Made by a program: the position numbers and the translations under genes. The notes beneath the pieces are model-generated. The model did no database searches. It saw only the letters and a program-made list of their open reading frames with translations, and was not told the DNA's origin. Positions 1 through 64,000 of a stretch of 64,000 nucleotides of DNA are shown in pieces (positions within the stretch are counted from its first letter, which is position 1; every line of letters starts with the position of its first letter). The stretch comes from Streptomyces griseiscabiei. GTDB taxonomy: Bacteria > Actinomycetota > Actinomycetes > Streptomycetales > Streptomycetaceae. The DNA lies in contig NZ_JAGJBZ010000004.1 of the NCBI RefSeq assembly GCF_020010925.1, positions 641,548 to 705,547 of the forward strand. Reading direction: 5' to 3'.

Positions 1-131
1 AGCCACCAGGGCATCTTGCCGCCGGCGGTGAAGAAGTCACTGACGTTGTCCACGCGCTTGTGCGACCAGACGCCGATGGCGACCATCACACCGAAGTAGC
101 CGATGAGCACGGCCCAGTCGAGACTGTTCAT
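1..131 (-). CDS. Sodium:solute symporter family protein (N-terminal fragment, runs off window)
   Basis: The first 43 codons of a gene that continues beyond the left edge. The start is ATG at 131-129, preceded by a strong GGAAGGGGG ribosome site. The visible peptide starts MNSLDWAVLIGYFGVMVAIG and reaches a GGKMPWWL motif. That is the typical first membrane helix and the glycine-rich PWW turn of the sodium/solute symporter (SSS, SLC5-like) family, which couples sodium influx to uptake of sugars, organic acids or similar solutes. The substrate cannot be told from this fragment. The 209 bp to the next gene hold its promoter region and no gene. Confidence 0.8.
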   Translation of the reverse strand, partial: MNSLDWAVLIGYFGVMVAIGVWSHKRVDNVSDFFTAGGKMPWW

Positions 132-340
132 GGGCCCCCTTCCAGGGTCCGCCGCCAGAGTCGGTCATGTGCATGGTCAGGCATGTGAACTCTGGATTCG
201 ACGGCATGCCCACGGCAAGGAAGGGGAAGGTCAAGAGGGGGCAAAGAAGTTCCGAGCGATGACCTCGGTTCATGTACATGAATGGCGAGTGGCCGGAAAG
301 GATCACCCTCCCTTCAGGGCTCTGTGTGACGAGGCCGAGG

Positions 341-1138
341 TCAGCGCATCAGTTCCCCGGCGTTGACGAGCAGCGACTGGCCGGTGATCGCCCGTGCGCG
401 GTCGGACGCCAGGAACACCGCCGCGTCCGCCACGTCCCCGTCCGTGGCCAGCTCCGGCAGCGCCATCCGCTCGGTGAGCCGCGCCAGCACCTCCGCCTCG
501 GGCACGCCCTCACCGTGCGCCGCGAAGCGTACGTACGCCTCCACGGGCGGCCCCCACATCCAGCCCGGCAGCACGGTGTTGACCCGGATCCGGTCCGGCC
601 CCAGCTCCCGGGCCAGCGAGTACATCGCGCTCGTCAGCGCGCCCTTGGACGCCGCGTACGCCGCCTGCCGCACCTGCGAGGGCGCGGCCACCGACGACTG
701 GGTACCGATGATGACGACCGAGCCGCCGCCCGCCGCCCGCAGACCGGGCAGACAGGCCCGGGTCATCCGCAGGGTGCCCAGCAGGTTCACGTCGAGGACC
801 GCCTGCCAGGTGGTGAAGTCGGCGTCCTCCAGCCCCCCGAAGTAGCTGTCCCAGGCGGCGACATGCACCACCGCGTGCACACCCCCGAACCGCTCCCGCG
901 CGAGCGCCGCGAGCGCCGCGCACTGTGCCTCGTCGGTGATGTCGGTCGCCCGGTACGCCGTGTGCGCGCCGTCCGGGTCCACCTCGGCCGCGGCCTTGGC
1001 GAGATTCGCCTCCGTACGCGCCCCCAGCACGGCGTTCCCGCCGTCCCGTACGACCGCCGCGGCGACCCGCTGGCCGAGCCCGGCCCCGACCCCCGAGACG
1101 ACGACGGTCTTTCCGGCGAGCAGTGGCATCGCGGACAT
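341..1138 (-). CDS. SDR family NAD(P)-dependent oxidoreductase
   Basis: A 265-residue classical short-chain dehydrogenase. The Rossmann glycine motif is GVGAGLG (residues 16-22), the likely catalytic Ser is at 148-149 in GTQSS, and the YxxxK pair is Tyr161/Lys165 in YAASK. A C-terminal INxG-like end (LLVNAGELM) is also normal. The usual NNAG segment reads HVAAW, a minor deviation. It should oxidise or reduce a hydroxyl/keto group on an unknown substrate in the cytoplasm. The gene is divergent from the unknown gene at 1219 across an 80-bp gap that contains a perfect dyad, so the two are probably co-regulated and may act on the same compound. Confidence 0.9.
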   Translation of the reverse strand: MSAMPLLAGKTVVVSGVGAGLGQRVAAAVVRDGGNAVLGARTEANLAKAAAEVDPDGAHTAYRATDITDEAQCAALAALARERFGGVHAVVHVAAWDSYFGGLEDADFTTWQAVLDVNLLGTLRMTRACLPGLRAAGGGSVVIIGTQSSVAAPSQVRQAAYAASKGALTSAMYSLARELGPDRIRVNTVLPGWMWGPPVEAYVRFAAHGEGVPEAEVLARLTERMALPELATDGDVADAAVFLASDRARAITGQSLLVNAGELMR

Positions 1139-1165
1139 CGAGGACCTCCCGGCTCTGGCGCATTA

Positions 1166-1182
1166 TCTGACGGAGCGTCAGA
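1166..1182. promoter_or_regulatory. Perfect 7-bp dyad in a divergent promoter region
   Basis: TCTGACG-GAG-CGTCAGA is a perfect inverted repeat with a 3-bp centre. It lies in the middle of the 80-bp gap between the divergent dehydrogenase (start 1138) and the gene at 1219. Size, symmetry and position fit a TetR-family-like operator. No regulator gene is adjacent, so the protein that binds it is unknown. Confidence 0.6.
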
Positions 1183-1218
1183 GTATGGGCGACCGCAGGT
1201 GGACGGAAGGGGAAGCAC

Positions 1219-2100
1219 ATGAGCGACCGCGACCGCGCGTACGACCGTGCCCGCGACCGCACGGGTGAGGACACCCGCAGCGCCACGTACGCCGAACTGG
1301 CCGCCGTCGGCCCGTACGGCGTCCGCCCCGGCCATGCCCTGATCACCATGGTCGAGCCGCACCCGGGGCACGAGTACGCGTACAACCGCTGGTACGAGGA
1401 CGACCACTACTACGCGGGCGCGATGGCCATGCCCTGGATGTTCGCGGGCCGCCGCTGGGTCGCCACCCGCGACCTCCAACTCCTGCGGACGCCCGAGAAG
1501 TCGGCGATCGCCGAGCCGGTCACCGCGGGCTGCTATCTCTCCACGTACTGGATCACCGACGGCCGCTACGACGACCACATGCGCTGGACCGTCGCCATCA
1601 ACAAACGGCTGAATCGCGACGCTCGCGTCTACCAGGACCGTACGCATGTCTTCACGGCCTTCCAGGACCACGAGGCGACCGTCTACCGCGACGGCGCCGC
1701 CGGGCCCCGTGACTTCCACGCCCTGGACCACCCGTACGCGGGCCTCGTCCTCCAGGTGATCGACGCCGAAGGGCCCGAGGAGCGCGCGGAGTTGCTGGAG
1801 TGGCTGCGGGCCCGTCACCTCCCGAAGCGGCTCGCCGGCTCGCCGTCCGCGATGGTCACCGTCTTCCGGCCGACCCCGCTGCCCCTGGACCGGATGTCGT
1901 ACGTGAAGCAGGTCGAGGGCGTCGACACCCGCCTCACCCTCCTGTGGTTCCTGGAGGCGGACCCCCGCGACTGCTGGGAGTCGCACTTCGCCGGTCTGCC
2001 GGAAGCGGTCGGCGAAGGCGGCCTCGGCCGGGTCGAGTTGCTGGCGCCCTTCGTCCCGACGGTCCCGGGCACGGACCGTCATGTGGCCGAACTTCGCTGA
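1219..2100 (+). CDS. Conserved hypothetical protein, possible dimeric alpha-beta barrel (EthD-like) fold
   Basis: A 293-residue soluble protein with no signal peptide or membrane segment. The start is ATG behind GGAAGGGGAAG. A histidine/tyrosine/tryptophan-rich block (HEYAYNRWYEDDHYYAGAM, about residues 50-68) resembles the N-terminal strand-helix of EthD/ferredoxin-like dimeric alpha-beta barrel proteins. A second half starting near residue 170 could be another such unit. Being divergent from an SDR enzyme and sharing an operator with it suggests a small-molecule catabolic step. That function is inferred only; I do not recognise the exact family. Confidence 0.75.
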   Translation: MSDRDRAYDRARDRTGEDTRSATYAELAAVGPYGVRPGHALITMVEPHPGHEYAYNRWYEDDHYYAGAMAMPWMFAGRRWVATRDLQLLRTPEKSAIAEPVTAGCYLSTYWITDGRYDDHMRWTVAINKRLNRDARVYQDRTHVFTAFQDHEATVYRDGAAGPRDFHALDHPYAGLVLQVIDAEGPEERAELLEWLRARHLPKRLAGSPSAMVTVFRPTPLPLDRMSYVKQVEGVDTRLTLLWFLEADPRDCWESHFAGLPEAVGEGGLGRVELLAPFVPTVPGTDRHVAELR

Positions 2101-2235
2101 CCGGGCCGGAGCTTGGGGCGCCGCGGGCACAAGCCGAGCCCCCTCGGCCAGGACGGCGGGCCGGTCGAGAGGGCTCTGTCGGTGATGCTTGTGGAGTTGT
2201 CGTTCAGGCGCTCGGTCGAGGGCCGGAACGGTGGC

Positions 2236-2427
2236 TCAGGCCTTGACGGAGGTGACGAAGGTGTTCCACGTGTCGGCGGGGAACGCGAGGGTCGGACCGT
2301 CGGTGACCTTGGAGTCCCGGACTGCCATGGCCGACGGGACGGGGGACTTGATCTCGACGCAAGCGCCGTTCCCCTGGGAGTAGGAGGACTTGACCCACCC
2401 GTCCGTGGCGCCTTGCTGAATTGCCAT
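2236..2427 (-). CDS. DUF397 domain-containing protein
   Basis: A 63-residue protein whose body is a DUF397 domain: a WVKSSYS-x-GNGACVE motif near the N-terminus followed by VRDSK and a final W-x-x-F block. I start it at the ATG at 2427, which has GGAG upstream and gives the normal family length; longer in-frame extensions look non-coding. In streptomycetes such proteins are encoded beside HTH/DUF5753 regulators (WhiJ/BldB-type clusters), and one lies 269 bp upstream on the same strand. They are thought to modulate the partner regulator. Confidence 0.88.
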   Translation of the reverse strand: MAIQQGATDGWVKSSYSQGNGACVEIKSPVPSAMAVRDSKVTDGPTLAFPADTWNTFVTSVKA

Positions 2428-2696
2428 TTCTGCTCCGGTGCTGTTTCGTCGCTGACTTGCTGTCGCCGCACCGCGCGTTCCACCCGGAACCCGCGGTGCG
2501 GATTGCGCCAAGACTGCTGACCTCTTGGCGTGATCGACGCTACTCGTCAGCATCGGCAGACGAAGCGACTATTCACTCGTGCGGGTGGCATATTCCATAT
2601 TGGTCTTCCGTTGAAGTATGTGGAGGGTGTATCTTCCGGCGCCTCGCTTTGCAGGAGTGTCCAGGGTGACCGTTCCTGCCACCGGGCTCCCGCCGC

Positions 2697-3554
2697 TCAG
2701 CGCGCGTACTCCTTCGCCACGTTCTCGATGTACTGCCGCGACTGCTCCACGTTCAGGGCCTGCGCCCGCAGGTGCTCGTACATGACGGTGTACTTCTGCA
2801 CGTCGTGCGGTTTCTCCAGATAGAGATCGCTGGTCACGCCCTCGATGTACACCACGCTCGAATCGGCCGCGTCGACGAACTCCAGGATGGCGTACTGGCC
2901 GTTGATGCCCGGATGGGCGCCCACCTCGAACGGCAGGACCTGCACCGTGACATGGGGCACCTCGGACAACTCGATGAGATGCTCCAGCTGTTCGCGCATC
3001 ACCGACTTGGAGCCCACCACCCGGCGCAGGGCGGCCTCGTCCAGCACCGTCCACAGCCGCAGCGGGTTGTTGTCGGTGGTGACGCGGTCCTGGCGCCGTA
3101 TCCGTACCTCGACACGCTTGTCGATCTCGGTCGCCGACGTCTCCGGCAGCGCGCCCCGGATGATGGCCTCGGCGTACGCGCGGCTCTGCAGCAGCCCCGG
3201 GACGACCTGGGGGTCGTAGACGCGCAGCGACTCCGCGTCCGTCTCCAGACCGATGTAGACGCTGTACGGGACGTCGCCGAACGCGTGCCACCAGCCCTGC
3301 TGGCGCGAGTCCTTGGCCATCTGCATCAGGGAGTCGACGAGACGCTGGTCCTCGACCTCGTAGACGCCGCAGAGGTCGCGGACGTCCCGCTGGCTGATGC
3401 TGCGCCGGCCGTTCTCCAGGCGGCTGATCTTCGACTGGGAGACCAGCAGCCGCTCGGCGACCTCCTCGGCGGTCATGCCCTTGAGCTCGCGGAGCCTGCG
3501 CAGCTCCTGGCCCAACCGGCGTCGCCTGACGGTGGGATTGACATTGGACGCCAC
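2697..3554 (-). CDS. HTH / DUF5753 transcriptional regulator (WhiJ-like, Scr1-type)
   Basis: A 285-residue regulator. Residues about 8-65 form an XRE-type helix-turn-helix (TAEEVAERLLVSQSKISRLE is the core). The rest is a DUF5753 domain with the usual QVVPGLLQS-x-AYAEA segment and a YIEGVTSDLYLEKP motif near the end. The GTG start at 3554 has GGAGG ten bases upstream and gives the common family length. Together with the downstream DUF397 gene it forms the duplicated whiJ-type module. Known members influence development or antibiotic production; the target here is unknown. Confidence 0.9.
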   Translation of the reverse strand: MASNVNPTVRRRRLGQELRRLRELKGMTAEEVAERLLVSQSKISRLENGRRSISQRDVRDLCGVYEVEDQRLVDSLMQMAKDSRQQGWWHAFGDVPYSVYIGLETDAESLRVYDPQVVPGLLQSRAYAEAIIRGALPETSATEIDKRVEVRIRRQDRVTTDNNPLRLWTVLDEAALRRVVGSKSVMREQLEHLIELSEVPHVTVQVLPFEVGAHPGINGQYAILEFVDAADSSVVYIEGVTSDLYLEKPHDVQKYTVMYEHLRAQALNVEQSRQYIENVAKEYAR

Positions 3555-4041
3555 GGGACGTGCACCTCCGGCTGCGGGCCTCTGCTTTGCGTATCTGCTG
3601 CTGAGCAGATTGCCACCAAGGTGCGTGGTACCGCTGGAAAACGGCGGATATGCGCTGCGCACGCGCTGTTCGCGCCGGTGTTTTTCCGCCGTGGAGGGAT
3701 CTCCGCCGGACATGTGCGCCGACGGGGGCGAACATGCGGTCGCGCGGGGCGTGTGCGGCCGTACGTACGGCCGCACACGCCCCGCGCGAACCGGCGGCTC
3801 CCGAACCGGGTCCTGGGGGTCCCTGCGGCGGTTCGGCGCCGGCGGTGCAAGTGCAAGGTGCAAGTGGTGCGGGCGGTGCGAGTAGTTCGGGCGGTGCGAG
3901 CTGTGCGGGCGCGGCGCGGGCGAGCGGCGCGCATGACGCACGTGGTGCGGTGGGCGCGGACCCGCGGCTCCGGGGTCCGGCTCCCACGCGCACCTCGGTG
4001 CGTCGGCGCGTGCTTCGGTGCGTCGCGTCGCGTGCCGCTGC
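3555..4041. other. Intergenic stretch with palindrome and low-complexity DNA
   Basis: No gene is supported in this 487-bp gap between the GPP34 stop and the HTH regulator start. It holds the 50-bp palindrome listed separately. Around 3843-3935 there is a GC-rich low-complexity tract built from repeats of GGTGCGAG-like units. The promoter of the HTH regulator should lie in its left 150 bp. Confidence 0.6.
3740..3789. repeat. Perfect 50-bp palindrome (25-bp arms, no spacer)
   Basis: The two 25-base arms are exact reverse complements and meet at GTAC|GTAC. It lies 253 bp past the GPP34 stop and 186 bp before the HTH regulator start. It could fold as a strong hairpin and act as a terminator for the GPP34 transcript, although no T-tract follows. 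A spacer-free palindrome of this length is unusual and could also extrude as a cruciform. Confidence 0.85.
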
Positions 4042-4800
4042 TCAGTGCGCCACTACGCGGGCCATCGAGCCGCGGCGTGGCTGCATCGGAACACCGCGTG
4101 CGGGTTCCGGTGCGGGTGGCCTGGCGCCGGGGGCGGCCTGACGGCCGGTCGGTGCCGGGCTGCGGCGCGGCTGTGCGGCCACGCCGTTCTGCACGTCCAT
4201 GACGGCGTGGGCCACCAGGCCCCCCATGGGGTCGTGCCGGATCAGGTCCCGCAGCCGGGAGCGGGACGAGCGTCCCTCGTTCCCCGGATACAGGTGCTTG
4301 CCGAGGCCGACCGCGTGCGCCAGGGCGGCGAGCGCCGCGGTCCGCGGGTCCGGCGGTACGCCGGTGCGGATCGCGGAGTCCAACCGGGCACGGATCTCCC
4401 GGCTGATCTCGGTCTGACTCGCCTGGTAGCGAGTCGTCGGCAGCACTCCGCACATCTGGCCCGCCACGGCATGCACCATGCCGCACCGCTCCAGATGCGA
4501 GAGGTAGATCTGGCGGAGCCCGAGACGGGGCCCGCCTATCCAGTGGACCGCCCGCACCGGAGCGCCACGCCTTCGCAGCAACTCCAACGCGCAGTCCAGT
4601 GTCGGATCTCCAGTCGGCCGTGGGGACACCACGGCGATACGATCCCCGTCTGGGGCTATCCGTCCGGCCAGCGCCAGCTCCACTAGCTGCGCTCCGGCCA
4701 GACCAAGGTCGAGCGACTGCGGCTGTGCGGTGGTACCCGTGGCCGGGTCCAACGCCAGCAGCAGAAGCTCCTCCGGAAGTGTTCTGCGGCTCCTGCCCAT
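4042..4800 (-). CDS. GPP34 family phosphoprotein
   Basis: A 252-residue protein of the GPP34 (Golgi phosphoprotein 3) family. It opens with the LPEELLLLALD motif, followed by LGLAGAQLVELALAGRIA (about residues 32-50), and the helical core continues to about 200. The last 45 residues are proline/arginine-rich and probably disordered. Eukaryotic members bind phosphatidylinositol-4-phosphate; actinobacterial ones are abundant but of unknown role. It is divergent from the carboxypeptidase at 5094 across a 293-bp gap with no other gene. Confidence 0.9.
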   Translation of the reverse strand: MGRSRRTLPEELLLLALDPATGTTAQPQSLDLGLAGAQLVELALAGRIAPDGDRIAVVSPRPTGDPTLDCALELLRRRGAPVRAVHWIGGPRLGLRQIYLSHLERCGMVHAVAGQMCGVLPTTRYQASQTEISREIRARLDSAIRTGVPPDPRTAALAALAHAVGLGKHLYPGNEGRSSRSRLRDLIRHDPMGGLVAHAVMDVQNGVAAQPRRSPAPTGRQAAPGARPPAPEPARGVPMQPRRGSMARVVAH

Positions 4801-5093
4801 CCATGCCTCCCCGCGTGGATGAAAGACAGGGTGACCCCTCTCACATTGGTCTGTCGAGGGTGCGTGACCGGAATGTAGTGGAACCGGTAGGTATGTCGTT
4901 CTCGTCTACCGCAGTGGTTAAGCCCGCACACAGGACACTGGTACATGGTTCGGACAGCGGCGCGGCGCGGTGGCGCGGCGGTGACTAGTGTCCGGGGCGG
5001 CGGGATTTCACGGATTCCGGATCGCGGACGCTGGATTCACGGTTCGGTTGGGCGCGCGCTCCCTGGACGGGCGGCGCGCGGGAGGAGGCATCG

Positions 5094-8033
5094 GTGGCGG
5101 GCACGTCCCCCGACAGGTCGAAGCGGTACGAGTCGTCGACGGAGTCGACGTCGGGGAACGAACCGGCGGTTCCGGACCCCGGAGACGCGGCCCCGGCCCG
5201 GCCCTCCGCTCCGGACCCACGCCTCTCGATGTCCCGCCCCACCGCCCCGAAGCCCGACCAGGCGACCGCGGTCTTCACCCGCCGCTCGCTGCCGGCCCGG
5301 ACGGAGCCGGAGGACACGACGCCGGACACCTCCGCGTCCCGCGAGCCGGCGGCCCCTACGCAGCCCCGGACGGGCACGGACCCGGGTGGCACGGGCTCGG
5401 ACTCGGACTCCAGCACGGGCGCGGACTCGGGCACGGGCGAGCCGACTGAGGCCGGGGCTTCGGCCGCCGCTGAGGTCCCGGCGCGAGCCGAGGCGGCCGA
5501 CGATGCGCCTGGGCGCGGTGCGGCTGCCGGTGGCACGGGTGCCGATACGGCCGACGGTGAGGGCACGGGTCCGACCGAGGGCTCTGAGGGCTCTGAGAGC
5601 TCCGAGGGCTCCGAGGGCTCGGGCATGGACGCGCGTGACGCCGGGTCGGGTGGCGGCGTGGGCTCGACCGGGGAGCCCACGGACTCTGCCGGGGGCCCTG
5701 AGGGCTCGGACGGCTCCCCGGAGGCACGGGCGGACGAGGACGGGCGGAGCGCGGACGGCGACGAGGCGGCCGACCCGAAGCCGACGGCCGGGGCCGGTGA
5801 CGCCACCCCGGGAGAGGGCACGAGCCCCGAGGCCGAGGCCGACGCCCCGGTCGACGCCGCGCAGGCGGCTGCCGAGGCTACGTCGGCCGATGTCCAGGAC
5901 GAGGCTCCCGGCGCTGCGCGGGCCGATGTCGAAGATGCCGCCCCCTCCGCCGGTGCCACCGCGGCCGGGGCTGCTGGGCCCGGTGCGCGTGACGCCGTGG
6001 CTTCCGAGGTGACCCCGGTCGATGCCGCGCAGGCAGCCGCCGAGGCCGCGTCGGCCGATGTCGAGGACGACGCTCCCGGCGCCGCGCGGGGCGATGTCCG
6101 GGACGCCGCGCCCTCTGCCGGTGCCGGCTCCGCCGGTGCCCCCGCCCCCGCGCCGAAGGCCCCCGAGGCCGGTGGTGTCGACGCCGGGCGGCCCGGAGCG
6201 GCAGGTGACGGGCCGGAGGCCGCCGACGGTGAGGGCGCCCCGCAGGGGCCGCCCGCGGGCGACGACGAAAGCCGCACGGGTGGTGCGGGTGGGGAGTCCG
6301 AGGGCGAGGGCGGAGCCGAGGCGGGGCGGGGGGTCGATCAGCCGACCGCGATCTTCCGGGCGCCCCGGGTGCCCGCGGTCGACCAGCCGACCACCATGCT
6401 CAAGCTGGGCAGCGTCCCGAAGCCCGCAGCCGAGCCCGACGCCGCAGCCGAGGGCGCCGGTACGTCCGAGGGTGCCGGTACGTCCGAGGGCGCCGACAGC
6501 GCCGAGCGCGGCGCCGGAGCCGAGGCTGCCGGTCGGGCCGAGGCTGTCGCCGGAGCCAAGGGCGCCGATGAAGCCGAGGCCGCGGCATCCGCCGAGGCCG
6601 CACCCCCCGCTGAGCGCACCAGCAAATTCGTAGCCCTGAAGCCGCTGGACAGGACCGCCCCGCCCAGGCCCCCGGCCCCGGCCCCCGCGGAGGCGACGCG
6701 GGCCCTCCCGCAGGTGGGCCCGGAGCGGACGACACAGCAGCCGCTGCCGCCGAAGCCGCCGCTGGACCTGCTGGCGGAGCTGACGAACACACCCCCGCCG
6801 CGCCAGACCCCGGTGCGCACGATCATCCGCCGGGTCAAGATCTGGACCCCGCTGGCGATCCTGCTCGTCATCGTATTCGCGATCGCACAGAACTTCCGTC
6901 CGCTCCCCACCCCCTCGCTCACCCTGACCGCCGACGAGTCGTACGCGTTCAAGGGCGAGAAGGTCACCCTGCCGTGGCCCGGCGAGGGCCAGGGCTGGAT
7001 GGACGTCAACGGCATCGGCACCGTGGACAGCTTCGGCGAGCAGAAGCCCGTGGCCATCGGCTCCGTCGCCAAGGCGATGACGGCGTACGTCATCCTCAAG
7101 GAACACCCGATGAAGCCCGGCGCGAAGGGCGCGACCATCCCCGTCGACGCGAAGGCGGAGACCGAGGGCGGTTACGACAAGGACGGCGAGTCCACGCTCA
7201 ACACCGTCAAGGAGGGCGACGAGCTCACCCAGTACGACGCGATCGCGGCCATCATGATCCCGTCCGCGAACAACATCGCCCGGCTGCTGGCCCGTTGGGA
7301 CAGCAACGGTTCGGAGGAGGAGTTCGTCAAGAAGATGAACGCCGCCGCCAAGGACCTCGGGATGACGAACACGACGTACACCGACCCGTCCGGGCTGAAG
7401 GAGACGACCGTCTCCACCGCCGAGGACCAGGTCAAGCTCGGCAACGCGCTGGTGAAGATGAAGGCCCTGACGGACATCACCAGGCTCCCCGAGTGGAAGG
7501 ACCCCTCCGGTCTGAAGCACCGGAACTACAACACCCTCGTCCCGTACAACAACGCCATCGGCATCAAGACCGGCTCCACCACGGCCGCCGGCGGCAACCT
7601 GCTCTTCGCGGGCACCCAGGAGGTCGGCGGCGAGACGGTGATCGTCGTCGGTGCGATCCTCGGCCAGCACACCCCGCCGATCATCGACACGGTCAACGCG
7701 GTCAGCAAGACCGCGATGATCGCCGCCCAGGACGCCCTGACCTCCGACACGATCCTGAAGAAGGGCGACGTCGTCGGATACGTGGACGACGGGCTCGGCG
7801 GACGGACCCCGGTGGTGGTCACGAAGAACGTCTCGGCGGTCGGCTGGGCGGGCAAGACCGTCAAGGTCGAACTCGACACGAGCGCGACCATCGCGCACGA
7901 GGCGAAGTCCGGCACCGAGGTCGGCAAGCTGATCGTCGGCGAGGGCTCCGGCGAGGGCGTGGAGGTCCCCGTCGCCCTCCAGCAGGACCTCACCGAGCCC
8001 GACTTTCTCACCAAGCTGACCCGAGTGAGCTGA
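5094..8033 (+). CDS. Membrane-anchored D-alanyl-D-alanine carboxypeptidase (S11) with giant disordered N-terminus
   Basis: A 979-residue protein; GTG start with GGAGGAGG just upstream. Residues 1 to about 580 are an Ala/Glu/Gly/Pro-rich, presumably cytoplasmic, disordered region. One transmembrane helix (about 583-601) then leads to an extracytoplasmic PBP5-like domain with all three active-site motifs: SVAK (Ser657/Lys660), SAN (724-726) and KTG (825-827). It should trim the terminal D-Ala of peptidoglycan stem peptides. The N-terminus contains two near-copies of a roughly 36-residue unit (about 254-289 and 309-344) and three DQ-x-T motifs (55-61, 415-421, 430-436) that may be phosphothreonine sites. 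A strong terminator follows. Confidence 0.95.
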   Translation: MAGTSPDRSKRYESSTESTSGNEPAVPDPGDAAPARPSAPDPRLSMSRPTAPKPDQATAVFTRRSLPARTEPEDTTPDTSASREPAAPTQPRTGTDPGGTGSDSDSSTGADSGTGEPTEAGASAAAEVPARAEAADDAPGRGAAAGGTGADTADGEGTGPTEGSEGSESSEGSEGSGMDARDAGSGGGVGSTGEPTDSAGGPEGSDGSPEARADEDGRSADGDEAADPKPTAGAGDATPGEGTSPEAEADAPVDAAQAAAEATSADVQDEAPGAARADVEDAAPSAGATAAGAAGPGARDAVASEVTPVDAAQAAAEAASADVEDDAPGAARGDVRDAAPSAGAGSAGAPAPAPKAPEAGGVDAGRPGAAGDGPEAADGEGAPQGPPAGDDESRTGGAGGESEGEGGAEAGRGVDQPTAIFRAPRVPAVDQPTTMLKLGSVPKPAAEPDAAAEGAGTSEGAGTSEGADSAERGAGAEAAGRAEAVAGAKGADEAEAAASAEAAPPAERTSKFVALKPLDRTAPPRPPAPAPAEATRALPQVGPERTTQQPLPPKPPLDLLAELTNTPPPRQTPVRTIIRRVKIWTPLAILLVIVFAIAQNFRPLPTPSLTLTADESYAFKGEKVTLPWPGEGQGWMDVNGIGTVDSFGEQKPVAIGSVAKAMTAYVILKEHPMKPGAKGATIPVDAKAETEGGYDKDGESTLNTVKEGDELTQYDAIAAIMIPSANNIARLLARWDSNGSEEEFVKKMNAAAKDLGMTNTTYTDPSGLKETTVSTAEDQVKLGNALVKMKALTDITRLPEWKDPSGLKHRNYNTLVPYNNAIGIKTGSTTAAGGNLLFAGTQEVGGETVIVVGAILGQHTPPIIDTVNAVSKTAMIAAQDALTSDTILKKGDVVGYVDDGLGGRTPVVVTKNVSAVGWAGKTVKVELDTSATIAHEAKSGTEVGKLIVGEGSGEGVEVPVALQQDLTEPDFLTKLTRVS

Positions 8034-8045
8034 CCGGCCGAACGC

Positions 8046-8087
8046 CACGGCGCCCCTTCCGACCGCAGGGTCGGAAGGGGCGCCGTG
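8046..8087. terminator. Intrinsic terminator hairpin (18-bp stem)
   Basis: A perfect 18-bp stem with a 6-base loop (CGCAGG), 12 bp after the carboxypeptidase stop and before the convergent membrane-protein stop at 8148. It probably terminates transcription in both directions. Confidence 0.85.
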
Positions 8088-8147
8088 ACGTGTGCGGGGC
8101 TTGTTCCCAGCCTCTTTTCCCGCCTCTTTCCTCGCCTCGTCTCCCCG

Positions 8148-9920
8148 TTACTCCTCTGCCCCGTTCCCCCGCTCTGCCTTCTCGTCCGCCTCCTTCTCGC
8201 ACTCCAGGGCCGTCTGCCGGGACGGCCCGCCGTACTGGGAGCTGATCCGGACGTTCCCCGGCTCGTGCACGGTCAGGCGGGTGAACTCCGTGAGGTCGCC
8301 GTCGGACTCGCGGTCGGCGGTGAGGCAGCCGTTGTCGGCCCAGAGCCAGGGGGAGTAGGCGACCCGGACGGTGACCTCGCCGGCCTTCGGCATGTGGACG
8401 ACGAGGTTGGCGCCGTCCGCGCTGACGACGGTGGCCGGCCGGTCGACCAGCGGGGTCGCGTTCTTCACCCGGTAGATCTTCCAGTTGGCGTCCTGCCAGA
8501 GCGGCTCCAGATAGTCCGGCCCGCTGGTCACCAGCGCGTGCTCCAGCTCGGCGGGCCCGTCCGGCTCGCCGTTGACGAGGACGACGAAGCCGACCGCCCA
8601 CTGCGACAGCCACGCCTTGTACGCGGACGGCGTGAACGCGCCCTCGGGCACCTCGGTCCCGCCGTGGCCCTCGTAGAAGAGCCGGCCGCGCTCGACGTCG
8701 GCCTGACGGTTCCAGCCGCGCGCCATGTTGATGTACGGCGCGAGGATGGCGGCCTCCCGGTGGTCGCGGGCCGGGACCACCTCGACGCGGGTCTTCCACG
8801 CGCCCAGCCGCTTCAGCTCCTTCACCACCCCGTCGGTCTTCACCGCCCACTCGGGGACCTTGGTGTTGGTGACGATGTCGGCGGTCGTCTTGCCGGTGAG
8901 CCAGGTCACGGACAGCACCAGGGCCACCGCGCCGGCCACCGTCCGCCGCCGGGGCGTGAACCAGGACAGCGGGAGCCGGTCCTCGGCCGTACGCGCCTCG
9001 CCCCGGTACAGACAGATCGCCAGGGCCGCCGCCGGGCCCGCCAGCTCCAGGAGGCGTTCGACGTTCGTGCCGATGGGGGTGGGGATGAGGTAGCAGAGGA
9101 CCACGCCGAGCGCGTAGATCGCGGCGCTCAGGCGGAGCACCCGCCAGGCGCTCGGCGCGACCAGCACCACCACCGCGCACAGCACGACCGGCGGCCATAT
9201 CCGGCTGAACGCCATGGGCTGCTCGCCCTCGAAGGGGAACAGCAGCGTGGTCACGGCGACCACGGTCACCGGCGGCGCGATCAGCGCCGCCGCCCGGCCC
9301 CACTCACGGCACAGCAGATACGCGGCGCCGACCACGAGGAGGAACAGCCCGGAGACGGGGCTCCCCAGCGTGGACAGCGTCGCGCACACCGCCGCCGCCG
9401 CGAGCTGCCGCCGGCCGCGCCCGCTCAGCACCGCCAGCAGGGCGCCCATCGCGAAGGCCGTGCCCAGCATGAACGTGGAGCGGCCCGACACCACCTGGCA
9501 CCACAGCGAGAACGTCGCCGCCAGCGCGACCGGCACCGGCGCACGTACACCCGTACGAGTGACGACCGCGCCGGCCAGCCAGGACGCGGAGAGCCCCGAC
9601 ACCAGCGTCACGGGGACGACGCCGAGCGCCGCCATCAGATACGGCGAGAGCACGCTGTAGTTCGCCGCGTGCAGCCCCCCGTACCAGAACAGGTTGACCG
9701 CGGAGTCCGGGTACGTCTTCGCGAACTCCGCCCACGCCACCTGGGCCGCCAGGTCGCCGCCGCCGGTCGCGAAGACCGCCCACCACACGAAATACAGCGG
9801 CAGGGCGCACAGGGCGGCCGTGAGAGGGACCCGGTGGCGCTGCCGCCACGGCTCGCGCGACGGCGACGGTTTGTCCGCACGCGAGACCGGTCGTCGTGGG
9901 GTCAGCTCGGCAAAGGCCAC
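8148..9920 (-). CDS. Polytopic membrane protein with extracytoplasmic C-terminal domain
   Basis: A 590-residue protein with a GTG start. A short basic cytoplasmic tail leads into a first helix near residue 33 and about ten further hydrophobic segments up to about 350. The last 230 residues are soluble and probably outside the cell. The topology (helix bundle, short loop with YPDS-x-VN-x-FWYGG near residue 70, large C-terminal domain) recalls GT-C glycosyltransferases, but I see no decisive catalytic motif. Automatic annotation may call such proteins MFS transporters, which the topology does not support. It is monocistronic, bounded by terminators on both sides. Confidence 0.75.
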   Translation of the reverse strand: MAFAELTPRRPVSRADKPSPSREPWRQRHRVPLTAALCALPLYFVWWAVFATGGGDLAAQVAWAEFAKTYPDSAVNLFWYGGLHAANYSVLSPYLMAALGVVPVTLVSGLSASWLAGAVVTRTGVRAPVPVALAATFSLWCQVVSGRSTFMLGTAFAMGALLAVLSGRGRRQLAAAAVCATLSTLGSPVSGLFLLVVGAAYLLCREWGRAAALIAPPVTVVAVTTLLFPFEGEQPMAFSRIWPPVVLCAVVVLVAPSAWRVLRLSAAIYALGVVLCYLIPTPIGTNVERLLELAGPAAALAICLYRGEARTAEDRLPLSWFTPRRRTVAGAVALVLSVTWLTGKTTADIVTNTKVPEWAVKTDGVVKELKRLGAWKTRVEVVPARDHREAAILAPYINMARGWNRQADVERGRLFYEGHGGTEVPEGAFTPSAYKAWLSQWAVGFVVLVNGEPDGPAELEHALVTSGPDYLEPLWQDANWKIYRVKNATPLVDRPATVVSADGANLVVHMPKAGEVTVRVAYSPWLWADNGCLTADRESDGDLTEFTRLTVHEPGNVRISSQYGGPSRQTALECEKEADEKAERGNGAEE

Positions 9921-10024
9921 TGCGGCTCGTCCGTTCCGTTTCGACTCGTGCGGGCGGGTGTTCCTCGTTTGTTGGTGTAGACGCTAATCACCCGCTGACA
10001 GTTGGCCGACAGCAGCCGTGCGAT

Positions 10025-10062
10025 CCGGCACGGCCGTAGGGAAACCCCTACGGCCGTGCCGG
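10025..10062. terminator. Intrinsic terminator hairpin (17-bp stem)
   Basis: A perfect 17-bp stem with an AAAC loop, just after the stop of the MerR-type gene at 10080 on the minus strand and about 100 bp upstream of the next minus-strand gene start. It separates the two transcripts. Confidence 0.85.
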
Positions 10063-10079
10063 TGCGCGCATCACACCGC

Positions 10080-10964
10080 TCAGGATGCGACCGGGAACGC
10101 CACGTCGCACACCGGGTCCTCGGGACCCGCCGCGTCCCAGTCCGCGAAGTAGATCTCGCGGCACGGGCCGGTGACCTCCAGGCCCCGCCCGGCGATCCAC
10201 CGCTCGACCGCCTCGAACGCCGCGAGGATCTGCGGATGTGCCACCTGCGCCTTGCTGATCCGGGTGTACACGAGCCGTCCCGCCGGCTCCACACGCACCC
10301 TCGTCTCCCAGGCCCGCCCGTGCTCCGCCGCCCACGCCCGCGCGGCGCCCTCGTCGGCCACCGGCACACACGCCTCGGCGGGCCCGTCGCTCTCCATGGA
10401 GACCTCGGAGTGGTACACGACGAACGGCGCGCCGGTGGTCCCGCCGCAGGCCGCCGCCCCCTCCTCCAGCCGCCCCAGCGACGCCCCGATCCACGCCGGC
10501 AGCTCGTCGGCGAGGGTGTGCCGTGACTGGGTCAGCAGCACCTGGGGGGCGACATCGACCGTTTCGACGGCGAAAGTCCCGTACGTCTCTTCCATGCCTG
10601 ACTCCGTATGCGTCAACCGTCCACGGAGGTAGGCGACCAGGGTCCGCTGGGACGCGAACCGCTCCTCGGCCCCGGCCCAGTACGCGGCCAGCGCCTCGGC
10701 CGCCCCGGCGCCGTCCCGCTCGCCGAGGTCCACGATCTCGGCGATCCGCGCGAGGGGCATGTCGAGCTGCCGCAACAGGGCCACCAGACGGGCACGTCCG
10801 GACTGCTCGGCCCGGTAGTACCGGTAGCCGTTCGCCTCGTCGACGTACGCCGGCGGGAGCAGTCCCAGCCGGTCGTACAGCCGCAGCGCCTTCGCCGACA
10901 GCCGCGCGCGGGCGGCGAAGGCACCGATGGTGAGCAGATCGTCGTCCATGTCCAGGGGGGTCAC
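10080..10964 (-). CDS. MerR family regulator with GyrI-like effector domain
   Basis: A 294-residue protein from the GTG at 10964, which has GGAGG eight bases upstream; the ATG five codons later lacks such a site. The N-terminal MerR helix-turn-helix is plain (LLTIGAFAARARLSAKALRL, then YDRLGLLPPAY and GYRYY). A helical linker follows to about residue 125. The C-terminal half resembles the GyrI/Rob small-molecule binding domain of BmrR- and TipA-like drug sensors. A MerR-type dyad lies immediately upstream, so the gene probably controls itself. No obvious target transporter is adjacent. Confidence 0.9.
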   Translation of the reverse strand: MTPLDMDDDLLTIGAFAARARLSAKALRLYDRLGLLPPAYVDEANGYRYYRAEQSGRARLVALLRQLDMPLARIAEIVDLGERDGAGAAEALAAYWAGAEERFASQRTLVAYLRGRLTHTESGMEETYGTFAVETVDVAPQVLLTQSRHTLADELPAWIGASLGRLEEGAAACGGTTGAPFVVYHSEVSMESDGPAEACVPVADEGAARAWAAEHGRAWETRVRVEPAGRLVYTRISKAQVAHPQILAAFEAVERWIAGRGLEVTGPCREIYFADWDAAGPEDPVCDVAFPVAS

Positions 10965-11008
10965 CGGGTCATCCTCCGTCACCGGGCGCCTTCCGCCCGG
11001 CGAGAGGG

Positions 11009-11039
11009 ACGGTGCCCCTTGCCCCAGGGGCAAGGTCAA
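11009..11039 (-). promoter_or_regulatory. MerR-type promoter/operator (TTGACC and 19-bp dyad)
   Basis: On the minus strand TTGACC (11039-11034) leads directly into a 19-bp dyad, CCTTGCCCC-T-GGGGCAAGG (11035-11017), ending about 50 bp before the GTG start at 10964. A dyad placed between the -35 box and a weak -10 is the hallmark of MerR-controlled promoters with an over-long spacer. A second small hairpin (10982-11000) lies closer to the start. Confidence 0.7.
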
Positions 11040-11069
11040 CGGTGGCCCTGCGGCAGGCCCCGGCGGGCG

Positions 11070-11576
11070 TCAGCCGATGGCCTTCTCCACGGCGGCGACC
11101 AGCTCCGCCGACCCGGGCTCGGTCTGCGGGGAGAAGCGGGCGACGACCGAGCCGTCACGGCCGATCAGGAACTTCTCGAAGTTCCAGCGGATGTCGCCGG
11201 TGTGGCCCTCGGCGTCCGCGTGGTCCACGAGCCGCTCGTACAGCGTGTGCCGGCCCTCTCCGTTGACCTCGACCTTCTCCGTCAGCGGGAAGGTGACGCC
11301 GTACGTCGCCGAGCAGAACTCCGCGATCTCCTCGGCCGAACCCGGCTCCTGCCCGAGGAACTGGTTGCACGGCACGCCGAGCACGGTGAAGCCCTGCGCG
11401 GCGTAGCGGGCCTGCAGCGCCTCAAGACCGGTGTACTGGGGGGTGAGGCCGCACTTGGAGGCCACGTTCACGACGAGAACGGCCTGGCCGGCGTACTGCG
11501 CGAGGTCCGCGGAGCCGCCCTTCAGGGCGCCGATCTCCACGTCGAGGACGGAGGGGGTGGCGTTGTCTGTAGTCAT
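11070..11576 (-). CDS. Glutathione peroxidase (cysteine type)
   Basis: A 168-residue protein with the complete GPx signature. The peroxidatic cysteine is Cys42 in NVASKCGLTPQY, followed by LGVPCNQFLGQEPG (Cys70, Gln76) and the RWNFEKFL block (Trp131, Asn132). Actinobacteria make mycothiol rather than glutathione, and enzymes of this type generally use thioredoxin to reduce hydroperoxides. Its ATG overlaps the stop of the upstream regulator gene in an ATGA, so the two are translationally coupled. Confidence 0.95.
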   Translation of the reverse strand: MTTDNATPSVLDVEIGALKGGSADLAQYAGQAVLVVNVASKCGLTPQYTGLEALQARYAAQGFTVLGVPCNQFLGQEPGSAEEIAEFCSATYGVTFPLTEKVEVNGEGRHTLYERLVDHADAEGHTGDIRWNFEKFLIGRDGSVVARFSPQTEPGSAELVAAVEKAIG

Positions 11577-12589
11577 AAACGGATGCTATCTCCGGAAGGA
11601 TTTTCGCCCCCGCGAGGGTGCGGAGCGGCCCGCACCAGCACCTCCCCCTCCGCCGTCCGCACATACAGCACCGAGCGGCCCGCCCGCCCCCGCCGGACCA
11701 GCCCGGCGTCCAGCAGCACCCGCAGCTGCCGCCCGACGGAACCGAGGGCCTGCCCGGTCACCGCGCACAGCTGTGTCGTGCTCATCGGGGAGTCGAGGAG
11801 GACGAGGATCCGGGCACGGCTGTCACCGAGGAGGCGGCGGAGGGCGGCGGGCGTGGGGGTCGTATCCATGCCGTTCCCGTCGGCGAGGACGCCCGAGCAG
11901 GGGTAGACGACGGCGTACCGCTCCCCCTCCTCCCACGCCACCCACCCCGTCCGCTGCGGAGTGACCGGCACGAAGACCAGCCGCGCCCCGGAGATCTCAC
12001 GCGGCGGGTACTCGTGCAGATTGACCTGCAGCCGGTTGTCGCCGAGCCACCGCATCCCCGGCCGCATCGCGTCCAGCACCGCCGCCCAGCCGCCCTGCCC
12101 GAGCCGCGCGGTCCGGGCGAGCACATCGGCCTCCAGCACCCGTCGCCGCCGCTCCCAGTACGGCCGTACGGTCTCCTCCCACACATACGTCAGGAGGTCG
12201 GCCGCGCGGCCCGGCAGGTCGTCCCGGCACAGGTCGGCGGGTACGGGGCCGCGCACGGACAGGGCGAGGTGGGCGCGGGCGGCGGCGGGGTCGGTGGCCC
12301 GGACGCGGGCGATCTCGTCGGCGAGGGTCTCGTCCTCGTGCGGTGTGGGCGTGAGGAAGTCGGCGATCCACTCCTTGCCGAGCCCGGCGCGGACGAGCGA
12401 CGCGGTGACGGGATCGCGGGCCAACTCCTTGCGATAGGCGGGCAGATGGGCCGCCAGCCAGGCCTGCTCCCCGGGATGGACGCCCGCCCCCGCGTGCAGC
12501 GTCTTCAGGCTCGCGAACGTCTCCGCGAGCGGCGAGACGACGAACCGGCTCCCGGCGAGCGTGTCGGCGTTGACCTGCCACCAGCCCAT
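11573..12589 (-). CDS. Winged-helix (ArsR-like, DUF5937-type) transcriptional regulator
   Basis: A 338-residue protein starting at the ATG at 12589 with GGGAGG seven bases upstream. The N-terminal two thirds form a helical domain of unknown role. Residues about 245-320 are an ArsR-like winged helix (RRLLGDSRARILVLLDSP, MSTTQLCAVTGQALGSVGRQ, then the LVRRGRAGRSVLYVR wing). This layout matches streptomycete regulators located beside MFS pumps. Here it is divergent from the MFS gene at 12688 and coupled by ATGA overlap to glutathione peroxidase, so it probably controls both. Confidence 0.85.
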   Translation of the reverse strand: MGWWQVNADTLAGSRFVVSPLAETFASLKTLHAGAGVHPGEQAWLAAHLPAYRKELARDPVTASLVRAGLGKEWIADFLTPTPHEDETLADEIARVRATDPAAARAHLALSVRGPVPADLCRDDLPGRAADLLTYVWEETVRPYWERRRRVLEADVLARTARLGQGGWAAVLDAMRPGMRWLGDNRLQVNLHEYPPREISGARLVFVPVTPQRTGWVAWEEGERYAVVYPCSGVLADGNGMDTTPTPAALRRLLGDSRARILVLLDSPMSTTQLCAVTGQALGSVGRQLRVLLDAGLVRRGRAGRSVLYVRTAEGEVLVRAAPHPRGGENPSGDSIRL

Positions 12590-12687
12590 GCGGGCACCTC
12601 CCGTCCCACCCCCCCCGGCTCCGGCGGGGCTTTCGCCTGTGTGCGAAACATTACGGCGGGCGTGCGCCGGACCGGAGGGTCTTGTCC

Positions 12688-13944
12688 ATGCGTAGCTACC
12701 AAGACCTCTTCCGTACACGGGAGTTCACCCCTCTCTTCCTCTCCTCGGCCCTCCAGGTCGCCGCCTCCACGATCGGCGGCCTGGCGCTCGGCACCTCCGT
12801 CTACGCCGCGACCGGCTCCCCGCTCCTCTCCGCCCTCAGCATGTTCGGCCCGTCCCTGGCCCAGGTGGTCGGCGCCACGACCCTGCTCTCGGCGGCGGAC
12901 CGCCTCCCGCCGAGGGCGACGACGACGGGTCTGGCCCTCGTCTTCGCGGCGAGCACGGCGTGCCTCGCGCTGCCCGGCCTGCCGCTGTGGACGGTCTTCG
13001 CGGTGATCGCCGCCCAGGGCCTGGTCGCCTCCCTGGGCGGCGGGGTCCGCTGGGGCCTGCTGAACGAGATCCTCCCGAAGGACGGCTATCTGCTCGGCCG
13101 CTCGGTCTTCAACATGCTGCACGGCCTCACCCAGATCACCGGTTACGCGACCGGCGGCGCCCTGGTGGCACTGCTCTCCCCGTCGATCACGCTGCTGGTG
13201 TCGGCGGCCCTGTACGCGTCGGCGGCCCTGTGCACGGCCCTGGGCCTGACCCGCCGCGCCCCGCGCGCCACCGGCCGCCCGTCCGTCGCCGAGACCTGGC
13301 GCACCAACGCCCGTCTCTGGTCGTCGGCCCCGCGCCGCCGCCTCTACCTGGGCCTGTGGGTCCCCAACGGTCTGGTCGTCGGCTGCGAGTCCCTGTTCAT
13401 CGCGTACGCCCCCGACCGCGCGGGCCTCCTCTTCGCCTGCGCGGCGCTCGGCATGCTGATCGGCGACGTGACGGTGGGCCGCCTCCTCCCGCCCCACACC
13501 CGCGACCGCCTGGCCACCCCCCTCCTTCTGCTCCTGGCCGCCCCCTACCTCCTCTTCGCCCTCACCCCACCGACCCCGATCACGGCGGCCTGCGCCACCC
13601 TCGCCTCCATCGGCTTCGGCGCGAGCCTGATCCAGCAACACCACCTCCTCGCCCGAACCCCACCCGAACTCACCGGCCAGGCGCTCGGGTTGCACTCCTC
13701 CGGCATGCTCACGATGCAGGGCCTGAGCGCGGCCCTGGCAGGCGGCTTGGCCCAACTGACGTCACCGGCCACGGCGATGACCGCGATGGCGGGCGCGTCG
13801 ATGACGGTGACGCTGGGGTTGTGGGCGGCGGGCCGAGGCGACGAGAGGCCGGGCCGCACGTCACAGGACTCATCACAGGAATCGATGCAGGACTCGATCC
13901 GCCCGGACTTCTCCGAGCGTGCCGACGAGTCGCATGCCAACTGA
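12688..13944 (+). CDS. MFS transporter
   Basis: A 418-residue membrane protein with about twelve hydrophobic segments in two bundles and a central loop near residue 195. The ATG at 12688 has GGAGGG eight bases upstream. It resembles drug or metabolite exporters that streptomycetes keep next to ArsR/DUF5937-type regulators; the divergent regulator starts 98 bp away. The last 35 residues are hydrophilic and rich in Ser/Gln/Asp. The substrate is unknown. Confidence 0.88.
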   Translation: MRSYQDLFRTREFTPLFLSSALQVAASTIGGLALGTSVYAATGSPLLSALSMFGPSLAQVVGATTLLSAADRLPPRATTTGLALVFAASTACLALPGLPLWTVFAVIAAQGLVASLGGGVRWGLLNEILPKDGYLLGRSVFNMLHGLTQITGYATGGALVALLSPSITLLVSAALYASAALCTALGLTRRAPRATGRPSVAETWRTNARLWSSAPRRRLYLGLWVPNGLVVGCESLFIAYAPDRAGLLFACAALGMLIGDVTVGRLLPPHTRDRLATPLLLLLAAPYLLFALTPPTPITAACATLASIGFGASLIQQHHLLARTPPELTGQALGLHSSGMLTMQGLSAALAGGLAQLTSPATAMTAMAGASMTVTLGLWAAGRGDERPGRTSQDSSQESMQDSIRPDFSERADESHAN

Positions 13945-13979
13945 GTAGTGTTTCGGACGAGTTGAGCGGAGCGCTGGAC

Positions 13980-14891
13980 TCAGGCCGCGTCCGGGAGGTG
14001 TCGCTGGGCGTCCTGGCGGCAGTCGCGGCAGTGGCTCTGGTCCGTCGAGCGGAAGCCCCGGTCGCAGCCGTCGCAGTTGCGCATGGTCGTGGGGGCCGGG
14101 CCTGTCGGGGGTGGTGTGGTGCTGCTGAAGGAGGCGGGCAGCGGCGTCTCCTTGAGGCGGTAGGCGAGGATGCCGGCCGGGCGGACCAGGAGGTGGTCCG
14201 GGAGCCCTGTGGTGAGGTGGTCGGTGATGTGCGTGGGCAGCAGGCCCGCCGCGAGCCACCGGCCGACGGCCGGGGCGAGGCGGGCGGCCTCCCGTTCGGA
14301 GAGGACGAGGCGGGGGTCGATGTGGCGAAGGCGGGCGAGGACGGCGACGGCTCGGGGGTCGGCGTCGGTGAGCGGGAGGGGTGTCTCGGCCTCGGCCCGC
14401 GCGCGCGGCTCCTCCCGCGTCGTCTCCCGCCGCGCGGTCGCGGTCGCGGGGGAGGGGGCGGGCTGCCGCCGGGGCCCACGCGGCCTGGGCGGCCTGGGTG
14501 GTTCGGGGGTTCCGTCCGGGTCGGGGGTCGGTTCGGGGGCGATGCCGGGGATGTCGTGGAAGTACGTACGGGTGCGGACCTGACCGGTGGTCGTGCGCTC
14601 ACGGCGGCGTTCCAGGTATCCGGCCGCTTCCAGCTCCCTCAGCGCCCGCGAGATGCGGATCTCGCCCTCGTCGAAGTGCGCGCACAGGGCGGCGATGCTC
14701 ACGCAAGTGCCGGTGGGCAGCGAGGAGATGTAGGCCGCGACCCCGACCGTGACCGCGCTGCCGCGCCGCTGCGCGAGGGCGTTGGAGAGCACGGTGAAGT
14801 CGGCCGTCAGCCGGGTGCGTACATGGATCACACCGGAGGTCGGAGCTCCGGCGTCGGCGCGCAGGCGCGCGTTAGACTGCGATTCAGCCAT
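13980..14891 (-). CDS. Helix-turn-helix protein with C-terminal zinc ribbon
   Basis: A 303-residue protein from the ATG at 14891 (GGAAGAAAG upstream). Residues about 20-105 form a winged helix-turn-helix related to replication/segregation-type or GntR-like domains (FTVLSNALAQRRGSAVTVG, ISRALRELEAAGYLERRRER). A proline/arginine-rich linker and a second helical segment follow. The C-terminus carries two CxxC pairs (CDGC and CRDC), a zinc-ribbon signature. This type is frequent in Streptomyces, often in several copies, with no established function. It is divergent from the small operon at 15322. Confidence 0.8.
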   Translation of the reverse strand: MAESQSNARLRADAGAPTSGVIHVRTRLTADFTVLSNALAQRRGSAVTVGVAAYISSLPTGTCVSIAALCAHFDEGEIRISRALRELEAAGYLERRRERTTTGQVRTRTYFHDIPGIAPEPTPDPDGTPEPPRPPRPRGPRRQPAPSPATATARRETTREEPRARAEAETPLPLTDADPRAVAVLARLRHIDPRLVLSEREAARLAPAVGRWLAAGLLPTHITDHLTTGLPDHLLVRPAGILAYRLKETPLPASFSSTTPPPTGPAPTTMRNCDGCDRGFRSTDQSHCRDCRQDAQRHLPDAA

Positions 14892-15321
14892 CGGGAAGGT
14901 GCTTTCTTCCTGGTTGGTCAGGCCCTCGATCGGGATGCCAGTCCCGGCCGGGGGCCGTATCTGTCTTCGGTTGTCGCGGCGAACGTAACCGCCTGCCTCC
15001 CACGCCTGCAAGCCGGTCACCCGGACGGGTGACGCGCCCCTCCTGGCCAGGGAGGGTGGGTGGGCGGGTAGTTCTTTCCCCCGGTTCTTGGGGGAGTCGG
15101 CGGCCCACCGGCCCCTCGTGCACAAGCCCCCGGCGAGCCGTCCCGCCCCGCCGCCCCGCCGCCCCGCCGCCCGGCTCCCGCCCGGTCCTTGCGCGCTGTC
15201 GTACGGGTGTCGCATTGTTCCGCGATTCACCGATGCCATGGCGTGCGGGGGACCGGGCCCGCCATGCTGACGTCCGGCTGAACGTATGCATGTACGTACG
15301 TGTGTGTCTCGGAAGGTACCG
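14892..15321. other. Intergenic stretch, divergent promoters
   Basis: I see no gene in these 430 bp. They hold the promoters of the HTH/zinc-ribbon gene (left) and of the small operon (right). Around 15140-15180 there is a C/G-rich low-complexity tract of CCGCCCCG-like units. Confidence 0.6.
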
Positions 15322-15561
15322 ATGTCCAGAAGGCAACTCTTATCCGTCGTGGTGTTGTTGACGGTTCTCGGGTGGAGCGTGGTGCTCGTCGCCGTCGGCG
15401 AGACGGCCGCGGCAGCCGCCGCGGTCCCCGCGCTCGTGCTCAGCGCGGAACAGGTCGTGACGTCGATGACCACGACGGCGATCACGACCACTGCGGCGGC
15501 CACGACGGCCACGGCCGAGCAACCCGTACGCGTACCGGATGACGAGGAGCGCGCCGGGTGA
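15322..15561 (+). CDS. Small membrane or secreted hypothetical protein
   Basis: A 79-residue protein starting at ATG 15322 with GGAAGG six bases upstream. A basic N-terminus (MSRRQ) is followed by one long hydrophobic segment (about residues 6-28), then an Ala/Thr-rich stretch and an acidic tail. It could be a single-pass membrane protein or a secreted peptide. Its stop overlaps the GTG of the next gene in a GTGA, so the two are coupled. I do not recognise a family. Confidence 0.6.
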   Translation: MSRRQLLSVVVLLTVLGWSVVLVAVGETAAAAAAVPALVLSAEQVVTSMTTTAITTTAAATTATAEQPVRVPDDEERAG

Positions 15562-16614
15562 CCCCGCCGTCCCTGTCGCGGCGGCCCGGTGGGGGCGCGC
15601 CGGCGGGCAAGCCGGGCCGGAAGCTGGGGCCGATAGCCGAGGGCGTGGGCCGGGCGCACCGGGCCTGGCTGGAGCCCCTGCGCAGCCGGTTCCTGGCCAG
15701 CGGGCTGACGATCGGTGAGCTGAGCGACCGTTCGGGCTGGGCCAAGTCGAAGATCTCCGAACTGCTGCGCGGCACGGGCCGTTACCCGCGCTGGGAGATC
15801 ACCTACGGCCTCCTGGACGTCCTCGACGTACCCACCTGGCCGATGCGGCGGCTGTGGATGGCCGCCGCGCTGGAGGCGCGGAAGAAGCCGGACTGGATAG
15901 ACGGCTGCATCCAGAACCATCAGAACCACCAGAACCACCAGAGCCGCCCGCCGCACCCCCCTGGTCAGGACCGGGGCCCGGACCGGCACCCCGGTGCGGG
16001 CCTGTGGGCCGGCGCGGCCGTCCCCCCCGCTGGAGCACCAGGCGTTCACCGAACTCAACCGCGCCCCCTATCTCGCCTACGCCCGCCTCTTCGTGAGCGA
16101 GGCGGAGGCGCGCGAGGTGGTCGCGGAGACGTTCGACGTGCTGTGGTTCCGCTGGGACGAGGCGCTGGCCAGCGCGGACGTGGTGCCGTTCGCGTGGTCG
16201 GTGCTGCGCCGGAGCGTGATGGCCCGCGCCTGTCACACGGACGGCTGCCCCGAACTGGCCCGCACCGCCTTCGACACCGTCGCCCTGAGCCTGGTGTCCA
16301 CGCCCGCGGCGCGGTTCGCGCAGATCGAGGAGTCGATGGGCCTGTTCAAGGCCATCAGCCGACTGCCCGCCCATCAGCTGGACGTCATGGTCCTCACCTA
16401 TCTGCGCGGCATGGACCACGCCGCCGTCGCCGACGTCCTCGGCGTCCCGATCGCCTCGGTCCACACCGCCGACCGCTACGCCCGCAAGACACTGTCCACA
16501 GCTCTCACCACAGCTACAGCTACAGCTACCGATACCGCTACAGCCACCGCCGCAGCCGCCCCTCCGACCCCACCTCTCCACCCCGAGAACGACCTGGGAG
16601 AGACCCCGCGATGA
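15558..16614 (+). pseudogene. HTH / sigma-70 region-4-like regulator, interrupted by a frameshift
   Basis: The first 120 codons encode an XRE-like HTH (LGPIAEGVGRAHRAWLEPLR, then SKISELLRGTGRYPRWEIT). From about 16030 the coding continues one frame over as a sigma-like segment (AFTELNRAPYLAYARLFVSE, VVAETFDVLW, then a region-4-like helix pair ending DVLGVPIASVHTADRYAR). A run of seven C residues at 16022-16028 lies at the change-over; removing one C restores one reading frame. The start overlaps the small gene upstream and the end overlaps the next gene (ATGA at 16611), supporting one original gene. It may be a real mutation, a slippery site, or a sequencing error. Confidence 0.7.
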
Positions 16615-17453
16615 TCCCGACCCCGCCGATGACCCCGATGACCCCGACCGGCCCGCTGGACCAACTCCTCGCCCGCGCCCTGCTCCTCGACGCGCCGCAC
16701 GTCCCGCACGACGTCGTCCCCGGCGCCCGCCGCCCGGACTCCCCGCTGCCGCTGCCGCCGGCCGGCCACCCGGACCGTACGGGCACGACGGCGGCCCGGC
16801 ACCGTACGAGCACGATGGCGGCCCGCGATCTGCGCACCCTGTGCGAGACGGTCCTGGCCCACATCACCCCCGAGTCCCTCCAGGACTTCGTCACCGAGCA
16901 CCTGCCGGAGCCGCCCGGCGCCCGCGTCCTCGGCTGCATCCTCCAGCTCGCCGACGCCGAGGACAGCGCCCGCTCCTGGTGGCAGTACGCGGCCGGCGCG
17001 GGCGACGACCTCGCCTCGTACTGCCTCTACCTCCACCATCTGATCCTCGGCGACACGGAGGCGGCGGCGTGGTGGCGCGAGCAGACGAACATCGCCACCC
17101 GCCCCGCCCCCGAACCCCTGATGGCCGTCCCGGACCCGGGCATCCCCACCGCGTACGACGCCAGCTTCCCCACGGTCCTGCGCGCCCTCTCCCACCTCGA
17201 CCGCGCCACTCCGCCCCGCCGCACCGAACTCGTCGACGCGGTCATGCACTACGTCCCGGAGGCCGTGGCCCTCGGCTACGTCGACAACCCGGACTTCGAA
17301 CTCCCCCTCCCCGGGCCCGACTTCGCCGAGCACATCAGCATCCTGGTGGCCGCCGCCTCGGCCGCGGCCACCTGGATGACACCCCCGCCCCTCCACCCCA
17401 CCTCCCCCCGTCTGCCGCGCCGACCCCGGACAGGGGGAGAGGGAGGCTGGTGA
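16611..17453 (+). CDS. Hypothetical protein, last gene of the HTH/sigma-like operon
   Basis: A 280-residue soluble protein. Its ATG overlaps the upstream stop as ATGA. A Pro/Thr-rich N-terminus of about 70 residues precedes a helical domain (LRTLCETVLAHITPESLQDF, then LQLADAEDSARSWWQYAAGA). This pattern resembles tetratricopeptide-like accessory proteins that accompany streptomycete sigma-like regulators. Its stop TGA abuts the stop of the convergent glycosyltransferase with no base between them. Function unknown. Confidence 0.7.
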   Translation: MIPTPPMTPMTPTGPLDQLLARALLLDAPHVPHDVVPGARRPDSPLPLPPAGHPDRTGTTAARHRTSTMAARDLRTLCETVLAHITPESLQDFVTEHLPEPPGARVLGCILQLADAEDSARSWWQYAAGAGDDLASYCLYLHHLILGDTEAAAWWREQTNIATRPAPEPLMAVPDPGIPTAYDASFPTVLRALSHLDRATPPRRTELVDAVMHYVPEAVALGYVDNPDFELPLPGPDFAEHISILVAAASAAATWMTPPPLHPTSPRLPRRPRTGGEGGW

Positions 17454-19592
17454 TCAGCTGACGTCCGACGCGTCCAGCCGGTACAGCCCGCTGTCGCTGT
17501 AGTCGCTCACGGCGCTGCCGTTCGCCTTGACCCACTCGGCGATCTCGGAGGCGGCGGTGCTGCCGCCGCCGCCCCGGCCGCTGTCACTGTCGCCGACGAC
17601 GATGTAGTGGAGCTCGCCCGCCTTCACCAGTTCCTTGAGCCTGGCGAGGGTCATGGCCTCGTCGCTGCCGGACCAGCCGCCCATGGAGATCACGGGCTGA
17701 CCGGACTCCAGGATGATCGAGGAAGCCGTCTGGTCGGTGGCCACCGCCACCAGCCAGGTCGCGCCGTCCTGGTTCTTCTTCAGATACGTGATCATCTCGG
17801 ACGAGACCTGCGAGCCGCCGCCCATTCCGCCGCCGCCCATTCCGCCACCGTCCGTACCGCCATCGTCCGTACCGCCATCGCCGTCGGCCTGACGGCTGGC
17901 GGAGCCGCTGGAAGTCGAACTTGAGTTGCCGGAAGCCGAGTTGCCCGTACCGCCGGGCGCGTTCCCGCTCGGGGCGTCCCCGCTCGGCCGCTCACCCCCG
18001 CCCGTACCGCCCCCACCCATGCCGCCCCCGGTGCTGGGACCGGCCGTCGGGTTGGTGCCGTTGGTCGAGGCTGTGGTGGCGGCCGAGACCGAGTACGCCG
18101 CGGGCCCGGCCAGCAGCGCGACGACCGCCGCGAGCGACGCCAGCCCGACCAGCTTGCGGCGCCGCATGAACCGTCCGACGAGCAGCCCGATCACGGCGAC
18201 CGCACCGGCGACACCGGCCACCACCTGCGCGACCGTGTAGAGCGTGCCGGACCCGGAGACCCGCTGCAGCAGCACGACCGCCCAGACCGCGCTGACCGCC
18301 ACCGCCAGGGGCAGCACCCACCCCCACTTCACGACCGGCCGCTCTTTGAAGGCGCCGTACAGCATGACCCCGCCCGCACCGGCGAGGGCCGCGATCCCGG
18401 GGGCCATGGCGGTGACGTAGTACGGGTGGAAGGTGCCCTCGGCGAGGGCGAAGGTCAGGTAGTGCAGGACGAACCAGCCGCCCCAGAGCATCAGGGCCGC
18501 CCGCTTGCCGTCCGTACGCGGAGCACGCCCCCGCAGCACCAGACCGCCCACCAGCGCGACGACCGCGAACGGGATCAGCCAGGAGATCTGGCCGCCCATG
18601 ATCTCGTTGAACATCCGGTAGACGCCCGCGTCGCCGCCGAAGCTCGCCCCGTTGCCCTGCGAGCCCACCGACGAACTCGCGCCGAAGATCCGGCCGAAGC
18701 CGTTGTAGCCGATGACCAGGTCCCAGACCGTGTTGTCGGTCGAACCGCCGATGTACGGGCGGGAGGAGGCGGGGATCAGATCCACGACCACCATCCACCA
18801 GGCGCTCGACACGACCAGCGCGACCGTGCCGACGGCCAGGTTGCGGATACGGCGGCCGAGCGAGGCGTTCGCCGCCCACAGGTAGACCAGGAAGAAGACC
18901 GGCAGGACGACGTACGCCTGCATCATCTTCGTGTTGAAGGCGAACCCGATCGCGACGCCGGACCAGACGAGCGGCATCAGCCGGCCGGTGCGGACGGCTT
19001 TCGTGAGCGCCGCGGCACCGAGCAGCATCAGGAACACGAGGACGGGGTCGGGGTTGGTGTCCCGGGTGATGGCGACCGTGATGGGCGTCAGGGCGAGCGC
19101 GAGCGCGGCGACCGTGCCCGCGACCGCCCCGAAGTCCCGCTTGACCATGCGGTACAGCACCGCCACGGACCCGACGCCCACCGCGACCATCGGCAGCAGC
19201 ATCTGCCAGGTGCCGTAGCCGAACACCCGGGCCGACAACCCCATCACCCACAGCGCGAACGGCGGCTTGTCGACGGTGATGAAGCTGCCCGAGTCCAGCG
19301 CGCCGAAGAAGAACGCCTTCCAGCTCTTCGTGCCGCTGTAGACGGCCGCGTTGTAGAAGGTGTTGCCGGTGATCGAGGACAGGTTCCAGGCGTACAGCGC
19401 CGTGGCGAGCACGAGGATCGCCCACAGGGCCGGGCGCGCCCAGCGGGGGTCGTCCGGTGCGCCGGTGAACAGCCGGCGTGCCCGGACGGCGAGACCACCG
19501 CCGGCTTCGGGGCGTCCGTCGGAAGGAGCTTCGGCCCGATGCCTCGGGCCACGGTCCCGCCCGGTGGCGGGCGGCGGGGCGAGGGTCGTCAT
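17454..19592 (-). CDS. GT39 family glycosyltransferase (ArnT/PMT-like membrane protein)
   Basis: A 712-residue polytopic enzyme. After a 50-residue cytoplasmic tail there are about eleven membrane segments. The first luminal loop has the family pattern NTFYNAAVYSG, FFFGALDSGSFITVDKPP (about residues 75-110), which carries the expected catalytic acidic residue. A Gly/Ser/Met-rich linker (about 540-610) leads to a C-terminal YkcA-like domain. Such enzymes move a sugar from a polyprenyl-phosphate donor to an outer-surface acceptor. Its start overlaps the stop of a GT2 gene that would normally make that donor; here that gene is gutted. Stops at this gene's 3' end abut those of 16611. Confidence 0.9.
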   Translation of the reverse strand: MTTLAPPPATGRDRGPRHRAEAPSDGRPEAGGGLAVRARRLFTGAPDDPRWARPALWAILVLATALYAWNLSSITGNTFYNAAVYSGTKSWKAFFFGALDSGSFITVDKPPFALWVMGLSARVFGYGTWQMLLPMVAVGVGSVAVLYRMVKRDFGAVAGTVAALALALTPITVAITRDTNPDPVLVFLMLLGAAALTKAVRTGRLMPLVWSGVAIGFAFNTKMMQAYVVLPVFFLVYLWAANASLGRRIRNLAVGTVALVVSSAWWMVVVDLIPASSRPYIGGSTDNTVWDLVIGYNGFGRIFGASSSVGSQGNGASFGGDAGVYRMFNEIMGGQISWLIPFAVVALVGGLVLRGRAPRTDGKRAALMLWGGWFVLHYLTFALAEGTFHPYYVTAMAPGIAALAGAGGVMLYGAFKERPVVKWGWVLPLAVAVSAVWAVVLLQRVSGSGTLYTVAQVVAGVAGAVAVIGLLVGRFMRRRKLVGLASLAAVVALLAGPAAYSVSAATTASTNGTNPTAGPSTGGGMGGGGTGGGERPSGDAPSGNAPGGTGNSASGNSSSTSSGSASRQADGDGGTDDGGTDGGGMGGGGMGGGSQVSSEMITYLKKNQDGATWLVAVATDQTASSIILESGQPVISMGGWSGSDEAMTLARLKELVKAGELHYIVVGDSDSGRGGGGSTAASEIAEWVKANGSAVSDYSDSGLYRLDASDVS

Positions 19593-19966
19593 GACGCGTA
19601 CTCCATGCCCTTGAGGTCGTCGACGGCGGTACGGACGATGTCGACCCGGCTGTCGGTGTCGAAGAACCAGGCGGTGCCCTCGATGTGCGGGGCGCGCCTC
19701 GGCCCCCGCCCCTTCCGCTCCAGCCGGACGGTGTGGACGTGGGGGAGCCGTTCGGCCAGGGCGCGGGCCGACTCCCGGGTGGCGTCCGTGCTCGCGTTGT
19801 CGCCGATCGTGATCCCGAACTGGAACGGGAACCGGAACGGGAAGGACGCCTCGAGGTATGCGTGGAGACGGCCGATGCCGCCGGCGAGGACGTGCGCCTC
19901 GTTGTGGACCGGCACCACGATCTCGACCGAGCGCTGCCGGACGCCTCCCGCGTTCATTTCGTTCAT
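19589..19966 (-). pseudogene. Glycosyltransferase family 2 remnant with internal in-frame deletions
   Basis: Only 125 codons remain of a GT2 (dolichol-phosphate-mannose-synthase-like) protein normally well over 200. The N-terminal nucleotide-binding start is present (VEIVVPVHNEAHVLAGGIGR, then GDNASTDAT) up to the KGRG motif. The central block with the DxD/DVDLST catalytic motif is absent and the text jumps to a HIEGTAWFFDT segment. It then jumps again straight to DSRVDIVRTA, omitting the usual piece between them. The frame stays open throughout. It overlaps the GT39 start by ATGA, so translation may still serve coupling. Confidence 0.8.
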
Positions 19967-20110
19967 GGCAGCGACTGTCGAGGCCGCTTCTGGGGCGACG
20001 CTGAGCGAGTACTGAGGGAAGAATGAGAATCAGCGAACTCACAGCTTCCCCACAGCGGGAGGGCTCAGCCCGTTCTCATGACCGTCCATGCGGTCACGGC
20101 TGTCACGGCT

Positions 20111-20404
20111 TCATGACTGGTACGGCTGCTGCTGAGGCTGGCCGTGGGGCTGGCCCCCGTGGGTGCCGGCGTTCTGCTGCTGCAGCCGTTCGGCCTGCTC
20201 GGCGTCGATCTTCTGCTCGGCGCCGCAGAAGGTGCACTGCGTCTGGTACTTGGTCGAGAACGGGAACAGCGGCACGAAGAACAGCGTGAACTTCGTGACC
20301 CGCTTCCTGAGCGTGTGCGCGGCGGGGTTCCCGCACTGCCCGCAGACCAGCGTCAGTATCGCGAGCTGGTACAGGTATCCCTTGGTGCCGAAGATGATGA
20401 ACAT
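20111..20404 (-). CDS. Zinc-ribbon domain protein
   Basis: A 97-residue protein of a widespread actinobacterial type. It begins MFIIFGTKGYLYQLAILTLV and continues with CGQCG, a basic segment, and a second pair CTFCG, giving a four-cysteine zinc ribbon. A short hydrophobic stretch (KFTLFFVPLFPFSTKY) lies between the pairs. The C-terminus is Gln/Gly/Pro-rich. A role is not known; the fold suggests binding to protein or nucleic acid at the membrane. Confidence 0.85.
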   Translation of the reverse strand: MFIIFGTKGYLYQLAILTLVCGQCGNPAAHTLRKRVTKFTLFFVPLFPFSTKYQTQCTFCGAEQKIDAEQAERLQQQNAGTHGGQPHGQPQQQPYQS

Positions 20405-20458
20405 CTGATCCTTCCCGGGGCTGTCGATCGACGCACTGCTCTCCAGTGTGCCCGTCCC

Positions 20459-21181
20459 TTACTTCTTCACCTCGCCGGTGAAGACCGCCTCCTCGGAGTC
20501 GTAGTCGGGGGAGACCTCGACCTGGAGGAACGTTTCGTCCTTGGGAAGTTCGCAGGCCCACGGAACGGTGAGGGAGCGTCCCGCGAGGATACGGGTCTCG
20601 GGGAGCCCGTCGAGCCCGTCGTCGTAGATCGCCTCTCCCTCCTTGCCCTCGTCGCCGTAGGCGCAGTCGACCGTCATCTCGTTGGCGTCGACGGTGGCGT
20701 CCGACCCGTTGACGACCTTGATCGTGAACTTCGCGTACGGGGTGTTCTCGGGCGCCGCGTAGTCGTTCGACACCCCGCGCTCGAACCCGGAGAGGGTGAC
20801 CTCGACGTCGCTGTCGTAGACGACGGTGTCGTCCAGAGCGAAGACGCCGTCGTCGTCGGACGAGGTGTCGCTCACGTCACCGGACGAGTCCTCGGCCTCT
20901 TCACCGCTGTCGTCACCGGTGGTGTCGGCGTCCTCGGCCGCGACCGTCTTCGTGACGGTGACCGTCGGCGCGGGCGAGGCGGTCCCGTCGCCGTCGTTCG
21001 TCACCACGATGCCCGTTCCGATGACACTCGCGACGACGGCGACGGCACAGCCGACGATGACCAGGTTGGTCCGGTTCCGGCCCGGCGGCTTCGGCGGCTG
21101 GGGCGGGACGGGCGGCCCGTAACCCGGCATGGGTGGCGGCGGTGGCGGTGGCGGTGGTGGTGGCGTGATGTCGTGGCTCAT
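20459..21181 (-). CDS. Membrane-anchored DUF4352-like protein
   Basis: A 240-residue protein with an N-terminal run of eleven prolines, one transmembrane helix (about residues 40-61), an acidic Asp/Ser/Glu-rich linker, and a C-terminal beta-rich domain from about residue 110. That domain (DVEVTLSGFERG, YAKFTIKVVNGSDATVD) matches the DUF4352/telokin-like immunoglobulin fold common in Gram-positive lipoproteins. It should be exposed on the outer side. It is separated by a short gap from the zinc-ribbon gene downstream. Confidence 0.85.
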   Translation of the reverse strand: MSHDITPPPPPPPPPPPMPGYGPPVPPQPPKPPGRNRTNLVIVGCAVAVVASVIGTGIVVTNDGDGTASPAPTVTVTKTVAAEDADTTGDDSGEEAEDSSGDVSDTSSDDDGVFALDDTVVYDSDVEVTLSGFERGVSNDYAAPENTPYAKFTIKVVNGSDATVDANEMTVDCAYGDEGKEGEAIYDDGLDGLPETRILAGRSLTVPWACELPKDETFLQVEVSPDYDSEEAVFTGEVKK

Positions 21182-21456
21182 GGTCCCCCCACGATGGTGC
21201 AGTTGAAGGATGAATCATCCCGTACGCGAGCATTTTTTTGGAGAGTGTGTGGCTGGATCGTGATGGTGGCGCGGAGGAGGAGGCGGCGGGGGGAGGGGCG
21301 AGGGAGGAGGACGAAGGCGGACGGCGTGAGAGGGGGCGGCGGTCGCGTGCGGTCGGCCGCGTACGACCGGGTCCCGCCGAGTGCAACCTGAGAGGCAGAA
21401 GGGGTTCCCCCTGCGGAGCGATGCGGTGTGTGCCCCCGTTCCGGAAACCTGTCCTC

Positions 21457-22545
21457 ATGGAAGCGATCAAGGAGCCCGACTGGAACACCGTGGGAGCCCT
21501 GGGCGGCGCCCGGGGCGCGCGGGCGGCCGACGGGGGCGACATCGGCACGGAGCATCTGCTGGCCGGCATCACCATGTCCAAGGGGCCCGCGCGCGAGGCG
21601 CTGGAGCACGAAGGGGCCACCCGCACCGCGCTGTTGGCGGTGCTGCGGGACAGGAGGGACCGGGACGCCGCATGGAGCGGCACCGACGACACCGGGACGA
21701 GCGTCGCCACCCGGGACGTCCTGGGGGAGGACGGCAGCGACCGCTTCACGGGCGCCGCGGCCAGGGCGCTGACCACGGCGATGCGGCAGGCGCACCAGGA
21801 GGGGGCGGAGAAGTTCGGCACGGTCCACCTGCTGCGCGCGCTGCTGGCCGAGGACAACCACGCGGTGGAACTGCTGGCGGCCTGCGGCATCACACCCGAG
21901 GCCGTACGAGCCCACCTGGACGGGGTCGCGGCCGACTCCGGGGACGCAGCCGCACGGGACGTGAGCGGAGGCCAGGCCGACCGGACCGCCCGCGAGGACG
22001 ACCTGCCCCCTCTCCTGCACCCCACCCGCGACATGCTCCTCGGCCGCGCCCACTACCGCCACCTGCCCTTCTGGAAGCGGTGGCTGGTCAAGGCCTCCGG
22101 CGTCAACTGGGCGTCGAGGCCCACCTGGTGGGCCGCCTTGGAGACCCATGAGCAGGCGCGCCGCCTGGGCAGCCGCACCCTCGGCACGGAACACCTCCTC
22201 CTGGCGATCCTGGCCACCCACGAGGTAGCGCTCCGCCACCCGCACCTCACCCGCGAGAACGCCCCCACCCCCGACCTCCGCTACGCGGGCGGCGAACGCC
22301 TGGCCCGCCTGGGCCTCGACCACGCCAAGGTCCACCAGGCCCTGACCACCGCCCGCATCCCCCTGTCCCCCGACGCCCGCCCCCTCAAGCAGTACCTCGA
22401 CGCCGCCACCACCCCACCCACCCCCACCCCCACCGACGAACCCTGGCCCGACCCGGGCACGGGCCCCCTCCTCGAAACCCTCCTGACCGAACAGACCCGA
22501 GCCCGCCAATTGATCGAGGCCCTGACCACGCCCCCCAGCCCCTGA
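21457..22545 (+). CDS. Clp N-terminal (Clp repeat) domain protein without ATPase
   Basis: A 362-residue protein. It contains the paired repeats of a ClpA/ClpC N-domain, including IGTEHLLAGI near residue 30, FGTVHLLRALLAE near 125 and LGTEHLLLAILA near 245. There is no Walker A motif or AAA+ module, so it is not a chaperone-protease ATPase. Such orphan N-domain proteins may bind substrates or adaptors of ClpC1P1P2. I use the ATG at 21457 (GGAAA upstream); an ATG 12 codons earlier has a badly spaced ribosome site. The last 40 residues are Pro/Thr-rich. Confidence 0.85.
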   Translation: MEAIKEPDWNTVGALGGARGARAADGGDIGTEHLLAGITMSKGPAREALEHEGATRTALLAVLRDRRDRDAAWSGTDDTGTSVATRDVLGEDGSDRFTGAAARALTTAMRQAHQEGAEKFGTVHLLRALLAEDNHAVELLAACGITPEAVRAHLDGVAADSGDAAARDVSGGQADRTAREDDLPPLLHPTRDMLLGRAHYRHLPFWKRWLVKASGVNWASRPTWWAALETHEQARRLGSRTLGTEHLLLAILATHEVALRHPHLTRENAPTPDLRYAGGERLARLGLDHAKVHQALTTARIPLSPDARPLKQYLDAATTPPTPTPTDEPWPDPGTGPLLETLLTEQTRARQLIEALTTPPSP

Positions 22546-22674
22546 CCGAACCCCTCCACCGACGCATCCAAGCGCACGAGCATGCCCCCTGCCCCGGCGA
22601 TCCCCGCGGCCCGGTTCGTCACGGGCGCGGGCGTCCGACGCGCCCGTCTGCCGCGAGCCTCGTGCTACTCGTAC

Positions 22675-22923
22675 TTACTCGTAGTTGGTCGCAGCTCGTA
22701 GCGCCTGTGCGAAGAAGCTCCAGTCACCGTCGGCAGGCAGATCGCGAGCGACATTGGCGTACCAGCCGTCCGCGTCATCGATCCATGCGGCCAGCGCCTC
22801 CAAGAAACTCCTGAGATCCGCGTTCTCCCACGAGTGACCCTCCTCGGTGTGGCTCCGGCGGAGGACACGGAAGAAGGCAACCAGGTCTTCCCTGCTGTCG
22901 ACATGATCAGGAGAAGCGGTCAT
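22675..22923 (-). CDS. DUF7660-type small protein
   Basis: An 82-residue acidic protein. The pattern SREDLVAFFRVLR, WENADLRSFLEALAAWIDDA, W-x-FFAQALRAATNYE matches a small family (DUF7660, from memory) found singly in actinobacteria, often beside contact-dependent toxin immunity genes. I use the ATG at 22923; upstream in-frame sequence looks non-coding. Function unknown. Confidence 0.75.
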   Translation of the reverse strand: MTASPDHVDSREDLVAFFRVLRRSHTEEGHSWENADLRSFLEALAAWIDDADGWYANVARDLPADGDWSFFAQALRAATNYE

Positions 22924-23105
22924 ACGCGGCACCCTACTTGGCACGTGCGCGGGCTCCCGGGCTGGTGAGCACCGCTCCAGGAGCCCAATCGGGCGGCTTG
23001 CACGGGGCCCCGCCTCCGGGACGACACACGGTTCGCGTCCACCCAAGGCCGCCTGAGTCCGCCCTCGTTGACAGCAGCTGGCGATGTCAGACGGGATGGT
23101 CCAGG

Positions 23106-23381
23106 ATGGCCCGAATGGAACACGTCGAGGCAGAGCTGTTCACTGACGGCGGGAACGACGCCGTGGTTCGCCTGCCCGGTCGCAGGTTCCCCGGAGTGCT
23201 GATCCAGGGCGACTCCCTGCACATCCTCCGCAGCGACATGGCCGAGGTGGTCGAGGCCTGCGAACGCGGCGACCTGACCGAGGCCGGGGATTCGGCCGCT
23301 CTACTGCTGGCGAGCCTCGACACCTTGCTGACGCGCTACGCCACGGCGTTGGAACGGCACGAGATCCAGCGACCGTACTGA
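23106..23381 (+). CDS. Small hypothetical protein (DUF6959-like)
   Basis: A 91-residue protein; ATG 23106, with a second possible ATG three codons on. The core reads VEAELFTDGGNDAVVRLPGR, FPGVLIQGDSL, LLLASLDTLLTRYATALE. I recall this as the DUF6959 family, small proteins of unknown function in streptomycetes. It stands alone, 183 bp after the divergent DUF7660-type gene. Confidence 0.75.
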   Translation: MARMEHVEAELFTDGGNDAVVRLPGRRFPGVLIQGDSLHILRSDMAEVVEACERGDLTEAGDSAALLLASLDTLLTRYATALERHEIQRPY

Positions 23382-23542
23382 CCGGGCCTCGCAGAGCTTC
23401 GAGCTTCCATCGGCCGGGCGCCGACCTCGACGGATACGTCTGGAGCGTGAATTGGCACTGGTGGCGTTGGCACGCCGATCTCTGTCGCCGACGGCGGCTT
23501 CCCGCTGCGGAGCTCCCGTAGGGGGCCTGCTTGAATCGGCCC

Positions 23543-23845
23543 ATGACTTCCGTTGGAGCATCGGACGAGAACCGAGAGGTGAAGGAACTCGCTGTCTGGC
23601 TCGGCGGGACGTCCGTGGCGTGCTGGTTCTGTTGCCCCTTCTGGACACTCGTTTGCTACCTTGCTCTGCCCATGGCCCTGGTCGGCCTTGTGCGGGCCTA
23701 CGTCGAGCACCAGGCGTCACTGCATGGCCGAGCGAGCAGGTCGCGAGCCGTAGCGGGTGGTGTGCTGTCCCTCCTGGGAGGAGCGGCGGCGATCGCCTAC
23801 ATGATCTTTCTAGCCACCCACCCGGACCTTCCCGTCCAGGAGTAG
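23543..23845 (+). CDS. Small two-helix membrane protein (DUF4190-like)
   Basis: A 100-residue protein with two hydrophobic helices (about residues 22-50 and 70-92) joined by a basic loop. A Cys-rich CWFCC precedes the first helix exit. The start is ATG at 23543; the ribosome site is weak. The pattern is like DUF4190 membrane proteins, whose role is unknown. Confidence 0.6.
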   Translation: MTSVGASDENREVKELAVWLGGTSVACWFCCPFWTLVCYLALPMALVGLVRAYVEHQASLHGRASRSRAVAGGVLSLLGGAAAIAYMIFLATHPDLPVQE

Positions 23846-23981
23846 CGGTTCCGCTCATCACGCTGTGCTCTTTTACTCGTATGGATTCCAACTGTGGTGG
23901 TGGGGTATCGGGGCGCGTGCAGGGGCGTTCACCTGCGTTCATGGGCGGCCCGCGCGTGGGTTGCAGAGACGGAGCCCGCGC

Positions 23982-24581
23982 ATGACTCTGGAGGGAGTAC
24001 GGCTGGGCGCGGAGGCCGCACATCGCCTGGCACGGACGGGTCTCTATGGGTTCGAGGCAGGGCTGACGGAGGGCGAGTTCACGCGCATCGAGCGCGAGTA
24101 CGGCTTCGAGTTCGCGGACGATCACCGAGCATTCCTTGCCGCCGGGCTACCGATCAACGTTCCTCCCGAGGACGGGCAGACCTGGTCCAGGCCCTGGCCG
24201 GAGTGGCGCGGCGGCGACTTGGACAGCTTGCGTCGACAACTCGACTGGCCGGGCGAGGGCGTTCTGCTCGATGTTGAGCACAACGCGTTCTGGTACGAGG
24301 GGTGGGGTGATCGTCCGGTCGACGGAACGGCGGCACTGGATACGGCACGGCGTCATCTGGCGGAGGCGCCGGTGATGGTGCCCGTGTATGCCCACCGATA
24401 CCTGCCTGCCGGCCGAGGAAGCTCCGGGCATCCGGTGCTCTCGATGTGGCAGACCGACATCATCCATTACGGCCTGGACCTGGCCGACTACGTGCACCAG
24501 GAGTTCGACGAGGCGCGGGGCGAGGTCGACGACAGCTGGAATCCACGAGCGACAGTCCCCTTCTGGCGGGACCTCCTCTGA
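23982..24581 (+). CDS. SUKH (SMI1/KNR4)-like hypothetical protein
   Basis: A 199-residue soluble protein starting at ATG 23982 with GGAG seven bases upstream. The segment IEREYGFEFADDHRAFLAAG (about residues 32-51) is the typical opening of the SMI1/KNR4 (SUKH) fold, and the W-rich middle fits too. Many SUKH proteins are immunity factors for polymorphic toxins, but no toxin gene is adjacent. The gene lies upstream of the repeat-rich gap before 25055. Confidence 0.7.
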   Translation: MTLEGVRLGAEAAHRLARTGLYGFEAGLTEGEFTRIEREYGFEFADDHRAFLAAGLPINVPPEDGQTWSRPWPEWRGGDLDSLRRQLDWPGEGVLLDVEHNAFWYEGWGDRPVDGTAALDTARRHLAEAPVMVPVYAHRYLPAGRGSSGHPVLSMWQTDIIHYGLDLADYVHQEFDEARGEVDDSWNPRATVPFWRDLL

Positions 24582-24702
24582 CTCCTCGAGGAGTCCGGGC
24601 AGACGGCGGATACCTTCAGCTTGGGAAGCCGCGAGCATGTGCGGTGCTTCGAGTGCTGACCTCGGCGAACATCCAGGCGGCGCACTCCTCGGGCGGGACT
24701 GC

Positions 24703-24742
24703 GTTCCCCGCTGTTCCCCGCTGTTCCCCGCTGTTCCCCGCT
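24703..24742. repeat. 4 x 10-bp tandem repeat
   Basis: Four perfect copies of GTTCCCCGCT in a row. The copy number is the sort that changes by replication slippage. Confidence 0.95.
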
Positions 24743-24866
24743 CGTTCTGGTGCGCATGCGGTGCGGCCGAGCAGCAGCCCACCGTGGGCGCCAGTAACGG
24801 TCACACACAGCGCCCATCACCGTATGGGGCAGGCACCGCACGTTGTGCAGCCCTTTCCCGAATCCT

Positions 24867-24954
24867 GTCCCCGACCCGTCCCCGACTCGTCCCCGACTCG
24901 TCCCCGACCCGTCCCCGACCCGTCCCCGAGACGTCCCCGAGACGTCCCCGAGCG
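24867..24954. repeat. 8 x 11-bp tandem repeat
   Basis: Eight consecutive 11-base units of the form GTCCCCGANNN, with variable last bases (CCC, CTC, CTC, CCC, CCC, GAC, GAC, GCG). They end 100 bp before the ATG of the FG-GAP gene and so lie in its promoter or 5' leader. Confidence 0.95.
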
Positions 24955-25054
24955 TACGTACAACCATTCGGCCGCAGCATCCGTCGTAGAGCGCAGTCGA
25001 TCAGATCATCAGGTCATCAGGTCGCTCACAGCACGAGCTCGACAACGGAGACCC

Positions 25055-26506
25055 ATGCGCGCCAGACGTACCGCCCTCGCCGCTGCCGCGACCCTCGCGG
25101 CAGCGGTCTGCACACCGCTCCTGACGGCCCCCGCGGTGTCGGCGGCCCCCGCCAAGCTGTCGGACGACTTCAACGGCGACGGCTACCGCGACTTCGTCAT
25201 GCTCGGCGGCTCGCACGGCAAGGACGGCCGGGTCACGGTCGTCTACGGCACGTCGACCGGCCCCGGGACCCGCGTCCAGACCATCCACCAGGACTCGCCC
25301 GGCATCCCCGGCGCGGTGGAGAAGGACGACGGGTGGGGCACCGCCGCCACCACCGCCGACCTCGACCGGGACGGCTACGCCGACCTGGTCGTCTCCTCGC
25401 CCGGCGAGAACGTCGGCGCCATCCAGTCCCGGGGCGGCCTGACCGTCGTCTGGGGCGGCGCGGGCGGCCTCGGCTCGGGCACGGTCTTCAACTCGCCGGT
25501 CCCGCAGGAGTACGAGAACCAGGGCGACCACTTCGGCGAGGACGTCGTCTCGGGCGACTTCGACGGCGACGGCGACCCGGACCTCGCCGTGACCAGCAGC
25601 AGCCGGGTGGGCGTTGTCCTCCTGAAGGGCCCCTTCACGCGCACCGGCGGAAAGAGCGGCTCGGACTCCCTGGGCGGTGGCTACGGCTATCTGCACGCCC
25701 CCAACCTCGTCGCCGGCCGGGTCACCGCCGACGCCGCGACCGACCTGTACATCCTCGGCTCGGATCTCCAGGCGGACGACGGCACCAACCTGCGGGCCTA
25801 CTTCCACCGCGGCGGCAGCACCTTCACCCAGCGCGCGGGCGATGTGCTGGTGCCGGACGACGGCGGCCACCAGGGCGGCGACATCCTGGCCATCGGCGAC
25901 TTCGACAAGGACGGCTACGGCGACCTCGCCATCGGCCGAGGCTACGAGCCGGGCGACGGCGAGCGCGGCTATGTCACCGTCCAGTACGGCGGCTCCGGCG
26001 GCCCCGACAAGGCCCGCAAGCCGGTGAAGTTCAGCCAGAACACCACCGGAGTGCCCGGTTCCTCGGAGAACGAGGACTACTTCGGCTCCGCCATCGCCGC
26101 CGGCGACGTCAACGGCGACGGCTACGCGGACCTCGCCGTCGGCGCCCGAGGCGAGGACCTCGGCACCAAGCACAACGCCGGCTCGGTCACCGTCCTGCTC
26201 GGCCGCGCGGGCGGCCTGACCGGCACCGGCGCCAAGTCCTACACCCAGGACACCTCCGGCGTCACGGGCACCCCCGAGACCGAGGACCAGTTCGGCGCCC
26301 ACCTCAAGCTCACCGACTACACCCGCGACGGCCGCGCCGACCTGATGATCGACACCAACGAGCAGCTCGGGTACGAGGACCGCTGGGGCCTCGTCCACCA
26401 CCTCAAGGGCTCCACGTCGGGCATCACGACGAAGGGCTCCAAGACATACTCCGTGACAACCCTGAAGCTGTCCTACGCCCGCCTGGGCGGCCCGTTCGCC
26501 CGCTGA
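25055..26506 (+). CDS. Secreted FG-GAP repeat (beta-propeller) protein
   Basis: A 483-residue protein with a clear Sec signal peptide (MRARR, hydrophobic core, APAVSAAPA cleavage region near residue 31). The mature part is a series of FG-GAP/VCBS repeats with calcium-binding loops such as DFNGDGYRD, DLDRDGYAD, DFDGDGDPD, DFDKDGYGD and DVNGDGYAD, about seven blades, as in an integrin-like beta-propeller. It is presumably extracellular and binds a ligand or cell-wall component. RBS GGAG lies six bases before the ATG. Tandem repeats precede it. Confidence 0.95.
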   Translation: MRARRTALAAAATLAAAVCTPLLTAPAVSAAPAKLSDDFNGDGYRDFVMLGGSHGKDGRVTVVYGTSTGPGTRVQTIHQDSPGIPGAVEKDDGWGTAATTADLDRDGYADLVVSSPGENVGAIQSRGGLTVVWGGAGGLGSGTVFNSPVPQEYENQGDHFGEDVVSGDFDGDGDPDLAVTSSSRVGVVLLKGPFTRTGGKSGSDSLGGGYGYLHAPNLVAGRVTADAATDLYILGSDLQADDGTNLRAYFHRGGSTFTQRAGDVLVPDDGGHQGGDILAIGDFDKDGYGDLAIGRGYEPGDGERGYVTVQYGGSGGPDKARKPVKFSQNTTGVPGSSENEDYFGSAIAAGDVNGDGYADLAVGARGEDLGTKHNAGSVTVLLGRAGGLTGTGAKSYTQDTSGVTGTPETEDQFGAHLKLTDYTRDGRADLMIDTNEQLGYEDRWGLVHHLKGSTSGITTKGSKTYSVTTLKLSYARLGGPFAR

Positions 26507-26952
26507 GCCCACTGACCGCTGCGGCTACCGCTGAGAGCGGTCCACAGCCGCCCCCCGCCTGCCGGCACCGAGCCCGCAGGCGGGGACTTTGCGCCGGGCG
26601 ACCGCGCCCCGACGGCAATGGTGGACACCCCACACACCGCCGGATCCGATGAGGCCATCCTCTGACGCCATCCTCAAGGTGGGGGATCTGCCGGACGACG
26701 ACTCGGCGTCCCGGCTGACCTCGATGAGGCCGTCGCCGGTGACCTGCGCGAAGGCACGGTGAGCGCTGCCGACGATGGCGACGCCCTCGCCGGGCGGCAG
26801 CCCGCCGCTCCCTGACGACGTCCGCGAGCCCCTTCGCGATCAGCTCGCCTGGCGGGTGGATGAGGCATCCACATGGCAGTCGATCATGAAAGGCGGCCTC
26901 CCGTTCGAAGCGAACGAGAGGCCGCTGACCCTCTGTCCTGCTGGTGCAGGCG
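26507..26952. other. Left flank of the integrated element; possible decayed gene
   Basis: No intact gene. On the minus strand about 26660-26880 shows fragments in shifted frames that read like a coding remnant (for example GELIAKGLADVVRE, then VGSAHRAFAQVTGDGL). It may be a decayed gene but cannot be assigned. The hairpin at 26894-26926 follows. Confidence 0.35.
26894..26926. terminator. Hairpin, probably the original tRNA-Arg terminator
   Basis: Stem GCGGCCT/AGGCCGC with an inner stem CGTTCG-AAG-CGAACG, followed on the minus strand by CTTTC. Read on the minus strand it sits just beyond the tRNA 3'-end copy at 26953, where a terminator for the tRNA gene would lie before the element inserted. 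Confidence 0.65.
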
Positions 26953-26995
26953 GTGCCCCCGGTAGGATTCGAACCTGCGACACCCGCTTTAGGAG
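26953..26995. other. Left attachment site (attachment repeat of tRNA-Arg 3' half)
   Basis: 43 bp that match 39528-39570 at 42 positions (T26963 versus C39538). The copy corresponds to tRNA-Arg(CCT) from the anticodon loop to the 3' end. The right-hand side continues into unrelated sequence, so only the partial tRNA is present here. This is the standard product of tyrosine-integrase insertion into a tRNA 3' end. Confidence 0.92.
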
Positions 26996-27122
26996 TTCGA
27001 TCCGGGCACGTTCCGGCTGCGGCCGGCGACTGGTGGGACGGCCGGGCAGAGACGCTGGCGTACGTGATCGTCCGGCGCCGTTGATGTCAGCTGTGGATGT
27101 CAGGCGGCGCCGCTTGCTTGGG

Positions 27123-27320
27123 CTACGGACGGCGGTAGGCGGCGCGGTCGGTTCCGGGTAGCGGGGCCCGGGAGAGAGTTACGGAGCAGGGGTACTCAGG
27201 GTCGCCTACCTCCATGAGTGCGAACTGATCGACGTCGTGCTGGACGAACCGATGGAGGTACTGCAAGAAGAGTTCGAGTTCCTCGCCGGAGAGCGGTTCG
27301 TCGTGTCGATCGTTTCGCAC
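27123..27320 (-). CDS. Small hypothetical protein of the element
   Basis: A 65-residue acidic protein from GTG 27320 with AGGGTGAG upstream. The sequence GEELELFLQYLHRFVQHDVD looks like a real amphipathic helix region. No family is recognised. It lies between the left attachment site and the IS; 27001-27122 and 27321-27475 hold nothing else I can support. Confidence 0.5.
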   Translation of the reverse strand: MRNDRHDEPLSGEELELFLQYLHRFVQHDVDQFALMEVGDPEYPCSVTLSRAPLPGTDRAAYRRP

Positions 27321-27475
27321 GCGCTCACCCTACGGCTGACCTGAGTGCCAGGACCTCTTCGTCCCGAAGCAACTTGGGCGGGGGCTCGGCCTTGAGATGG
27401 CGGGGCTTTCACCTGCGTGGATGGTCCGCAGCCGTTCGCGGTTGTTCGCCGTTGTCCGCTGGCGTTGTCACGCAG

Positions 27476-28075
27476 TTACTGACCTTGCTGGCGTGATGTC
27501 GTCAAGGTGAGGCCGGTTTCAGTGAGACATCCGTCGACGAGGTTGCTGCGGTACTGGATCTGGCGGAGGCCCTGGCGAAGGGTGCGCATCAGATGGTCGG
27601 GGTCGGTGAAGGCGGTGTTGGCCTGGCTGCTGCGTCGCAGCAGTGACCAGATGCCCTCGACGGGGTTGAGGTCCGGTGCATAGGCGGGCAGGAAGTAGCA
27701 GGTGATCCAGTCGTGGGTGTCGATGAACTCCCGCAGCCGGCGGTCCTTGTGCACGTTCAAGTTGTCCCAGACGAGCACGATCGGCGCGCCGAGCTGTTGG
27801 TGGGCGGCGGTCAGCAGGTCGCGGTAGTCGGTCCAGGTGAAGCTGCGTCTGCCGCCCCGCTTGTGGTCGGCGTGCCGCTTGGGCCGGTAGATCAGCCGTG
27901 AGCGCTCGCCCTCCTTGTAGCAGGTCAGAGCGGCGATGGAGAAGCGGCGCTGGGAGCGTCCCCGCACCCGGATGACGGGTGTGTGTCCGCGCCTGGCCCA
28001 GGTGCGGGCAGTGGGCGGCGTCATCGAGAACCCGGCCTCGTCTTCGAAGCAGAGCCAGGCCCCGAGCGCCGCCAT
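27476..28075 (-). CDS. IS630 family transposase, second frame (DDE catalytic part)
   Basis: A 199-residue frame with the DDE domain: FEDEAGF (first Asp), VLVWDNLNVHKD (second Asp) and YAPDLNPVEGIWSLLRR (Glu). The stop TAA at 27478-27476 uses the TA target dinucleotide plus the adjoining host T, so the stop codon was completed by the insertion site. It would be expressed as a frameshift fusion with the first frame. Confidence 0.88.
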   Translation of the reverse strand: MAALGAWLCFEDEAGFSMTPPTARTWARRGHTPVIRVRGRSQRRFSIAALTCYKEGERSRLIYRPKRHADHKRGGRRSFTWTDYRDLLTAAHQQLGAPIVLVWDNLNVHKDRRLREFIDTHDWITCYFLPAYAPDLNPVEGIWSLLRRSSQANTAFTDPDHLMRTLRQGLRQIQYRSNLVDGCLTETGLTLTTSRQQGQ

Positions 28076-28626
28076 AGCGTTTCCACCTGCGGCCAGGTCT
28101 CCTTCACCCAGCCGGTGACGGCTTCCTCGTCACGCTCGGTCGCGCGGCGGGCCGGCACCTGGTGGCTGAAGCCGTGCCGGTGCAGCATCTGCGCGATGGC
28201 CGACAGCGTCATGCTCTTGTGGAACCGGCGTCCGATCAGCGTCTTGATCCGCGAGAGCGTCCAGGTCTGGTCCGGCCAGCCGTGTGCGACCGGCCCCTTG
28301 GCCAGCTCCTGCTCGAGCACCTCAAACAACGCCTCGCTCAGCTTGGGCCTGGACGCCGGCCCCGCCGACTCCAGCGCTGACGTCCCGCCGTGCTCCCATG
28401 CCTGGCGCCATCGTTGTACCGACCGCACGCTGACACGTAACTCCTTGGCGACCGCGGCATTGTCGCGTCCCAGAGCGAATAACTCGGCCGCCCGCATCCG
28501 GATGCGCTCACGAAAGACCCGCCGCTCCGCGGTCAGCCCGCCCCCTTGCGGATACCTCATACAACCGGCCTACCGCGACAACCACCGCTTGTCAGCCCCC
28601 GCGACATCACCCCAGCAAGGTCAGTA
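27477..28626 (-). mobile_element. IS630-family insertion sequence
   Basis: About 1.15 kb bounded by inverted repeats: CTGACCTTGCTGG from 27479 and its complement ending at 28624, continuing as GTGATGTCG with one difference. TA dinucleotides flank both ends (27477-27478 and 28625-28626), the target duplication of IS630/Tc1-type elements. It carries two overlapping transposase frames on the minus strand. Both look intact. Confidence 0.88.
28021..28560 (-). CDS. IS630 family transposase, first frame (DNA-binding part)
   Basis: A 179-residue product containing a helix-turn-helix (AAELFALGRDNAAVAKELRV, SVRSVQRWRQAWEHGG) and a second winged helix domain (WTLSRIKTLIGRRFHKSMTL). It overlaps the second frame by about 55 bp near its end. 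In this family the full transposase is made by frameshifting from the first frame into the second. The last few residues (RRSGPGSASKTRPGSR) are the out-of-frame end past the likely slip site. Confidence 0.88.
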   Translation of the reverse strand: MRYPQGGGLTAERRVFRERIRMRAAELFALGRDNAAVAKELRVSVRSVQRWRQAWEHGGTSALESAGPASRPKLSEALFEVLEQELAKGPVAHGWPDQTWTLSRIKTLIGRRFHKSMTLSAIAQMLHRHGFSHQVPARRATERDEEAVTGWVKETWPQVETLWRRSGPGSASKTRPGSR

Positions 28627-28662
28627 GACACTCACTGCTCCCCCTGCGCGGGACCACCGTGC

Positions 28663-29133
28663 TCACCAGCACTCCATTGATCTCCCGACGTACTGACAGG
28701 TCGGGTCGTCGGGGTGGCCCCGCTCGTTGCCGCTGGCGCGCGACCACACGATCAGAACCAGCAGCGCGAGGAACCCGATCACGACGCCCTTGGCCCACCT
28801 CATGGACTCCTCATCGCGGACGCGCTGGATGAGGTCTTCGTGCTCCTGTTGGCGTCGTTCCGCAAGGGTGAAGCCGTCGTCGTCGGCAAACTCGTCGTTG
28901 GCGGATTCCTCGTCACTCGACAAGGAATCGAAGTGGACCGCCTCAAATTGTTCACGGCGGGCTTCGCGCGCCTCCCGTTGCGCTCGGACAGCGTCCGGTT
29001 CGGGGAAGGGGAACCGGCGGGACCAGTCACTCTTGTGACAGCTCGCGCAGCTCGAAACACCTTCTCCTTTGACGCGCATCAGGCGGCCGACGCCGTGACC
29101 ACAGTGTGGGCATGTGTGCTTGACCTCGGCCAT
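28663..29133 (-). CDS. Zinc-ribbon single-pass membrane protein
   Basis: A 156-residue protein. It begins with two cysteine pairs (CPHC at 8-11 and CASC at about 29-32), a zinc ribbon. A long charged, Arg/Glu-rich coiled-coil-like middle follows, then one transmembrane helix near residues 115-135 (VVIGFLALLVLIVW) and a short tail with two cysteines. The topology would place the zinc ribbon in the cytoplasm. It is inside the element between the IS and the ATPase operon. Function unknown. Confidence 0.75.
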   Translation of the reverse strand: MAEVKHTCPHCGHGVGRLMRVKGEGVSSCASCHKSDWSRRFPFPEPDAVRAQREAREARREQFEAVHFDSLSSDEESANDEFADDDGFTLAERRQQEHEDLIQRVRDEESMRWAKGVVIGFLALLVLIVWSRASGNERGHPDDPTCQYVGRSMECW

Positions 29134-29734
29134 GTTCCCCCCTCAACGACCGGTTCAGATTAGAGCTCGGGCCATGTCTGTGGGGGCAGTACGGAGGTTC
29201 CTGCGGGCACGCGGCTCGGAGGCCGCAACCAGAGATAGATAAGTGCACGTCAAGGCTGTCCAACGAGTCAGCTTTCCGTGACTCGTCCGCGTATGGTCCA
29301 CAGCGTCCCGCTCATGTCCGCGCGAGGGCCTGTCGTTTGGATCAGGCGGCGTCAGGGCGCGGTGCCTTGCAGGCCGGCCCGAGCGGGCAGGGTGCGTGCA
29401 CCCTGTAAGGCGGAGGATGGCGACGGCACGATGTGCCCCTCCCGCGTGAGCGAATCCGAGCGTGGGGGACTCGGTGACTGACGCCGCAGATGGGAATGCT
29501 CTGCCTTCCACACCCTGCCCCTTCAGTAACCAGGTCGCAAATAAACCAAACGCCGCATTTGGGGCAAAAGATGCCTAAGTTGCAAAACTCGCCATCTTCT
29601 CGATTCTGCCTATTTTAAGTTGCTGGATGGTGAGGATGTGTCAGATTCGGGTCGAGTAGTGGACCATGATGCGACCGGCAGCAGTAGACTGGCTGACCAA
29701 CTTGACGAATTGTTGCGGCAGTGGGGGGCGCGCA
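29134..29734. other. Non-coding stretch with AT-rich promoter region of the ATPase operon
   Basis: No convincing gene in these 601 bp. A perfect 8-bp dyad CAGGGTGC-GT-GCACCCTG occurs at 29388-29405. From about 29520 to 29650 the sequence becomes strikingly AT-rich for this genome, which suits a promoter for the genes starting at 29735. Confidence 0.6.
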
Positions 29735-29920
29735 GTGTCAAACCTTGGCCAACGGATGTTGGGTGTGATGAGTGAGGTATCGGCAGCGGCCGAGGCCCAT
29801 GCCCCCGATGCTGACGCGCTGACTTCGGATGAATTGGCACTCCTGAAACTGTTGGCAACGGAGCCGTTCGACTTGAGTCTTACCCTCAAGGAGTTGATGG
29901 CTGATGCACATCAGGATTGA
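29735..29920 (+). CDS. Small acidic protein, first gene of the ATPase operon
   Basis: About 61 residues from GTG 29735 (GGGGGG seven bases upstream); an ATG at 29768 is a shorter alternative. The product is acidic and helical (TSDELALLKLLATEPFDLSL) and could be a small partner subunit. Its end overlaps the start of the ATPase gene by 17 bp, which means tight coupling. Small middle components preceding SMC-like ATPases are known from ABC three-component systems; whether this is one is a guess. Confidence 0.55.
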   Translation: MSNLGQRMLGVMSEVSAAAEAHAPDADALTSDELALLKLLATEPFDLSLTLKELMADAHQD

Positions 29921-32291
29921 AACCGAACGCCGCAGAGGCCTTCGCATAATCGAGGAAATCCCTGACATCGAGCTTTGCAAGATTCAGGGATACAACGGTA
30001 TTGGCAAGACCAATGCAATCAAGCTGCTAGCATTGTGCGTTGGCGAAACACCCTTTCGCAGTGATTCTGCGGCGTGGCCGTCTTTCAGAGAGCAGCTCTT
30101 GGGTGGGAGCGTAGAGATCTCAGGCCTCCGCAACGGAGAAGAAATCAGATGGGATCTGACCCCGGAGCAGTGGCCGCTCGACCCTGCAGAGTCACTCAAT
30201 GAAGCGATCGGGTCCGTTTGGATCAATGGGAAGAAATCTAGCCACAACGATGTAAGGCAGATTCTTCGCGTATATCACATTCTAGCTGCAGACACGCCGC
30301 AGAATGTCCTGTCTGCGCGAATCCTGGAAGCGCAAAAAGAAATTCTGGGATGGACCACGGAGCGTCAGGCGCGCCTAAATGCCCTTGACGAATCAATCGA
30401 CACTGTTCGTGAGCTGATTGTCGATGCTGGACCGGAGAATTTCGCAGCAGAACTTGTGATCATGCGCGATTCCAGGCAACGGGCGGAGAAGATTGCAGGC
30501 GAGCTAGCAGAAGCTAGCCGCCGCATGAAGCTTCTCAAGCGGGCGGTTGAAGTAGCAGACCGGCTGATTCAGGTTCGAGGGCGTGGGCCGGAAATGGACG
30601 CGACACTCGCCGAACTTGCGGGGCGCCTTGCTGATCTCGATAGCCAAAAGGAATCGCTAGATCAGAAAATCGCGGATGCTAGTGCTCGGAAGCATCGCGA
30701 TGCAGAGGCCGAGAAAAAATTCAAAAACGCTCAGAATTACTTGGATCGACATGATCGATCCTTGCGAGCGGCACGTCGCTCACTGGAGAATGCTGCAGCG
30801 GGCGCAGGCATCGAGCCTCGGCGTGACGTCATAGAGCGGGCACAACGCGAAGCCAGCGAACGCCTCGGCGCGTTGACGAGCCAACTACCGAGTGTGCATT
30901 CGGCCCCACTGATCCTTGAAGTTCTCGACGACCTGATTCGTCGTCTGACTGCAGCAGAGGATGAGGAACTTGGCTCTGCCACCCTGCTGACGAACTCAGA
31001 AGGTACGGAGATCTACTCCGTGTCGTCTTTGAATCGCTCTTTGTCGGCAGATCGTGAAAAGCTTCGGAAACGCACTCCGTCTGCTGACGCAGCTAAGCTC
31101 AATGAGGATATTTCGGACACGCGTAATCTCCTCGATAATCTGACGCAAACTTCCGATGCCCTTGGCGCGTTCGAGCTGGCTGAGGCCGGTTTGGTAAAGG
31201 CCAAGAAACGTCTGAAAGATGCGGTCGACAGTCTTCCTGAGCAGACGGCGCGGACGCTAGACGAACTCATGGAGCACAGAAATAAGCTAGATAAGGATTC
31301 GGCACAGGTTCAATCGAATCACGCTAGGCTTTCCCACGCGCGCGAGTTGCTCGGTGGAGGGCTCGATGAGCAGTCTCTGAATGCGGAACTCGTGCAACTC
31401 TGTCAAACCATGGATGTTAAGGCCTCACGCGTTAAAGGTCACTTAATGACAGAAGCGGCGAAGCTAGAGGAGATCGCTCGCAGCGATACACAGGCATCTC
31501 AGCAAGCCGAACGTGCAAGCGTAGCAGTTGAGAGACGTTCATCAGCTATGAAGAACGTAATCATTCAACTTACGCAGGATGCGAAGAATCGTTGGCTTGT
31601 TGAAGCCGTGCCACGCCTTGCTGACCTCGCCGACGCTGATGAGGAAAGTCAAGCTGCCGCTCTGATGACTGCTTTGAATAATGTGGAGAAGGCAAGGAAT
31701 AAACTCCACCGCATCGATGGGCTGGTCAGAGGTACTGGACGAGCACTTGGCGAGCTTCATAACAGCATGGACAGCAGGGGTGGACTCCCGGCGGGAGTCG
31801 AGCCAGTCGACCACTCTGTGCGTCTTTGGCTGGGCGAGGATGTCCGGAAGTGGTTCGATGATGAACTCGTCCGAAAGGCTCTTTTCGGCGGCGGCAGCGA
31901 TATACGCCTCGACCCGACCGACATGACGATTTGCTGGATTAATGAAGACGGTGAAGAGGAACGTCGTCCGCTCTCGGCCTTCTCGAGCGGGCAACAAGTA
32001 TTCGCCTATACACAGGCACAGGTTGCCAAGCTTGATCGTGAGGGCCTCCCAGCAGCCAACAGGCTGATCGCTCTCGATGAGTTCGGATCCTTCTTGGACT
32101 GGGATCGCATGTCTAGCCTGGTTGACTTTCTACAGTCTCGCGAACGCGGGACGACGAAGGATCAAGTACTCGTGATTCTTCCTTTGGAAGAAAACGCGCC
32201 CCGCCGGCGCGGTGGCGAAGACAGTGTGGTCCAGGATCAGATCCGCAGTCTGGAACAGCGTGGCTACTTTGCGGAGGAGCTTCGCACGTGA
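29904..32291 (+). CDS. SMC/RecN-like coiled-coil ATPase
   Basis: A 795-residue protein with split ABC-type ATPase halves. Walker A is GYNGIGKT at residues 29-36. At the C-terminus lie a signature-like segment FSSGQQ (693-698) and Walker B LIALDEFG with Asp725/Glu726. Between them about 500 residues are heptad-rich and charged, predicted coiled coil, as in SMC, Rad50/SbcC and RecN. I see no zinc hook (CxxC). It probably binds DNA ends or foreign DNA and signals to partners by ATP hydrolysis. AAGGAG precedes the start. The gene's GTGA overlap with the next gene implies a complex. Confidence 0.85.
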   Translation: MHIRIETERRRGLRIIEEIPDIELCKIQGYNGIGKTNAIKLLALCVGETPFRSDSAAWPSFREQLLGGSVEISGLRNGEEIRWDLTPEQWPLDPAESLNEAIGSVWINGKKSSHNDVRQILRVYHILAADTPQNVLSARILEAQKEILGWTTERQARLNALDESIDTVRELIVDAGPENFAAELVIMRDSRQRAEKIAGELAEASRRMKLLKRAVEVADRLIQVRGRGPEMDATLAELAGRLADLDSQKESLDQKIADASARKHRDAEAEKKFKNAQNYLDRHDRSLRAARRSLENAAAGAGIEPRRDVIERAQREASERLGALTSQLPSVHSAPLILEVLDDLIRRLTAAEDEELGSATLLTNSEGTEIYSVSSLNRSLSADREKLRKRTPSADAAKLNEDISDTRNLLDNLTQTSDALGAFELAEAGLVKAKKRLKDAVDSLPEQTARTLDELMEHRNKLDKDSAQVQSNHARLSHARELLGGGLDEQSLNAELVQLCQTMDVKASRVKGHLMTEAAKLEEIARSDTQASQQAERASVAVERRSSAMKNVIIQLTQDAKNRWLVEAVPRLADLADADEESQAAALMTALNNVEKARNKLHRIDGLVRGTGRALGELHNSMDSRGGLPAGVEPVDHSVRLWLGEDVRKWFDDELVRKALFGGGSDIRLDPTDMTICWINEDGEEERRPLSAFSSGQQVFAYTQAQVAKLDREGLPAANRLIALDEFGSFLDWDRMSSLVDFLQSRERGTTKDQVLVILPLEENAPRRRGGEDSVVQDQIRSLEQRGYFAEELRT

Positions 32292-33292
32292 ATGAATCTG
32301 GGCATCGCACAGTTTTTGGCGTTCCTGCGGTTCTTACTGGATCAGAGATTTCTGTGCTCGTGGAAGATCTCACGACACTATGGAAGCTGACCTACAGTAG
32401 CCCGCCTAAGGATGTGGAGTCGGACCTTGAATTGTGCCGGAAGTTCTTTGACCCGCTGGCGCGGGGTGGCACGCTCCGTGAGCGGCTAGCCTCTCTTGAG
32501 AAAACACCTATGAAGATCAGGAGATCTTCATATGCGCAACCACTCGTAATCGACGTGGGATCCGACTCATGCATTGTCGGAGTCGAGGCGCGACTATTTC
32601 TAGACCTATTGCAAGACGCCGCGGGAGAAGACTATTTGGTCCTTTCTCCGGTGTCGATTGCAGCTATGGAGAGACGCGCACTTGATAAGTATCGCGAGTG
32701 GTCTACAGCCCGACTAAATCAGGTCATTGCGCTGCGTTCCGGCAAGGCCATTGAGGTCATGCAGGCGATCTCGGTAGGTCTAGTCATTGCGCTCCTGGTT
32801 AATCGATCCGACTCGCCAGAACGAGCCATTCCAAAGTTGTCTACGGACTCGCCAGAAGGGCGCCGCCTCAACTCAGCCATCTACAGCGGGGCAGAGCGGT
32901 TCGCTGAGGTGGTAATGCCTAATAAGAGCTCACGCTCTGCTGGCGAGAGAAGCCTCAAAGGGGGCTATGGCCTCAGCGAAGCCAGACGTCGACTGGCTCA
33001 TCGCCTGGTGACTGAAAAGAGATCAAGCGGCGAGTTCGTCCATGTAGCCGCGGAATACAAAGGCGAGGTCATTCTCTACCTCGCGGCGGATCTGGCGCGA
33101 AGGTCTTCGTTGGCCGAAGAAGCTTTGACAGAGGCCTTTGATGAACTGATCGCAGGATTTCGCGAAACCGGGGACGCTCTTGCTCATGGGTCTCTTATTT
33201 TTGAGCGCCCTGCAGACACTCGCCGACTGAAGACACAATTCATTTCCGCGTTCGCAGAAGCTCGGGCTCGCAACGAACGCGAAAGTGAATAA
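32288..33292 (+). CDS. Unknown protein coupled to the SMC-like ATPase
   Basis: A 334-residue protein from GTG 32288, overlapping the ATPase stop as GTGA. It has no signal peptide or sure membrane helix (one moderately hydrophobic helix near residue 160, AISVGLVIALLV). The C-terminal third is helical (EALTEAFDELIAGFRETGD). I recognise no family and no nuclease motif. Coupling to the ATPase suggests it is the effector or accessory subunit of the same complex. Codon use is less GC-biased than in flanking host genes. Confidence 0.75.
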   Translation: MNESGHRTVFGVPAVLTGSEISVLVEDLTTLWKLTYSSPPKDVESDLELCRKFFDPLARGGTLRERLASLEKTPMKIRRSSYAQPLVIDVGSDSCIVGVEARLFLDLLQDAAGEDYLVLSPVSIAAMERRALDKYREWSTARLNQVIALRSGKAIEVMQAISVGLVIALLVNRSDSPERAIPKLSTDSPEGRRLNSAIYSGAERFAEVVMPNKSSRSAGERSLKGGYGLSEARRRLAHRLVTEKRSSGEFVHVAAEYKGEVILYLAADLARRSSLAEEALTEAFDELIAGFRETGDALAHGSLIFERPADTRRLKTQFISAFAEARARNERESE

Positions 33293-33297
33293 ATTGT

Positions 33298-34695
33298 CTA
33301 GCTTTTACGGAAGAGGATAAGCCTTTCCGAAAGCTCGACGTCATGCCGCACATTGTTGCTTTGCCATCGCTGGCCCCGCTTGCGGAGGGTTAGGTCCTTC
33401 TCGAATGAGAATCCGAGACCTTGGGCGATGTCGCCAATTAGACGCGGAGTGTCGATGTATACTCCGTAAGGTGCACTGTCGCCGACGAGCCATACGACAG
33501 GGGATCCAGGCTTCAAAGCGGTGGCCATATTTTCGAGCACTTGAGCAATGGCCAAGAAGTAATCGGGGAGGACTCGGTCGTACTCTTTACCTCTGGGACG
33601 CTTATTGCGCTCGGCCAAAAGTTTAGAGGTTATAGCAAGGACTGATTCAGCGATCTCTCCGTACTCTTCGAGCCTTTCAGCGGCGATGCGTGCTGCAGAT
33701 ACGCTGCTTTGCTGTGTTGTTGCCGTCAGCATTTCTGAGCGAACCTCTGTGCACATTTCAGCCCAGCTAGAGATGTCCCCCCAGAAATAGAGCTCGAGAC
33801 GGGTTGCGTCCGCGTAGTCGAAGTTGTTGAGATACGGCGGAGATGAGACGCAACCGTGAGCGCTCTCAGGCCCCAAACTTTCCCATGCGATTTTTCCGCG
33901 CGAGTCGCCCTGAACAACTTGGTAGGAAAGATGGTTGGGGCTATCGACTGTTTCACGAATGTCTTGTTCCATCCATTCTGCGCGTTGGACGAAGCGCGCC
34001 AATGGATCGCGATGGATAGGCTTTCGTTCTGTTCCTGGTCTTTGATAGGGCCAGCCGACGCGTGCTGAGGCAACATCGCGGAGGGTTCCCAAGAGTGCCC
34101 ATTTAACGTGGAGATTCCACGTCCCACCTGCTCCGGCGCGAATCAGGTCGCGAAGGGCTACGAGTTGCCCGAGGACGCTGCTACTGAAACAGCGCGCTAC
34201 GAGGTCTGGTTCCTGGTCGACTCGGCGCTCCGCTGAAGAGCTCTGCTGGGCTGCTGCGACAGCTAGTGTTCGGGCTACTTCACCGAGGGTCCTATCTGTG
34301 GCGCGCGGCCGACCCTGCAGTTTCAACCGGCCCAGTTCCGCGATTAGTGGGTGGGCTTCAACGCCAAAGAATGAGTGGCCCGCCTGGCGAGCTGCCGTTC
34401 CTGTTACGGCTGAGCCGGCGAATGGATCGAGTATCAAACTCTCTGGATCAAGCTCAAGATGAGAGAGGAGAGTGGCGACGTAGTCAGAGGCGAAGCCAGC
34501 CGGGTACCGGAACCAGCGATCGAATGGCTCGCTCCTGCTCGTACCGTGTGCTCTTCCGCGGCCTGATGAGGGGGTCGGAAGAGACTGAGGCTTCCAGGAG
34601 GCATCGAGAGTGAGGTCGGCAAGGAGCTGCTGTCCAGCTTGAGTCTCGTTAGTCAACACGTTTCCATTGCACCACGGCGCCGTGCCCACTGACAC
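33298..34695 (-). CDS. DNA methyltransferase (N4-cytosine/N6-adenine type)
   Basis: A 465-residue protein. Motif I is DPFAGSAVTG (residues 90-99), close to the DPFxGSGTT of SAM-binding DNA methylases, and motif IV is SSPPY (284-288), the SPPY form usual in N4-cytosine enzymes. A long, possibly target-recognition, segment lies between them, and the C-terminus ends with a conserved-looking GDSAPYGVYIDTPRLIGDIA region. It follows the kinase gene by 21 bp on the same strand, so they are probably one transcript. The start is GTG 34695 or GTG 34689; both have AGGA close by. No restriction nuclease is adjacent. Confidence 0.87.
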   Translation of the reverse strand: MSVGTAPWCNGNVLTNETQAGQQLLADLTLDASWKPQSLPTPSSGRGRAHGTSRSEPFDRWFRYPAGFASDYVATLLSHLELDPESLILDPFAGSAVTGTAARQAGHSFFGVEAHPLIAELGRLKLQGRPRATDRTLGEVARTLAVAAAQQSSSAERRVDQEPDLVARCFSSSVLGQLVALRDLIRAGAGGTWNLHVKWALLGTLRDVASARVGWPYQRPGTERKPIHRDPLARFVQRAEWMEQDIRETVDSPNHLSYQVVQGDSRGKIAWESLGPESAHGCVSSPPYLNNFDYADATRLELYFWGDISSWAEMCTEVRSEMLTATTQQSSVSAARIAAERLEEYGEIAESVLAITSKLLAERNKRPRGKEYDRVLPDYFLAIAQVLENMATALKPGSPVVWLVGDSAPYGVYIDTPRLIGDIAQGLGFSFEKDLTLRKRGQRWQSNNVRHDVELSERLILFRKS

Positions 34696-34716
34696 AGTTC
34701 CTGAGAGATACGGACG

Positions 34717-36042
34717 TCACGGATTAATCAAAGTTGCCAGGATTGCGCTTCGTGGCGTCCAGCCGAGAGCCCCGTAGTAGGCCAGCACTGTCGAGCCCGA
34801 GCCGGTCAGCGCCCGAGATATGGCCCGTTCCGCCTGCCCCTCTAGCTCGTCAAGCCACTCGGTCGTCCGCCTGGTTTGCTCCAAATACCCGCAATGTGCG
34901 TCGGCGGCAAAGAATGAGGGTGCGGCATCCTGGGCGAGTCCGATTTGTTTGGCACTAATCAGAGTTCGAAGGATCGTGTGTATGAAAGAGAGAGGCGTCC
35001 CCATGTAGTCCCTATCGCGATCTTCCCATGGGCTCTCACTGAGGTGTCGCGCCATCGTGATTGCCAATTCGCTGGCGCGGTCTGGGTTTTTTCTCGTCCA
35101 CTCGGCCACCAGGGAAGAGGTGAGTGGTGCCAGGTTATCGAAAAATATTGCGTGACTATTTGGGTAAGCCATTGCCAGTGTCACCAGGGTTTCAATCTCC
35201 GTGGTTTTCCCGAGCAGGATATCCTCCGTTATCTTCTCGGCTCTCGCCTCTACTGGTTCATCGCGAGACTCGGGAACTCTCGCAAGCAATTTACGCAGGG
35301 CGGGCATGTCTTTCACCCTGCGAGCGATTTCCTCTTGAGTGCATTCCCAAATGAAAGGTCGCCAGTGGAGGTAGGTTCCATCAGGTAGCAGTGGTCGTCC
35401 TGCCTTAGGTCGTTGACCTGTGAGAAACCATGCAGCCACACGGCCCAGACTGTAGACGTCCGCTGCCGGGGTTGCTTCACGAGGATTTTCGCTGAGTTCT
35501 GGTGCTGCGTACCCGTCTGTTCCTATTTCTTGATTTGTTCGGGTCAGCGGAGAAGAATTGGGAGAGTAAGGGCGCGTAACCATTCCCCAGTCGGCGACGA
35601 CCCAACGCCTCTTTACGGTTCCTGATTCGGGAAGTGCGAGGATGTTGCCCGGCGCAATATCTCTATGGACAAGTTTCCTTTTGTGTGCTATTTCGAGAGC
35701 CTCGGCGAGATTCAGTAGTATTGAAACCAGGTTCTCTTCATCTAGCTCGCCTCTGAGTTTTGTGAGGCTGCCATCCGCGATTGGCATTGTGTACCACTCG
35801 TAGCCGGGATCGTGATCGCGAATGGGCATGATGTTGGGGTGGTGTAGTGAGGTCTGCGCTTCGATCTCCCGCCGAATCCTCTCTTTTGCTTGAGGGACTG
35901 GGAGTGGTCGTTTAAGAGCGACCTCTTCTTTTGATCCTCTGTGCCACGCCCGTCGCACGTCTGCGTATCCGCCTGGCCCGAGAGTCTTCCCGTCGAGTCG
36001 GTAGAGGGATCGCGGGTCTACGGTTGTCTCATCAGCCCCCAT
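34717..36042 (-). CDS. Serine/threonine protein kinase, cytoplasmic
   Basis: A 441-residue Hanks-type kinase: glycine loop LGPGGYADV (21-29), Lys44 in VALK, HRD at 126-128 with Asn133, DWG (151-153) in place of DFG, and APE at 180-182. There is no transmembrane segment or PASTA domain, unlike PknB-type kinases. The C-terminal 180 residues are helical and unassigned. A soluble kinase next to a methyltransferase recalls PglW/PglX of phage growth limitation (BREX type 2), which was described in Streptomyces, but PglY and PglZ are not visible here. Confidence 0.9.
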   Translation of the reverse strand: MGADETTVDPRSLYRLDGKTLGPGGYADVRRAWHRGSKEEVALKRPLPVPQAKERIRREIEAQTSLHHPNIMPIRDHDPGYEWYTMPIADGSLTKLRGELDEENLVSILLNLAEALEIAHKRKLVHRDIAPGNILALPESGTVKRRWVVADWGMVTRPYSPNSSPLTRTNQEIGTDGYAAPELSENPREATPAADVYSLGRVAAWFLTGQRPKAGRPLLPDGTYLHWRPFIWECTQEEIARRVKDMPALRKLLARVPESRDEPVEARAEKITEDILLGKTTEIETLVTLAMAYPNSHAIFFDNLAPLTSSLVAEWTRKNPDRASELAITMARHLSESPWEDRDRDYMGTPLSFIHTILRTLISAKQIGLAQDAAPSFFAADAHCGYLEQTRRTTEWLDELEGQAERAISRALTGSGSTVLAYYGALGWTPRSAILATLINP

Positions 36043-36477
36043 GGGAGCAGCCTACGACGCCAATGGCTGCATCCACGAGGTCTCCAGCGGAAGTTGGTCC
36101 CTCCATGAGTTGCGAGATTGAGACAGCGTCAACCACGGGCGGCGGAGCGGGTTTGGCCGGTGGCCTGCCCGGTCTGGGGTCGCATGACCAGGGGGCCGTA
36201 CGCTGGCTGGCAACTCGGGCAGGCTTTGGGCCTGACCGCAATTAGCACGAGTGGCCCCCTGGTCTTGCTCGACGCGGGACCCTGACCGGGTAGGTGGCTA
36301 AAGCCGTGGAGCCGACCGCCTCAGCCACGGCGTACCCCTTCACCGGGCGGGCAGGCACGTGGGGCCGGCTCTGTCTTGAGAGGTCAGGCCTCAGGAGCGG
36401 CTACGGATCACCACATACCGACCCACCCAAAGACGCTCGGATGAGAGATCGCCCAGCGTCTTACCGCGCCATTAGGA

Positions 36478-36508
36478 GCGCAGGCCCGGCCGGGGGCCGG
36501 GCCTGCGC
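36478..36508. terminator. Strong hairpin (14-bp stem, 3-base loop)
   Basis: A perfect 14-bp stem around a GGG loop in the gap between the kinase and the gene at 36613. No T-tract follows, as is usual in streptomycetes. It could end transcription of the 36613 gene or insulate the kinase. Confidence 0.7.
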
Positions 36509-36569
36509 GCGGGGAGCGGAGCGAGCCGCCTTGAACCAGTAGAGAAAGTTGTAACTTAGTCGGACGGCT

Positions 36570-36585
36570 GAGGCTGTTCAGCCTC
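36570..36585. terminator. Small hairpin near the 3' end of the 36613 gene
   Basis: GAGGCTG-TT-CAGCCTC, 28 bp beyond the minus-strand stop at 36613. A short perfect stem that may act as its terminator. Confidence 0.5.
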
Positions 36586-36612
36586 GGTGGATGGTGGGCT
36601 GTCCAGCTTCAC

Positions 36613-36990
36613 CTAGTGGGCACCGTGGCCTGCGGCGCGGAACTCGTCCAGTAGCTCGAAGAACATTTCGATGGCAGGCACGTCGGTCTGCTCCGCCCTG
36701 CGCTCGATCTCGACCGCCCAACCCAGTGAGCTGGGGTACGTCATCCCCAGGCGGCGCGAAAGCCACTGAGCGAACGGCCCCAGACTTCCAGGGTGGAGGT
36801 CGCAATCCTCGTCGATGCCGTGGACGCCGAGGGCCGCTGTGTAACCGATCAGCATGGACTCCAAGTGCAGGAGCGACTTGCCTCGCACCCACATGCTCGG
36901 GCGAAGCCTGACTTCGTCCAGGAAGTCATACACATCCGCCAACTCGCTGAGCTGTCTGGGCCCACGTGTGGCCTTCCCCGTCTCTGTCAT
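36613..36990 (-). CDS. Hypothetical protein of the element
   Basis: A 125-residue soluble acidic protein. The segment YDFLDEVRLRPSMWVRGKSL, then LHLESMLIGYTAAL, matches short hypothetical proteins common in streptomycetes, often on mobile DNA. It has no named function. Unlike the cargo to its left, it has host-like high GC. It is divergent from the rep remnant at 37022. Confidence 0.75.
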   Translation of the reverse strand: MTETGKATRGPRQLSELADVYDFLDEVRLRPSMWVRGKSLLHLESMLIGYTAALGVHGIDEDCDLHPGSLGPFAQWLSRRLGMTYPSSLGWAVEIERRAEQTDVPAIEMFFELLDEFRAAGHGAH

Positions 36991-37021
36991 AGAGCCACGC
37001 TAGTGGAGACCGTCACCGCTG

Positions 37022-38075
37022 GTGGCCGCCGTAGAGCGGCTTGAAGTCAGCGGCGGCAAGGGCGTCCCCGAACACGTCGCCACCCACCCGCGCGTCTTCG
37101 CCACCTTCACCGCACCGAGCTTCGGCCCGGTCCACAACCGCCCTTCCAGCGGGCGCCCCTGCCGCTGCGGCACCCGCCACGACCAGGACGACGCCGTACT
37201 CGGTACCTCGCTCGACCCGGACACGTACGACTACGAAGCGGCCGTGCTCTGGAACGCGCACGCCGGTCCGCTCTGGCGACGCTTCTCCACGTACCTGCGC
37301 CGCGAGGTCGCCAAGCGCGCGGGCCTGTCACAACGCTGCTTTCGCGACCACGCCCGCGTCTCCTTCGCCAAGGTCGCCGAGTACCAGAAGCGCGGCGCCG
37401 TCCACTTCCACGCCGTCATCCGCATCGACGGCCCCACCGGCGGTGACACCCCACCCCCAGCCTGGGCAACGGCCGAACTGCTCGCCGATGCCATCGAGAC
37501 GGCAGCAGCCAAGGTCCGCGTGGAGGGCCCGGCCGTCGACGGACGCACCCACACCTTCACCTTCGGCCGACAACTCGACGTCCGCACCATCCGCTCCGCC
37601 GACTTCAACGACGGCCAGGAACTCACCGAACGCGCCGTCGCCGCGTACATCGCCAAGTACGCCACCAAGGGCGCCGAGACCGCTACGGGAGCTCTCGACC
37701 GGCCGCTGAAGTTCGCCGCCGAGCTGGCCCAGCTCGACATCAGCGACCACGCCCGCCGACTCATCCGAACCGCCTGGTTCCTCGGCGCACGCAAGGATCT
37801 CGAACACCTCCGCCTACGCGCCTGGGCCCACATGCTCGGCTTCCGCGGCCACTTCTCCACCAAATCCCGCCGCTACTCCACCACCCTCGGCGCCCTCCGC
37901 GACGCCCGCGCCGAATGGCGCCGAGCACAAGCCGCAGCCAACACACCCGACACCGGGCCCGAGACGACGTACGTCCTCGCGCACTGGGTCTTCGCCGGAA
38001 CCGGTCTCTCCGACACCGAAGCCTGGCTTGCCGAATCCCTCGCACCGGCCCCCGGAACGGAAGGGGAACCCACCC
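37022..38075 (+). pseudogene. RepSA-like replication initiator, 5'-truncated and without a stop of its own
   Basis: The reading frame enters abruptly near 37050 with VATHPRVFATFTAPSFGPVH, which is internal in pSAM2-type Rep proteins; about 150 N-terminal residues are missing. The remaining part keeps VHFHAVIRIDG (HUH-like rolling-circle motif) and AYIAKYATKG (the catalytic tyrosine region). The frame has no stop before the excisionase and runs on, in phase, into the integrase gene, giving an open frame of 801 codons. Its normal 3' end has therefore been lost. It is unlikely to support replication. Confidence 0.8.
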
Positions 38076-38288
38076 GTGGCTTACCGCTACCTCACCGTGG
38101 CGCAGGTGGCCGAACTCCTCGGCACCACGGAACGCTTCCCGCGCCGACTGATCGCCGAGCGACACATCGCGTTCGTCAAGGTCGGCCGACACGTCCGCAT
38201 CCCAGAGAGCGCGGTGGATGCCTTCATCGACGCCAACACGGTGCAGCCGATCGGCTACCGGCGCGGCTCTCTGCGGAGGGTCGCCTGA
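38076..38288 (+). CDS. xis: Excisionase-like HTH protein
   Basis: A 70-residue protein from GTG 38076 with AAGGGGA upstream. It is a MerR/Xis-type winged helix (YLTVAQVAELLGTT, RLIAERHIAFVKVGRHVRIP) of the kind encoded directly before integrases in pSAM2-like elements. Its TGA overlaps the ATG of the integrase by one base (TGATG). It should direct the integrase to excision. Confidence 0.88.
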   Translation: MAYRYLTVAQVAELLGTTERFPRRLIAERHIAFVKVGRHVRIPESAVDAFIDANTVQPIGYRRGSLRRVA

Positions 38289-39427
38289 TGGCCAACAAGA
38301 AAGGGCGGCGTAGAAGCTTCGGATCGGTCCGACAGCTTCCGTCTGGCCGTTGGCAGGTCCGCTACCGTGACCCGGAGACGGGCCAGTTGCGTCCGGCTGA
38401 GGAGACGTACCCGACCAAGACTGATGCTCAAGCCGCTCTCACGCACATCGAGTCCGACATCACGCGCGGGCAGTGGTCGGACCCGGACGCGTCGGCGGTG
38501 AGCTTCGAGGAGTACGCAACCGCGTGGCTACGGGACCGGAAGCTCGCCGACTGCACCCGAGAGCGGAACGAGTCGGTGGTGCGGCTGCACATCCTGCCCA
38601 CCTTCGGGGCCGGATCGGTGGCCGACGTGACGACGGCTCGGGTTCGCAGCTGGCGCGGCAGGCTCCTCTCGGCCGGCATCGGTGAGCCGACCGTGGTCAA
38701 GGCTTACCAACTCCCGAGGGCCCTGATGAACACGGCCGTGGACGATGAGCTGATCCGGCGCAACCCATGCCGGGTCAAAGGGGCGGACCGCTACGACGTG
38801 CCCGAGCGGCCGGTCCTCACGGTGCCCGAGGTCTTCGCCGTTGCCGACTCCATCGCGCCGCGCTACCGGCTGCTCGTGCTCCTGGCCGCCTTCACCACGC
38901 TGCGGTTCGGGGAGCTGGCGGCCCTTCGGCGTCGGGACATCGACCAAGAGGCGCTGACCGTCACTGTTCGCCGGGCTCAGGCTGAGTTGCAGAGCGGTCG
39001 GCTCTTCGACAAGGGCCCGAAGTCTGCGGCTGGGGTGCGTACCGTCTCCTTCCCGGCCGAGCTGCTCGACGGCGTCACGCGTCACCTGGAGCAGTTCGCT
39101 GCTCCTGGCCGTGATGGGCACGTCTTCGTCGGGCCGCAGGGCGGGCAGTTGCGGCGGAGCAACTTCCGTGACGACTGGGTCAAGGCCCGGAAGGCGGCAG
39201 GCGTCACGTCTGAACTGCACTTCCACGATCTTCGGCACACCGGCAACACCCTGGCCTCGACCGCCGGTGCCAGTACCCGAGAGCTGATGACCCGCATGGG
39301 GCACAGCAGCTCGCGCGCCGCGCTGATCTATCAGCACATGACCAGCGACCGTGACCGGGCCATCGCCGATCGGCTCGGGGCCATGATCCGCGAGAACGGG
39401 GGAGAGGCCACCACCGGCCAGGAGTGA
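38288..39427 (+). CDS. int: Tyrosine site-specific integrase
   Basis: A 379-residue phage-type integrase. An N-terminal AP2-like arm-binding domain and SAM-like core-binding domain (about 70-165) precede the catalytic domain with Arg206 (TTLRFGEL), His313 and Arg316 (HFHDLRH), His339 (MGHSS) and Tyr348 (ALIYQH). All catalytic residues are present, so excision may still be possible. It ends 100 bp from the attachment site in tRNA-Arg. Confidence 0.96.
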   Translation: MANKKGRRRSFGSVRQLPSGRWQVRYRDPETGQLRPAEETYPTKTDAQAALTHIESDITRGQWSDPDASAVSFEEYATAWLRDRKLADCTRERNESVVRLHILPTFGAGSVADVTTARVRSWRGRLLSAGIGEPTVVKAYQLPRALMNTAVDDELIRRNPCRVKGADRYDVPERPVLTVPEVFAVADSIAPRYRLLVLLAAFTTLRFGELAALRRRDIDQEALTVTVRRAQAELQSGRLFDKGPKSAAGVRTVSFPAELLDGVTRHLEQFAAPGRDGHVFVGPQGGQLRRSNFRDDWVKARKAAGVTSELHFHDLRHTGNTLASTAGASTRELMTRMGHSSSRAALIYQHMTSDRDRAIADRLGAMIRENGGEATTGQE

Positions 39428-39482
39428 TGTGGCATCCGCGTGGCACTAGTGGCACGCGTGTGGCACGGCCTTGAACACAACG

Positions 39483-39524
39483 AAGGGCCAGCCTGGGAGG
39501 AAACCCTCCTGAGCTGGCCCTTTT
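39483..39524. terminator. Terminator between integrase and attachment site
   Basis: A two-stage stem: AAGGGCCAGC paired with GCTGGCCCTT, with an inner GGGAGG-AAA-CCCTCC, followed by TTTT. It lies 56 bp after the integrase stop and just outside the tRNA gene; it may also stop transcripts from the tRNA on the other strand. Confidence 0.9.
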
Positions 39525-39527
39525 GCT

Positions 39528-39570
39528 GTGCCCCCGGCAGGATTCGAACCTGCGACACCCGCTTTAGGAG
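39528..39570. other. Right attachment site within the intact tRNA-Arg gene
   Basis: The 43-bp partner of 26953-26995. The tRNA sequence continues intact past 39570 to 39601, so insertion has left a functional tRNA at this end. Confidence 0.92.
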
Positions 39571-39601
39571 AGCGGTGCTCTATCCCCTGAGCTACGAAGG
39601 C
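39529..39601 (-). tRNA. tRNA-Arg (anticodon CCT)
   Basis: A 73-nt tRNA on the minus strand, 5' end GCCTTCG at 39601. The anticodon arm CCGCT-CTCCTAA-AGCGG contains CCT, and the T arm GCAGG-TTCGAAT-CCTGC is standard. The acceptor stem pairs GCCTTCG with CGGGGGC using two G-T pairs. CCA is not encoded. It reads the AGG arginine codon, and its 3' half is the integration target of the element. Confidence 0.96.
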
Positions 39602-39866
39602 AAGGTGCCCGGTCAGTGTAGCGGGTGGGCGGGGGGTGGGTGGGGGGTAGGCGTTCGAGGTGGGTGGGGTGGGTAGGTCGGGGCGGGGGTTCGCGGGGCG
39701 GTGGTGGGGTGGGCAACAAATCGTTTCTCAGGTTCGGCCGGCGGGCCTAGCATTCCGGCGTTGTGCCGGATGGTGTTCGGTATGCCGAACCAGCGTGCGT
39801 GCGCTCCGGTGGGCTGAACCAGTCGGTGTCGGTGGGTGTGAGTCGGTGTGAAGGGAAGTGGCGCCG

Positions 39867-40967
39867 TTGTCTGCGGTGATCGAGGCGCGCGGGCTCTCCA
39901 AGGTGTTCCGGACGACCGTGCGGCGGCCCGGCCTCGCGGGGGCGCTCAGATCGCTCGTCAGCCCGCAGCGGGTGGACAAGGTCGCGGTGCAGGACGTCGA
40001 CTTCCGTGTGGGCAGGGGGGAGTTGCTCGCCCTGCTCGGTCCCAACGGGGCCGGGAAGTCCACCACCATCAAGATGCTCACCGGGATTCTGACGCCCACC
40101 TCGGGTGAGGCGCTCGTCGCCGGGGTCGTCCCGCAGGAGGACCGGGAGCGCAACGCCCACAACATCGGGGCCGTGTTCGGGCAGCGGACGCAGCTGTGGT
40201 GGGATCTGCCCGCGCGGGAGTCGTTCGAGATCCTGCGCGACATCTATGGGGTGCCCGAAGGGCAGTTCCGGGAGCGGATCGAGGAGTTCGACGGGCTGCT
40301 CGAACTCTCCGCGTTCTGGGACACCAGGGTCCGGCATCTGTCGCTCGGGCAGCGGGTGCGGTGCGATCTCGCCGCCGCGCTGCTGCACGACCCGCCCGTC
40401 GTCTTCCTCGACGAACCCACCATCGGCATGGACGTGGTGGTGAAGGAGCAGGTACGACGGTTCCTGCGGCACCAGGTCGAGGAGCGCGACCGTACCGTCC
40501 TGCTCACCACGCACGACATGACCGAGGTGGAACGCCTCGCCGAACGGGTCGTGCTCATCAACCACGGCCGGATCGTCCTCGACGGCTCGCTCCAGGAGAT
40601 CCGGCGGCGCTTCGGCGGCACCTGGCAGGTCCGCGCCACCCTCGCCGACCCGGCCGACGTGGAGGCCGTCGAGCAGGGTGAGGGGGCCGGCGGCCGTGTT
40701 CCCCTGCCCGGCTTCGCCGGGATCGGGGTGCTGCGGAAGGACGGGCCCCGGGTCGTCTTCGGGCCGGTCGGGGACGACGCGCCCACCGTCCACGAGGCGC
40801 TCAAAGTGATCATCGGACGGTTCCGGGTCGCCGACCTCGCGCTGGAGGAGAACGACCTGGAGGACGTCATGCGCGCGGCCTATCTCAGTGACGTGCCCGC
40901 CCAGGAGCCGCACCCCGTCGACGAGGACGCCGTTCCCGCCGCCGCGACCCCCTCCCAGGGCGGCTGA
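39867..40967 (+). CDS. ABC-2 type transporter ATP-binding protein
   Basis: About 366 residues. Walker A is GPNGAGKST near residue 55, followed by the Q-loop region FGQRTQLWWDLPARES, the signature LSLGQR, Walker B VVFLDEPT and the switch His in TTHDMTE. The C-terminal extension of about 80 residues is common in drug/polyketide-export or viologen-type ATPases. The start is probably TTG 39867, with AAGGGA ten bases upstream, though GTG 39858 is possible. It precedes two permease genes (5 bp, then 2 bp spacing) and energises one transporter. Confidence 0.93.
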   Translation: MSAVIEARGLSKVFRTTVRRPGLAGALRSLVSPQRVDKVAVQDVDFRVGRGELLALLGPNGAGKSTTIKMLTGILTPTSGEALVAGVVPQEDRERNAHNIGAVFGQRTQLWWDLPARESFEILRDIYGVPEGQFRERIEEFDGLLELSAFWDTRVRHLSLGQRVRCDLAAALLHDPPVVFLDEPTIGMDVVVKEQVRRFLRHQVEERDRTVLLTTHDMTEVERLAERVVLINHGRIVLDGSLQEIRRRFGGTWQVRATLADPADVEAVEQGEGAGGRVPLPGFAGIGVLRKDGPRVVFGPVGDDAPTVHEALKVIIGRFRVADLALEENDLEDVMRAAYLSDVPAQEPHPVDEDAVPAAATPSQGG

Positions 40968-40972
40968 CACCC

Positions 40973-41827
40973 ATGGCCCCCCTTTCCCCCGCCCCCACGC
41001 CCGCCTCCGCCCCCACCCCCGGCACCGCCCTCTCCCGCGCCCGCCGCGTCTCCTGGATCACCCCGCGGGGCGAACTGCTCGCCCCGCCCCGGATGACCGC
41101 CACCGCCGTACGGCTCTTCGTCCAGGTCTGTCTGGTGGTCTACCTCTGGCGCGGGCTGTACGCGAACACCGAGTCCAGCGCCGGGCTCAACGAGACCCAG
41201 GCCGTCGGCTACGCCGTACTCGCCGTGCTCGCGAACCGCATCCGCGGCCTCGACCGGAGCGCGGGCCGCGACATGGTGATCCAGCATCTGCGCTTCGGGA
41301 CGATCGTCTACTGGTACCTGCGGCCGATGAAACCCCGGCGCTACTACGCGCTGCGCGCCCTCGGCGACCAGCTGTACGGCTTCGGCTGGGTGTTCACCGG
41401 ATACCTGCTGTGCCTGGCCGTCGGAGTCGTCCCCCTGCCCTCCTCCCTCTCGGTGGCGGGGGTCTTCGCCGTCAGCATGCTGCTCGGCCAGCTCGTCCTG
41501 TACTACGTGATGATGCTGGTCGACCTGATGTGCTTCTGGACCCTGCGCAACGAGGCGGCCCTGCTGATCCTCGTCTTCGCGCAGAACCTGCTCTCCGGTG
41601 TGTACGCCCCGCTCTGGTACTTCCCGGACTGGTTCATCACGCTCAGCTCGTTCCTGCCGTTCCAGGCGACGCTCGGCGTACCGCTCTCCATCTACGTCGG
41701 CCGGATCGGACTCGGCGACGCCTTCGGGCAGATGGTGATCCAGGCCGTCTGGATCGTGCTGCTCGCGCTGCTCACCCGCCGGCTCTGGGACCTCGCCGGC
41801 CGTCGCGTCGTGTCCCAGGGAGGCTGA
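40973..41827 (+). CDS. ABC-2 family transporter permease (first subunit)
   Basis: A 284-residue membrane protein with about six hydrophobic segments after a 35-residue Pro/Ala-rich lead. The pattern DMVIQHLRFGTIVYWYLRPM marks the first cytoplasmic coupling helix of DUF990-type ABC-2 permeases. It starts 5 bp after the ATPase stop. It should pair with the permease at 41830 to form the membrane channel for export of an unknown compound. Confidence 0.9.
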   Translation: MAPLSPAPTPASAPTPGTALSRARRVSWITPRGELLAPPRMTATAVRLFVQVCLVVYLWRGLYANTESSAGLNETQAVGYAVLAVLANRIRGLDRSAGRDMVIQHLRFGTIVYWYLRPMKPRRYYALRALGDQLYGFGWVFTGYLLCLAVGVVPLPSSLSVAGVFAVSMLLGQLVLYYVMMLVDLMCFWTLRNEAALLILVFAQNLLSGVYAPLWYFPDWFITLSSFLPFQATLGVPLSIYVGRIGLGDAFGQMVIQAVWIVLLALLTRRLWDLAGRRVVSQGG

Positions 41828-41829
41828 CC

Positions 41830-42690
41830 ATGACGACCCCGCACCACACCGTCCCCCATGGTCCGCACCACACCGTCCCCCATGGTCCGGCGCACGCCTG
41901 GCGCGTCGTCTGGCGGATCACCAAGCTCAACTTCAAGGCCCGCCTCGAATACCGCGGCGAGTTCCTGATGAACGTCTCCGTGGGAGCGATCTGGCAGGTC
42001 TCGATCGTCGTCTTCGCCTCCGTCCTGCTCACCCGGTTCCCCGGGCTCGGCGGCTGGTCCAGCTCCGACGTACTGCTCATCGCCAGCATGCGCATGCTCG
42101 CCCACGGGCTGTACGTGCTGTTCCTCGGCCGGGTCCAGTACATGAACGTCCTCGTCCAGGAGGGAGTCGTCGACCCCTGTCTGATCCGCCCGATGCCCGT
42201 CTACCGGCAGGTCCAGCTGGCGTTCTTCCCGGTCAACGCCCTCGGGGACCTGGTCGTCGCGGCGGGTCTCTTCGTCGCCGCCCTGCAGCGCAGTTCGCTC
42301 GACTGGACGGCGGGCCGGATCGCGTACGTGGTGGCGGGCGTCCTCGGCGGCATGCTGGTCGAGGCCGCGCTCTTCACGGCCCTGGCCGCCGCCGCGTTCC
42401 ACTTCCCGGCCACCTCGTACTGGAGCCAGTGGCTGGAGGAGCTGATGGGCACCTTCGGCAGCTACCCGCTCAGCATCCTCCCGAAGGTCGCGTCCGCCGC
42501 GTTCACCTTCGTCGTCCCGCTGGCCTTCATCGCGTACTTCCCGGCCGGGGTACTGACCGGTCACGGCGACGCGATGGGCGTACCGGAGGCGCTCGCGATG
42601 GCCTCACCCTTCATCGGCCTCACCGCCTTTGTGCTGTCCCGGCTGCTGTGGAACTGGAGCCTCAGCAAGTACACGGGCGTCAACGGGTAG
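41830..42690 (+). CDS. ABC-2 family transporter permease (second subunit)
   Basis: A 286-residue protein with six membrane segments. It contains a coupling motif matching its partner (VQEGVVDPCLIRPMPVYRQV, about residues 112-131). The first 20 residues hold a short direct repeat (HHTVPHGP twice). It starts 2 bp after the first permease stop. The three genes form one exporter operon, and a TetR-type gene converges on it. Confidence 0.9.
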   Translation: MTTPHHTVPHGPHHTVPHGPAHAWRVVWRITKLNFKARLEYRGEFLMNVSVGAIWQVSIVVFASVLLTRFPGLGGWSSSDVLLIASMRMLAHGLYVLFLGRVQYMNVLVQEGVVDPCLIRPMPVYRQVQLAFFPVNALGDLVVAAGLFVAALQRSSLDWTAGRIAYVVAGVLGGMLVEAALFTALAAAAFHFPATSYWSQWLEELMGTFGSYPLSILPKVASAAFTFVVPLAFIAYFPAGVLTGHGDAMGVPEALAMASPFIGLTAFVLSRLLWNWSLSKYTGVNG

Positions 42691-42734
42691 GAGGGAAAAG
42701 GGATTTGGGGGAGCAGGGGGAGGGGAGGGCGGCG

Positions 42735-43460
42735 TCAGCGCAGCCGGGTCTCCAACCCGTCCAGCACCCGGTCGAGGCCGTACCGGAACCCCTCCTCCCG
42801 GGCCGCCCGCGGATCCGTGCCGCGCTGCTGGGCGTAGCCCTCGCGCAGCAGCGGATGGTCCTGGGCGGCCTCCTCGGCGGCCGGCCACAGCTGTTCGACC
42901 ATGGTCCGCTCGTCCTGGCCGCTGCGGGCGAGGACGTTGAGCCAGGCGGCCTCGCCGGTGGCCATGCCCGTGACGTACGCGACGAGCGTCGTGACCGCCC
43001 GGTCGGCCTCACCGGCCGGGAACCCGGCGCCGGTCAGCAACTTCAGCATGCCCTCCGAGACCCGCATCGAGTTCGGGCCGAGGTGGGACATGCCCATCTC
43101 GCCGAGCACGGAGGCGAGCCAGGGGTGGCGCAGGATCGTGGCCCGCAGACTGTGGGCGCAAGCGGCGGCGTCCGTACGCCAGTCGGCCGGGTCGGGGGCG
43201 GCACGGACCTCGATCTCGCCGTAGACCTCGTCCACGGCCAGCTCCAGCAGCTCGTCCTTGTTGGCGACATGACGGTAGAGCGAGGTCGCGCCGGCGCTCA
43301 GCCGCCCGCCGAGCTTGCGCATGCTCAGCGCGTCGATGCCCTCCTCGTCGAGCAGCCGCAGCGCCTCCGCCACGATGTGCTCCCGGCTCAGCGCGGGCTG
43401 CTCCCGCCCGGTCCGGGGCCGGGTCCACACGGACGGGAACCCCTCCTGCTTCGGTGACAT
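42735..43460 (-). CDS. TetR/AcrR family regulator (TetR C-terminal type)
   Basis: A 241-residue regulator starting at ATG 43460 with GGAGAGG seven bases upstream. The DNA-binding domain is near residues 24-70 (HIVAEALRLLDEEGIDALSM, LGGRLSAGATSLYRHVANKD). The C-terminal half has the TetR_C ligand pocket features. It converges on the ABC exporter operon, stops 44 bp apart, and may regulate it, though the usual arrangement would be divergent. Upstream DNA (43470-43550) consists of short imperfect tandem repeats. Confidence 0.88.
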   Translation of the reverse strand: MSPKQEGFPSVWTRPRTGREQPALSREHIVAEALRLLDEEGIDALSMRKLGGRLSAGATSLYRHVANKDELLELAVDEVYGEIEVRAAPDPADWRTDAAACAHSLRATILRHPWLASVLGEMGMSHLGPNSMRVSEGMLKLLTGAGFPAGEADRAVTTLVAYVTGMATGEAAWLNVLARSGQDERTMVEQLWPAAEEAAQDHPLLREGYAQQRGTDPRAAREEGFRYGLDRVLDGLETRLR

Positions 43461-43631
43461 GGCGGCGCCTCTCCTCTGCTGCGTACGGCTCTGCCGCGTA
43501 CGACTCTGCTGTGCACGGCTCTGCGTACGGTCGACGCCACCAGCGTACGGTGTGCGCACGCGCGGCGATGCGGTCGGCCGGCCGGAGTGGGCTGCGAGGC
43601 GGTCGGACGTCCGGAGCGGGCCGCGAGGCGG

Positions 43632-45305
43632 TCAGACCTCCGGGACCCGGCGGAACATCCCCGCCACCGCCAGCTCCCCCTCGATCCGCCCCACCGCCTC
43701 CCGCAGCCCGGGCAGCACCTCCGCCACGCACTCCTCGACCGACCGCCGGCTGCTGTGCATCGCGACGTTCACCGCGGCGACGACCCGCCCGCCCCGCTCC
43801 CGCACCGGTACGGCGATGGATCGCAGGCCTTCCTCCAACTCCCCGTCCACCAGGGCGAATCCGGCGTCCCGTACGCCTTCCAGCACGGCCAGCAGCTCCG
43901 CTCGGCCGGTGACCGTGTGCGGGGTCAGCCGGGCGGGGCTCTGCGGCAGCGGGACCTCGGGCAGCAGATCGGCGAGCATCACCCGCCCCAGCGAAGTCGC
44001 GTACGCCGGCAGCCGGGTGCCGAGGGTGATGTTGACGCTCATGATGCGGCTGGTGGCGACCCGGGCCGTGTACTGCACCTCGTCCCCGCCCGCGGTGAGG
44101 ATCGCCAGGGACGCCGAGTCGTGCACGCGCGCGGAGAGTTCGGCGAGATGCGGGGCGGCGATCCGGGGGAGCGGCAGCATCGACAGGGGCGGGAAGCCCA
44201 GGTCCAGCACCCGGGGCGTGAGCCGGAAGACCCGGTCGTACGACTCCACGTACCCGAGGTGTTCGAGGGTGATCAGCGCCCGTCGGGCCGTCGCCCGCGC
44301 GAGCCCGGTGGCCTGGGCGACCTCCGTCAGCGTCAGCTCGGCCCGCCCCTCGCCGAACGAGGTGATGACCGTGAGCCCCCGGGCGAGCGACTCGACGAAC
44401 TCCCGGCCCAGCTCCTGTTTGGAGGCACCGGTCCAGGCGGCGAGACCGGTCCCCCCGGCTCCGACGGCGGCCGGTGCTCGCGGGGGCCGCAGCTCGCGCT
44501 CCATCTCCGCCACGGTCGCCCGCAGCCGGGGCAGCAGGGTCGTGCGGAGCGAGTCCGCCGTGTGGCGGCTCGTGTGGCTGACGACGCTCGCCACACACGC
44601 GATCCGTCCCGTACGCGGGTCGCGCACGGGTACGGAGACCGCCACCAGCCCCGGCTCGATCAACTGGTCGTCCAGGGCCCACCCCTGGGCGCCCGCACGG
44701 GCCGTACGGTCCTCGAAGTCGTCGTACGCGCCGCCGCGCGGAGGCACCGCCGGGAAGCCGTGGCCCTCCGGGTCGGCCGTGCGGCGGGTCCGCCACCGGG
44801 CCCAGTCCGCCGGGTCCCACTCGGTGGCGAACAGCGGGCCGGGCGCGGTGCGTTCGGCGGGCAGGAGGTCGCCGATGCGGAAGCTGAGGGACATCGCGCG
44901 GCGGCGGGTGGCCTGGTGGATGAAGCGGACGCCGTCCCGGTCGCGGACCGCGAGGGACACGGACTCGTCGAGTTCGTCGGCGAGGGTGTCGGCGTGGGCG
45001 TCGAGGAGGCGGGGGAGGCGGAGGGCGGCGAGGTAGGCGTTGCCCAGCTCCATGAGGCGGGGGGCGAGGACCGCGTCGCGGCCGTCCAGCCGTACGTAGC
45101 CCATGCGGGTCAGGGTCGCCGTGATCCGGTCGACCGTGGAGCGCGCGAGTCCGGTGGCCCGCTCCAGGGCGCTCGGGCTCAGCGTCCCGTCCGCCTCGGT
45201 GAGCCGGCGCAGCACGGTGATGCCCCGCATCAGGGGTGCGACGGCTTCGGCGGGCGCGGGGGGTGTGGAGGGGGTGGTGGTCGCGCCGGGGGCGTTCGGG
45301 AGCAT
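43632..45305 (-). CDS. Tandem (double) IclR family regulator
   Basis: A 557-residue protein made of two complete IclR units. The first has an HTH at about residues 25-80 (LSPSALERATGLARSTVDRI) and an effector domain to about 260. The second has an HTH at about 295-350 (LTLTEVAQATGLARATARRA) and another effector domain to the end (IMSVNITLGTRLPAYATSLG). Fused IclR pairs occur in streptomycete regulators of aromatic catabolism such as PcaR-like proteins. No aromatic pathway genes are visible here, so the target is open. Confidence 0.88.
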   Translation of the reverse strand: MLPNAPGATTTPSTPPAPAEAVAPLMRGITVLRRLTEADGTLSPSALERATGLARSTVDRITATLTRMGYVRLDGRDAVLAPRLMELGNAYLAALRLPRLLDAHADTLADELDESVSLAVRDRDGVRFIHQATRRRAMSLSFRIGDLLPAERTAPGPLFATEWDPADWARWRTRRTADPEGHGFPAVPPRGGAYDDFEDRTARAGAQGWALDDQLIEPGLVAVSVPVRDPRTGRIACVASVVSHTSRHTADSLRTTLLPRLRATVAEMERELRPPRAPAAVGAGGTGLAAWTGASKQELGREFVESLARGLTVITSFGEGRAELTLTEVAQATGLARATARRALITLEHLGYVESYDRVFRLTPRVLDLGFPPLSMLPLPRIAAPHLAELSARVHDSASLAILTAGGDEVQYTARVATSRIMSVNITLGTRLPAYATSLGRVMLADLLPEVPLPQSPARLTPHTVTGRAELLAVLEGVRDAGFALVDGELEEGLRSIAVPVRERGGRVVAAVNVAMHSSRRSVEECVAEVLPGLREAVGRIEGELAVAGMFRRVPEV

Positions 45306-45380
45306 GGGGTCACGGTAATGCGCCCGGGCTGCGCCGCTGAGCCGGGCGCCTGATAGCTCGGGGGTGCGGGGTTCTCCGGC

Positions 45381-45596
45381 GGGTGCGGGTCCGGTGGGGC
45401 TTCTCGCGCAGTTCCCCGCGCCCCTGAAAGCCACAGGCCCTGCGGGCCTGAAAGCTACAGGCCCTGCGGGCCTGAAAGACCACAGGCCCTCGGGCCTGAA
45501 AGACCACGGGGCCTGCGGGTTGAAAAGCATGGGGCGTAGCCCCGGCTTTTCAGGGGCGCGGGGAACTGCGCGAGAAGCCCCACCGGAGCCGCACCC
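45381..45596. repeat. Large inverted REP-like element with 4 x 24-bp internal tandem repeat
   Basis: Two 49-base arms (45381-45429 and 45548-45596) are inverted copies with one mismatch. The sequence TTCTCGCGCAGTTCCCCGCG is in the left arm. Between them are four 24-bp tandem units (45430-45525) of the form GCYACAGGCCCTGCGGGCCT plus GAAA, themselves palindromic, and a short GGGGC-containing spacer. It sits between the IclR start and the metalloprotease stop. Related sequence occurs elsewhere (see 55224). Confidence 0.9.
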
Positions 45597-45625
45597 GACA
45601 ACGAACCCCCTCACCCAGCCACCCC

Positions 45626-46942
45626 TCACCGCCGACGAACCACGACCCGATGGTTCCCCCCGACATCCACCCCGGCCACAGCGATCTCCACCCCCGCCCG
45701 CACGTCCTTGAACGTCTCCCCGGCGACGAGCGGCGCGTCGGACAGCTCGGCGTGGACATTGGGACTGCGCGTACACCCCCCGCTGTCGCGACGCGCGTCA
45801 TGGACCTTGACGGGCCCGTTCCCGGTGTCGACGGTCGCGTCCACCCGGTACACCAGCACCCCCGGCCGGCACACCGCCGCGTCGTTCCCCGCCCGCGTCC
45901 GCAACTCCGCCACGTACGCCGCCCGCGAGCTGAGCGGCACCACGACCAGCTTCGAACCCCCCGCCGCGGCCAGCGGCGTCAGGGTGTGCTCCGCGGAGCC
46001 GACCGCCGCCACACACGCGACCTGCGTCTCGTCGAGCCATCCGAGCTTCCACTTGTGCCAGCCCAGCAGATCGTTGTCGACGCCCCAGTCCTCGCTCATG
46101 ATGTCCCAGTGCCCGACCGCGCCCCCGCCCTCGTGCGTGTAGAGGTCGGGCAGCCCGAAGACATGGCCGTTCTCGTGCGGAAGCACCCGGTACCCGGTCT
46201 CGTGGTACGAACCGGAGCCGTCGTCCTGGCGGCTGTAGACGAACGACGCGTTGGCGACCGGCACCCCGTCCGCGACCGGTGCCTCACGGTTCCCGGCGAA
46301 GGTCACCGACAGGACGGTGTCGAGGGCGGAGGGGCCCGCGTTGGGGGTGACGAGGACGTTGACGAGGTCGTACGACCGGAAGTCCACCAGCGGATCGGCG
46401 GCCCGCACCATGTCCTGGACCAGCCGGCGGTAGCCGGGGTCGAAGGGGGCGCCGCGCTCTATGCCGTACGAGCGGAACGACTTCGGCATCCGCAGCCATT
46501 CGGTGAGCGGGGCCTCGGGACGGTAGTCGATACGGCCGTAGCTGCTGGTCCTGAACCACTTCTGGGTCTGCGGGGCGAACTCCGCGAAGCGGTCCATCGC
46601 GCTGCCCTCGCCGGGCGCGTCGGAGAAGTCGATCATCAGGTTGAGGGCGCGGACCGTGCCGGTGGAGCGGGAGTAGCCGGGCGGGGTCGGGATGCCCTCG
46701 GACATCTGGATGCCGAGCGGGCCGCGGATCATGCAGGGGCCGAGCGCCGAACCGCGGGCCAGGGCCGTGGACCCCGCGGCCCGCGTCGTCTCCTTCGCCA
46801 TCAGATGCCCGGTGCCGGCGGAGCTGCTGACCGCGAACGTGAGGGCGGCGACGGAGGCGAGCGCGACGACCCGGCGCGGACGTATCCGGCGCGGGGGTAT
46901 GCGGCGCGGAGGTATCCCGTCCAGGCGGAACCGCTGCTGCAT
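45626..46942 (-). CDS. M6 family metalloprotease (secreted)
   Basis: A 438-residue protein. The basic N-terminus (PPRRIPPRRIRPRR) precedes a hydrophobic signal core (about 25-45), suggesting secretion. The zinc site is HENGH (256-260), within LPHENGHVFGLPDLY, the M6 (InhA-like) form of HExxH; the following Asp and a Met-turn-like IMSEDWGVDN support it. Two cysteines, at 70 and in the C-terminal region, may form disulfides. It would digest extracellular proteins. It starts divergently from the TetR gene at 47245. Confidence 0.92.
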   Translation of the reverse strand: MQQRFRLDGIPPRRIPPRRIRPRRVVALASVAALTFAVSSSAGTGHLMAKETTRAAGSTALARGSALGPCMIRGPLGIQMSEGIPTPPGYSRSTGTVRALNLMIDFSDAPGEGSAMDRFAEFAPQTQKWFRTSSYGRIDYRPEAPLTEWLRMPKSFRSYGIERGAPFDPGYRRLVQDMVRAADPLVDFRSYDLVNVLVTPNAGPSALDTVLSVTFAGNREAPVADGVPVANASFVYSRQDDGSGSYHETGYRVLPHENGHVFGLPDLYTHEGGGAVGHWDIMSEDWGVDNDLLGWHKWKLGWLDETQVACVAAVGSAEHTLTPLAAAGGSKLVVVPLSSRAAYVAELRTRAGNDAAVCRPGVLVYRVDATVDTGNGPVKVHDARRDSGGCTRSPNVHAELSDAPLVAGETFKDVRAGVEIAVAGVDVGGNHRVVVRRR

Positions 46943-47244
46943 GCCCGAGCCCTTCGCTCCACGGCAGCCGCCCGGTGACGAGGCTGCACCCTTCCGATCA
47001 CCCTGTGTCGAGGGGTGCGCGGGCGCGCGCTGGAAGGGCCGAACGTGGGGAACGTGGGTCTGTCACCGGCACGGGGCCACCGCCCGCCGGTATGTGACCC
47101 AGGTCACTCGAAAAGTCTTCGGTACGGGAAATAACCGGGGATCGTTTCCCCGTTTAGCCATGTGTCCGAGCGAAACGGGGACTCCATCCCCGGATCGTCA
47201 CCGGGCGCCCCCCACACCACTGGATCGGGAAGAAGGAGTACGCC
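46943..47244. other. Divergent promoter region of metalloprotease and TetR gene
   Basis: No gene in these 302 bp. It contains the dyad at 47135-47193 and GAAGGAG just before the TetR start. Confidence 0.6.
47135..47193. promoter_or_regulatory. Imperfect 21-bp inverted repeat upstream of TetR gene
   Basis: Arms at 47135-47155 and 47173-47193 share CCGGGGAT and CCCCGTTT in inverted order, 16 of 21 bases paired, 17 bp apart. Position 52 bp before the TetR GTG suggests an autoregulatory operator. Confidence 0.6.
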
Positions 47245-47910
47245 GTGGAGACCGCCACCGCCACCGCCACCTCCGTACGTCGCAAGGTGCCCCGCCCGCG
47301 GGCCGACGCCCTGCGCAACCGGGAGCGGATCGTCACCGCCGCGCGGGAGATGTTCGTGGAGTTCGGCCCCGAGGTGCCGCTCGACGAGATCGCCCGCCGG
47401 GCGGGCGTCGGCAACGCCACGCTGTACCGCAACTTCCCCGACCGGGACGCACTGGTCCGCGAGGTCGTCTGCTCGGTCATGGACCGTACGGCGCTCGCGG
47501 CCGAGGCCGCGCTCACCGAGACCGGTGACGCGTTCGAGGCGCTGTCGCGCTTCGTGCACACCTCGGCCGACGAACGGGTCAGCGCGCTCTGCCCGATGGT
47601 CCAGAGCACGTTCGACAAGCACCACCCCGACCTGGAGGCGGCGCGCGAGCGTCTGGAGGAGCAGGTCGAAGGCATCATGAAGCGCGCCCGGGACGCCGGG
47701 CAGCTCCGCGCCGACGTGGGCGTCGGAGACCTGATGATCGCCGTCAGTCAACTCAGCAGGCCGCCGGCCGGCACCCAGTGCGCGGGCGTCGACCGCTTCG
47801 TCCACCGCCACCTGCAACTGTTCCTGGACGGGCTGCGCGCCCCGGCCCCCTCCGAACTGCCCGGTGCACCCGTGACCGTGGAGGACCTACGGAGGCCCTG
47901 CTCGCCCTGA
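47245..47910 (+). CDS. TetR family regulator
   Basis: A 221-residue protein with GTG start, GAAGGAG six bases upstream. The HTH spans about residues 27-70 (RIVTAAREMFVEFGPEVPLD, RRAGVGNATLYRNFPDRDAL). The C-terminal ligand domain contains VQSTFDKHHPDLEAARERLE. The MFS gene at 48135 is on the same strand 224 bp downstream; such TetR/EmrB-QacA pairs are frequent, so it probably represses that pump. Confidence 0.9.
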   Translation: METATATATSVRRKVPRPRADALRNRERIVTAAREMFVEFGPEVPLDEIARRAGVGNATLYRNFPDRDALVREVVCSVMDRTALAAEAALTETGDAFEALSRFVHTSADERVSALCPMVQSTFDKHHPDLEAARERLEEQVEGIMKRARDAGQLRADVGVGDLMIAVSQLSRPPAGTQCAGVDRFVHRHLQLFLDGLRAPAPSELPGAPVTVEDLRRPCSP

Positions 47911-48050
47911 CCCAGCGGCCCTGACCCACCCCGGCCCCGACCCACCGACCCCACGGCTGTCGACGACGACAGGCCGCTACCCCCCGACGCCCTTTTTCAC
48001 CACCTGACACCGATCGCCACCGATTGCCGGCGATCGCCACCGATCTTTCC

Positions 48051-48122
48051 GTCCCGAAGTCCCGAAGTCCCGAAGTCCCGTAGTCCCAAAGTCCTGAAGT
48101 CCCGTAGTCACGAAGTCCCGAA
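48051..48122. repeat. 9 x 8-bp tandem repeat in the leader of the MFS gene
   Basis: Nine consecutive 8-base units of the form GTCCCGAA with a few changes (GTCCCGTA, GTCCCAAA, GTCCTGAA, GTCACGAA). They end 12 bp before the ATG at 48135, in the place of the ribosome-binding site. Confidence 0.95.
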
Positions 48123-48134
48123 GTGGGTATCCCC

Positions 48135-49694
48135 ATGTCCGAAACAGTCGGCACATCCAAGACATCTCGGATGTCCAAGACATCCGAGAGCAACGACGCG
48201 CACGCCACCCGCTGGAAAGCGCTCGTCTTCATCGCCCTGGCCCAGCTGATGGTCGTGCTCGACGCCACCATCGTGAACATCGCCCTCCCGTCCGCCCAGC
48301 AGGACCTCGGGATATCGGACGGCAACCGCCAGTGGGTCATCACCGCGTACGCGCTGGCCTTCGGTGGTCTGCTCCTCTTCGGCGGCCGTATCTCCGACAT
48401 CTGGGGCCGCAAGCGCACCTTCGTCACCGGTCTGATCGGCTTCGCCGGTGCCTCCGCGCTGGGTGGCGCGGCCACCGGTGAGGCGATGATGCTGGGCGCC
48501 CGCGCGCTCCAGGGCGCCTTCGGCGCGCTGCTCGCGCCCGCCGCGCTCTCCCTCCTCGCGGTGATGTTCACCGACGCCAAGGAGCGCGCCAAGGCGTTCG
48601 GCATCTACGGCGCGATCGCCGGTGGCGGCGGCGCCGTGGGCCTCATCCTCGGCGGTTTCCTCACCGAGTACCTGGACTGGCGCTGGACGTTCTTCGTCAA
48701 CATCCCGTTCGCGATCATCGCGGCGGTCGGCGCGTACCTCGTCATCCGTGAGCCCGAGGGCGGCCGCAACCGCTCCCCGCTCGACATCCCCGGCGTGGTG
48801 CTGTCCACCCTGGGCCTGGTCTCCCTCGTCTACGGCTTCACGCGGGCCGAGTCCGACGGCTGGGGCGACTCGATGACGATCACCCTGTTCGTCGCCTCGG
48901 CGGTGCTCCTCGCGGCCTTCGTGTTCGTCGAGTCCAAGGTGAAGGCCCCGCTGCTGCCCCTGCGTGTGCTCCTGGAGCGCAACCGCGGCGGTGTCTACCT
49001 CTCCCTCGGCCTCGCGATCATCGCGATGTTCGGCCTGTTCCTCTTCCTCACCTACTACCTGCAGATCGTGAAGGGGTACTCCCCGGTCAAGACCGGTTTC
49101 GCCTTCCTGCCCATGATCGCGGGCATGATCATCGGCTCGACCCAGATCGGCACCCGGCTGATGACCCGGGTCGCGCCGCGCCTGCTGATGGCCCCCGGCT
49201 TCCTGGTCGCCGGCCTCGGCATGCTGCTGCTGACGCAGATGGAGGTCGACTCCTCGTACGCCGCCCTGCTCCTGCCGGCCCAGCTGCTGCTCGGCCTCGG
49301 TATGGGTACGGCGTTCATGCCGGCGATGTCCCTGGCGACCCACGGCGTCGAAGCACGTGACGCGGGCGTGGCCTCCGCCATGGTCAACACCTCCCAGCAG
49401 GTCGGCGGCGCCATCGGTACGGCTCTGCTGAACACGATCGCGGCCTCGGCCACCACGTCCTACATCGCGGACCACATAGGATCGGCCACCTCGAAGCCGG
49501 CCGCCCAGCTGGTCCAGCTGGAGGGCATGGTCAACGGCTACACCAACGCCATCTGGTTCGCCGTGGCCATCCTCGTGGCCTCCGCCGCCATCGCCTTCAC
49601 CCTCGTCACGACGGGCAAGCCCGACATGACGGCGACGACGGCCGAGGGCGAGGACGCGACGAACGAGGTCAAGGTCCCGGTGATCGCCCACTGA
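48135..49694 (+). CDS. MFS transporter, DHA2 (EmrB/QacA) family
   Basis: A 519-residue protein with fourteen hydrophobic segments and the DHA2 motifs: LDATIVNIALPSAQQDLG near residue 44, GRISDIWGRKR in the first loop, and a proline/glycine-rich motif C (GAIAGGGGAVGLILGG). The N-terminal 25 residues are Ser/Thr/Lys-rich. It exports drugs or metabolites by proton antiport. The ribosome site is weak and preceded by 8-bp repeats. A terminator follows. Confidence 0.93.
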   Translation: MSETVGTSKTSRMSKTSESNDAHATRWKALVFIALAQLMVVLDATIVNIALPSAQQDLGISDGNRQWVITAYALAFGGLLLFGGRISDIWGRKRTFVTGLIGFAGASALGGAATGEAMMLGARALQGAFGALLAPAALSLLAVMFTDAKERAKAFGIYGAIAGGGGAVGLILGGFLTEYLDWRWTFFVNIPFAIIAAVGAYLVIREPEGGRNRSPLDIPGVVLSTLGLVSLVYGFTRAESDGWGDSMTITLFVASAVLLAAFVFVESKVKAPLLPLRVLLERNRGGVYLSLGLAIIAMFGLFLFLTYYLQIVKGYSPVKTGFAFLPMIAGMIIGSTQIGTRLMTRVAPRLLMAPGFLVAGLGMLLLTQMEVDSSYAALLLPAQLLLGLGMGTAFMPAMSLATHGVEARDAGVASAMVNTSQQVGGAIGTALLNTIAASATTSYIADHIGSATSKPAAQLVQLEGMVNGYTNAIWFAVAILVASAAIAFTLVTTGKPDMTATTAEGEDATNEVKVPVIAH

Positions 49695-49717
49695 GGGACG
49701 ATCTCGACGCACGACTA

Positions 49718-49767
49718 CGGGGCGGGGGCGGGACAGCGGCGAAGCCGCTTGTCCCGCCCCCGCCCCG
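49718..49767. terminator. Long terminator hairpin after the MFS gene
   Basis: A nearly perfect GC-rich stem of about 23 bp with a GAA loop and a single bulged T, 24 bp after the MFS stop and before the convergent MarR gene. Confidence 0.85.
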
Positions 49768-49869
49768 TCAGGCATGCGGGGAACCGTGCGACCGGTCCCC
49801 ACCGGCCCCGCGGGTCCCCACCACGGAAATCCCTCCTACCGCACAAGCCCTCTTACCGCACAGGCCCTC

Positions 49870-50376
49870 CTACCGCAGCCAAGGCAGGTCCGCCCCCGCC
49901 TCGCTCGGCTGCAACCCCTCCGCCACGATCTCCATGATCTCGCCGAGGGCCTTCTGCTGCTCCGCCGAGAGCCGGTCGAACAGTGCCTGCCGCACCGCCG
50001 CCACATGCCCCGGCGCGCTCTTCGAGAGCATCTCGTACCCGCCGTCGGTGAGCACCGTGAACTGCCCCCGCTTGTCCGAGGGGCAGTCCTCGCGCCGCAC
50101 CCATCCGTTCTTCTCCAGCCGCGCCACGGCGTGCGACAGCCGCGACCGCGTGATCTTCGTCTGCATCGCCAGTTCCGTCATCCGCAGCCGCCGCTGCGGC
50201 GCCGAGGACAGCACCACCAGCAGGTGGTAGTAGAGGTGCGGCATGCCCGCGTCGCGCTGCAGCTGACGGTCGAGATGGTCCTCGAACAGGGCTGTCGCGT
50301 GCACATAGGCGAGCCAGGTGCGCTGCTCCTCGTCGGTGAGCCAGCGGGGTTCTTCCTCAGCGGATGGGGTCGTCAT
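49870..50376 (-). CDS. MarR family regulator
   Basis: A 168-residue protein with the MarR winged helix (LRMTELAMQTKITRSRLSHA, RLEKNGWVRREDCPSDKRGQ, the wing with the DxR motif). It is divergent from the extradiol dioxygenase at 50587 across a 210-bp AT-rich gap, which makes that enzyme its probable target. Effector unknown. Confidence 0.92.
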   Translation of the reverse strand: MTTPSAEEEPRWLTDEEQRTWLAYVHATALFEDHLDRQLQRDAGMPHLYYHLLVVLSSAPQRRLRMTELAMQTKITRSRLSHAVARLEKNGWVRREDCPSDKRGQFTVLTDGGYEMLSKSAPGHVAAVRQALFDRLSAEQQKALGEIMEIVAEGLQPSEAGADLPWLR

Positions 50377-50544
50377 GCCCCCACTGTACGAGGCTCCTTC
50401 TTGAAATTTGAACTATAGAGATGTAAGGTGAAGCAATAAATATTGAGACTTCAACTACTGGGGAGTTAGCGGAGTCTCAGGTAGACAGAAGCGACCGCCG
50501 GGCCCGCCGAAGCGTGTGAGGCGTATGTGTCGTGCGGATCGCGT

Positions 50545-50564
50545 GCGTATACGGGTGTATACGC
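50545..50564. promoter_or_regulatory. Perfect 20-bp dyad upstream of dioxygenase
   Basis: GCGTATAC-GGGT-GTATACGC lies 22 bp before the dioxygenase ATG, near the ribosome site. With the AT-rich tract at 50400-50450 (including CAATA-AA-TATTG at 50434-50445), it is a candidate binding site for the adjacent MarR protein. Confidence 0.6.
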
Positions 50565-50586
50565 GTGTAAAGAGGGAGTCACCCCT

Positions 50587-51372
50587 ATGTCCGCCGCCAC
50601 CGCCGAGCGCATGCCCGCCCTGTATCTGAGCCACGGGGCCCCGCCGCTCGCCGACGACCCGATCTGGCCCGGCGAACTCGCCGCCTGGGCCGCGACCCTG
50701 CCCCGCCCCAAGGCCGTCCTCATGGTCTCCGCCCACTGGGAGGAGGCCCCCCTCGCCCTCGGCGCGGTCGATCCCGTCCCCCTCGTCTACGACTTCTGGG
50801 GCTTCCCCGAGCACTACTACACGGTGAAGTACGGCGCCCCGGGCGCCCCCGAGCTGGCCGCCTCGGTCCGCAAGCTCCTCCAGGCCCCCGGCACCCCCGT
50901 CCAGGACATCCCGGACCGGGGTCTCGACCACGGCGCGTACGTCCCCCTCGTCGAGATGTTCCCGGACGCCGACATCCCGGTCCTGCAGATCTCCATGCCG
51001 ACGCTGGACCCCGTGAGGCTGATGGACATCGGCCGCAGGCTCGCGCCGCTGCGCGACGAGGGCGTGCTGATCATCGGCTCCGGCTTCTTCACCCACAACC
51101 TCGCCGCCCTCCGCCAGCCCGGCATCCCCACCTGGTCCGCCGAGTTCGACGACTGGGGCCGGCGTGCCCTCGAATCCCGCGACTGGGACGGCCTCCTCGA
51201 CTTCCTCCACAAGTCCCCGGCCGGACAGCTGGCCCACCCCCGCACCGAGCACTTCGCCCCGCTCTTCGTCACGATGGGCGCGGCCGAGGCCGCCGGTGAG
51301 CTGGACGCCCAGAGGTCGGTGATCGACGGCTTCTGGCTGGGCCTGGCGAAGCGGTCGGTGCAGTTCGGCTAG
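50587..51372 (+). CDS. Class III extradiol ring-cleavage dioxygenase (YgiD/DODA-like)
   Basis: A 261-residue protein from ATG 50587, GGGAG nine bases upstream. Metal ligands and active-site residues are plain: His16 in LYLSHGAPP, His50 in VSAHWE, His115 in GLDHGAY, His170 in GFFTHNL and His in HFAPLFV near 224. It belongs to the LigB/4,5-DOPA dioxygenase family, which cleaves catechols next to the hydroxyl pair using Zn or Fe. The physiological substrate is not known. It is regulated presumably by the divergent MarR. Confidence 0.93.
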   Translation: MSAATAERMPALYLSHGAPPLADDPIWPGELAAWAATLPRPKAVLMVSAHWEEAPLALGAVDPVPLVYDFWGFPEHYYTVKYGAPGAPELAASVRKLLQAPGTPVQDIPDRGLDHGAYVPLVEMFPDADIPVLQISMPTLDPVRLMDIGRRLAPLRDEGVLIIGSGFFTHNLAALRQPGIPTWSAEFDDWGRRALESRDWDGLLDFLHKSPAGQLAHPRTEHFAPLFVTMGAAEAAGELDAQRSVIDGFWLGLAKRSVQFG

Positions 51373-51382
51373 GCGCCGCCTC

Positions 51383-51421
51383 GGCCGGGGTCGCTTACCC
51401 GGGAGGTCATCGACCCCGGCC
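51383..51421. terminator. Terminator hairpin after dioxygenase
   Basis: An 11-bp stem GGCCGGGGTCG/CGACCCCGGCC with a 17-base loop, 11 bp after the dioxygenase stop. Confidence 0.7.
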
Positions 51422-51485
51422 CCGCCGCCTGTCAGGCTCGACGGCGTACGGAACCCGACCGAGCCGACCGACCGGAGGGACGCCC

Positions 51486-51836
51486 ATGCCCGCCTATGCC
51501 ATCGCCCATCTGCAGGACGCCGCCCCGCACCCGGAGATCGCCGAGTACATCGAGCGCATCCCCGCCACCTTCGAACCGTACGGCGGCCGCTTCCTCGTCC
51601 ATGTCGCCGCGCACGAGGTGAAGGAGGGGAGCTGGCCCGGAGCGGTCGTGATGATCGGCTTCCCCGGCATCGCGGAGGCGCGGAGCTGGTGGGACTCGCC
51701 CGCGTACCAGGAGATCGCCCCGCTGCGGTCACGCCACATCGAGGGCGACATCATCCTGGTCGAAGGGGTCCCCGAGGGCTACGACCCCGCCACCACGGCG
51801 AACGCGATGAGGCAGGCCCTGTCCGCGGAGGGGTGA
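51486..51836 (+). CDS. DUF1330 domain protein
   Basis: A 116-residue protein of the DUF1330 family, a ferredoxin-like dimeric alpha-beta barrel. The start MPAYAIAHLQDAAPHPEI and the later motif EARSWWDSPAYQEIAPLRSR are family features. It is probably a small cytoplasmic enzyme or binding protein of unknown substrate. CGGAGGG lies before the ATG. It converges on the acetyltransferase at 51853. Confidence 0.92.
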   Translation: MPAYAIAHLQDAAPHPEIAEYIERIPATFEPYGGRFLVHVAAHEVKEGSWPGAVVMIGFPGIAEARSWWDSPAYQEIAPLRSRHIEGDIILVEGVPEGYDPATTANAMRQALSAEG

Positions 51837-51852
51837 GCGGGCCCCGGCCCCC

Positions 51853-52371
51853 TCACAGCCCCTTCTCGTACCAGGCCACGTCCCAGTACCGCCCGAACTT
51901 CCGCCCGACCTCCCGGTACGTGCCGACGTACCGGAACCCGAACCGCTCGTGCAGCCGCGTCGACGCCTCGTTCGGCTGGGCGATGCCCGCGTAGGCGCGA
52001 TGCACGTCCTCGTCGGCGAGTGCCTCGAACAGCGCCTTGTACAGCAGTGTGCCCACGCCCCGGCCGCCCGCGTCCGGGGCGAGGTACACGGACACCTCCA
52101 CCGAGGTGTCGTACGCCGGTTTTCCGCGAAACGCGCTGCTCGTGGCGTATCCAAGAATCCGCTGTGAGTCGCCCGAGGTGGCAACCATCAGGCGGTGCGG
52201 GCCGTCTTCAGGGTGGGAGAGCAGCCAAGGGCGGCGCTCTTCCGGAGTGAACACAGCGGTATCGAATGTGATCGGCGTCTCACGGACGTAGTGGTTGTAG
52301 AGGTCGGTGAGGGCGGCGAGGTCGGTCTCGACTCCCGGTCTGACCTGCACCTCTGCGGACTTCGCGGACAT
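51853..52371 (-). CDS. GNAT acetyltransferase, phosphinothricin N-acetyltransferase-like
   Basis: A 172-residue protein from ATG 52371 with GGAGGCGAG just upstream. It has the full PAT/BAR pattern: ALTDLYNHYVRETPITFDTA, SVYLAPDAGGRGVGTLLYKA (acetyl-CoA binding Q/RxxGxG/A) and a C-terminal RYWDVAWYEKGL. Enzymes of this type acetylate phosphinothricin, methionine sulfoximine or related amino acids; streptomycetes usually carry one such housekeeping copy. It is divergent from hrdD. Confidence 0.9.
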   Translation of the reverse strand: MSAKSAEVQVRPGVETDLAALTDLYNHYVRETPITFDTAVFTPEERRPWLLSHPEDGPHRLMVATSGDSQRILGYATSSAFRGKPAYDTSVEVSVYLAPDAGGRGVGTLLYKALFEALADEDVHRAYAGIAQPNEASTRLHERFGFRYVGTYREVGRKFGRYWDVAWYEKGL

Positions 52372-52431
52372 CTCGCCTCCCCTTGTGGCGGCACAGGGTA
52401 CTGCAAGATCAGAAAAATAGTGGGACGGGTT

Positions 52432-52459
52432 GGGAATTCTGTCCTGATTCCAGTCGTTG
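52432..52459 (+). promoter_or_regulatory. SigR-type promoter of hrdD
   Basis: GGGAAT (52432-52437), then exactly 18 bases, then GTTG (52456-52459). This fits the consensus of the thiol-stress sigma factor SigR (GGGAAT-N18-GTT). It lies about 127 bp before the hrdD start. In S. coelicolor hrdD is a known SigR target. Confidence 0.85.
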
Positions 52460-52585
52460 TTTCCTTCGGAAGCAGGGCACTCGGGAGAGTGTCCGGGCGG
52501 CCACATCAAGACCCACGCAGGAAGTACGACAAGACAGCCAGATCCAGACACCACCCTGCCAGCCCACCATCGCAAGGGAGCACGC

Positions 52586-53584
52586 ATGGCAACCCGTGCC
52601 GTCGCCGCTCGTCGTTCGTCCGCCTCCGGCCGGACCGACGCGGCTCGCAGCGTTCGCGCCTCTGGCGGCGAGATCGCCGACCGCGACCTGGTCGGCATGT
52701 ACCTCGACGAGATCGCGCGTACACCGCTGCTCGACGCCGCCAAGGAAGTCGAGCTGTCCCAGACCATCGAGGCGGGTGTGTTCGCTCAGCAGATCCTCGA
52801 CGGCGAGGAGGAGGCCAGGGCGGACGCCACCCGTGAGGAGCTCGAAGCCCTCGTCGCCGACAGCGAGCGGGCCAAGGACGTCTTCATACGGTCGAACCTG
52901 CGGCTCGTCGTGGCCGTGGCCCGGCGCTACCCCCGAAGCGGCCTGCCCCTGCTGGACCTCATCCAGGAGGGCAACGCCGGCCTGGTGCGCGCGGTCGAGA
53001 AGTTCGACTACCGCAAGGGCTTCAAGTTCTCGACGTACGCCACCTGGTGGATCCGTCAGGCCATCACCCGTTCCATAGCGGACCAGTCGCGCACCATCCG
53101 GCTGCCCGTCCATCTCGTCGAGGAGCTGGGCCGGATCCGCCGGGTGCAGCGCGAGTTCAACCGCGAGCACGGGCGCGACCCCGAACCCCAGGAGATCGCC
53201 GCCGAGTTGGGCTCCAACCCGGACCGTGTCGTGGACGTCCTCGACTGGGCCCGCGACCCGGTCTCGCTGAACATGTCGGTGGACGACGACGGCGACACCC
53301 AGTTCGGCGACCTGCTGGAGGACACCTCCGCGGTCTCGCCCGAGCAGTCGGTGCTCACGCTGCTGCGCAGCGAGGAGCTGGACGGCCTGATCGGGCGCCT
53401 CGACCAGCGCACCGCGTCCATCATCAAGATGCGGTACGGCATCGAGGACGGTCGCGAGCGCACCCTCACCGAGGTCGGCAAGGAGCACGGGCTCACCCGC
53501 GAGCGGATCCGCCAGATCGAGAAGCACGCCCTGCTCGAACTGAAGAAGCTCGCCCGCGACACGGGCTTCGACGCGGTCGCCTGA
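52586..53584 (+). CDS. hrdD: RNA polymerase sigma factor HrdD (group 2 sigma-70)
   Basis: A 332-residue sigma-70 family factor; the ATG at 52586 has AAGGGAG upstream and gives the length I recall for HrdD. Region 1.2 opens with DRDLVGMYLDEIARTPLLDA (about 33-52), region 2 contains NLRLVVAVARRY and YRKGFKFSTYATWWIRQAIT (2.3-2.4), region 3 RIRRVQREFNREHG, and region 4 TLTEVGKEHGLTRERIRQIE. It directs RNA polymerase to HrdB-like promoters and is nonessential in S. coelicolor. It has a SigR-type promoter upstream. Confidence 0.93.
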   Translation: MATRAVAARRSSASGRTDAARSVRASGGEIADRDLVGMYLDEIARTPLLDAAKEVELSQTIEAGVFAQQILDGEEEARADATREELEALVADSERAKDVFIRSNLRLVVAVARRYPRSGLPLLDLIQEGNAGLVRAVEKFDYRKGFKFSTYATWWIRQAITRSIADQSRTIRLPVHLVEELGRIRRVQREFNREHGRDPEPQEIAAELGSNPDRVVDVLDWARDPVSLNMSVDDDGDTQFGDLLEDTSAVSPEQSVLTLLRSEELDGLIGRLDQRTASIIKMRYGIEDGRERTLTEVGKEHGLTRERIRQIEKHALLELKKLARDTGFDAVA

Positions 53585-53740
53585 CCACCGGGCCACCCCG
53601 CCCACCGGACCCGTCCGACGAGCACGGCACGGACGACCGAGGCCCGGCCCGGTACGGACCATGGTCCCGTACGGCCCAACCCCCGGGGCCGCGGCGGGAC
53701 TTGGCCGTACTCCGCCGCTACTTGGCCGTACTACGCCGCT

Positions 53741-53932
53741 TCAACACCCCGTTCCCGGGGCACAAGACATCCGGGCCCACGACACACGGGCCCGGAGCCG
53801 CCAGGCCCGGGACCCGAGTTCGACCGCCACGACCACGACCTCGATCGCGACCACGGCCACGATCACGATGCCGACCACGAGTACGGTCGCGACCGTGACC
53901 GCGGCCGTCCGAAGCCAAGTCCCGACGCTCAC
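53741..53932 (-). CDS. Possible small membrane protein
   Basis: A 63-residue frame from GTG 53932, with a purine-rich GGGGGG immediately before it but poorly spaced. It has one strongly hydrophobic Val/Ile/Ala-rich segment (about residues 8-33) and a basic tail, a plausible membrane protein. The simple-sequence character of the DNA makes chance equally possible. Confidence 0.3.
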   Translation of the reverse strand: MSVGTWLRTAAVTVATVLVVGIVIVAVVAIEVVVVAVELGSRAWRLRARVSWARMSCAPGTGC

Positions 53933-54010
53933 CCCCCCTGCGCCGGGACTCTCCCAGAGCCGGGCTTCGGCGCCTCCCCCCGGCGCCGGAGCCCGGCTCC
54001 ACACGTACGA

Positions 54011-54045
54011 CGGGTCGCCCCGGACCTGAACCCCGGGGCGACCCG
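54011..54045. terminator. Terminator hairpin
   Basis: A perfect 13-bp stem CGGGTCGCCCCGG/CCGGGGCGACCCG with a 9-base loop, between the convergent hrdD and WYL genes. Confidence 0.8.
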
Positions 54046-54161
54046 AACGGCAGATTGTGCCACAGCGGCCCACCCCGCCGGAGCTCAAGCGACGGGCAAA
54101 CCCGCACGTCAAAGGCGGGTTGGCACCCCCTCGCGCCCCTCCGTCACTTCCGTACTCCTGC

Positions 54162-55136
54162 TCACCCCTGCTCGGGTCCCGCGGCCCGAGCCAGCCGCGC
54201 GCCCAACTCCCGTACGAATCCGACCAGTTCCGGCGGCTCGTGCACCGTGAACTCGCAGTCGACCACGGCGAGCCGTACGGCCAGCCACTCCACGGAGTCA
54301 CCGACGGAGGCCCGCAGCCGGCAGCTGTGCTCGTCGACCGGCTCGGGCGTACCGAACCAGCGGGGGAGCCGTGCCGCGATGAACTCGGCCGGCGCGGCGA
54401 AGGTGACGTCGAACGCGTACGTCTCCTGCCGCCGGTACATCGACTGCCGCAGATACTCCTCCGCGCTCCCCGTCGGCAGCTCACGCGGAGTGAACCGGGC
54501 GCCCGTGGCGAAGGGTTCCTCGACCCGGTCGACCCGGAAGGTACGCCAGTCGTCGCGTTCGAGGTCGTACGCGACGAGATACCAGCGGCGGCCGGTCGAC
54601 ACCAGCCGGTACGGCTCGCAGTGGCGCCGTGAGTCCGTGCCGTCCCCGGCCCGGTAGGCGAAGCGCAGCCGCTCCCGCCCCGCCACCGCCGAGGCCATCA
54701 CGGTCAGCGTCTCGGGTGTGACGGTCGCCCCGTCGCCGCTGGTCAGGGGAGTGGTGGCGGCCTGCAGTGTGGAGACCCGGTGGCGCAGCCGCGACGGCAG
54801 CACCTGTTCCAGCTTGGCGAGCGCCCGTACGGACGCCTCGTCCACCCCCTCCACCGCGTGCCCGGCCCCGGCCCGCAGCCCCACCGCGATCGCCACGGCC
54901 TCCTCGTCGTCCAGCACGAGCGGGGGCATCGCCTTCCCCGCCACCAGTCGGTACCCGCCCTCGGCACCCATCGTCGCCTGCACCGGATACCCCAGCTCCC
55001 GCAGCCGGTCGATGTCCCGCCGGACCGTGCGCCGGGACACCCCGAGCCGTCCGGCGAGTTCCCCGCCGGGCCATTCACGGGGCGTCTGGAGGAGGGAGAG
55101 AAGCTGCAGGAGCCGCGCCGGAGTGTCGGTAGTCAT
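54162..55136 (-). CDS. WYL domain (YafY-type) transcriptional regulator
   Basis: A 324-residue protein. An N-terminal HTH (LLQLLSLLQTPREWPGGELA, RLGVSRRTVRRDIDRLRELG) is followed by the conserved GGYRL segment and a WYL domain from about 140 (RRHCEPYRLVSTGRRWYLVA, then RVDRVEEP). The start is ATG 55136; another ATG four codons earlier is possible. It is divergent from the MFS gene at 55199, its probable target. Confidence 0.93.
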   Translation of the reverse strand: MTTDTPARLLQLLSLLQTPREWPGGELAGRLGVSRRTVRRDIDRLRELGYPVQATMGAEGGYRLVAGKAMPPLVLDDEEAVAIAVGLRAGAGHAVEGVDEASVRALAKLEQVLPSRLRHRVSTLQAATTPLTSGDGATVTPETLTVMASAVAGRERLRFAYRAGDGTDSRRHCEPYRLVSTGRRWYLVAYDLERDDWRTFRVDRVEEPFATGARFTPRELPTGSAEEYLRQSMYRRQETYAFDVTFAAPAEFIAARLPRWFGTPEPVDEHSCRLRASVGDSVEWLAVRLAVVDCEFTVHEPPELVGFVRELGARLARAAGPEQG

Positions 55137-55198
55137 GCCCCCGAGCATGCCGGAGAACTAGGACACGATCTGACCTACTGGCCCTCTACTTTCAAGGC

Positions 55199-56752
55199 AT
55201 GACCTCGACAACGAGCGCCCTGAAGGGGCGCGGGGAACTGCGCGACCAGCCCGAAACGACCGCCGGTGACCCGACCACAGCAAGCGAAACGGCGCACCCC
55301 GCGTCCCCCGACGGAGCCGATCGCCGCCGCTGGATCGCCCTCGCCATCGTGATGACGGCCGCCTTCATGGACCTCGTCGACGTCACCATCGTCAACATCG
55401 CCATCCCCTCCATCCAGCGAAGCGAGCACGCCAGCTTCAGCCAGATCCAGTGGATCACCGCCGGCTACGCCCTCGCCTTCGCCGCGGGCCTCGTCACCGG
55501 CGGCCGGCTCGGCGACATCCACGGCCGCCGGCGGATCTTCCTGATCGGCATCGGCGGCTTCACCCTCGCCTCCGCGCTGTGCGGTCTCGCCGCGAACCCG
55601 GAGATGCTGGTGGCGGCGAGGATCGCGCAGGGCGCGACCGCCGCGCTGATGGTGCCTCAGGTGCTCTCGATCGTGCACGCGACCTTCCCGGCGCACGAAC
55701 GCGGCAAGGTGTTCGGGCTGTTCGGCGCGATCGTCGGCCTCGGCGCGGTCTCCGGGCCGCTGCTCGGCGCCCTGCTCATCGAGTGGAACCCGCTCGACCT
55801 CCAATGGCGGGCGATCTTCCTGATCAACCTCCCGGTCGGTATCGCGGGCCTGATCCTGGGCCGCCGTTTCATCGCCGAGTCGAAGGCCCCGCACGCCCTG
55901 AAGCTGGACCTCGTCGGTGTCGCCCTGGTCACCGCCGGACTGCTGATGCTCCTCTACCCGCTCACCCGGGGCCACGAGACGGGCTGGCCGCTGTGGGGGT
56001 ACGTCTCGATGGCCGGCTCGCTCGTGGTGTTCGCGGCGCTGGTGGCGTACGAGCGGCGCAAGACCGCGCGCGACGGGTCCCCGCTGATCGAGCTGTCGCT
56101 GTTCCGGGTGAAGAGCTTCGCGGCGGGCATCGCCGTCCAGACCGTCTTCGGTGTCGCCCTCGGCGTCTTCTTCCTCGTCTGGACCCTCTATCTGCAGACC
56201 GGCCTCGGCTGGAGCGTCCTGAAGGCCGGTCTCACCGGTATCCCGTTCTCCCTCGCCGTCTCCGTCGCGGCCGGGGTCTCCGTCCAGCAGCTCGTCCCGC
56301 GCTTCGGCCGCAAGGTCCTCCAGGCGGGCGCCCTGCTGATGGCGGCCGGGGTGCTGCTCTACCTCGCCGGGTCCGAGCGGTACGGCCTCGCCATCACCCC
56401 CTGGCAGATGGCGTTGCCGCTGGTCGTGATGGGCGCGGGCATGGGGCTCATCGTCGCCCCGCTGACCGACGCGATCCTCTCCGGGGTGCCGCGTGAGCAC
56501 GCCGGTTCCGCGTCCGGGCTGATCAGCACGGTCCAGCAGATGGGCAACGCGCTCGGCCTCGGCCTGGTCGCCGTCGTCTTCTTCGGCGTGATGGACGACC
56601 GTCTCGCCCCGGCCGACATCGGCCCCGCCTTCGTCGACTCCTTCGAGTACGCGCTCGGCTGGGTCGCCGGGGTCCTGATCGTGATCTTCCTGCTGATGTT
56701 CGCCCTGCCGGGACGGTCCGCGGCGGAGAACACGAGCGACGAGCCGGCGTAG
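55199..56752 (+). CDS. MFS transporter, DHA2 (EmrB/QacA) family
   Basis: A 517-residue exporter with about fourteen membrane segments, DLVDVTIVNIAIPSIQ near residue 58 and GRLGDIHGRRR in the first cytoplasmic loop. The N-terminal 45 residues are hydrophilic; codons 9-16 derive from the same repeat sequence seen at 45552. There is no convincing ribosome site before the ATG, so the message may be leaderless. It is divergent from the WYL regulator. A terminator follows. Confidence 0.92.
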   Translation: MTSTTSALKGRGELRDQPETTAGDPTTASETAHPASPDGADRRRWIALAIVMTAAFMDLVDVTIVNIAIPSIQRSEHASFSQIQWITAGYALAFAAGLVTGGRLGDIHGRRRIFLIGIGGFTLASALCGLAANPEMLVAARIAQGATAALMVPQVLSIVHATFPAHERGKVFGLFGAIVGLGAVSGPLLGALLIEWNPLDLQWRAIFLINLPVGIAGLILGRRFIAESKAPHALKLDLVGVALVTAGLLMLLYPLTRGHETGWPLWGYVSMAGSLVVFAALVAYERRKTARDGSPLIELSLFRVKSFAAGIAVQTVFGVALGVFFLVWTLYLQTGLGWSVLKAGLTGIPFSLAVSVAAGVSVQQLVPRFGRKVLQAGALLMAAGVLLYLAGSERYGLAITPWQMALPLVVMGAGMGLIVAPLTDAILSGVPREHAGSASGLISTVQQMGNALGLGLVAVVFFGVMDDRLAPADIGPAFVDSFEYALGWVAGVLIVIFLLMFALPGRSAAENTSDEPA

Positions 56753-56764
56753 GGGCTGGCCCTT

Positions 56765-56795
56765 ACCGGTCGGGGCGTGGGTCGCCCCGACCGGT
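56765..56795. terminator. Terminator hairpin after MFS gene
   Basis: A perfect 13-bp stem ACCGGTCGGGGCG/CGCCCCGACCGGT with a TGGGT loop, 12 bp past the MFS stop. Confidence 0.85.
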
Positions 56796-56944
56796 CGCAT
56801 GTCCCCGCGTTCATTCCCCCGTCCGTTCCCCCGTTCATGTCCGAGTCGGTCCGAGTATTGCCCGAACCTGTTTACATTTAGGAAATCCGGGCGTAGCCTC
56901 CGAGCGAAACCACAGAATCGGGCATCGGTCGGAGGCGAACGGAC

Positions 56945-57811
56945 ATGTACGCACCGGAGCGGCAGCAGGAGATCCTCCGGCTCGCCCGTGACGGCGGCCG
57001 GGTGGACGTGGTGTCGCTGGCGGAGGAGTTCCAGGTCACGGCGGAGACGATCCGCCGTGATCTGAAGGCCCTCGACCGCGCCGGCCTCGTCCAGCGGGTG
57101 CACGGCGGCGCGATCCCCGCCGGACGCCTCGACTTCGAGCCCGACCTCGCCGAACGCGAGAGCACCGCCGCCGACGAGAAGGACCGCATCGCCCAGGCGG
57201 CCCTCGCCGAACTCCCGCACGACGGCACGGTCGTCCTCGACGCCGGTACGACCATCGCCCGCCTCGCCGCCGCCATCCCGCTGGAGGCCGCCCTCACCGC
57301 GGTCACCCACAGCCTGCCGATCGCGGCCCGCCTCGCCGACCACCCCGGCATGCAGCTCCACCTGGTCGGCGGCCGGGTCCGCCACCGCACCCGCGCCGCC
57401 GTCGACGCCTGGGCGCTGCGGGCGTACGGCGAGATCCGCGCCGACGTCCTCTTCGTGGCCGCCAACGGCTTCTCCGTCGACCACGGCCTGACCACCCCCG
57501 ACCTCGCCGAGGCCGCCGTGAAGCGGGCCGCGATCACCGCCGCCCGCCGGGTGGTGCTGCTCGCCGACTCCACCAAGCACGGCCAGGAGCACTTCGCCCG
57601 CTTCGGCGACCTCAGCGACGTGGACCTGCTCATCACCGACAGCGGGCTGAGCCCCGAGGACGCCCTCGCCATCGAACGCAAGGGCACCGAAGTGCTCCGC
57701 GTCCCCGGCGCCGACGGCGGCACCCATGGCCGTACCAGCGGCGCTGCCGACAGCGCTGCCAACAGCGCTGCCGACGGCGCTGCCAACGGCCGGAAAGACC
57801 ACCGCTCATGA
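56945..57811 (+). CDS. DeoR family regulator of fructose uptake (FruR-like)
   Basis: A 288-residue protein starting at ATG 56945 behind CGGAGG. The DeoR HTH lies at about residues 5-57 (RQQEILRLARDGGRVDVVSL, EEFQVTAETIRRDLKALDRA). The DeoRC sugar-phosphate sensor follows (VVLDAGTTIARLA, then VAANGFS and LLADSTKHG). The last 25 residues come from a 4 x 12-bp repeat. It overlaps fruK (ATGA at 57808), making fruR-fruK-fruA one unit. It likely responds to fructose 1-phosphate. Confidence 0.93.
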   Translation: MYAPERQQEILRLARDGGRVDVVSLAEEFQVTAETIRRDLKALDRAGLVQRVHGGAIPAGRLDFEPDLAERESTAADEKDRIAQAALAELPHDGTVVLDAGTTIARLAAAIPLEAALTAVTHSLPIAARLADHPGMQLHLVGGRVRHRTRAAVDAWALRAYGEIRADVLFVAANGFSVDHGLTTPDLAEAAVKRAAITAARRVVLLADSTKHGQEHFARFGDLSDVDLLITDSGLSPEDALAIERKGTEVLRVPGADGGTHGRTSGAADSAANSAADGAANGRKDHRS

Positions 57812-58755
57812 TCCTCACCGTCACCCCCAACCCGTCCCTCGACCGCACCTACGAGGTCCCCTCCCTCGACCGCGGCGAGGTCATCCGGGCCACCGGCGAA
57901 CGCATGGACCCCGGCGGCAAGGGCGTCAACGTCTCCCGCGCGGTCGCCGCCGCCGGGCGCCGGACCGTCGCCGTCCTGCCGCTCGGCGGAGCGCCCGGCG
58001 CACTGGTCGCCGACCTGCTCGACGCCCAGGGCATCGAGGTCGCACGGGTGGCGGTGGCCGGCGCGACCCGCTCCAACATCGCCCTCGCCGAGGCCGACGG
58101 CGTCCTGACGAAGATCAACGCGCCCGGCCCGGAACTGTCGGCCGCCGAGCGTGAACTCCTCCTGGAGACCGTCCGCGCCCAGTCCGCCGACGCCTCCTGG
58201 ATCGCCTGCTGCGGCAGCCTCCCGCGCGGCCTCGCCCCGTCCTGGTACGCCGAACTCGTCGCCCGCGCCCACGCCGCCGGCGTCCGTATCGCCCTGGACA
58301 CCTCCGGCCCGGCCCTGCTCGCCGCACTCCGCGAACGCCCCGACGTCGTCAAGCCCAACGCCGAGGAACTCGCCGAAGCCGTGGGCCGCCCCCTCGCCAC
58401 GGTCGGCGACGCGGTCAAGGCCGCCGAGGAACTGCGCGAGATGGGTGCCGGCGCGGTCCTGGCCAGCCTCGGCGCCGACGGCCAGCTCCTCGTCAACGCC
58501 TCGGGTGCCTGGTTCGGCACCGCCCGCGTCGACGCCGTCCGCAGCAACGTCGGCGCCGGAGACTCCTCCCTCGCCGGCTTCCTCATCGCCGGCGGCCACG
58601 GCCCCGAGGCCCTCGCCTCCGCCGTCGCCCACGGCGCCGCCGCCGTCCAGCTCCCGGGCAGCGTCATGCCGACCCCGGCCGACCTGGACCCCGCGGCGGT
58701 GACGGTGACCCCGGAGGTGCCGGTGGACCGGGCGCTGAGGGAGCCGGTGTCATGA
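57808..58755 (+). CDS. fruK: 1-phosphofructokinase
   Basis: A 315-residue PfkB-family kinase: the N-terminal TPNPSLDRTYEV, GGKGVNVSRA (36-45), and the C-terminal NVGAGDSSLAGFL with the catalytic Asp252. It phosphorylates fructose 1-phosphate, produced by the fructose PTS, to fructose 1,6-bisphosphate for glycolysis. Its start overlaps the regulator stop, and fruA follows after 223 bp that hold no other supported gene. Confidence 0.96.
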   Translation: MILTVTPNPSLDRTYEVPSLDRGEVIRATGERMDPGGKGVNVSRAVAAAGRRTVAVLPLGGAPGALVADLLDAQGIEVARVAVAGATRSNIALAEADGVLTKINAPGPELSAAERELLLETVRAQSADASWIACCGSLPRGLAPSWYAELVARAHAAGVRIALDTSGPALLAALRERPDVVKPNAEELAEAVGRPLATVGDAVKAAEELREMGAGAVLASLGADGQLLVNASGAWFGTARVDAVRSNVGAGDSSLAGFLIAGGHGPEALASAVAHGAAAVQLPGSVMPTPADLDPAAVTVTPEVPVDRALREPVS

Positions 58756-58978
58756 GCGGGCATGCGGGAGGGGAGGCGGGAGCGGGGCGGGGGCCGGGAG
58801 CGAACGTTCGTTTTCCCTTACCCGCCGCAGCCGCAGCCACTGCCACTGCCACTACGGCCCCGCCCCTCCACCCCTCCCCCCTCCCGTGGCCGGCCCCCGA
58901 GGCCCACGTCCCCCACACTTCCGTCCCCACCCCCGCCCACCACACCCCCCGGGCGCGACGCGTGCGAAGGAGCCCGCG

Positions 58979-61108
58979 ATGAGCGAGATGATCACCGCGG
59001 ACCTGGTCGACCTCGACCTGTCCGCCGATACGAAGGAAGCGGCGGCGCGTGCCCTCGCCGAGCGCATGGTGGCGAAGGGCCGGGTCACCGACCTGGACGG
59101 CTTCCTCGCCGACGTGGCCGCCCGCGAGGCCCAGATGCCGACCGGCCTCGACGGTGGCATCGGCATCCCGCACTGCCGCAGCGAGCACGTCACCGAGCCG
59201 ACCCTCGCCTTCGGCCGCAGTGCGGCGGGCGTCGACTTCGGCGCGCCCGACGGCCCCGCCGACCTGATCTTCCTGATCGCGGCCCCGGCGGGCGCGGACG
59301 ACGCCCACCTCACGATCCTCTCCTCCCTCGCCCGTCAGCTGATGAACACCGAGTTCACGGACGCCCTGCGCGCCGTGGACGACGCTGCCCGCGCAGCCGC
59401 CCTCATCCGGGGCGACGCCACCGGTGACGATGCGGCCGAGAGCACCGAAGACTCCGTGGCGGCGTCGGGCGGAACGGCCTCCCCCGACGCCGCCACGGTC
59501 AGCACGACCCCGGCGACTTCGAAGGCCCAGGCGGCCCCGGAGGCTCCGGCGACCTCGGCTCCGGCCGCCCCGGAAGCCGCCGCTCCGGAAGCCGCGCCCG
59601 CCGAGCCGGCCCGTCCGTTCCGTATCGTCGCCGTCACCTCCTGCCCCACCGGCATCGCGCACACCTACATGGCCGCCGAGTCGCTGGAGAACGCGGGCCG
59701 GGACGCCGGTGACGTCGAGATCGTCGTCGAGACCCAGGGTTCGGCCGGCTTCAGCCGCCTCGACCCCGCCGTCATCGCCGCCGCCGACGGCGTGATCTTC
59801 GCCCACGACGTGCCCGTACGGGAGAAGGACCGGTTCGCCGGGAAGCCCACCGTCGACGTCGGTGTGAAGGCGGGCATCAACCGCCCCGCCGCACTGATCA
59901 CCGAGGTCCGGGAGAAGGCCGAACGCGGCGAGGTCACGGCGACCCGCCCCGGCGGCACCCCCGTCGACCGCGCGGGCGACTCCGGCGACGGCTACGGCAC
60001 CAAATTGCGCAAGTGGCTGATGTCCGGCGTCAGTTACATGGTCCCGTTCGTCGCGGCCGGCGGTCTCCTCATCGCCCTCGGCTTCGCGATCGGCGGCTGG
60101 GAGATCAACCAGGCCAAGCCGGTCACCGAGCATTTCGACTGGCTGCAGGTCGACAGCTGGGCCGCCCTGATGTTCCAGATCGGAGCCGTCGCCTTCGGCT
60201 TCCTGATCCCCGTCCTCGCCGGCTACATCGCCTACGGCATGGCCGACCGGCCAGGACTCGTGCCCGGCTTCGTCGGCGGCATGATCGCCGCCAACATCAA
60301 CGCGGGCTTCCTCGGCGGTCTGGTCGCCGGTCTGATCGCGGGCGGGGTCGTCCTCGGGATCCAGCGCGTCAAGATCCCACCGGTGCTGCGCGGCGTCATG
60401 CCGGTGGTCGTGATCCCGCTGATCTCGTCGTTCGTCGTCGGTTTCCTGATGCTGGTGGTGATCGGCAAGCCCATCGCCGAGGCCCAGAAGGGCATGACGG
60501 ACTGGCTGAGCGGTCTCTCCGGCAGCAACGCCGTCCTCCTCGGCGTCCTCCTCGGCCTGATGATGTGCTTCGACCTCGGCGGCCCGGTCAACAAGGTCGC
60601 CTACGCCTTCGCCACCGCCGGTATCGCCGTGCAGGACCCCAGCCCCGCCGCGATGAAGATCATGGCGGCGGTCATGGCGGCCGGTATGGTCCCGCCGCTG
60701 GGCATGGCCCTCGCCACCACGATCCGCAAGAAGCTGTTCACCACCGCCGAGCGCGAGAACGGCAAGGCGGCCTGGGTGCTCGGCGCCTCGTTCATCTCCG
60801 AGGGCGCGATCCCGTTCGCCGCCGCCGACCCGCTGCGCGTGATCCCCGCCTCCATGGCGGGCGGCGCGGTCACCGGAGCGCTCGCCATGGCCTTCGGCTC
60901 GACCCTGCGCGCCCCGCACGGCGGCATCTGGGTCACCCCGCTGATCGGCAAGCCGTTCCTCTACCTGCTGGCCATCGCCATCGGTACGGCGGTCACGGCC
61001 GGTCTGGTCATCCTCCTCAAGGGCCTGCGCAAGGCCCCGGCGGACGCGGTGCCCGAGCCGGCCCCGGCCGCCGCCGAGTCGGCGACGAAGGAGCCGGTCG
61101 CGGCCTGA
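58979..61108 (+). CDS. fruA: PTS fructose transporter subunit IIABC
   Basis: A 709-residue fused permease. IIA is at residues 1-150 with the phosphorylated His65 (GIPHC). An Ala/Pro/Thr-rich linker (about 150-210) leads to IIB with Cys222 in TSCPTGIAHTYMAAE, and IIC occupies about 345 to 690 with eight or more membrane segments. It takes up fructose and delivers fructose 1-phosphate. The ATG at 58979 has AAGGAG seven bases upstream; a longer in-frame start at 58886 lacks a ribosome site. Confidence 0.96.
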   Translation: MSEMITADLVDLDLSADTKEAAARALAERMVAKGRVTDLDGFLADVAAREAQMPTGLDGGIGIPHCRSEHVTEPTLAFGRSAAGVDFGAPDGPADLIFLIAAPAGADDAHLTILSSLARQLMNTEFTDALRAVDDAARAAALIRGDATGDDAAESTEDSVAASGGTASPDAATVSTTPATSKAQAAPEAPATSAPAAPEAAAPEAAPAEPARPFRIVAVTSCPTGIAHTYMAAESLENAGRDAGDVEIVVETQGSAGFSRLDPAVIAAADGVIFAHDVPVREKDRFAGKPTVDVGVKAGINRPAALITEVREKAERGEVTATRPGGTPVDRAGDSGDGYGTKLRKWLMSGVSYMVPFVAAGGLLIALGFAIGGWEINQAKPVTEHFDWLQVDSWAALMFQIGAVAFGFLIPVLAGYIAYGMADRPGLVPGFVGGMIAANINAGFLGGLVAGLIAGGVVLGIQRVKIPPVLRGVMPVVVIPLISSFVVGFLMLVVIGKPIAEAQKGMTDWLSGLSGSNAVLLGVLLGLMMCFDLGGPVNKVAYAFATAGIAVQDPSPAAMKIMAAVMAAGMVPPLGMALATTIRKKLFTTAERENGKAAWVLGASFISEGAIPFAAADPLRVIPASMAGGAVTGALAMAFGSTLRAPHGGIWVTPLIGKPFLYLLAIAIGTAVTAGLVILLKGLRKAPADAVPEPAPAAAESATKEPVAA

Positions 61109-61123
61109 ACCCGGGACCGTACG

Positions 61124-61161
61124 ACGGCCGCGGCCCCTCCCACGGGAGGGACCGCGGCCGT
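61124..61161. terminator. Terminator of the fructose operon
   Basis: A stem of nine plus seven base pairs (CGGCCGCGG and CCCTCCC paired with their complements, one mismatch between) 15 bp after the fruA stop. Confidence 0.85.
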
Positions 61162-61294
61162 ATGCGTTTCCGCCCCGTGCGTCCGTTTGAAGATCTTTGA
61201 TCAGCTTTACAGTCGGTGTGGTGTGTAAGCCGTACCTGCGAGATACATCACGGTCCGACCTCAAAGTCCCATCCGGTGGTGTCTACTGGACGGC

Positions 61295-61573
61295 ATGCCT
61301 GAGCACGTGTCGATCCTCCAGCCGTTGGGCGTGGCCGCCCTCGTCCTCGCGGCGGTCATCTGGGTCGCCGTCCTCGTCCGCGTACTGAGCCGCGACCGCG
61401 AGGTCCACCGGGGCCGCTTCGCCGAGCTGGCCCGCGGGCGCGGACGACGGCTGCGGGGCCTGCCCCACCAGCGCCGCAAGGGCCCCCATGTCGAGCATGT
61501 GGAGCTGACCCCGGCGGAACAGGACGCCTTCGCGTTCCTGGCCCGCCAGTTCAGCGACGACCGCCTGGCCTGA
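61295..61573 (+). CDS. Small conserved membrane protein
   Basis: A 92-residue protein. One transmembrane helix near residues 10-31 (GVAALVLAAVIWVAVLVRVL) is followed by a basic Arg-rich segment and a C-terminus ending ELTPAEQDAFAFLARQFSDD. It is of a kind present in many streptomycetes, role unknown. Preceding DNA (61162-61294) holds its promoter. Confidence 0.75.
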   Translation: MPEHVSILQPLGVAALVLAAVIWVAVLVRVLSRDREVHRGRFAELARGRGRRLRGLPHQRRKGPHVEHVELTPAEQDAFAFLARQFSDDRLA

Positions 61574-61609
61574 GCGCCACCGCCGCCGGGCGCCGGCCGT
61601 CCGGACCCG

Positions 61610-62368
61610 CTAGCCGGGCGTGCCCGCCCGCCGCTCCATCGCGTCCCGGGCCGCGTCCTCCGACGCGTACACCTCGCACATGTGACGGCCGTCCGGCGTG
61701 GCCGTGTGCTCGACCTCCCACAGCGAGATCTCCTGCCCGTCCGTGAGCAGGAACGCGTGCTCGTAGAGCGAGAAGCTCAGGCCCGGCCGACCCCGCCGCG
61801 CGGGGCGGTGCGGGCGGCCGAAGGCCTGTGTGATCTCGTGCGCGAACGCCGTCCGCAGCAGCAGCGTGGCCAGCTCGTCCCCGGGCGGGTCCGGATTCTC
61901 CGCCCGCCGCAGCAGCCGACGGGCGTGGTCCGCCGAGTCGTCCGGTACGTACTCGTGCCGCGGCTCCGGGAACGCCGCCAGCTCCACCATGGTGGGCAGC
62001 TCGAAATCGGGGGCGTCCGGCGGCAGCGGCAGCCGCGCGGTGGCGGCCCGCAGCTCCTCGTCGTCCGTGTACACCTCGTGCTGGGTGTCGCTGCCGAGGG
62101 CCGTGTTGTGCACCAGCTCCCACAGGGTGACGGCGGAACCGTCGGCGAGCAGCCAGGTGTGCCGGTACGTCGCCCGGTGCAGCCCCGAACTGTAGTGCGC
62201 GGAGTGCAGCGAGCTGTCGTGCGCGAGGGCGCAGTCGAGCTGCCGTATCGTCTCGTCGGGCAGCTCGAAGGAGTTCAGGGCGCGGCCGAGGAGTCGCGCG
62301 AGGTGCTCCTCCGGAGACTCGGGCGACTCGGGTGGCTCGTACGCTGCGGTCTCGTACGGAACGCTCAA
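61610..62368 (-). CDS. DUF6227 family protein
   Basis: A 252-residue soluble protein, a genus-typical family of unknown role. It has two related halves: RATYRHTWLLADGSAVTLWE (about residues 66-85) and LYEHAFLLTDGQEISLWEVE (about 202-221), each followed by a VY-x-DE/SED-A-R motif. This indicates an internal duplication. It converges on the small membrane protein gene, stops 36 bp apart. Confidence 0.85.
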   Translation of the reverse strand: MSVPYETAAYEPPESPESPEEHLARLLGRALNSFELPDETIRQLDCALAHDSSLHSAHYSSGLHRATYRHTWLLADGSAVTLWELVHNTALGSDTQHEVYTDDEELRAATARLPLPPDAPDFELPTMVELAAFPEPRHEYVPDDSADHARRLLRRAENPDPPGDELATLLLRTAFAHEITQAFGRPHRPARRGRPGLSFSLYEHAFLLTDGQEISLWEVEHTATPDGRHMCEVYASEDAARDAMERRAGTPG

Positions 62369-62525
62369 GGTTTCTCCCGGCGTTGCTGCATGTCACCTTG
62401 TGGGTGCATACCGTAGCCCCTCGGTCGGACATCATGTCCGGGAACCGAGAAAACGTACGTCCCTAAAACGCCGGAGCCGCGCGGTTGGTTCCCGCGCGGC
62501 CCGACGAACTCCCGGAACCCTGTCG

Positions 62526-63743
62526 TCAGATGGCGTCTCCGGCCGTCCACTCGCTCCACGGCATGTTCCAGCCGTTGAGGCCGTTGTCCGGCGCGACGGT
62601 CTTGTCGGGGGAGTTCTTGACGATCACCACGTCACCGATCAGCGAGCTGTCGAAGAACCACTTGCCGTTCGTGTCGCTGTTCGCGCCCTGGGCGTCCGCC
62701 AGCCCCACACAGCCGTGGCTGGTGCCCGCGCGCCCGAACGGCGGGTTGCCCTTGTCGTACCAGTAGTTGCCGTGGACGAAGGTGCCCGAGGTCGTCAGCC
62801 GCATCGCGTTCGGCACGTCCGCGATGTCGTACTCACCGCCGAAGCCGACCGTCGACCCGTTCATCCGCGTCTGCCGGAACTTCTCCGAGATCACCATCTG
62901 CCCGTTGTACGTCGGGGTCTCGGCGCTGCCCGCCGAGATCGGCACGCTCTTCAGCGTCTTCCCGTCCCGCACCACCGTCATCGTCTGCGTGTTCACGTCG
63001 ACCGTGGAGACCTGCGAGCGCCCGACCGTGAAGGTGACCGTCTTGTCCTGCACCCCGAACAGGCCGTTCGCGCCCTCCACGCCGTCCAGGTCGATCTTCA
63101 TCGTGACCTTGGAACCGGCCTTCCAGTACTCCTCGGGCCGGAAGTCGAGCCGCTGCTCCCCGAACCAGTGCCCCACCACCTCCTGCCCACTGCTCGACGT
63201 CACCGTGATGTGCGACTGCACGGCCTTCCGGTCCGTGATCGCCTTGTCGAACGTGAACGACACCGGCATCCCCACGCCGACCGTCGTGCCGTTGTCCGGT
63301 GTGTACGTCCCGATGAAGCTGTTCGCCGTCGACACGGTCGTGAAGATGGAGTTGGCGGCCGACGTCTTGCCCTCGGTGTTCTTCGCCGTCGCGGAGATCC
63401 GGTACTTCGTGCCCCGCTCCAACTGCTCCTTCGGCTTCCAGGACCGCCCGTCCGCGGCTATCTCGCCCGCCACGGCCGTACCGCCCTCGGCGGCGGTCAT
63501 CTCCACCTTCGTGAGCTTGCCCCCGCTGACCTTCACACCGGTGGCGTTGATCGACGCGCCCGTCGAACCGTCCTCGGCCGAGATCGTGATCCGCGCCGCC
63601 GCGTCCCCGGCCGAAGTCCCCTTGCCCTCACTCTTGTTGTCGGCCTGGGCGTCCCCGCCGCAACCGGTGAGGGTCAGCGCACCGACCACCAGCACGGCAC
63701 AGGTCCCCAGCACACGCCGCACAGCAATCTTCGGCCTCGTCAC
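62526..63743 (-). CDS. L,D-transpeptidase, lipoprotein
   Basis: A 405-residue protein with GTG start and GGAGCAG upstream. The lipobox is LTGC with Cys28. Two Ig-like domains (about 50-240) precede the YkuD catalytic domain with HGNYW and the active-site SHGCVGL (His343, Cys345). It should make 3-3 cross-links in peptidoglycan or attach proteins to it, in the cell envelope. The domain order matches mycobacterial LdtMt2-type enzymes. Confidence 0.95.
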   Translation of the reverse strand: MTRPKIAVRRVLGTCAVLVVGALTLTGCGGDAQADNKSEGKGTSAGDAAARITISAEDGSTGASINATGVKVSGGKLTKVEMTAAEGGTAVAGEIAADGRSWKPKEQLERGTKYRISATAKNTEGKTSAANSIFTTVSTANSFIGTYTPDNGTTVGVGMPVSFTFDKAITDRKAVQSHITVTSSSGQEVVGHWFGEQRLDFRPEEYWKAGSKVTMKIDLDGVEGANGLFGVQDKTVTFTVGRSQVSTVDVNTQTMTVVRDGKTLKSVPISAGSAETPTYNGQMVISEKFRQTRMNGSTVGFGGEYDIADVPNAMRLTTSGTFVHGNYWYDKGNPPFGRAGTSHGCVGLADAQGANSDTNGKWFFDSSLIGDVVIVKNSPDKTVAPDNGLNGWNMPWSEWTAGDAI

Positions 63744-64000
63744 GATCTGCTCCAGCTTCTTCGGGTCTGCATGCTTTTACGTGATCTACGTCTTCCGCTC
63801 CCTTACGGAGACGAAGAGCACCCGAAGCCGCAGAGGGTTCCCGGAACCCCCGCCTGACACGACCACGTGACAGAACCGGGACAATCACCCCTGACGCCGT
63901 CTGCTGGAACCAGGCCCCATCAGCAGGGCCCCGGCCGTAGGGCCCTAGGGCCTGTCTTCAAATTCCCGCCTGCCCCGCGACGCCATGCACGCACTCTCGC
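63744..64000. other. Right edge of the window
   Basis: The promoter side of the transpeptidase gene, with no clear gene. A 12-bp palindrome GGCCCTAGGGCC lies at 63941-63952. From 63945 to the edge the minus strand could encode the last residues of a protein running off the window (ending EFEDRP then TAG); this is too short to support. Confidence 0.4.

What the first reader, a model, noticed from the sequence alone, without database searches (positions are those of the whole stretch)
29735..36042. Candidate anti-phage module: SMC-like ATPase operon converging on a Ser/Thr kinase and DNA methyltransferase
Five genes of lower GC than the surroundings sit in a mobile element: a small acidic protein, an SMC/RecN-like ATPase with intact Walker A and B, an unknown 334-residue protein, a DNA methyltransferase and a soluble Hanks kinase with a DWG motif. 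Overlapping starts (17 bp, then GTGA) tie the first three. Kinase plus methyltransferase plus ATPase is the parts list of methylation-guided defences such as Pgl/BREX type 2 and MADS. However, PglZ, PglY, BrxC and any recognisable nuclease are absent, so this would be a distinct or reduced system. That the module is defensive is inferred from composition and location.
Basis: partly seen in the sequence, partly recalled or inferred. Interest (0 to 1): 0.9.

Follow-up and report, generated by a model that had tools for sequence, protein, structure and literature searches.

The report
Methylase-SMC defence module, swappable effector
A mobile DNA element in a soil bacterium carries a conserved five-gene set that looks like an undescribed anti-virus system: a DNA-marking enzyme, a DNA-scanning motor with two helper proteins, and a protein kinase that a related gene cluster replaces with a different predicted killer enzyme.

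Summary
Five intact genes (small acidic protein > SMC-like ATPase > 334-aa protein; converging on kinase > DNA methyltransferase) lie in a 12.6-kb AICE bounded by a 43-bp tRNA-Arg repeat. The two halves belong together: all 8 independent kinase-type loci examined (Streptomyces, Micromonospora, Actinoplanes; found through the 334-aa gene) hold all five in the same order, and in 392 Streptomyces genomes the close forms of the 334-aa protein, methyltransferase and kinase occur in the same 3. No named system matches in PADLOC (2023), NCBIfam or Pfam.

The key new fact is a ninth locus, from another family of the class. It carries the same core (methyltransferase, ATPase, 334-like protein, a candidate small protein) in one direction, but with a SIR2-domain protein instead of the kinase. 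An exchangeable last component marks it as the likely effector. Relatives of the kinase elsewhere are often fused to AbiJ, XhoI-like or Cap4 nuclease domains.

Best reading: methylation-guided, effector-swapping (abortive-type) immunity, working like Lamassu with a self-marking methylase, but not a Lamassu, BREX, MADS or Wadjet member. Antiphage activity, methylation guidance and the trigger are inferred. New variant of a known kind. The swap rests on one locus.

The parts
26953..26995 (.). left attachment repeat (43 bp, 97.7% identical to the tRNA-Arg 3' part)
29735..29920 (+). small acidic protein, 61 aa (GTG start), first gene of the left half
   Evidence: counterpart in all 7 other kinase-type loci (tblastn in 5, read from the frame in 2); start set by alignment
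29904..32291 (+). SMC/Rad50-type ABC ATPase, 795 aa; coiled coil with a small beta-hairpin at the apex, no conserved zinc hook
32288..33292 (+). 334-aa partner protein without a family match; mostly helical, confident model (pLDDT 92), helix-hairpin-helix region 225-270 (possibly winged-helix-like); weak likeness to the MukF N-domain
33298..34695 (-). DNA methyltransferase of the N6/N4 type (motif I DPFAGS, then SPPY), relative of type II R-M methylases
34717..36042 (-). Hanks-type protein kinase, 441 aa, with a C-terminal region of about 200 aa; proposed effector
37022..39427 (+). RepSA and tyrosine integrase in one open frame (element maintenance, not part of the defence module)
39528..39601 (-). 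tRNA-Arg (CCT), attachment site of the element

Best explanation
The module is a horizontally moving immune system. The methyltransferase marks a DNA sequence in the host (self). The SMC-like ATPase, with the small protein and the 334-aa protein as clamp or adaptor subunits, loads on DNA and scans it. When it meets DNA of the wrong state (most likely unmethylated or otherwise foreign phage or plasmid DNA), ATP-driven rearrangement releases or activates the last component. Here that component is a Ser/Thr kinase that phosphorylates host or phage proteins and stops the infection; in the related locus it is a SIR2 enzyme that would deplete NAD. Shown here: gene content, co-inheritance, intact catalytic motifs, mobile location, effector replacement (one locus). 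Inferred: that it acts against phages, that methylation is the self mark, that the three-protein complex is the sensor, and that the kinase is the effector.
For: All five genes in 8 of 8 kinase-type loci. Close forms of p334, MTase and kinase confined to the same 3 of 392 congeners. Distance matrices of the four large proteins correlate at r = 0.97-0.99 over 8 loci. Locus L052: MTase 53%, small ORF in the equivalent position, ATPase (hhalign E 4e-60), 334-like (prob. 98.9%, E 9.9e-18), then a SIR2 protein (PF13289, E 1.9e-7) starting on the last base of the 334-like gene, and no kinase by tblastn in the 19.5 kb. Kinase relatives fused to AbiJ_NTD3 (5 of 12 scanned), XhoI (2 of 12) and Cap4 (1 of 4 plasmid ones scanned), that last one beside a complete LmuA-LmuC-LmuB set; another on a plasmid about 3 kb from PglW. 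MTase family paired with a REase in the two R-M loci examined; no such enzyme among the module proteins. ATPase fold of the SMC/Rad50 class, tied with JetC and LmuB. Carried on an AICE here, with AICE-type genes at L002, L005 and L012, beside a TOTE conflict gene at L007. AICEs of a Streptomyces population carry predicted R-M and abortive-infection cargo (PMC9513070, passages).
Against: No phage or methylome data. The effector swap rests on one locus. The small protein of L052 is not significantly like the family profile (228 of 2000 shuffles score as high); pairwise only L003's stands out (0 of 300 shuffles reach it), the other 7 do not. The 334-aa protein has no convincing fold match, so its role is a guess. 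In 7 of the 12 scanned kinase relatives the kinase is fused to a domain known from nucleases or abortive infection, so the kinase could be a regulator or sensor rather than the effector. The MTase target and product are unknown; that SPPY favours N4-cytosine is recalled knowledge.
Confidence: 0.5

Rival explanations
1. Element-stabilising (addiction) module: the methylase protects host sites and the ATPase-effector half kills cells that lose the element, or acts against competing AICEs and plasmids. It works like selfish R-M rather than like phage defence.
For: Sits inside an AICE, with FtsK-type transfer genes near 3 of the 7 other loci (10 chosen neighbour proteins scanned); methylase of an R-M family; rare and scattered, 3 of 392 genomes.
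Against: Exchange of the kinase for SIR2 (L052) and kinase relatives fused to AbiJ, Cap4 or XhoI domains are typical of antiphage systems; tblastn found no RepSA-integrase relative in the 19.5 kb of L052. The two uses are not exclusive.
Confidence: 0.2
2. SMC-type DNA-shape or DNA-end sensor (Wadjet- or Lamassu-like anti-plasmid or anti-phage system) in which the methylase is not the self mark but a regulator, or protects the host from a nuclease activity not recognised here.
Against: The methylase is the best conserved of the three core proteins between the kinase and SIR2 types (53% against 22-24%), which suggests that its job is central; weak fold matches of this size are common for helical proteins (note).
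Confidence: 0.2
3. Two independent cassettes (small-ATPase-334 and kinase-MTase) that happen to lie side by side.
For: They are convergent, so not one transcript, in the kinase-type loci; only 11 of 38 MTase contigs of rank 61-120 (6 kb or more) share a contig length with the 334-aa/ATPase lists, so more distant MTases may stand elsewhere.
Against: Together in 8 of 8 loci, co-inherited, and in L052 MTase, ATPase and 334-like gene run in one direction.
Confidence: 0.04
4. Reduced BREX type 2/Pgl or MADS system.
For: Shared parts list of kinase, methylase and ATPase; kinase domain matches MAD6 (E 3.6e-32) and PglW (2.2e-17).
Against: Only the generic kinase domain matches: MAD6 84.5 bits against a cut-off of 460, PglW 61.5 against 990. 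PglZ, PglX and BrxC are not among the matches listed for the module proteins; one marginal partial PglZ hit lies on another contig (25.5 bits, cut-off 25).
Confidence: 0.04

Closest known systems
Lamassu / ABC-3C (LmuA-LmuC-LmuB)
   Same: SMC/Rad50-like ATPase, a small partner, and an exchangeable effector, SIR2 among the known ones (PMC10586767, passages)
   Different: Has a DNA methyltransferase and a 334-aa protein; no LmuA or LmuC among the matches listed and only marginal LmuB matches (a true LmuB gives E 2e-81); ATPase keeps the catalytic Glu that LmuB generally replaces by Gln
CxC-type ABC ATPase-DndE systems with cytosine methylases (Rakesh, Aravind, Krishnan; PMC10853773, section 16 and passages)
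   Same: Coiled-coil ABC ATPase, a small protein, in part an N4-type methylase, modification proposed as self mark
   Different: No conserved cysteine hook (36 of 58 homologues lack any Cys in the apex region, 0 of 58 have CxxC); no HKD-helicase nuclease; kinase or SIR2 instead
Type II restriction-modification
   Same: Methyltransferase of the same family as R-M pairs in G266 and on an Erwinia plasmid
   Different: No restriction enzyme recognised in the locus; an ATPase complex and a kinase or SIR2 protein stand in its place
BREX type 2 / Pgl and MADS
   Same: Combine kinase, methylase and ATPase
   Different: PglZ and most other components not recognised in the module; kinase far below the family cut-offs
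Wadjet (JetABCD)
   Same: SMC-like ATPase; 334-aa model has a weak MukF-like part
   Different: Shorter coiled coil, no JetA/B/D match, has methylase and kinase

Membership tests
SMC/Rad50/OLD-class ABC ATPases | Walker A, ABC signature, Walker B with Glu, split head joined by a coiled coil | tested here: met
   Pfam AAA_21 and SMC_N matches are below their cut-offs
Lamassu / ABC-3C | ATPase matches LmuB models over its length | tested here: not met
   best LmuB E 0.0087, residues 234-520 only; L052 ATPase E 2.8e-5, residues 272-699; genuine LmuB control E 2e-81 over 3-607
Lamassu / ABC-3C | LmuA effector and LmuC middle component | tested here: not met
   no LmuA or LmuC family among the matches listed for the five proteins (for MTase and kinase the best 25 of 34 are shown) nor for the SIR2 and 334-like proteins of L052
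Lamassu / ABC-3C | works like it: exchangeable effector on an SMC-like core | tested here: met
   kinase in 8 loci, SIR2 in 1; one replacement only
BREX type 2 / Pgl | PglZ in the locus | tested here: not met
   elsewhere in the genome one marginal partial hit
BREX type 2 / Pgl | PglW-type kinase | tested here: not met
   61.5 bits against cut-off 990
MADS | MAD6-type kinase above the curated cut-off, other MAD components present | tested here: not met
   84.5 against 460 bits, no other MAD model among the NCBIfam matches; PADLOC mad2 E 1e-4 over 58 residues of the MTase and mad3 E 6e-4 over part of the L052 ATPase, where a true LmuB scores 6e-5
Wadjet | JetC over its length plus JetA, JetB, JetD | tested here: not met
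   only partial JetC matches, E 0.035 or weaker, L052 ATPase E 5.7e-4 over residues 30-70; fold likeness to JetC is shared with other SMC-class heads
Type II R-M | methyltransferase of an R-M family | tested here: met
   PDLC03306, E 3.4e-47, the family of two MTases that stand next to a REase_II
Type II R-M | cognate restriction enzyme | tested here: inconclusive
   none among the matches of the module proteins; own-genome search for PDLC03525 empty, but its control rang nowhere
CxC/DndD-DndE systems | conserved cysteine (zinc) hook at the apex | tested here: not met
   36 of 58 homologues lack Cys in residues 230-440; 0 of 58 have CxxC
CxC/DndD-DndE systems | DndE partner with two ribbon-helix-helix domains | tested here: inconclusive
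   no Pfam match for the small or 334-aa protein
SMC-kleisin complexes | 334-aa protein is a kleisin or KITE subunit | tested here: inconclusive
   weak structural rows for MukF and ScpB, no sequence support
Antiphage defence system | reduces plating of a phage | not testable with these tools
   needs a bench test

The most novel reading that the evidence does not exclude
A class of immunity that could be called restriction without a nuclease: a methylase borrowed from R-M writes the self mark, an SMC-like motor with a new 334-aa partner reads it, and the answer is not DNA cutting but a plug-in signalling or toxic enzyme (protein kinase or SIR2 NADase), making the methylation state of DNA the trigger of abortive infection.
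Probability: 0.3. Interest if true: 0.88.

Novelty: new variant of a known kind. Interest (0 to 1): 0.76.

Why it matters
If true, it joins two immune logics that have been kept apart: methylation-based self/non-self marking (R-M, BREX) and SMC-like sensing with exchangeable abortive effectors (Lamassu). It would give a small genetic system in which to ask how an SMC-like motor reads DNA modification, and what a Hanks kinase phosphorylates to stop a phage, a question still open for Pgl and MADS (recalled). It also provides a protein family (about 330 aa, no Pfam match at E up to 1) as a search handle for further variants.

Tried and rejected
Rejected: reduced BREX/Pgl or MADS (family cut-offs not met); two unrelated cassettes; Rad50-type zinc hook.

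Led nowhere: search of viral contigs with the 334-aa alignment, the ATPase alignment, the L052 ATPase and the MTase (no relatives); plasmids with the 334-aa protein, the ATPase and their L052 forms (none); phages with the ATPase (none; the other proteins were not tried on phages); Foldseek with the 334-aa model against PDB and viral models (nothing at E up to 0.001); PDB sequence search with its profile (best E 0.43); PDB sequence search with the SIR2 protein (none). MTase relatives on plasmids of Rhizobium, Leptolyngbya, Cryobacterium and Burkholderia (about 24% identity) were fetched; the annotated ones (Cryobacterium, Leptolyngbya) show other neighbourhoods, and the unannotated Rhizobium and Burkholderia ones were not analysed further. 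The 21-genome search of the genus of G870 found only G870 itself. The kinase ORF script stopped with an error after 12 of the 27 loci given; only those 12 were scanned for domains. Promoter scan: one site, fewer than in shuffles (mean 2.3); terminator-like sites 11 against a mean of 5.4, not pursued. In the literature library no paper describing this gene set turned up in nine searches (a tenth was on AICEs), seen as listings. Five papers were read in part: PMC12839542 (passages), PMC10853773 (passages; section 16), PMC10586767 (passages), PMC12926258 (passages, nothing useful), PMC9513070 (passages). The paper that classifies ABC ATPases of conflict systems (PMC7544218) is not held, so an earlier mention there cannot be excluded. 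DefenseFinder models were not available; PADLOC is of 2023; preprints are not held.
Full report
WHAT IS THERE. The window is part of an unnamed 10.6-Mb genome (G000:C4:641548-705547). It is filed in the same genus as G382, whose contig appears to be the Streptomyces luteolifulvus contig of L006, so it is a Streptomyces. Between 29735 and 36042 lie five genes of 55-58% GC in surroundings of about 70%. Left half, plus strand: a 61-aa acidic protein (GTG 29735 to 29920), a 795-aa ATPase overlapping it by 17 bp, and a 334-aa protein overlapping that by 4 bp. Right half, minus strand: a 441-aa protein kinase and, 21 bp after it, a 465-aa DNA methyltransferase; the two halves end 5 bp apart. The start of the small gene is set by alignment with its counterparts.

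MOBILE ELEMENT. A tRNA-Arg gene at 39528-39601 has a 43-bp copy of its 3' part (97.7%, E 5e-17) at 26953-26995. Between them lie the module, a RepSA-integrase frame (RepSA E 6e-121, phage integrase E 2e-18) and IS remnants: an AICE-type element of 12.6 kb of which the module is half. No transfer (FtsK) gene was seen among the ORFs of the element that were scanned; not every ORF was scanned. AICEs of a Streptomyces population are reported to carry predicted R-M and abortive-infection cargo (PMC9513070, passages).

CONSERVATION. The 334-aa protein has 113 homologues at E up to 0.001 (29-96% identity, the named ones mostly actinobacteria and one Chloroflexota) and the ATPase 59; in both searches only about 8000 candidates were scored. 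A genome scan with the 334-aa alignment gave six loci (L002-L007), and the genus scan added G056 (L012) and G382, which appears to be the same contig as L006. In all 7 independent loci the ATPase, the MTase and the kinase sit beside the 334-aa gene in the same order and orientation. The small protein is found by tblastn in 5 of the 7 and by reading the frame upstream of the ATPase in the other two, L003 and L007. With the window this makes 8 of 8; the loci were found through the 334-aa gene, so that gene is present by construction.

CO-OCCURRENCE. In one and the same sample of 392 congeneric genomes the 334-aa family occurs in 3. The MTase occurs at E below 1e-100 in the same 3; 2 more genomes hold weaker relatives. 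The kinase occurs at E below 1e-100 in the same 3, while 32 others hold kinases of 28-48% identity at E up to 1e-25. Leaving out the window's genome, hitting the same 2 of 391 by chance has odds of 1 in 76,245 (my arithmetic). Equal length stands for same contig here, some short ones will agree by chance, and the lists are truncated and clustered. Distance matrices of ATPase, 334-aa protein, MTase and kinase over the 8 loci correlate at r 0.966-0.989, reached by 0 or 1 of 5000 permutations; shared species history contributes to that.

A VARIANT WITH ANOTHER EFFECTOR. A class-wide sample of 394 genomes gave 3 with the MTase at E up to 1e-30: the window's, G056 and G870, a 3.46-Mb genome of another family. 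Its locus L052 reads in one direction: MTase 8895-10328 (53% identical over 446 columns), a 57-aa frame 10394-10567, an ATPase of about 795 aa (hhalign E 4e-60 over 759 columns), a 307-aa protein homologous to the 334-aa one (prob. 98.9%, E 9.9e-18) and, starting on its last base, a 526-aa protein with a SIR2_2 domain (E 1.9e-7; PADLOC SIR2 E 2.9e-4) that shows GAGAS, NFDR and KLHGS segments (the reading of these as SIR2 motifs is recalled). tblastn with the kinase found nothing in the 19.5 kb. The small frame is not significantly like the family profile (228 of 2000 shuffles score as high); pairwise it stands out only against L003 (0 of 300 shuffles) and against none of the other seven, so it is a candidate only. 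The ATPase of L052 has a 35% full-length relative, P0172, so its subfamily is not confined to one genome. In short, a core of methylase, ATPase and 334-type protein (and probably the small one) carries either a kinase or a SIR2 protein. Exchange of the last component on a constant core is the signature of an effector, as in Lamassu (PMC10586767, passages). It has been seen once here.

THE KINASE. Glycine-rich loop, beta-3 Lys, HRD...N and DWG are kept in 8 of 8. Outside the module, relatives over about 400 residues are mostly parts of larger proteins. Of 12 scanned (of 27 loci that the kinase search gave outside the three module genomes), 5 carry AbiJ_NTD3, 2 a XhoI-type endonuclease domain and 5 nothing recognised besides the kinase, four of those with a frame open at the upstream end; of the 2 also run against PADLOC, one has a PtuA-like N-terminal match. 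Of 4 plasmid relatives scanned (230 plasmid records match the kinase), 1 carries Cap4_nuclease and lies beside a complete LmuA-LmuC-LmuB set; another lies about 3 kb from PglW. The kinase family is thus a repeated component of conflict proteins. That fits an effector, but also a regulator.

THE METHYLTRANSFERASE. Motif I (DPFAGS/DPFTGS) precedes SPPY in 8 of 8. It matches PADLOC family PDLC03306. Two relatives of that family, in G266 (33%) and on an Erwinia aphidicola plasmid (29%), each stand next to a protein matching REase_II PDLC03525 (E 1e-171 and 1e-56). So the module uses a methylase of a type II R-M family, without such an endonuclease among its proteins. A search of the window's genome for that endonuclease was empty but uncontrolled.

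HOW IT MOST LIKELY WORKS. (1) The methylase marks host DNA [motifs shown, activity inferred]. (2) Small protein, ATPase and 334-aa protein form a DNA-loading sensor [gene overlap and co-inheritance shown, complex inferred]. (3) Foreign DNA without the mark, or in a processed state, changes the sensor's ATP cycle [inferred]. (4) The last component is switched on: kinase here, SIR2 in L052 [replacement shown once, activation inferred]. (5) Phosphorylation or NAD loss stops phage growth, probably at the cost of the cell [inferred from SIR2 in other systems, recalled]. My estimate that it is an immune or inter-element conflict system is about 0.8; that methylation guides it as described, about 0.5.

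COMPARISON AND NOVELTY. No named system is matched. It works like Lamassu with a self-marking methylase, or like R-M with a signalling enzyme in place of the nuclease. It fails defining tests of Lamassu, BREX type 2, MADS and Wadjet (membership table). The nearest published composition found is the CxC ABC ATPase-DndE system with cytosine methylases (PMC10853773, section 16), which differs in hook, nuclease and effector. Nine literature searches returned no description of the set (listed under Tried and rejected); the ABC-ATPase classification paper that might mention it is not held. I rate it a new variant of a known kind.

Noticed in passing
window 37022-39427: RepSA and integrase read as one open frame of 801 aa; the stretch between them looks like an excisionase gene out of frame (my reading), and the RepSA match lacks its first 80 positions, so the element's replication part may be decaying.
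   Followed up: partly
window 27476-29133: IS630-type (DDE_3, HTH) and IS1595-type transposase remnants between the left attachment repeat and the module.
   Followed up: no
L007:1113-3524: Actinoplanes locus: a TOTE-type primase-helicase conflict protein about 4 kb from the module.
   Followed up: no
L061:6107-12170 (Streptomyces sp. CA-256286 plasmid): A protein kinase fused to a Cap4 nuclease domain, convergent with a complete LmuA-LmuC-LmuB set: possibly a kinase-bearing Lamassu accessory.
   Followed up: partly
L053:7914-14148 (Cryobacterium plasmid pA28BH1): Two adjacent methylases, a hypothetical protein, an AAA ATPase and another hypothetical protein beside TniB/TniQ genes: another unnamed methylase-ATPase cluster.
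   Followed up: no
L021, L024, L028, L030, L037; L025, L026: Streptomyces proteins that join AbiJ_NTD3 (5) or a XhoI-like endonuclease domain (2) to a Hanks kinase homologous to the module kinase beyond the catalytic domain: a candidate single-protein defence family.
   Followed up: partly
L052:5996-8371: PIF1-like helicase frame just upstream of the SIR2-type module.
   Followed up: no
G000:C5:47047-48246: A second kinase of the same type (33% identity) in the window's own genome.
   Followed up: no
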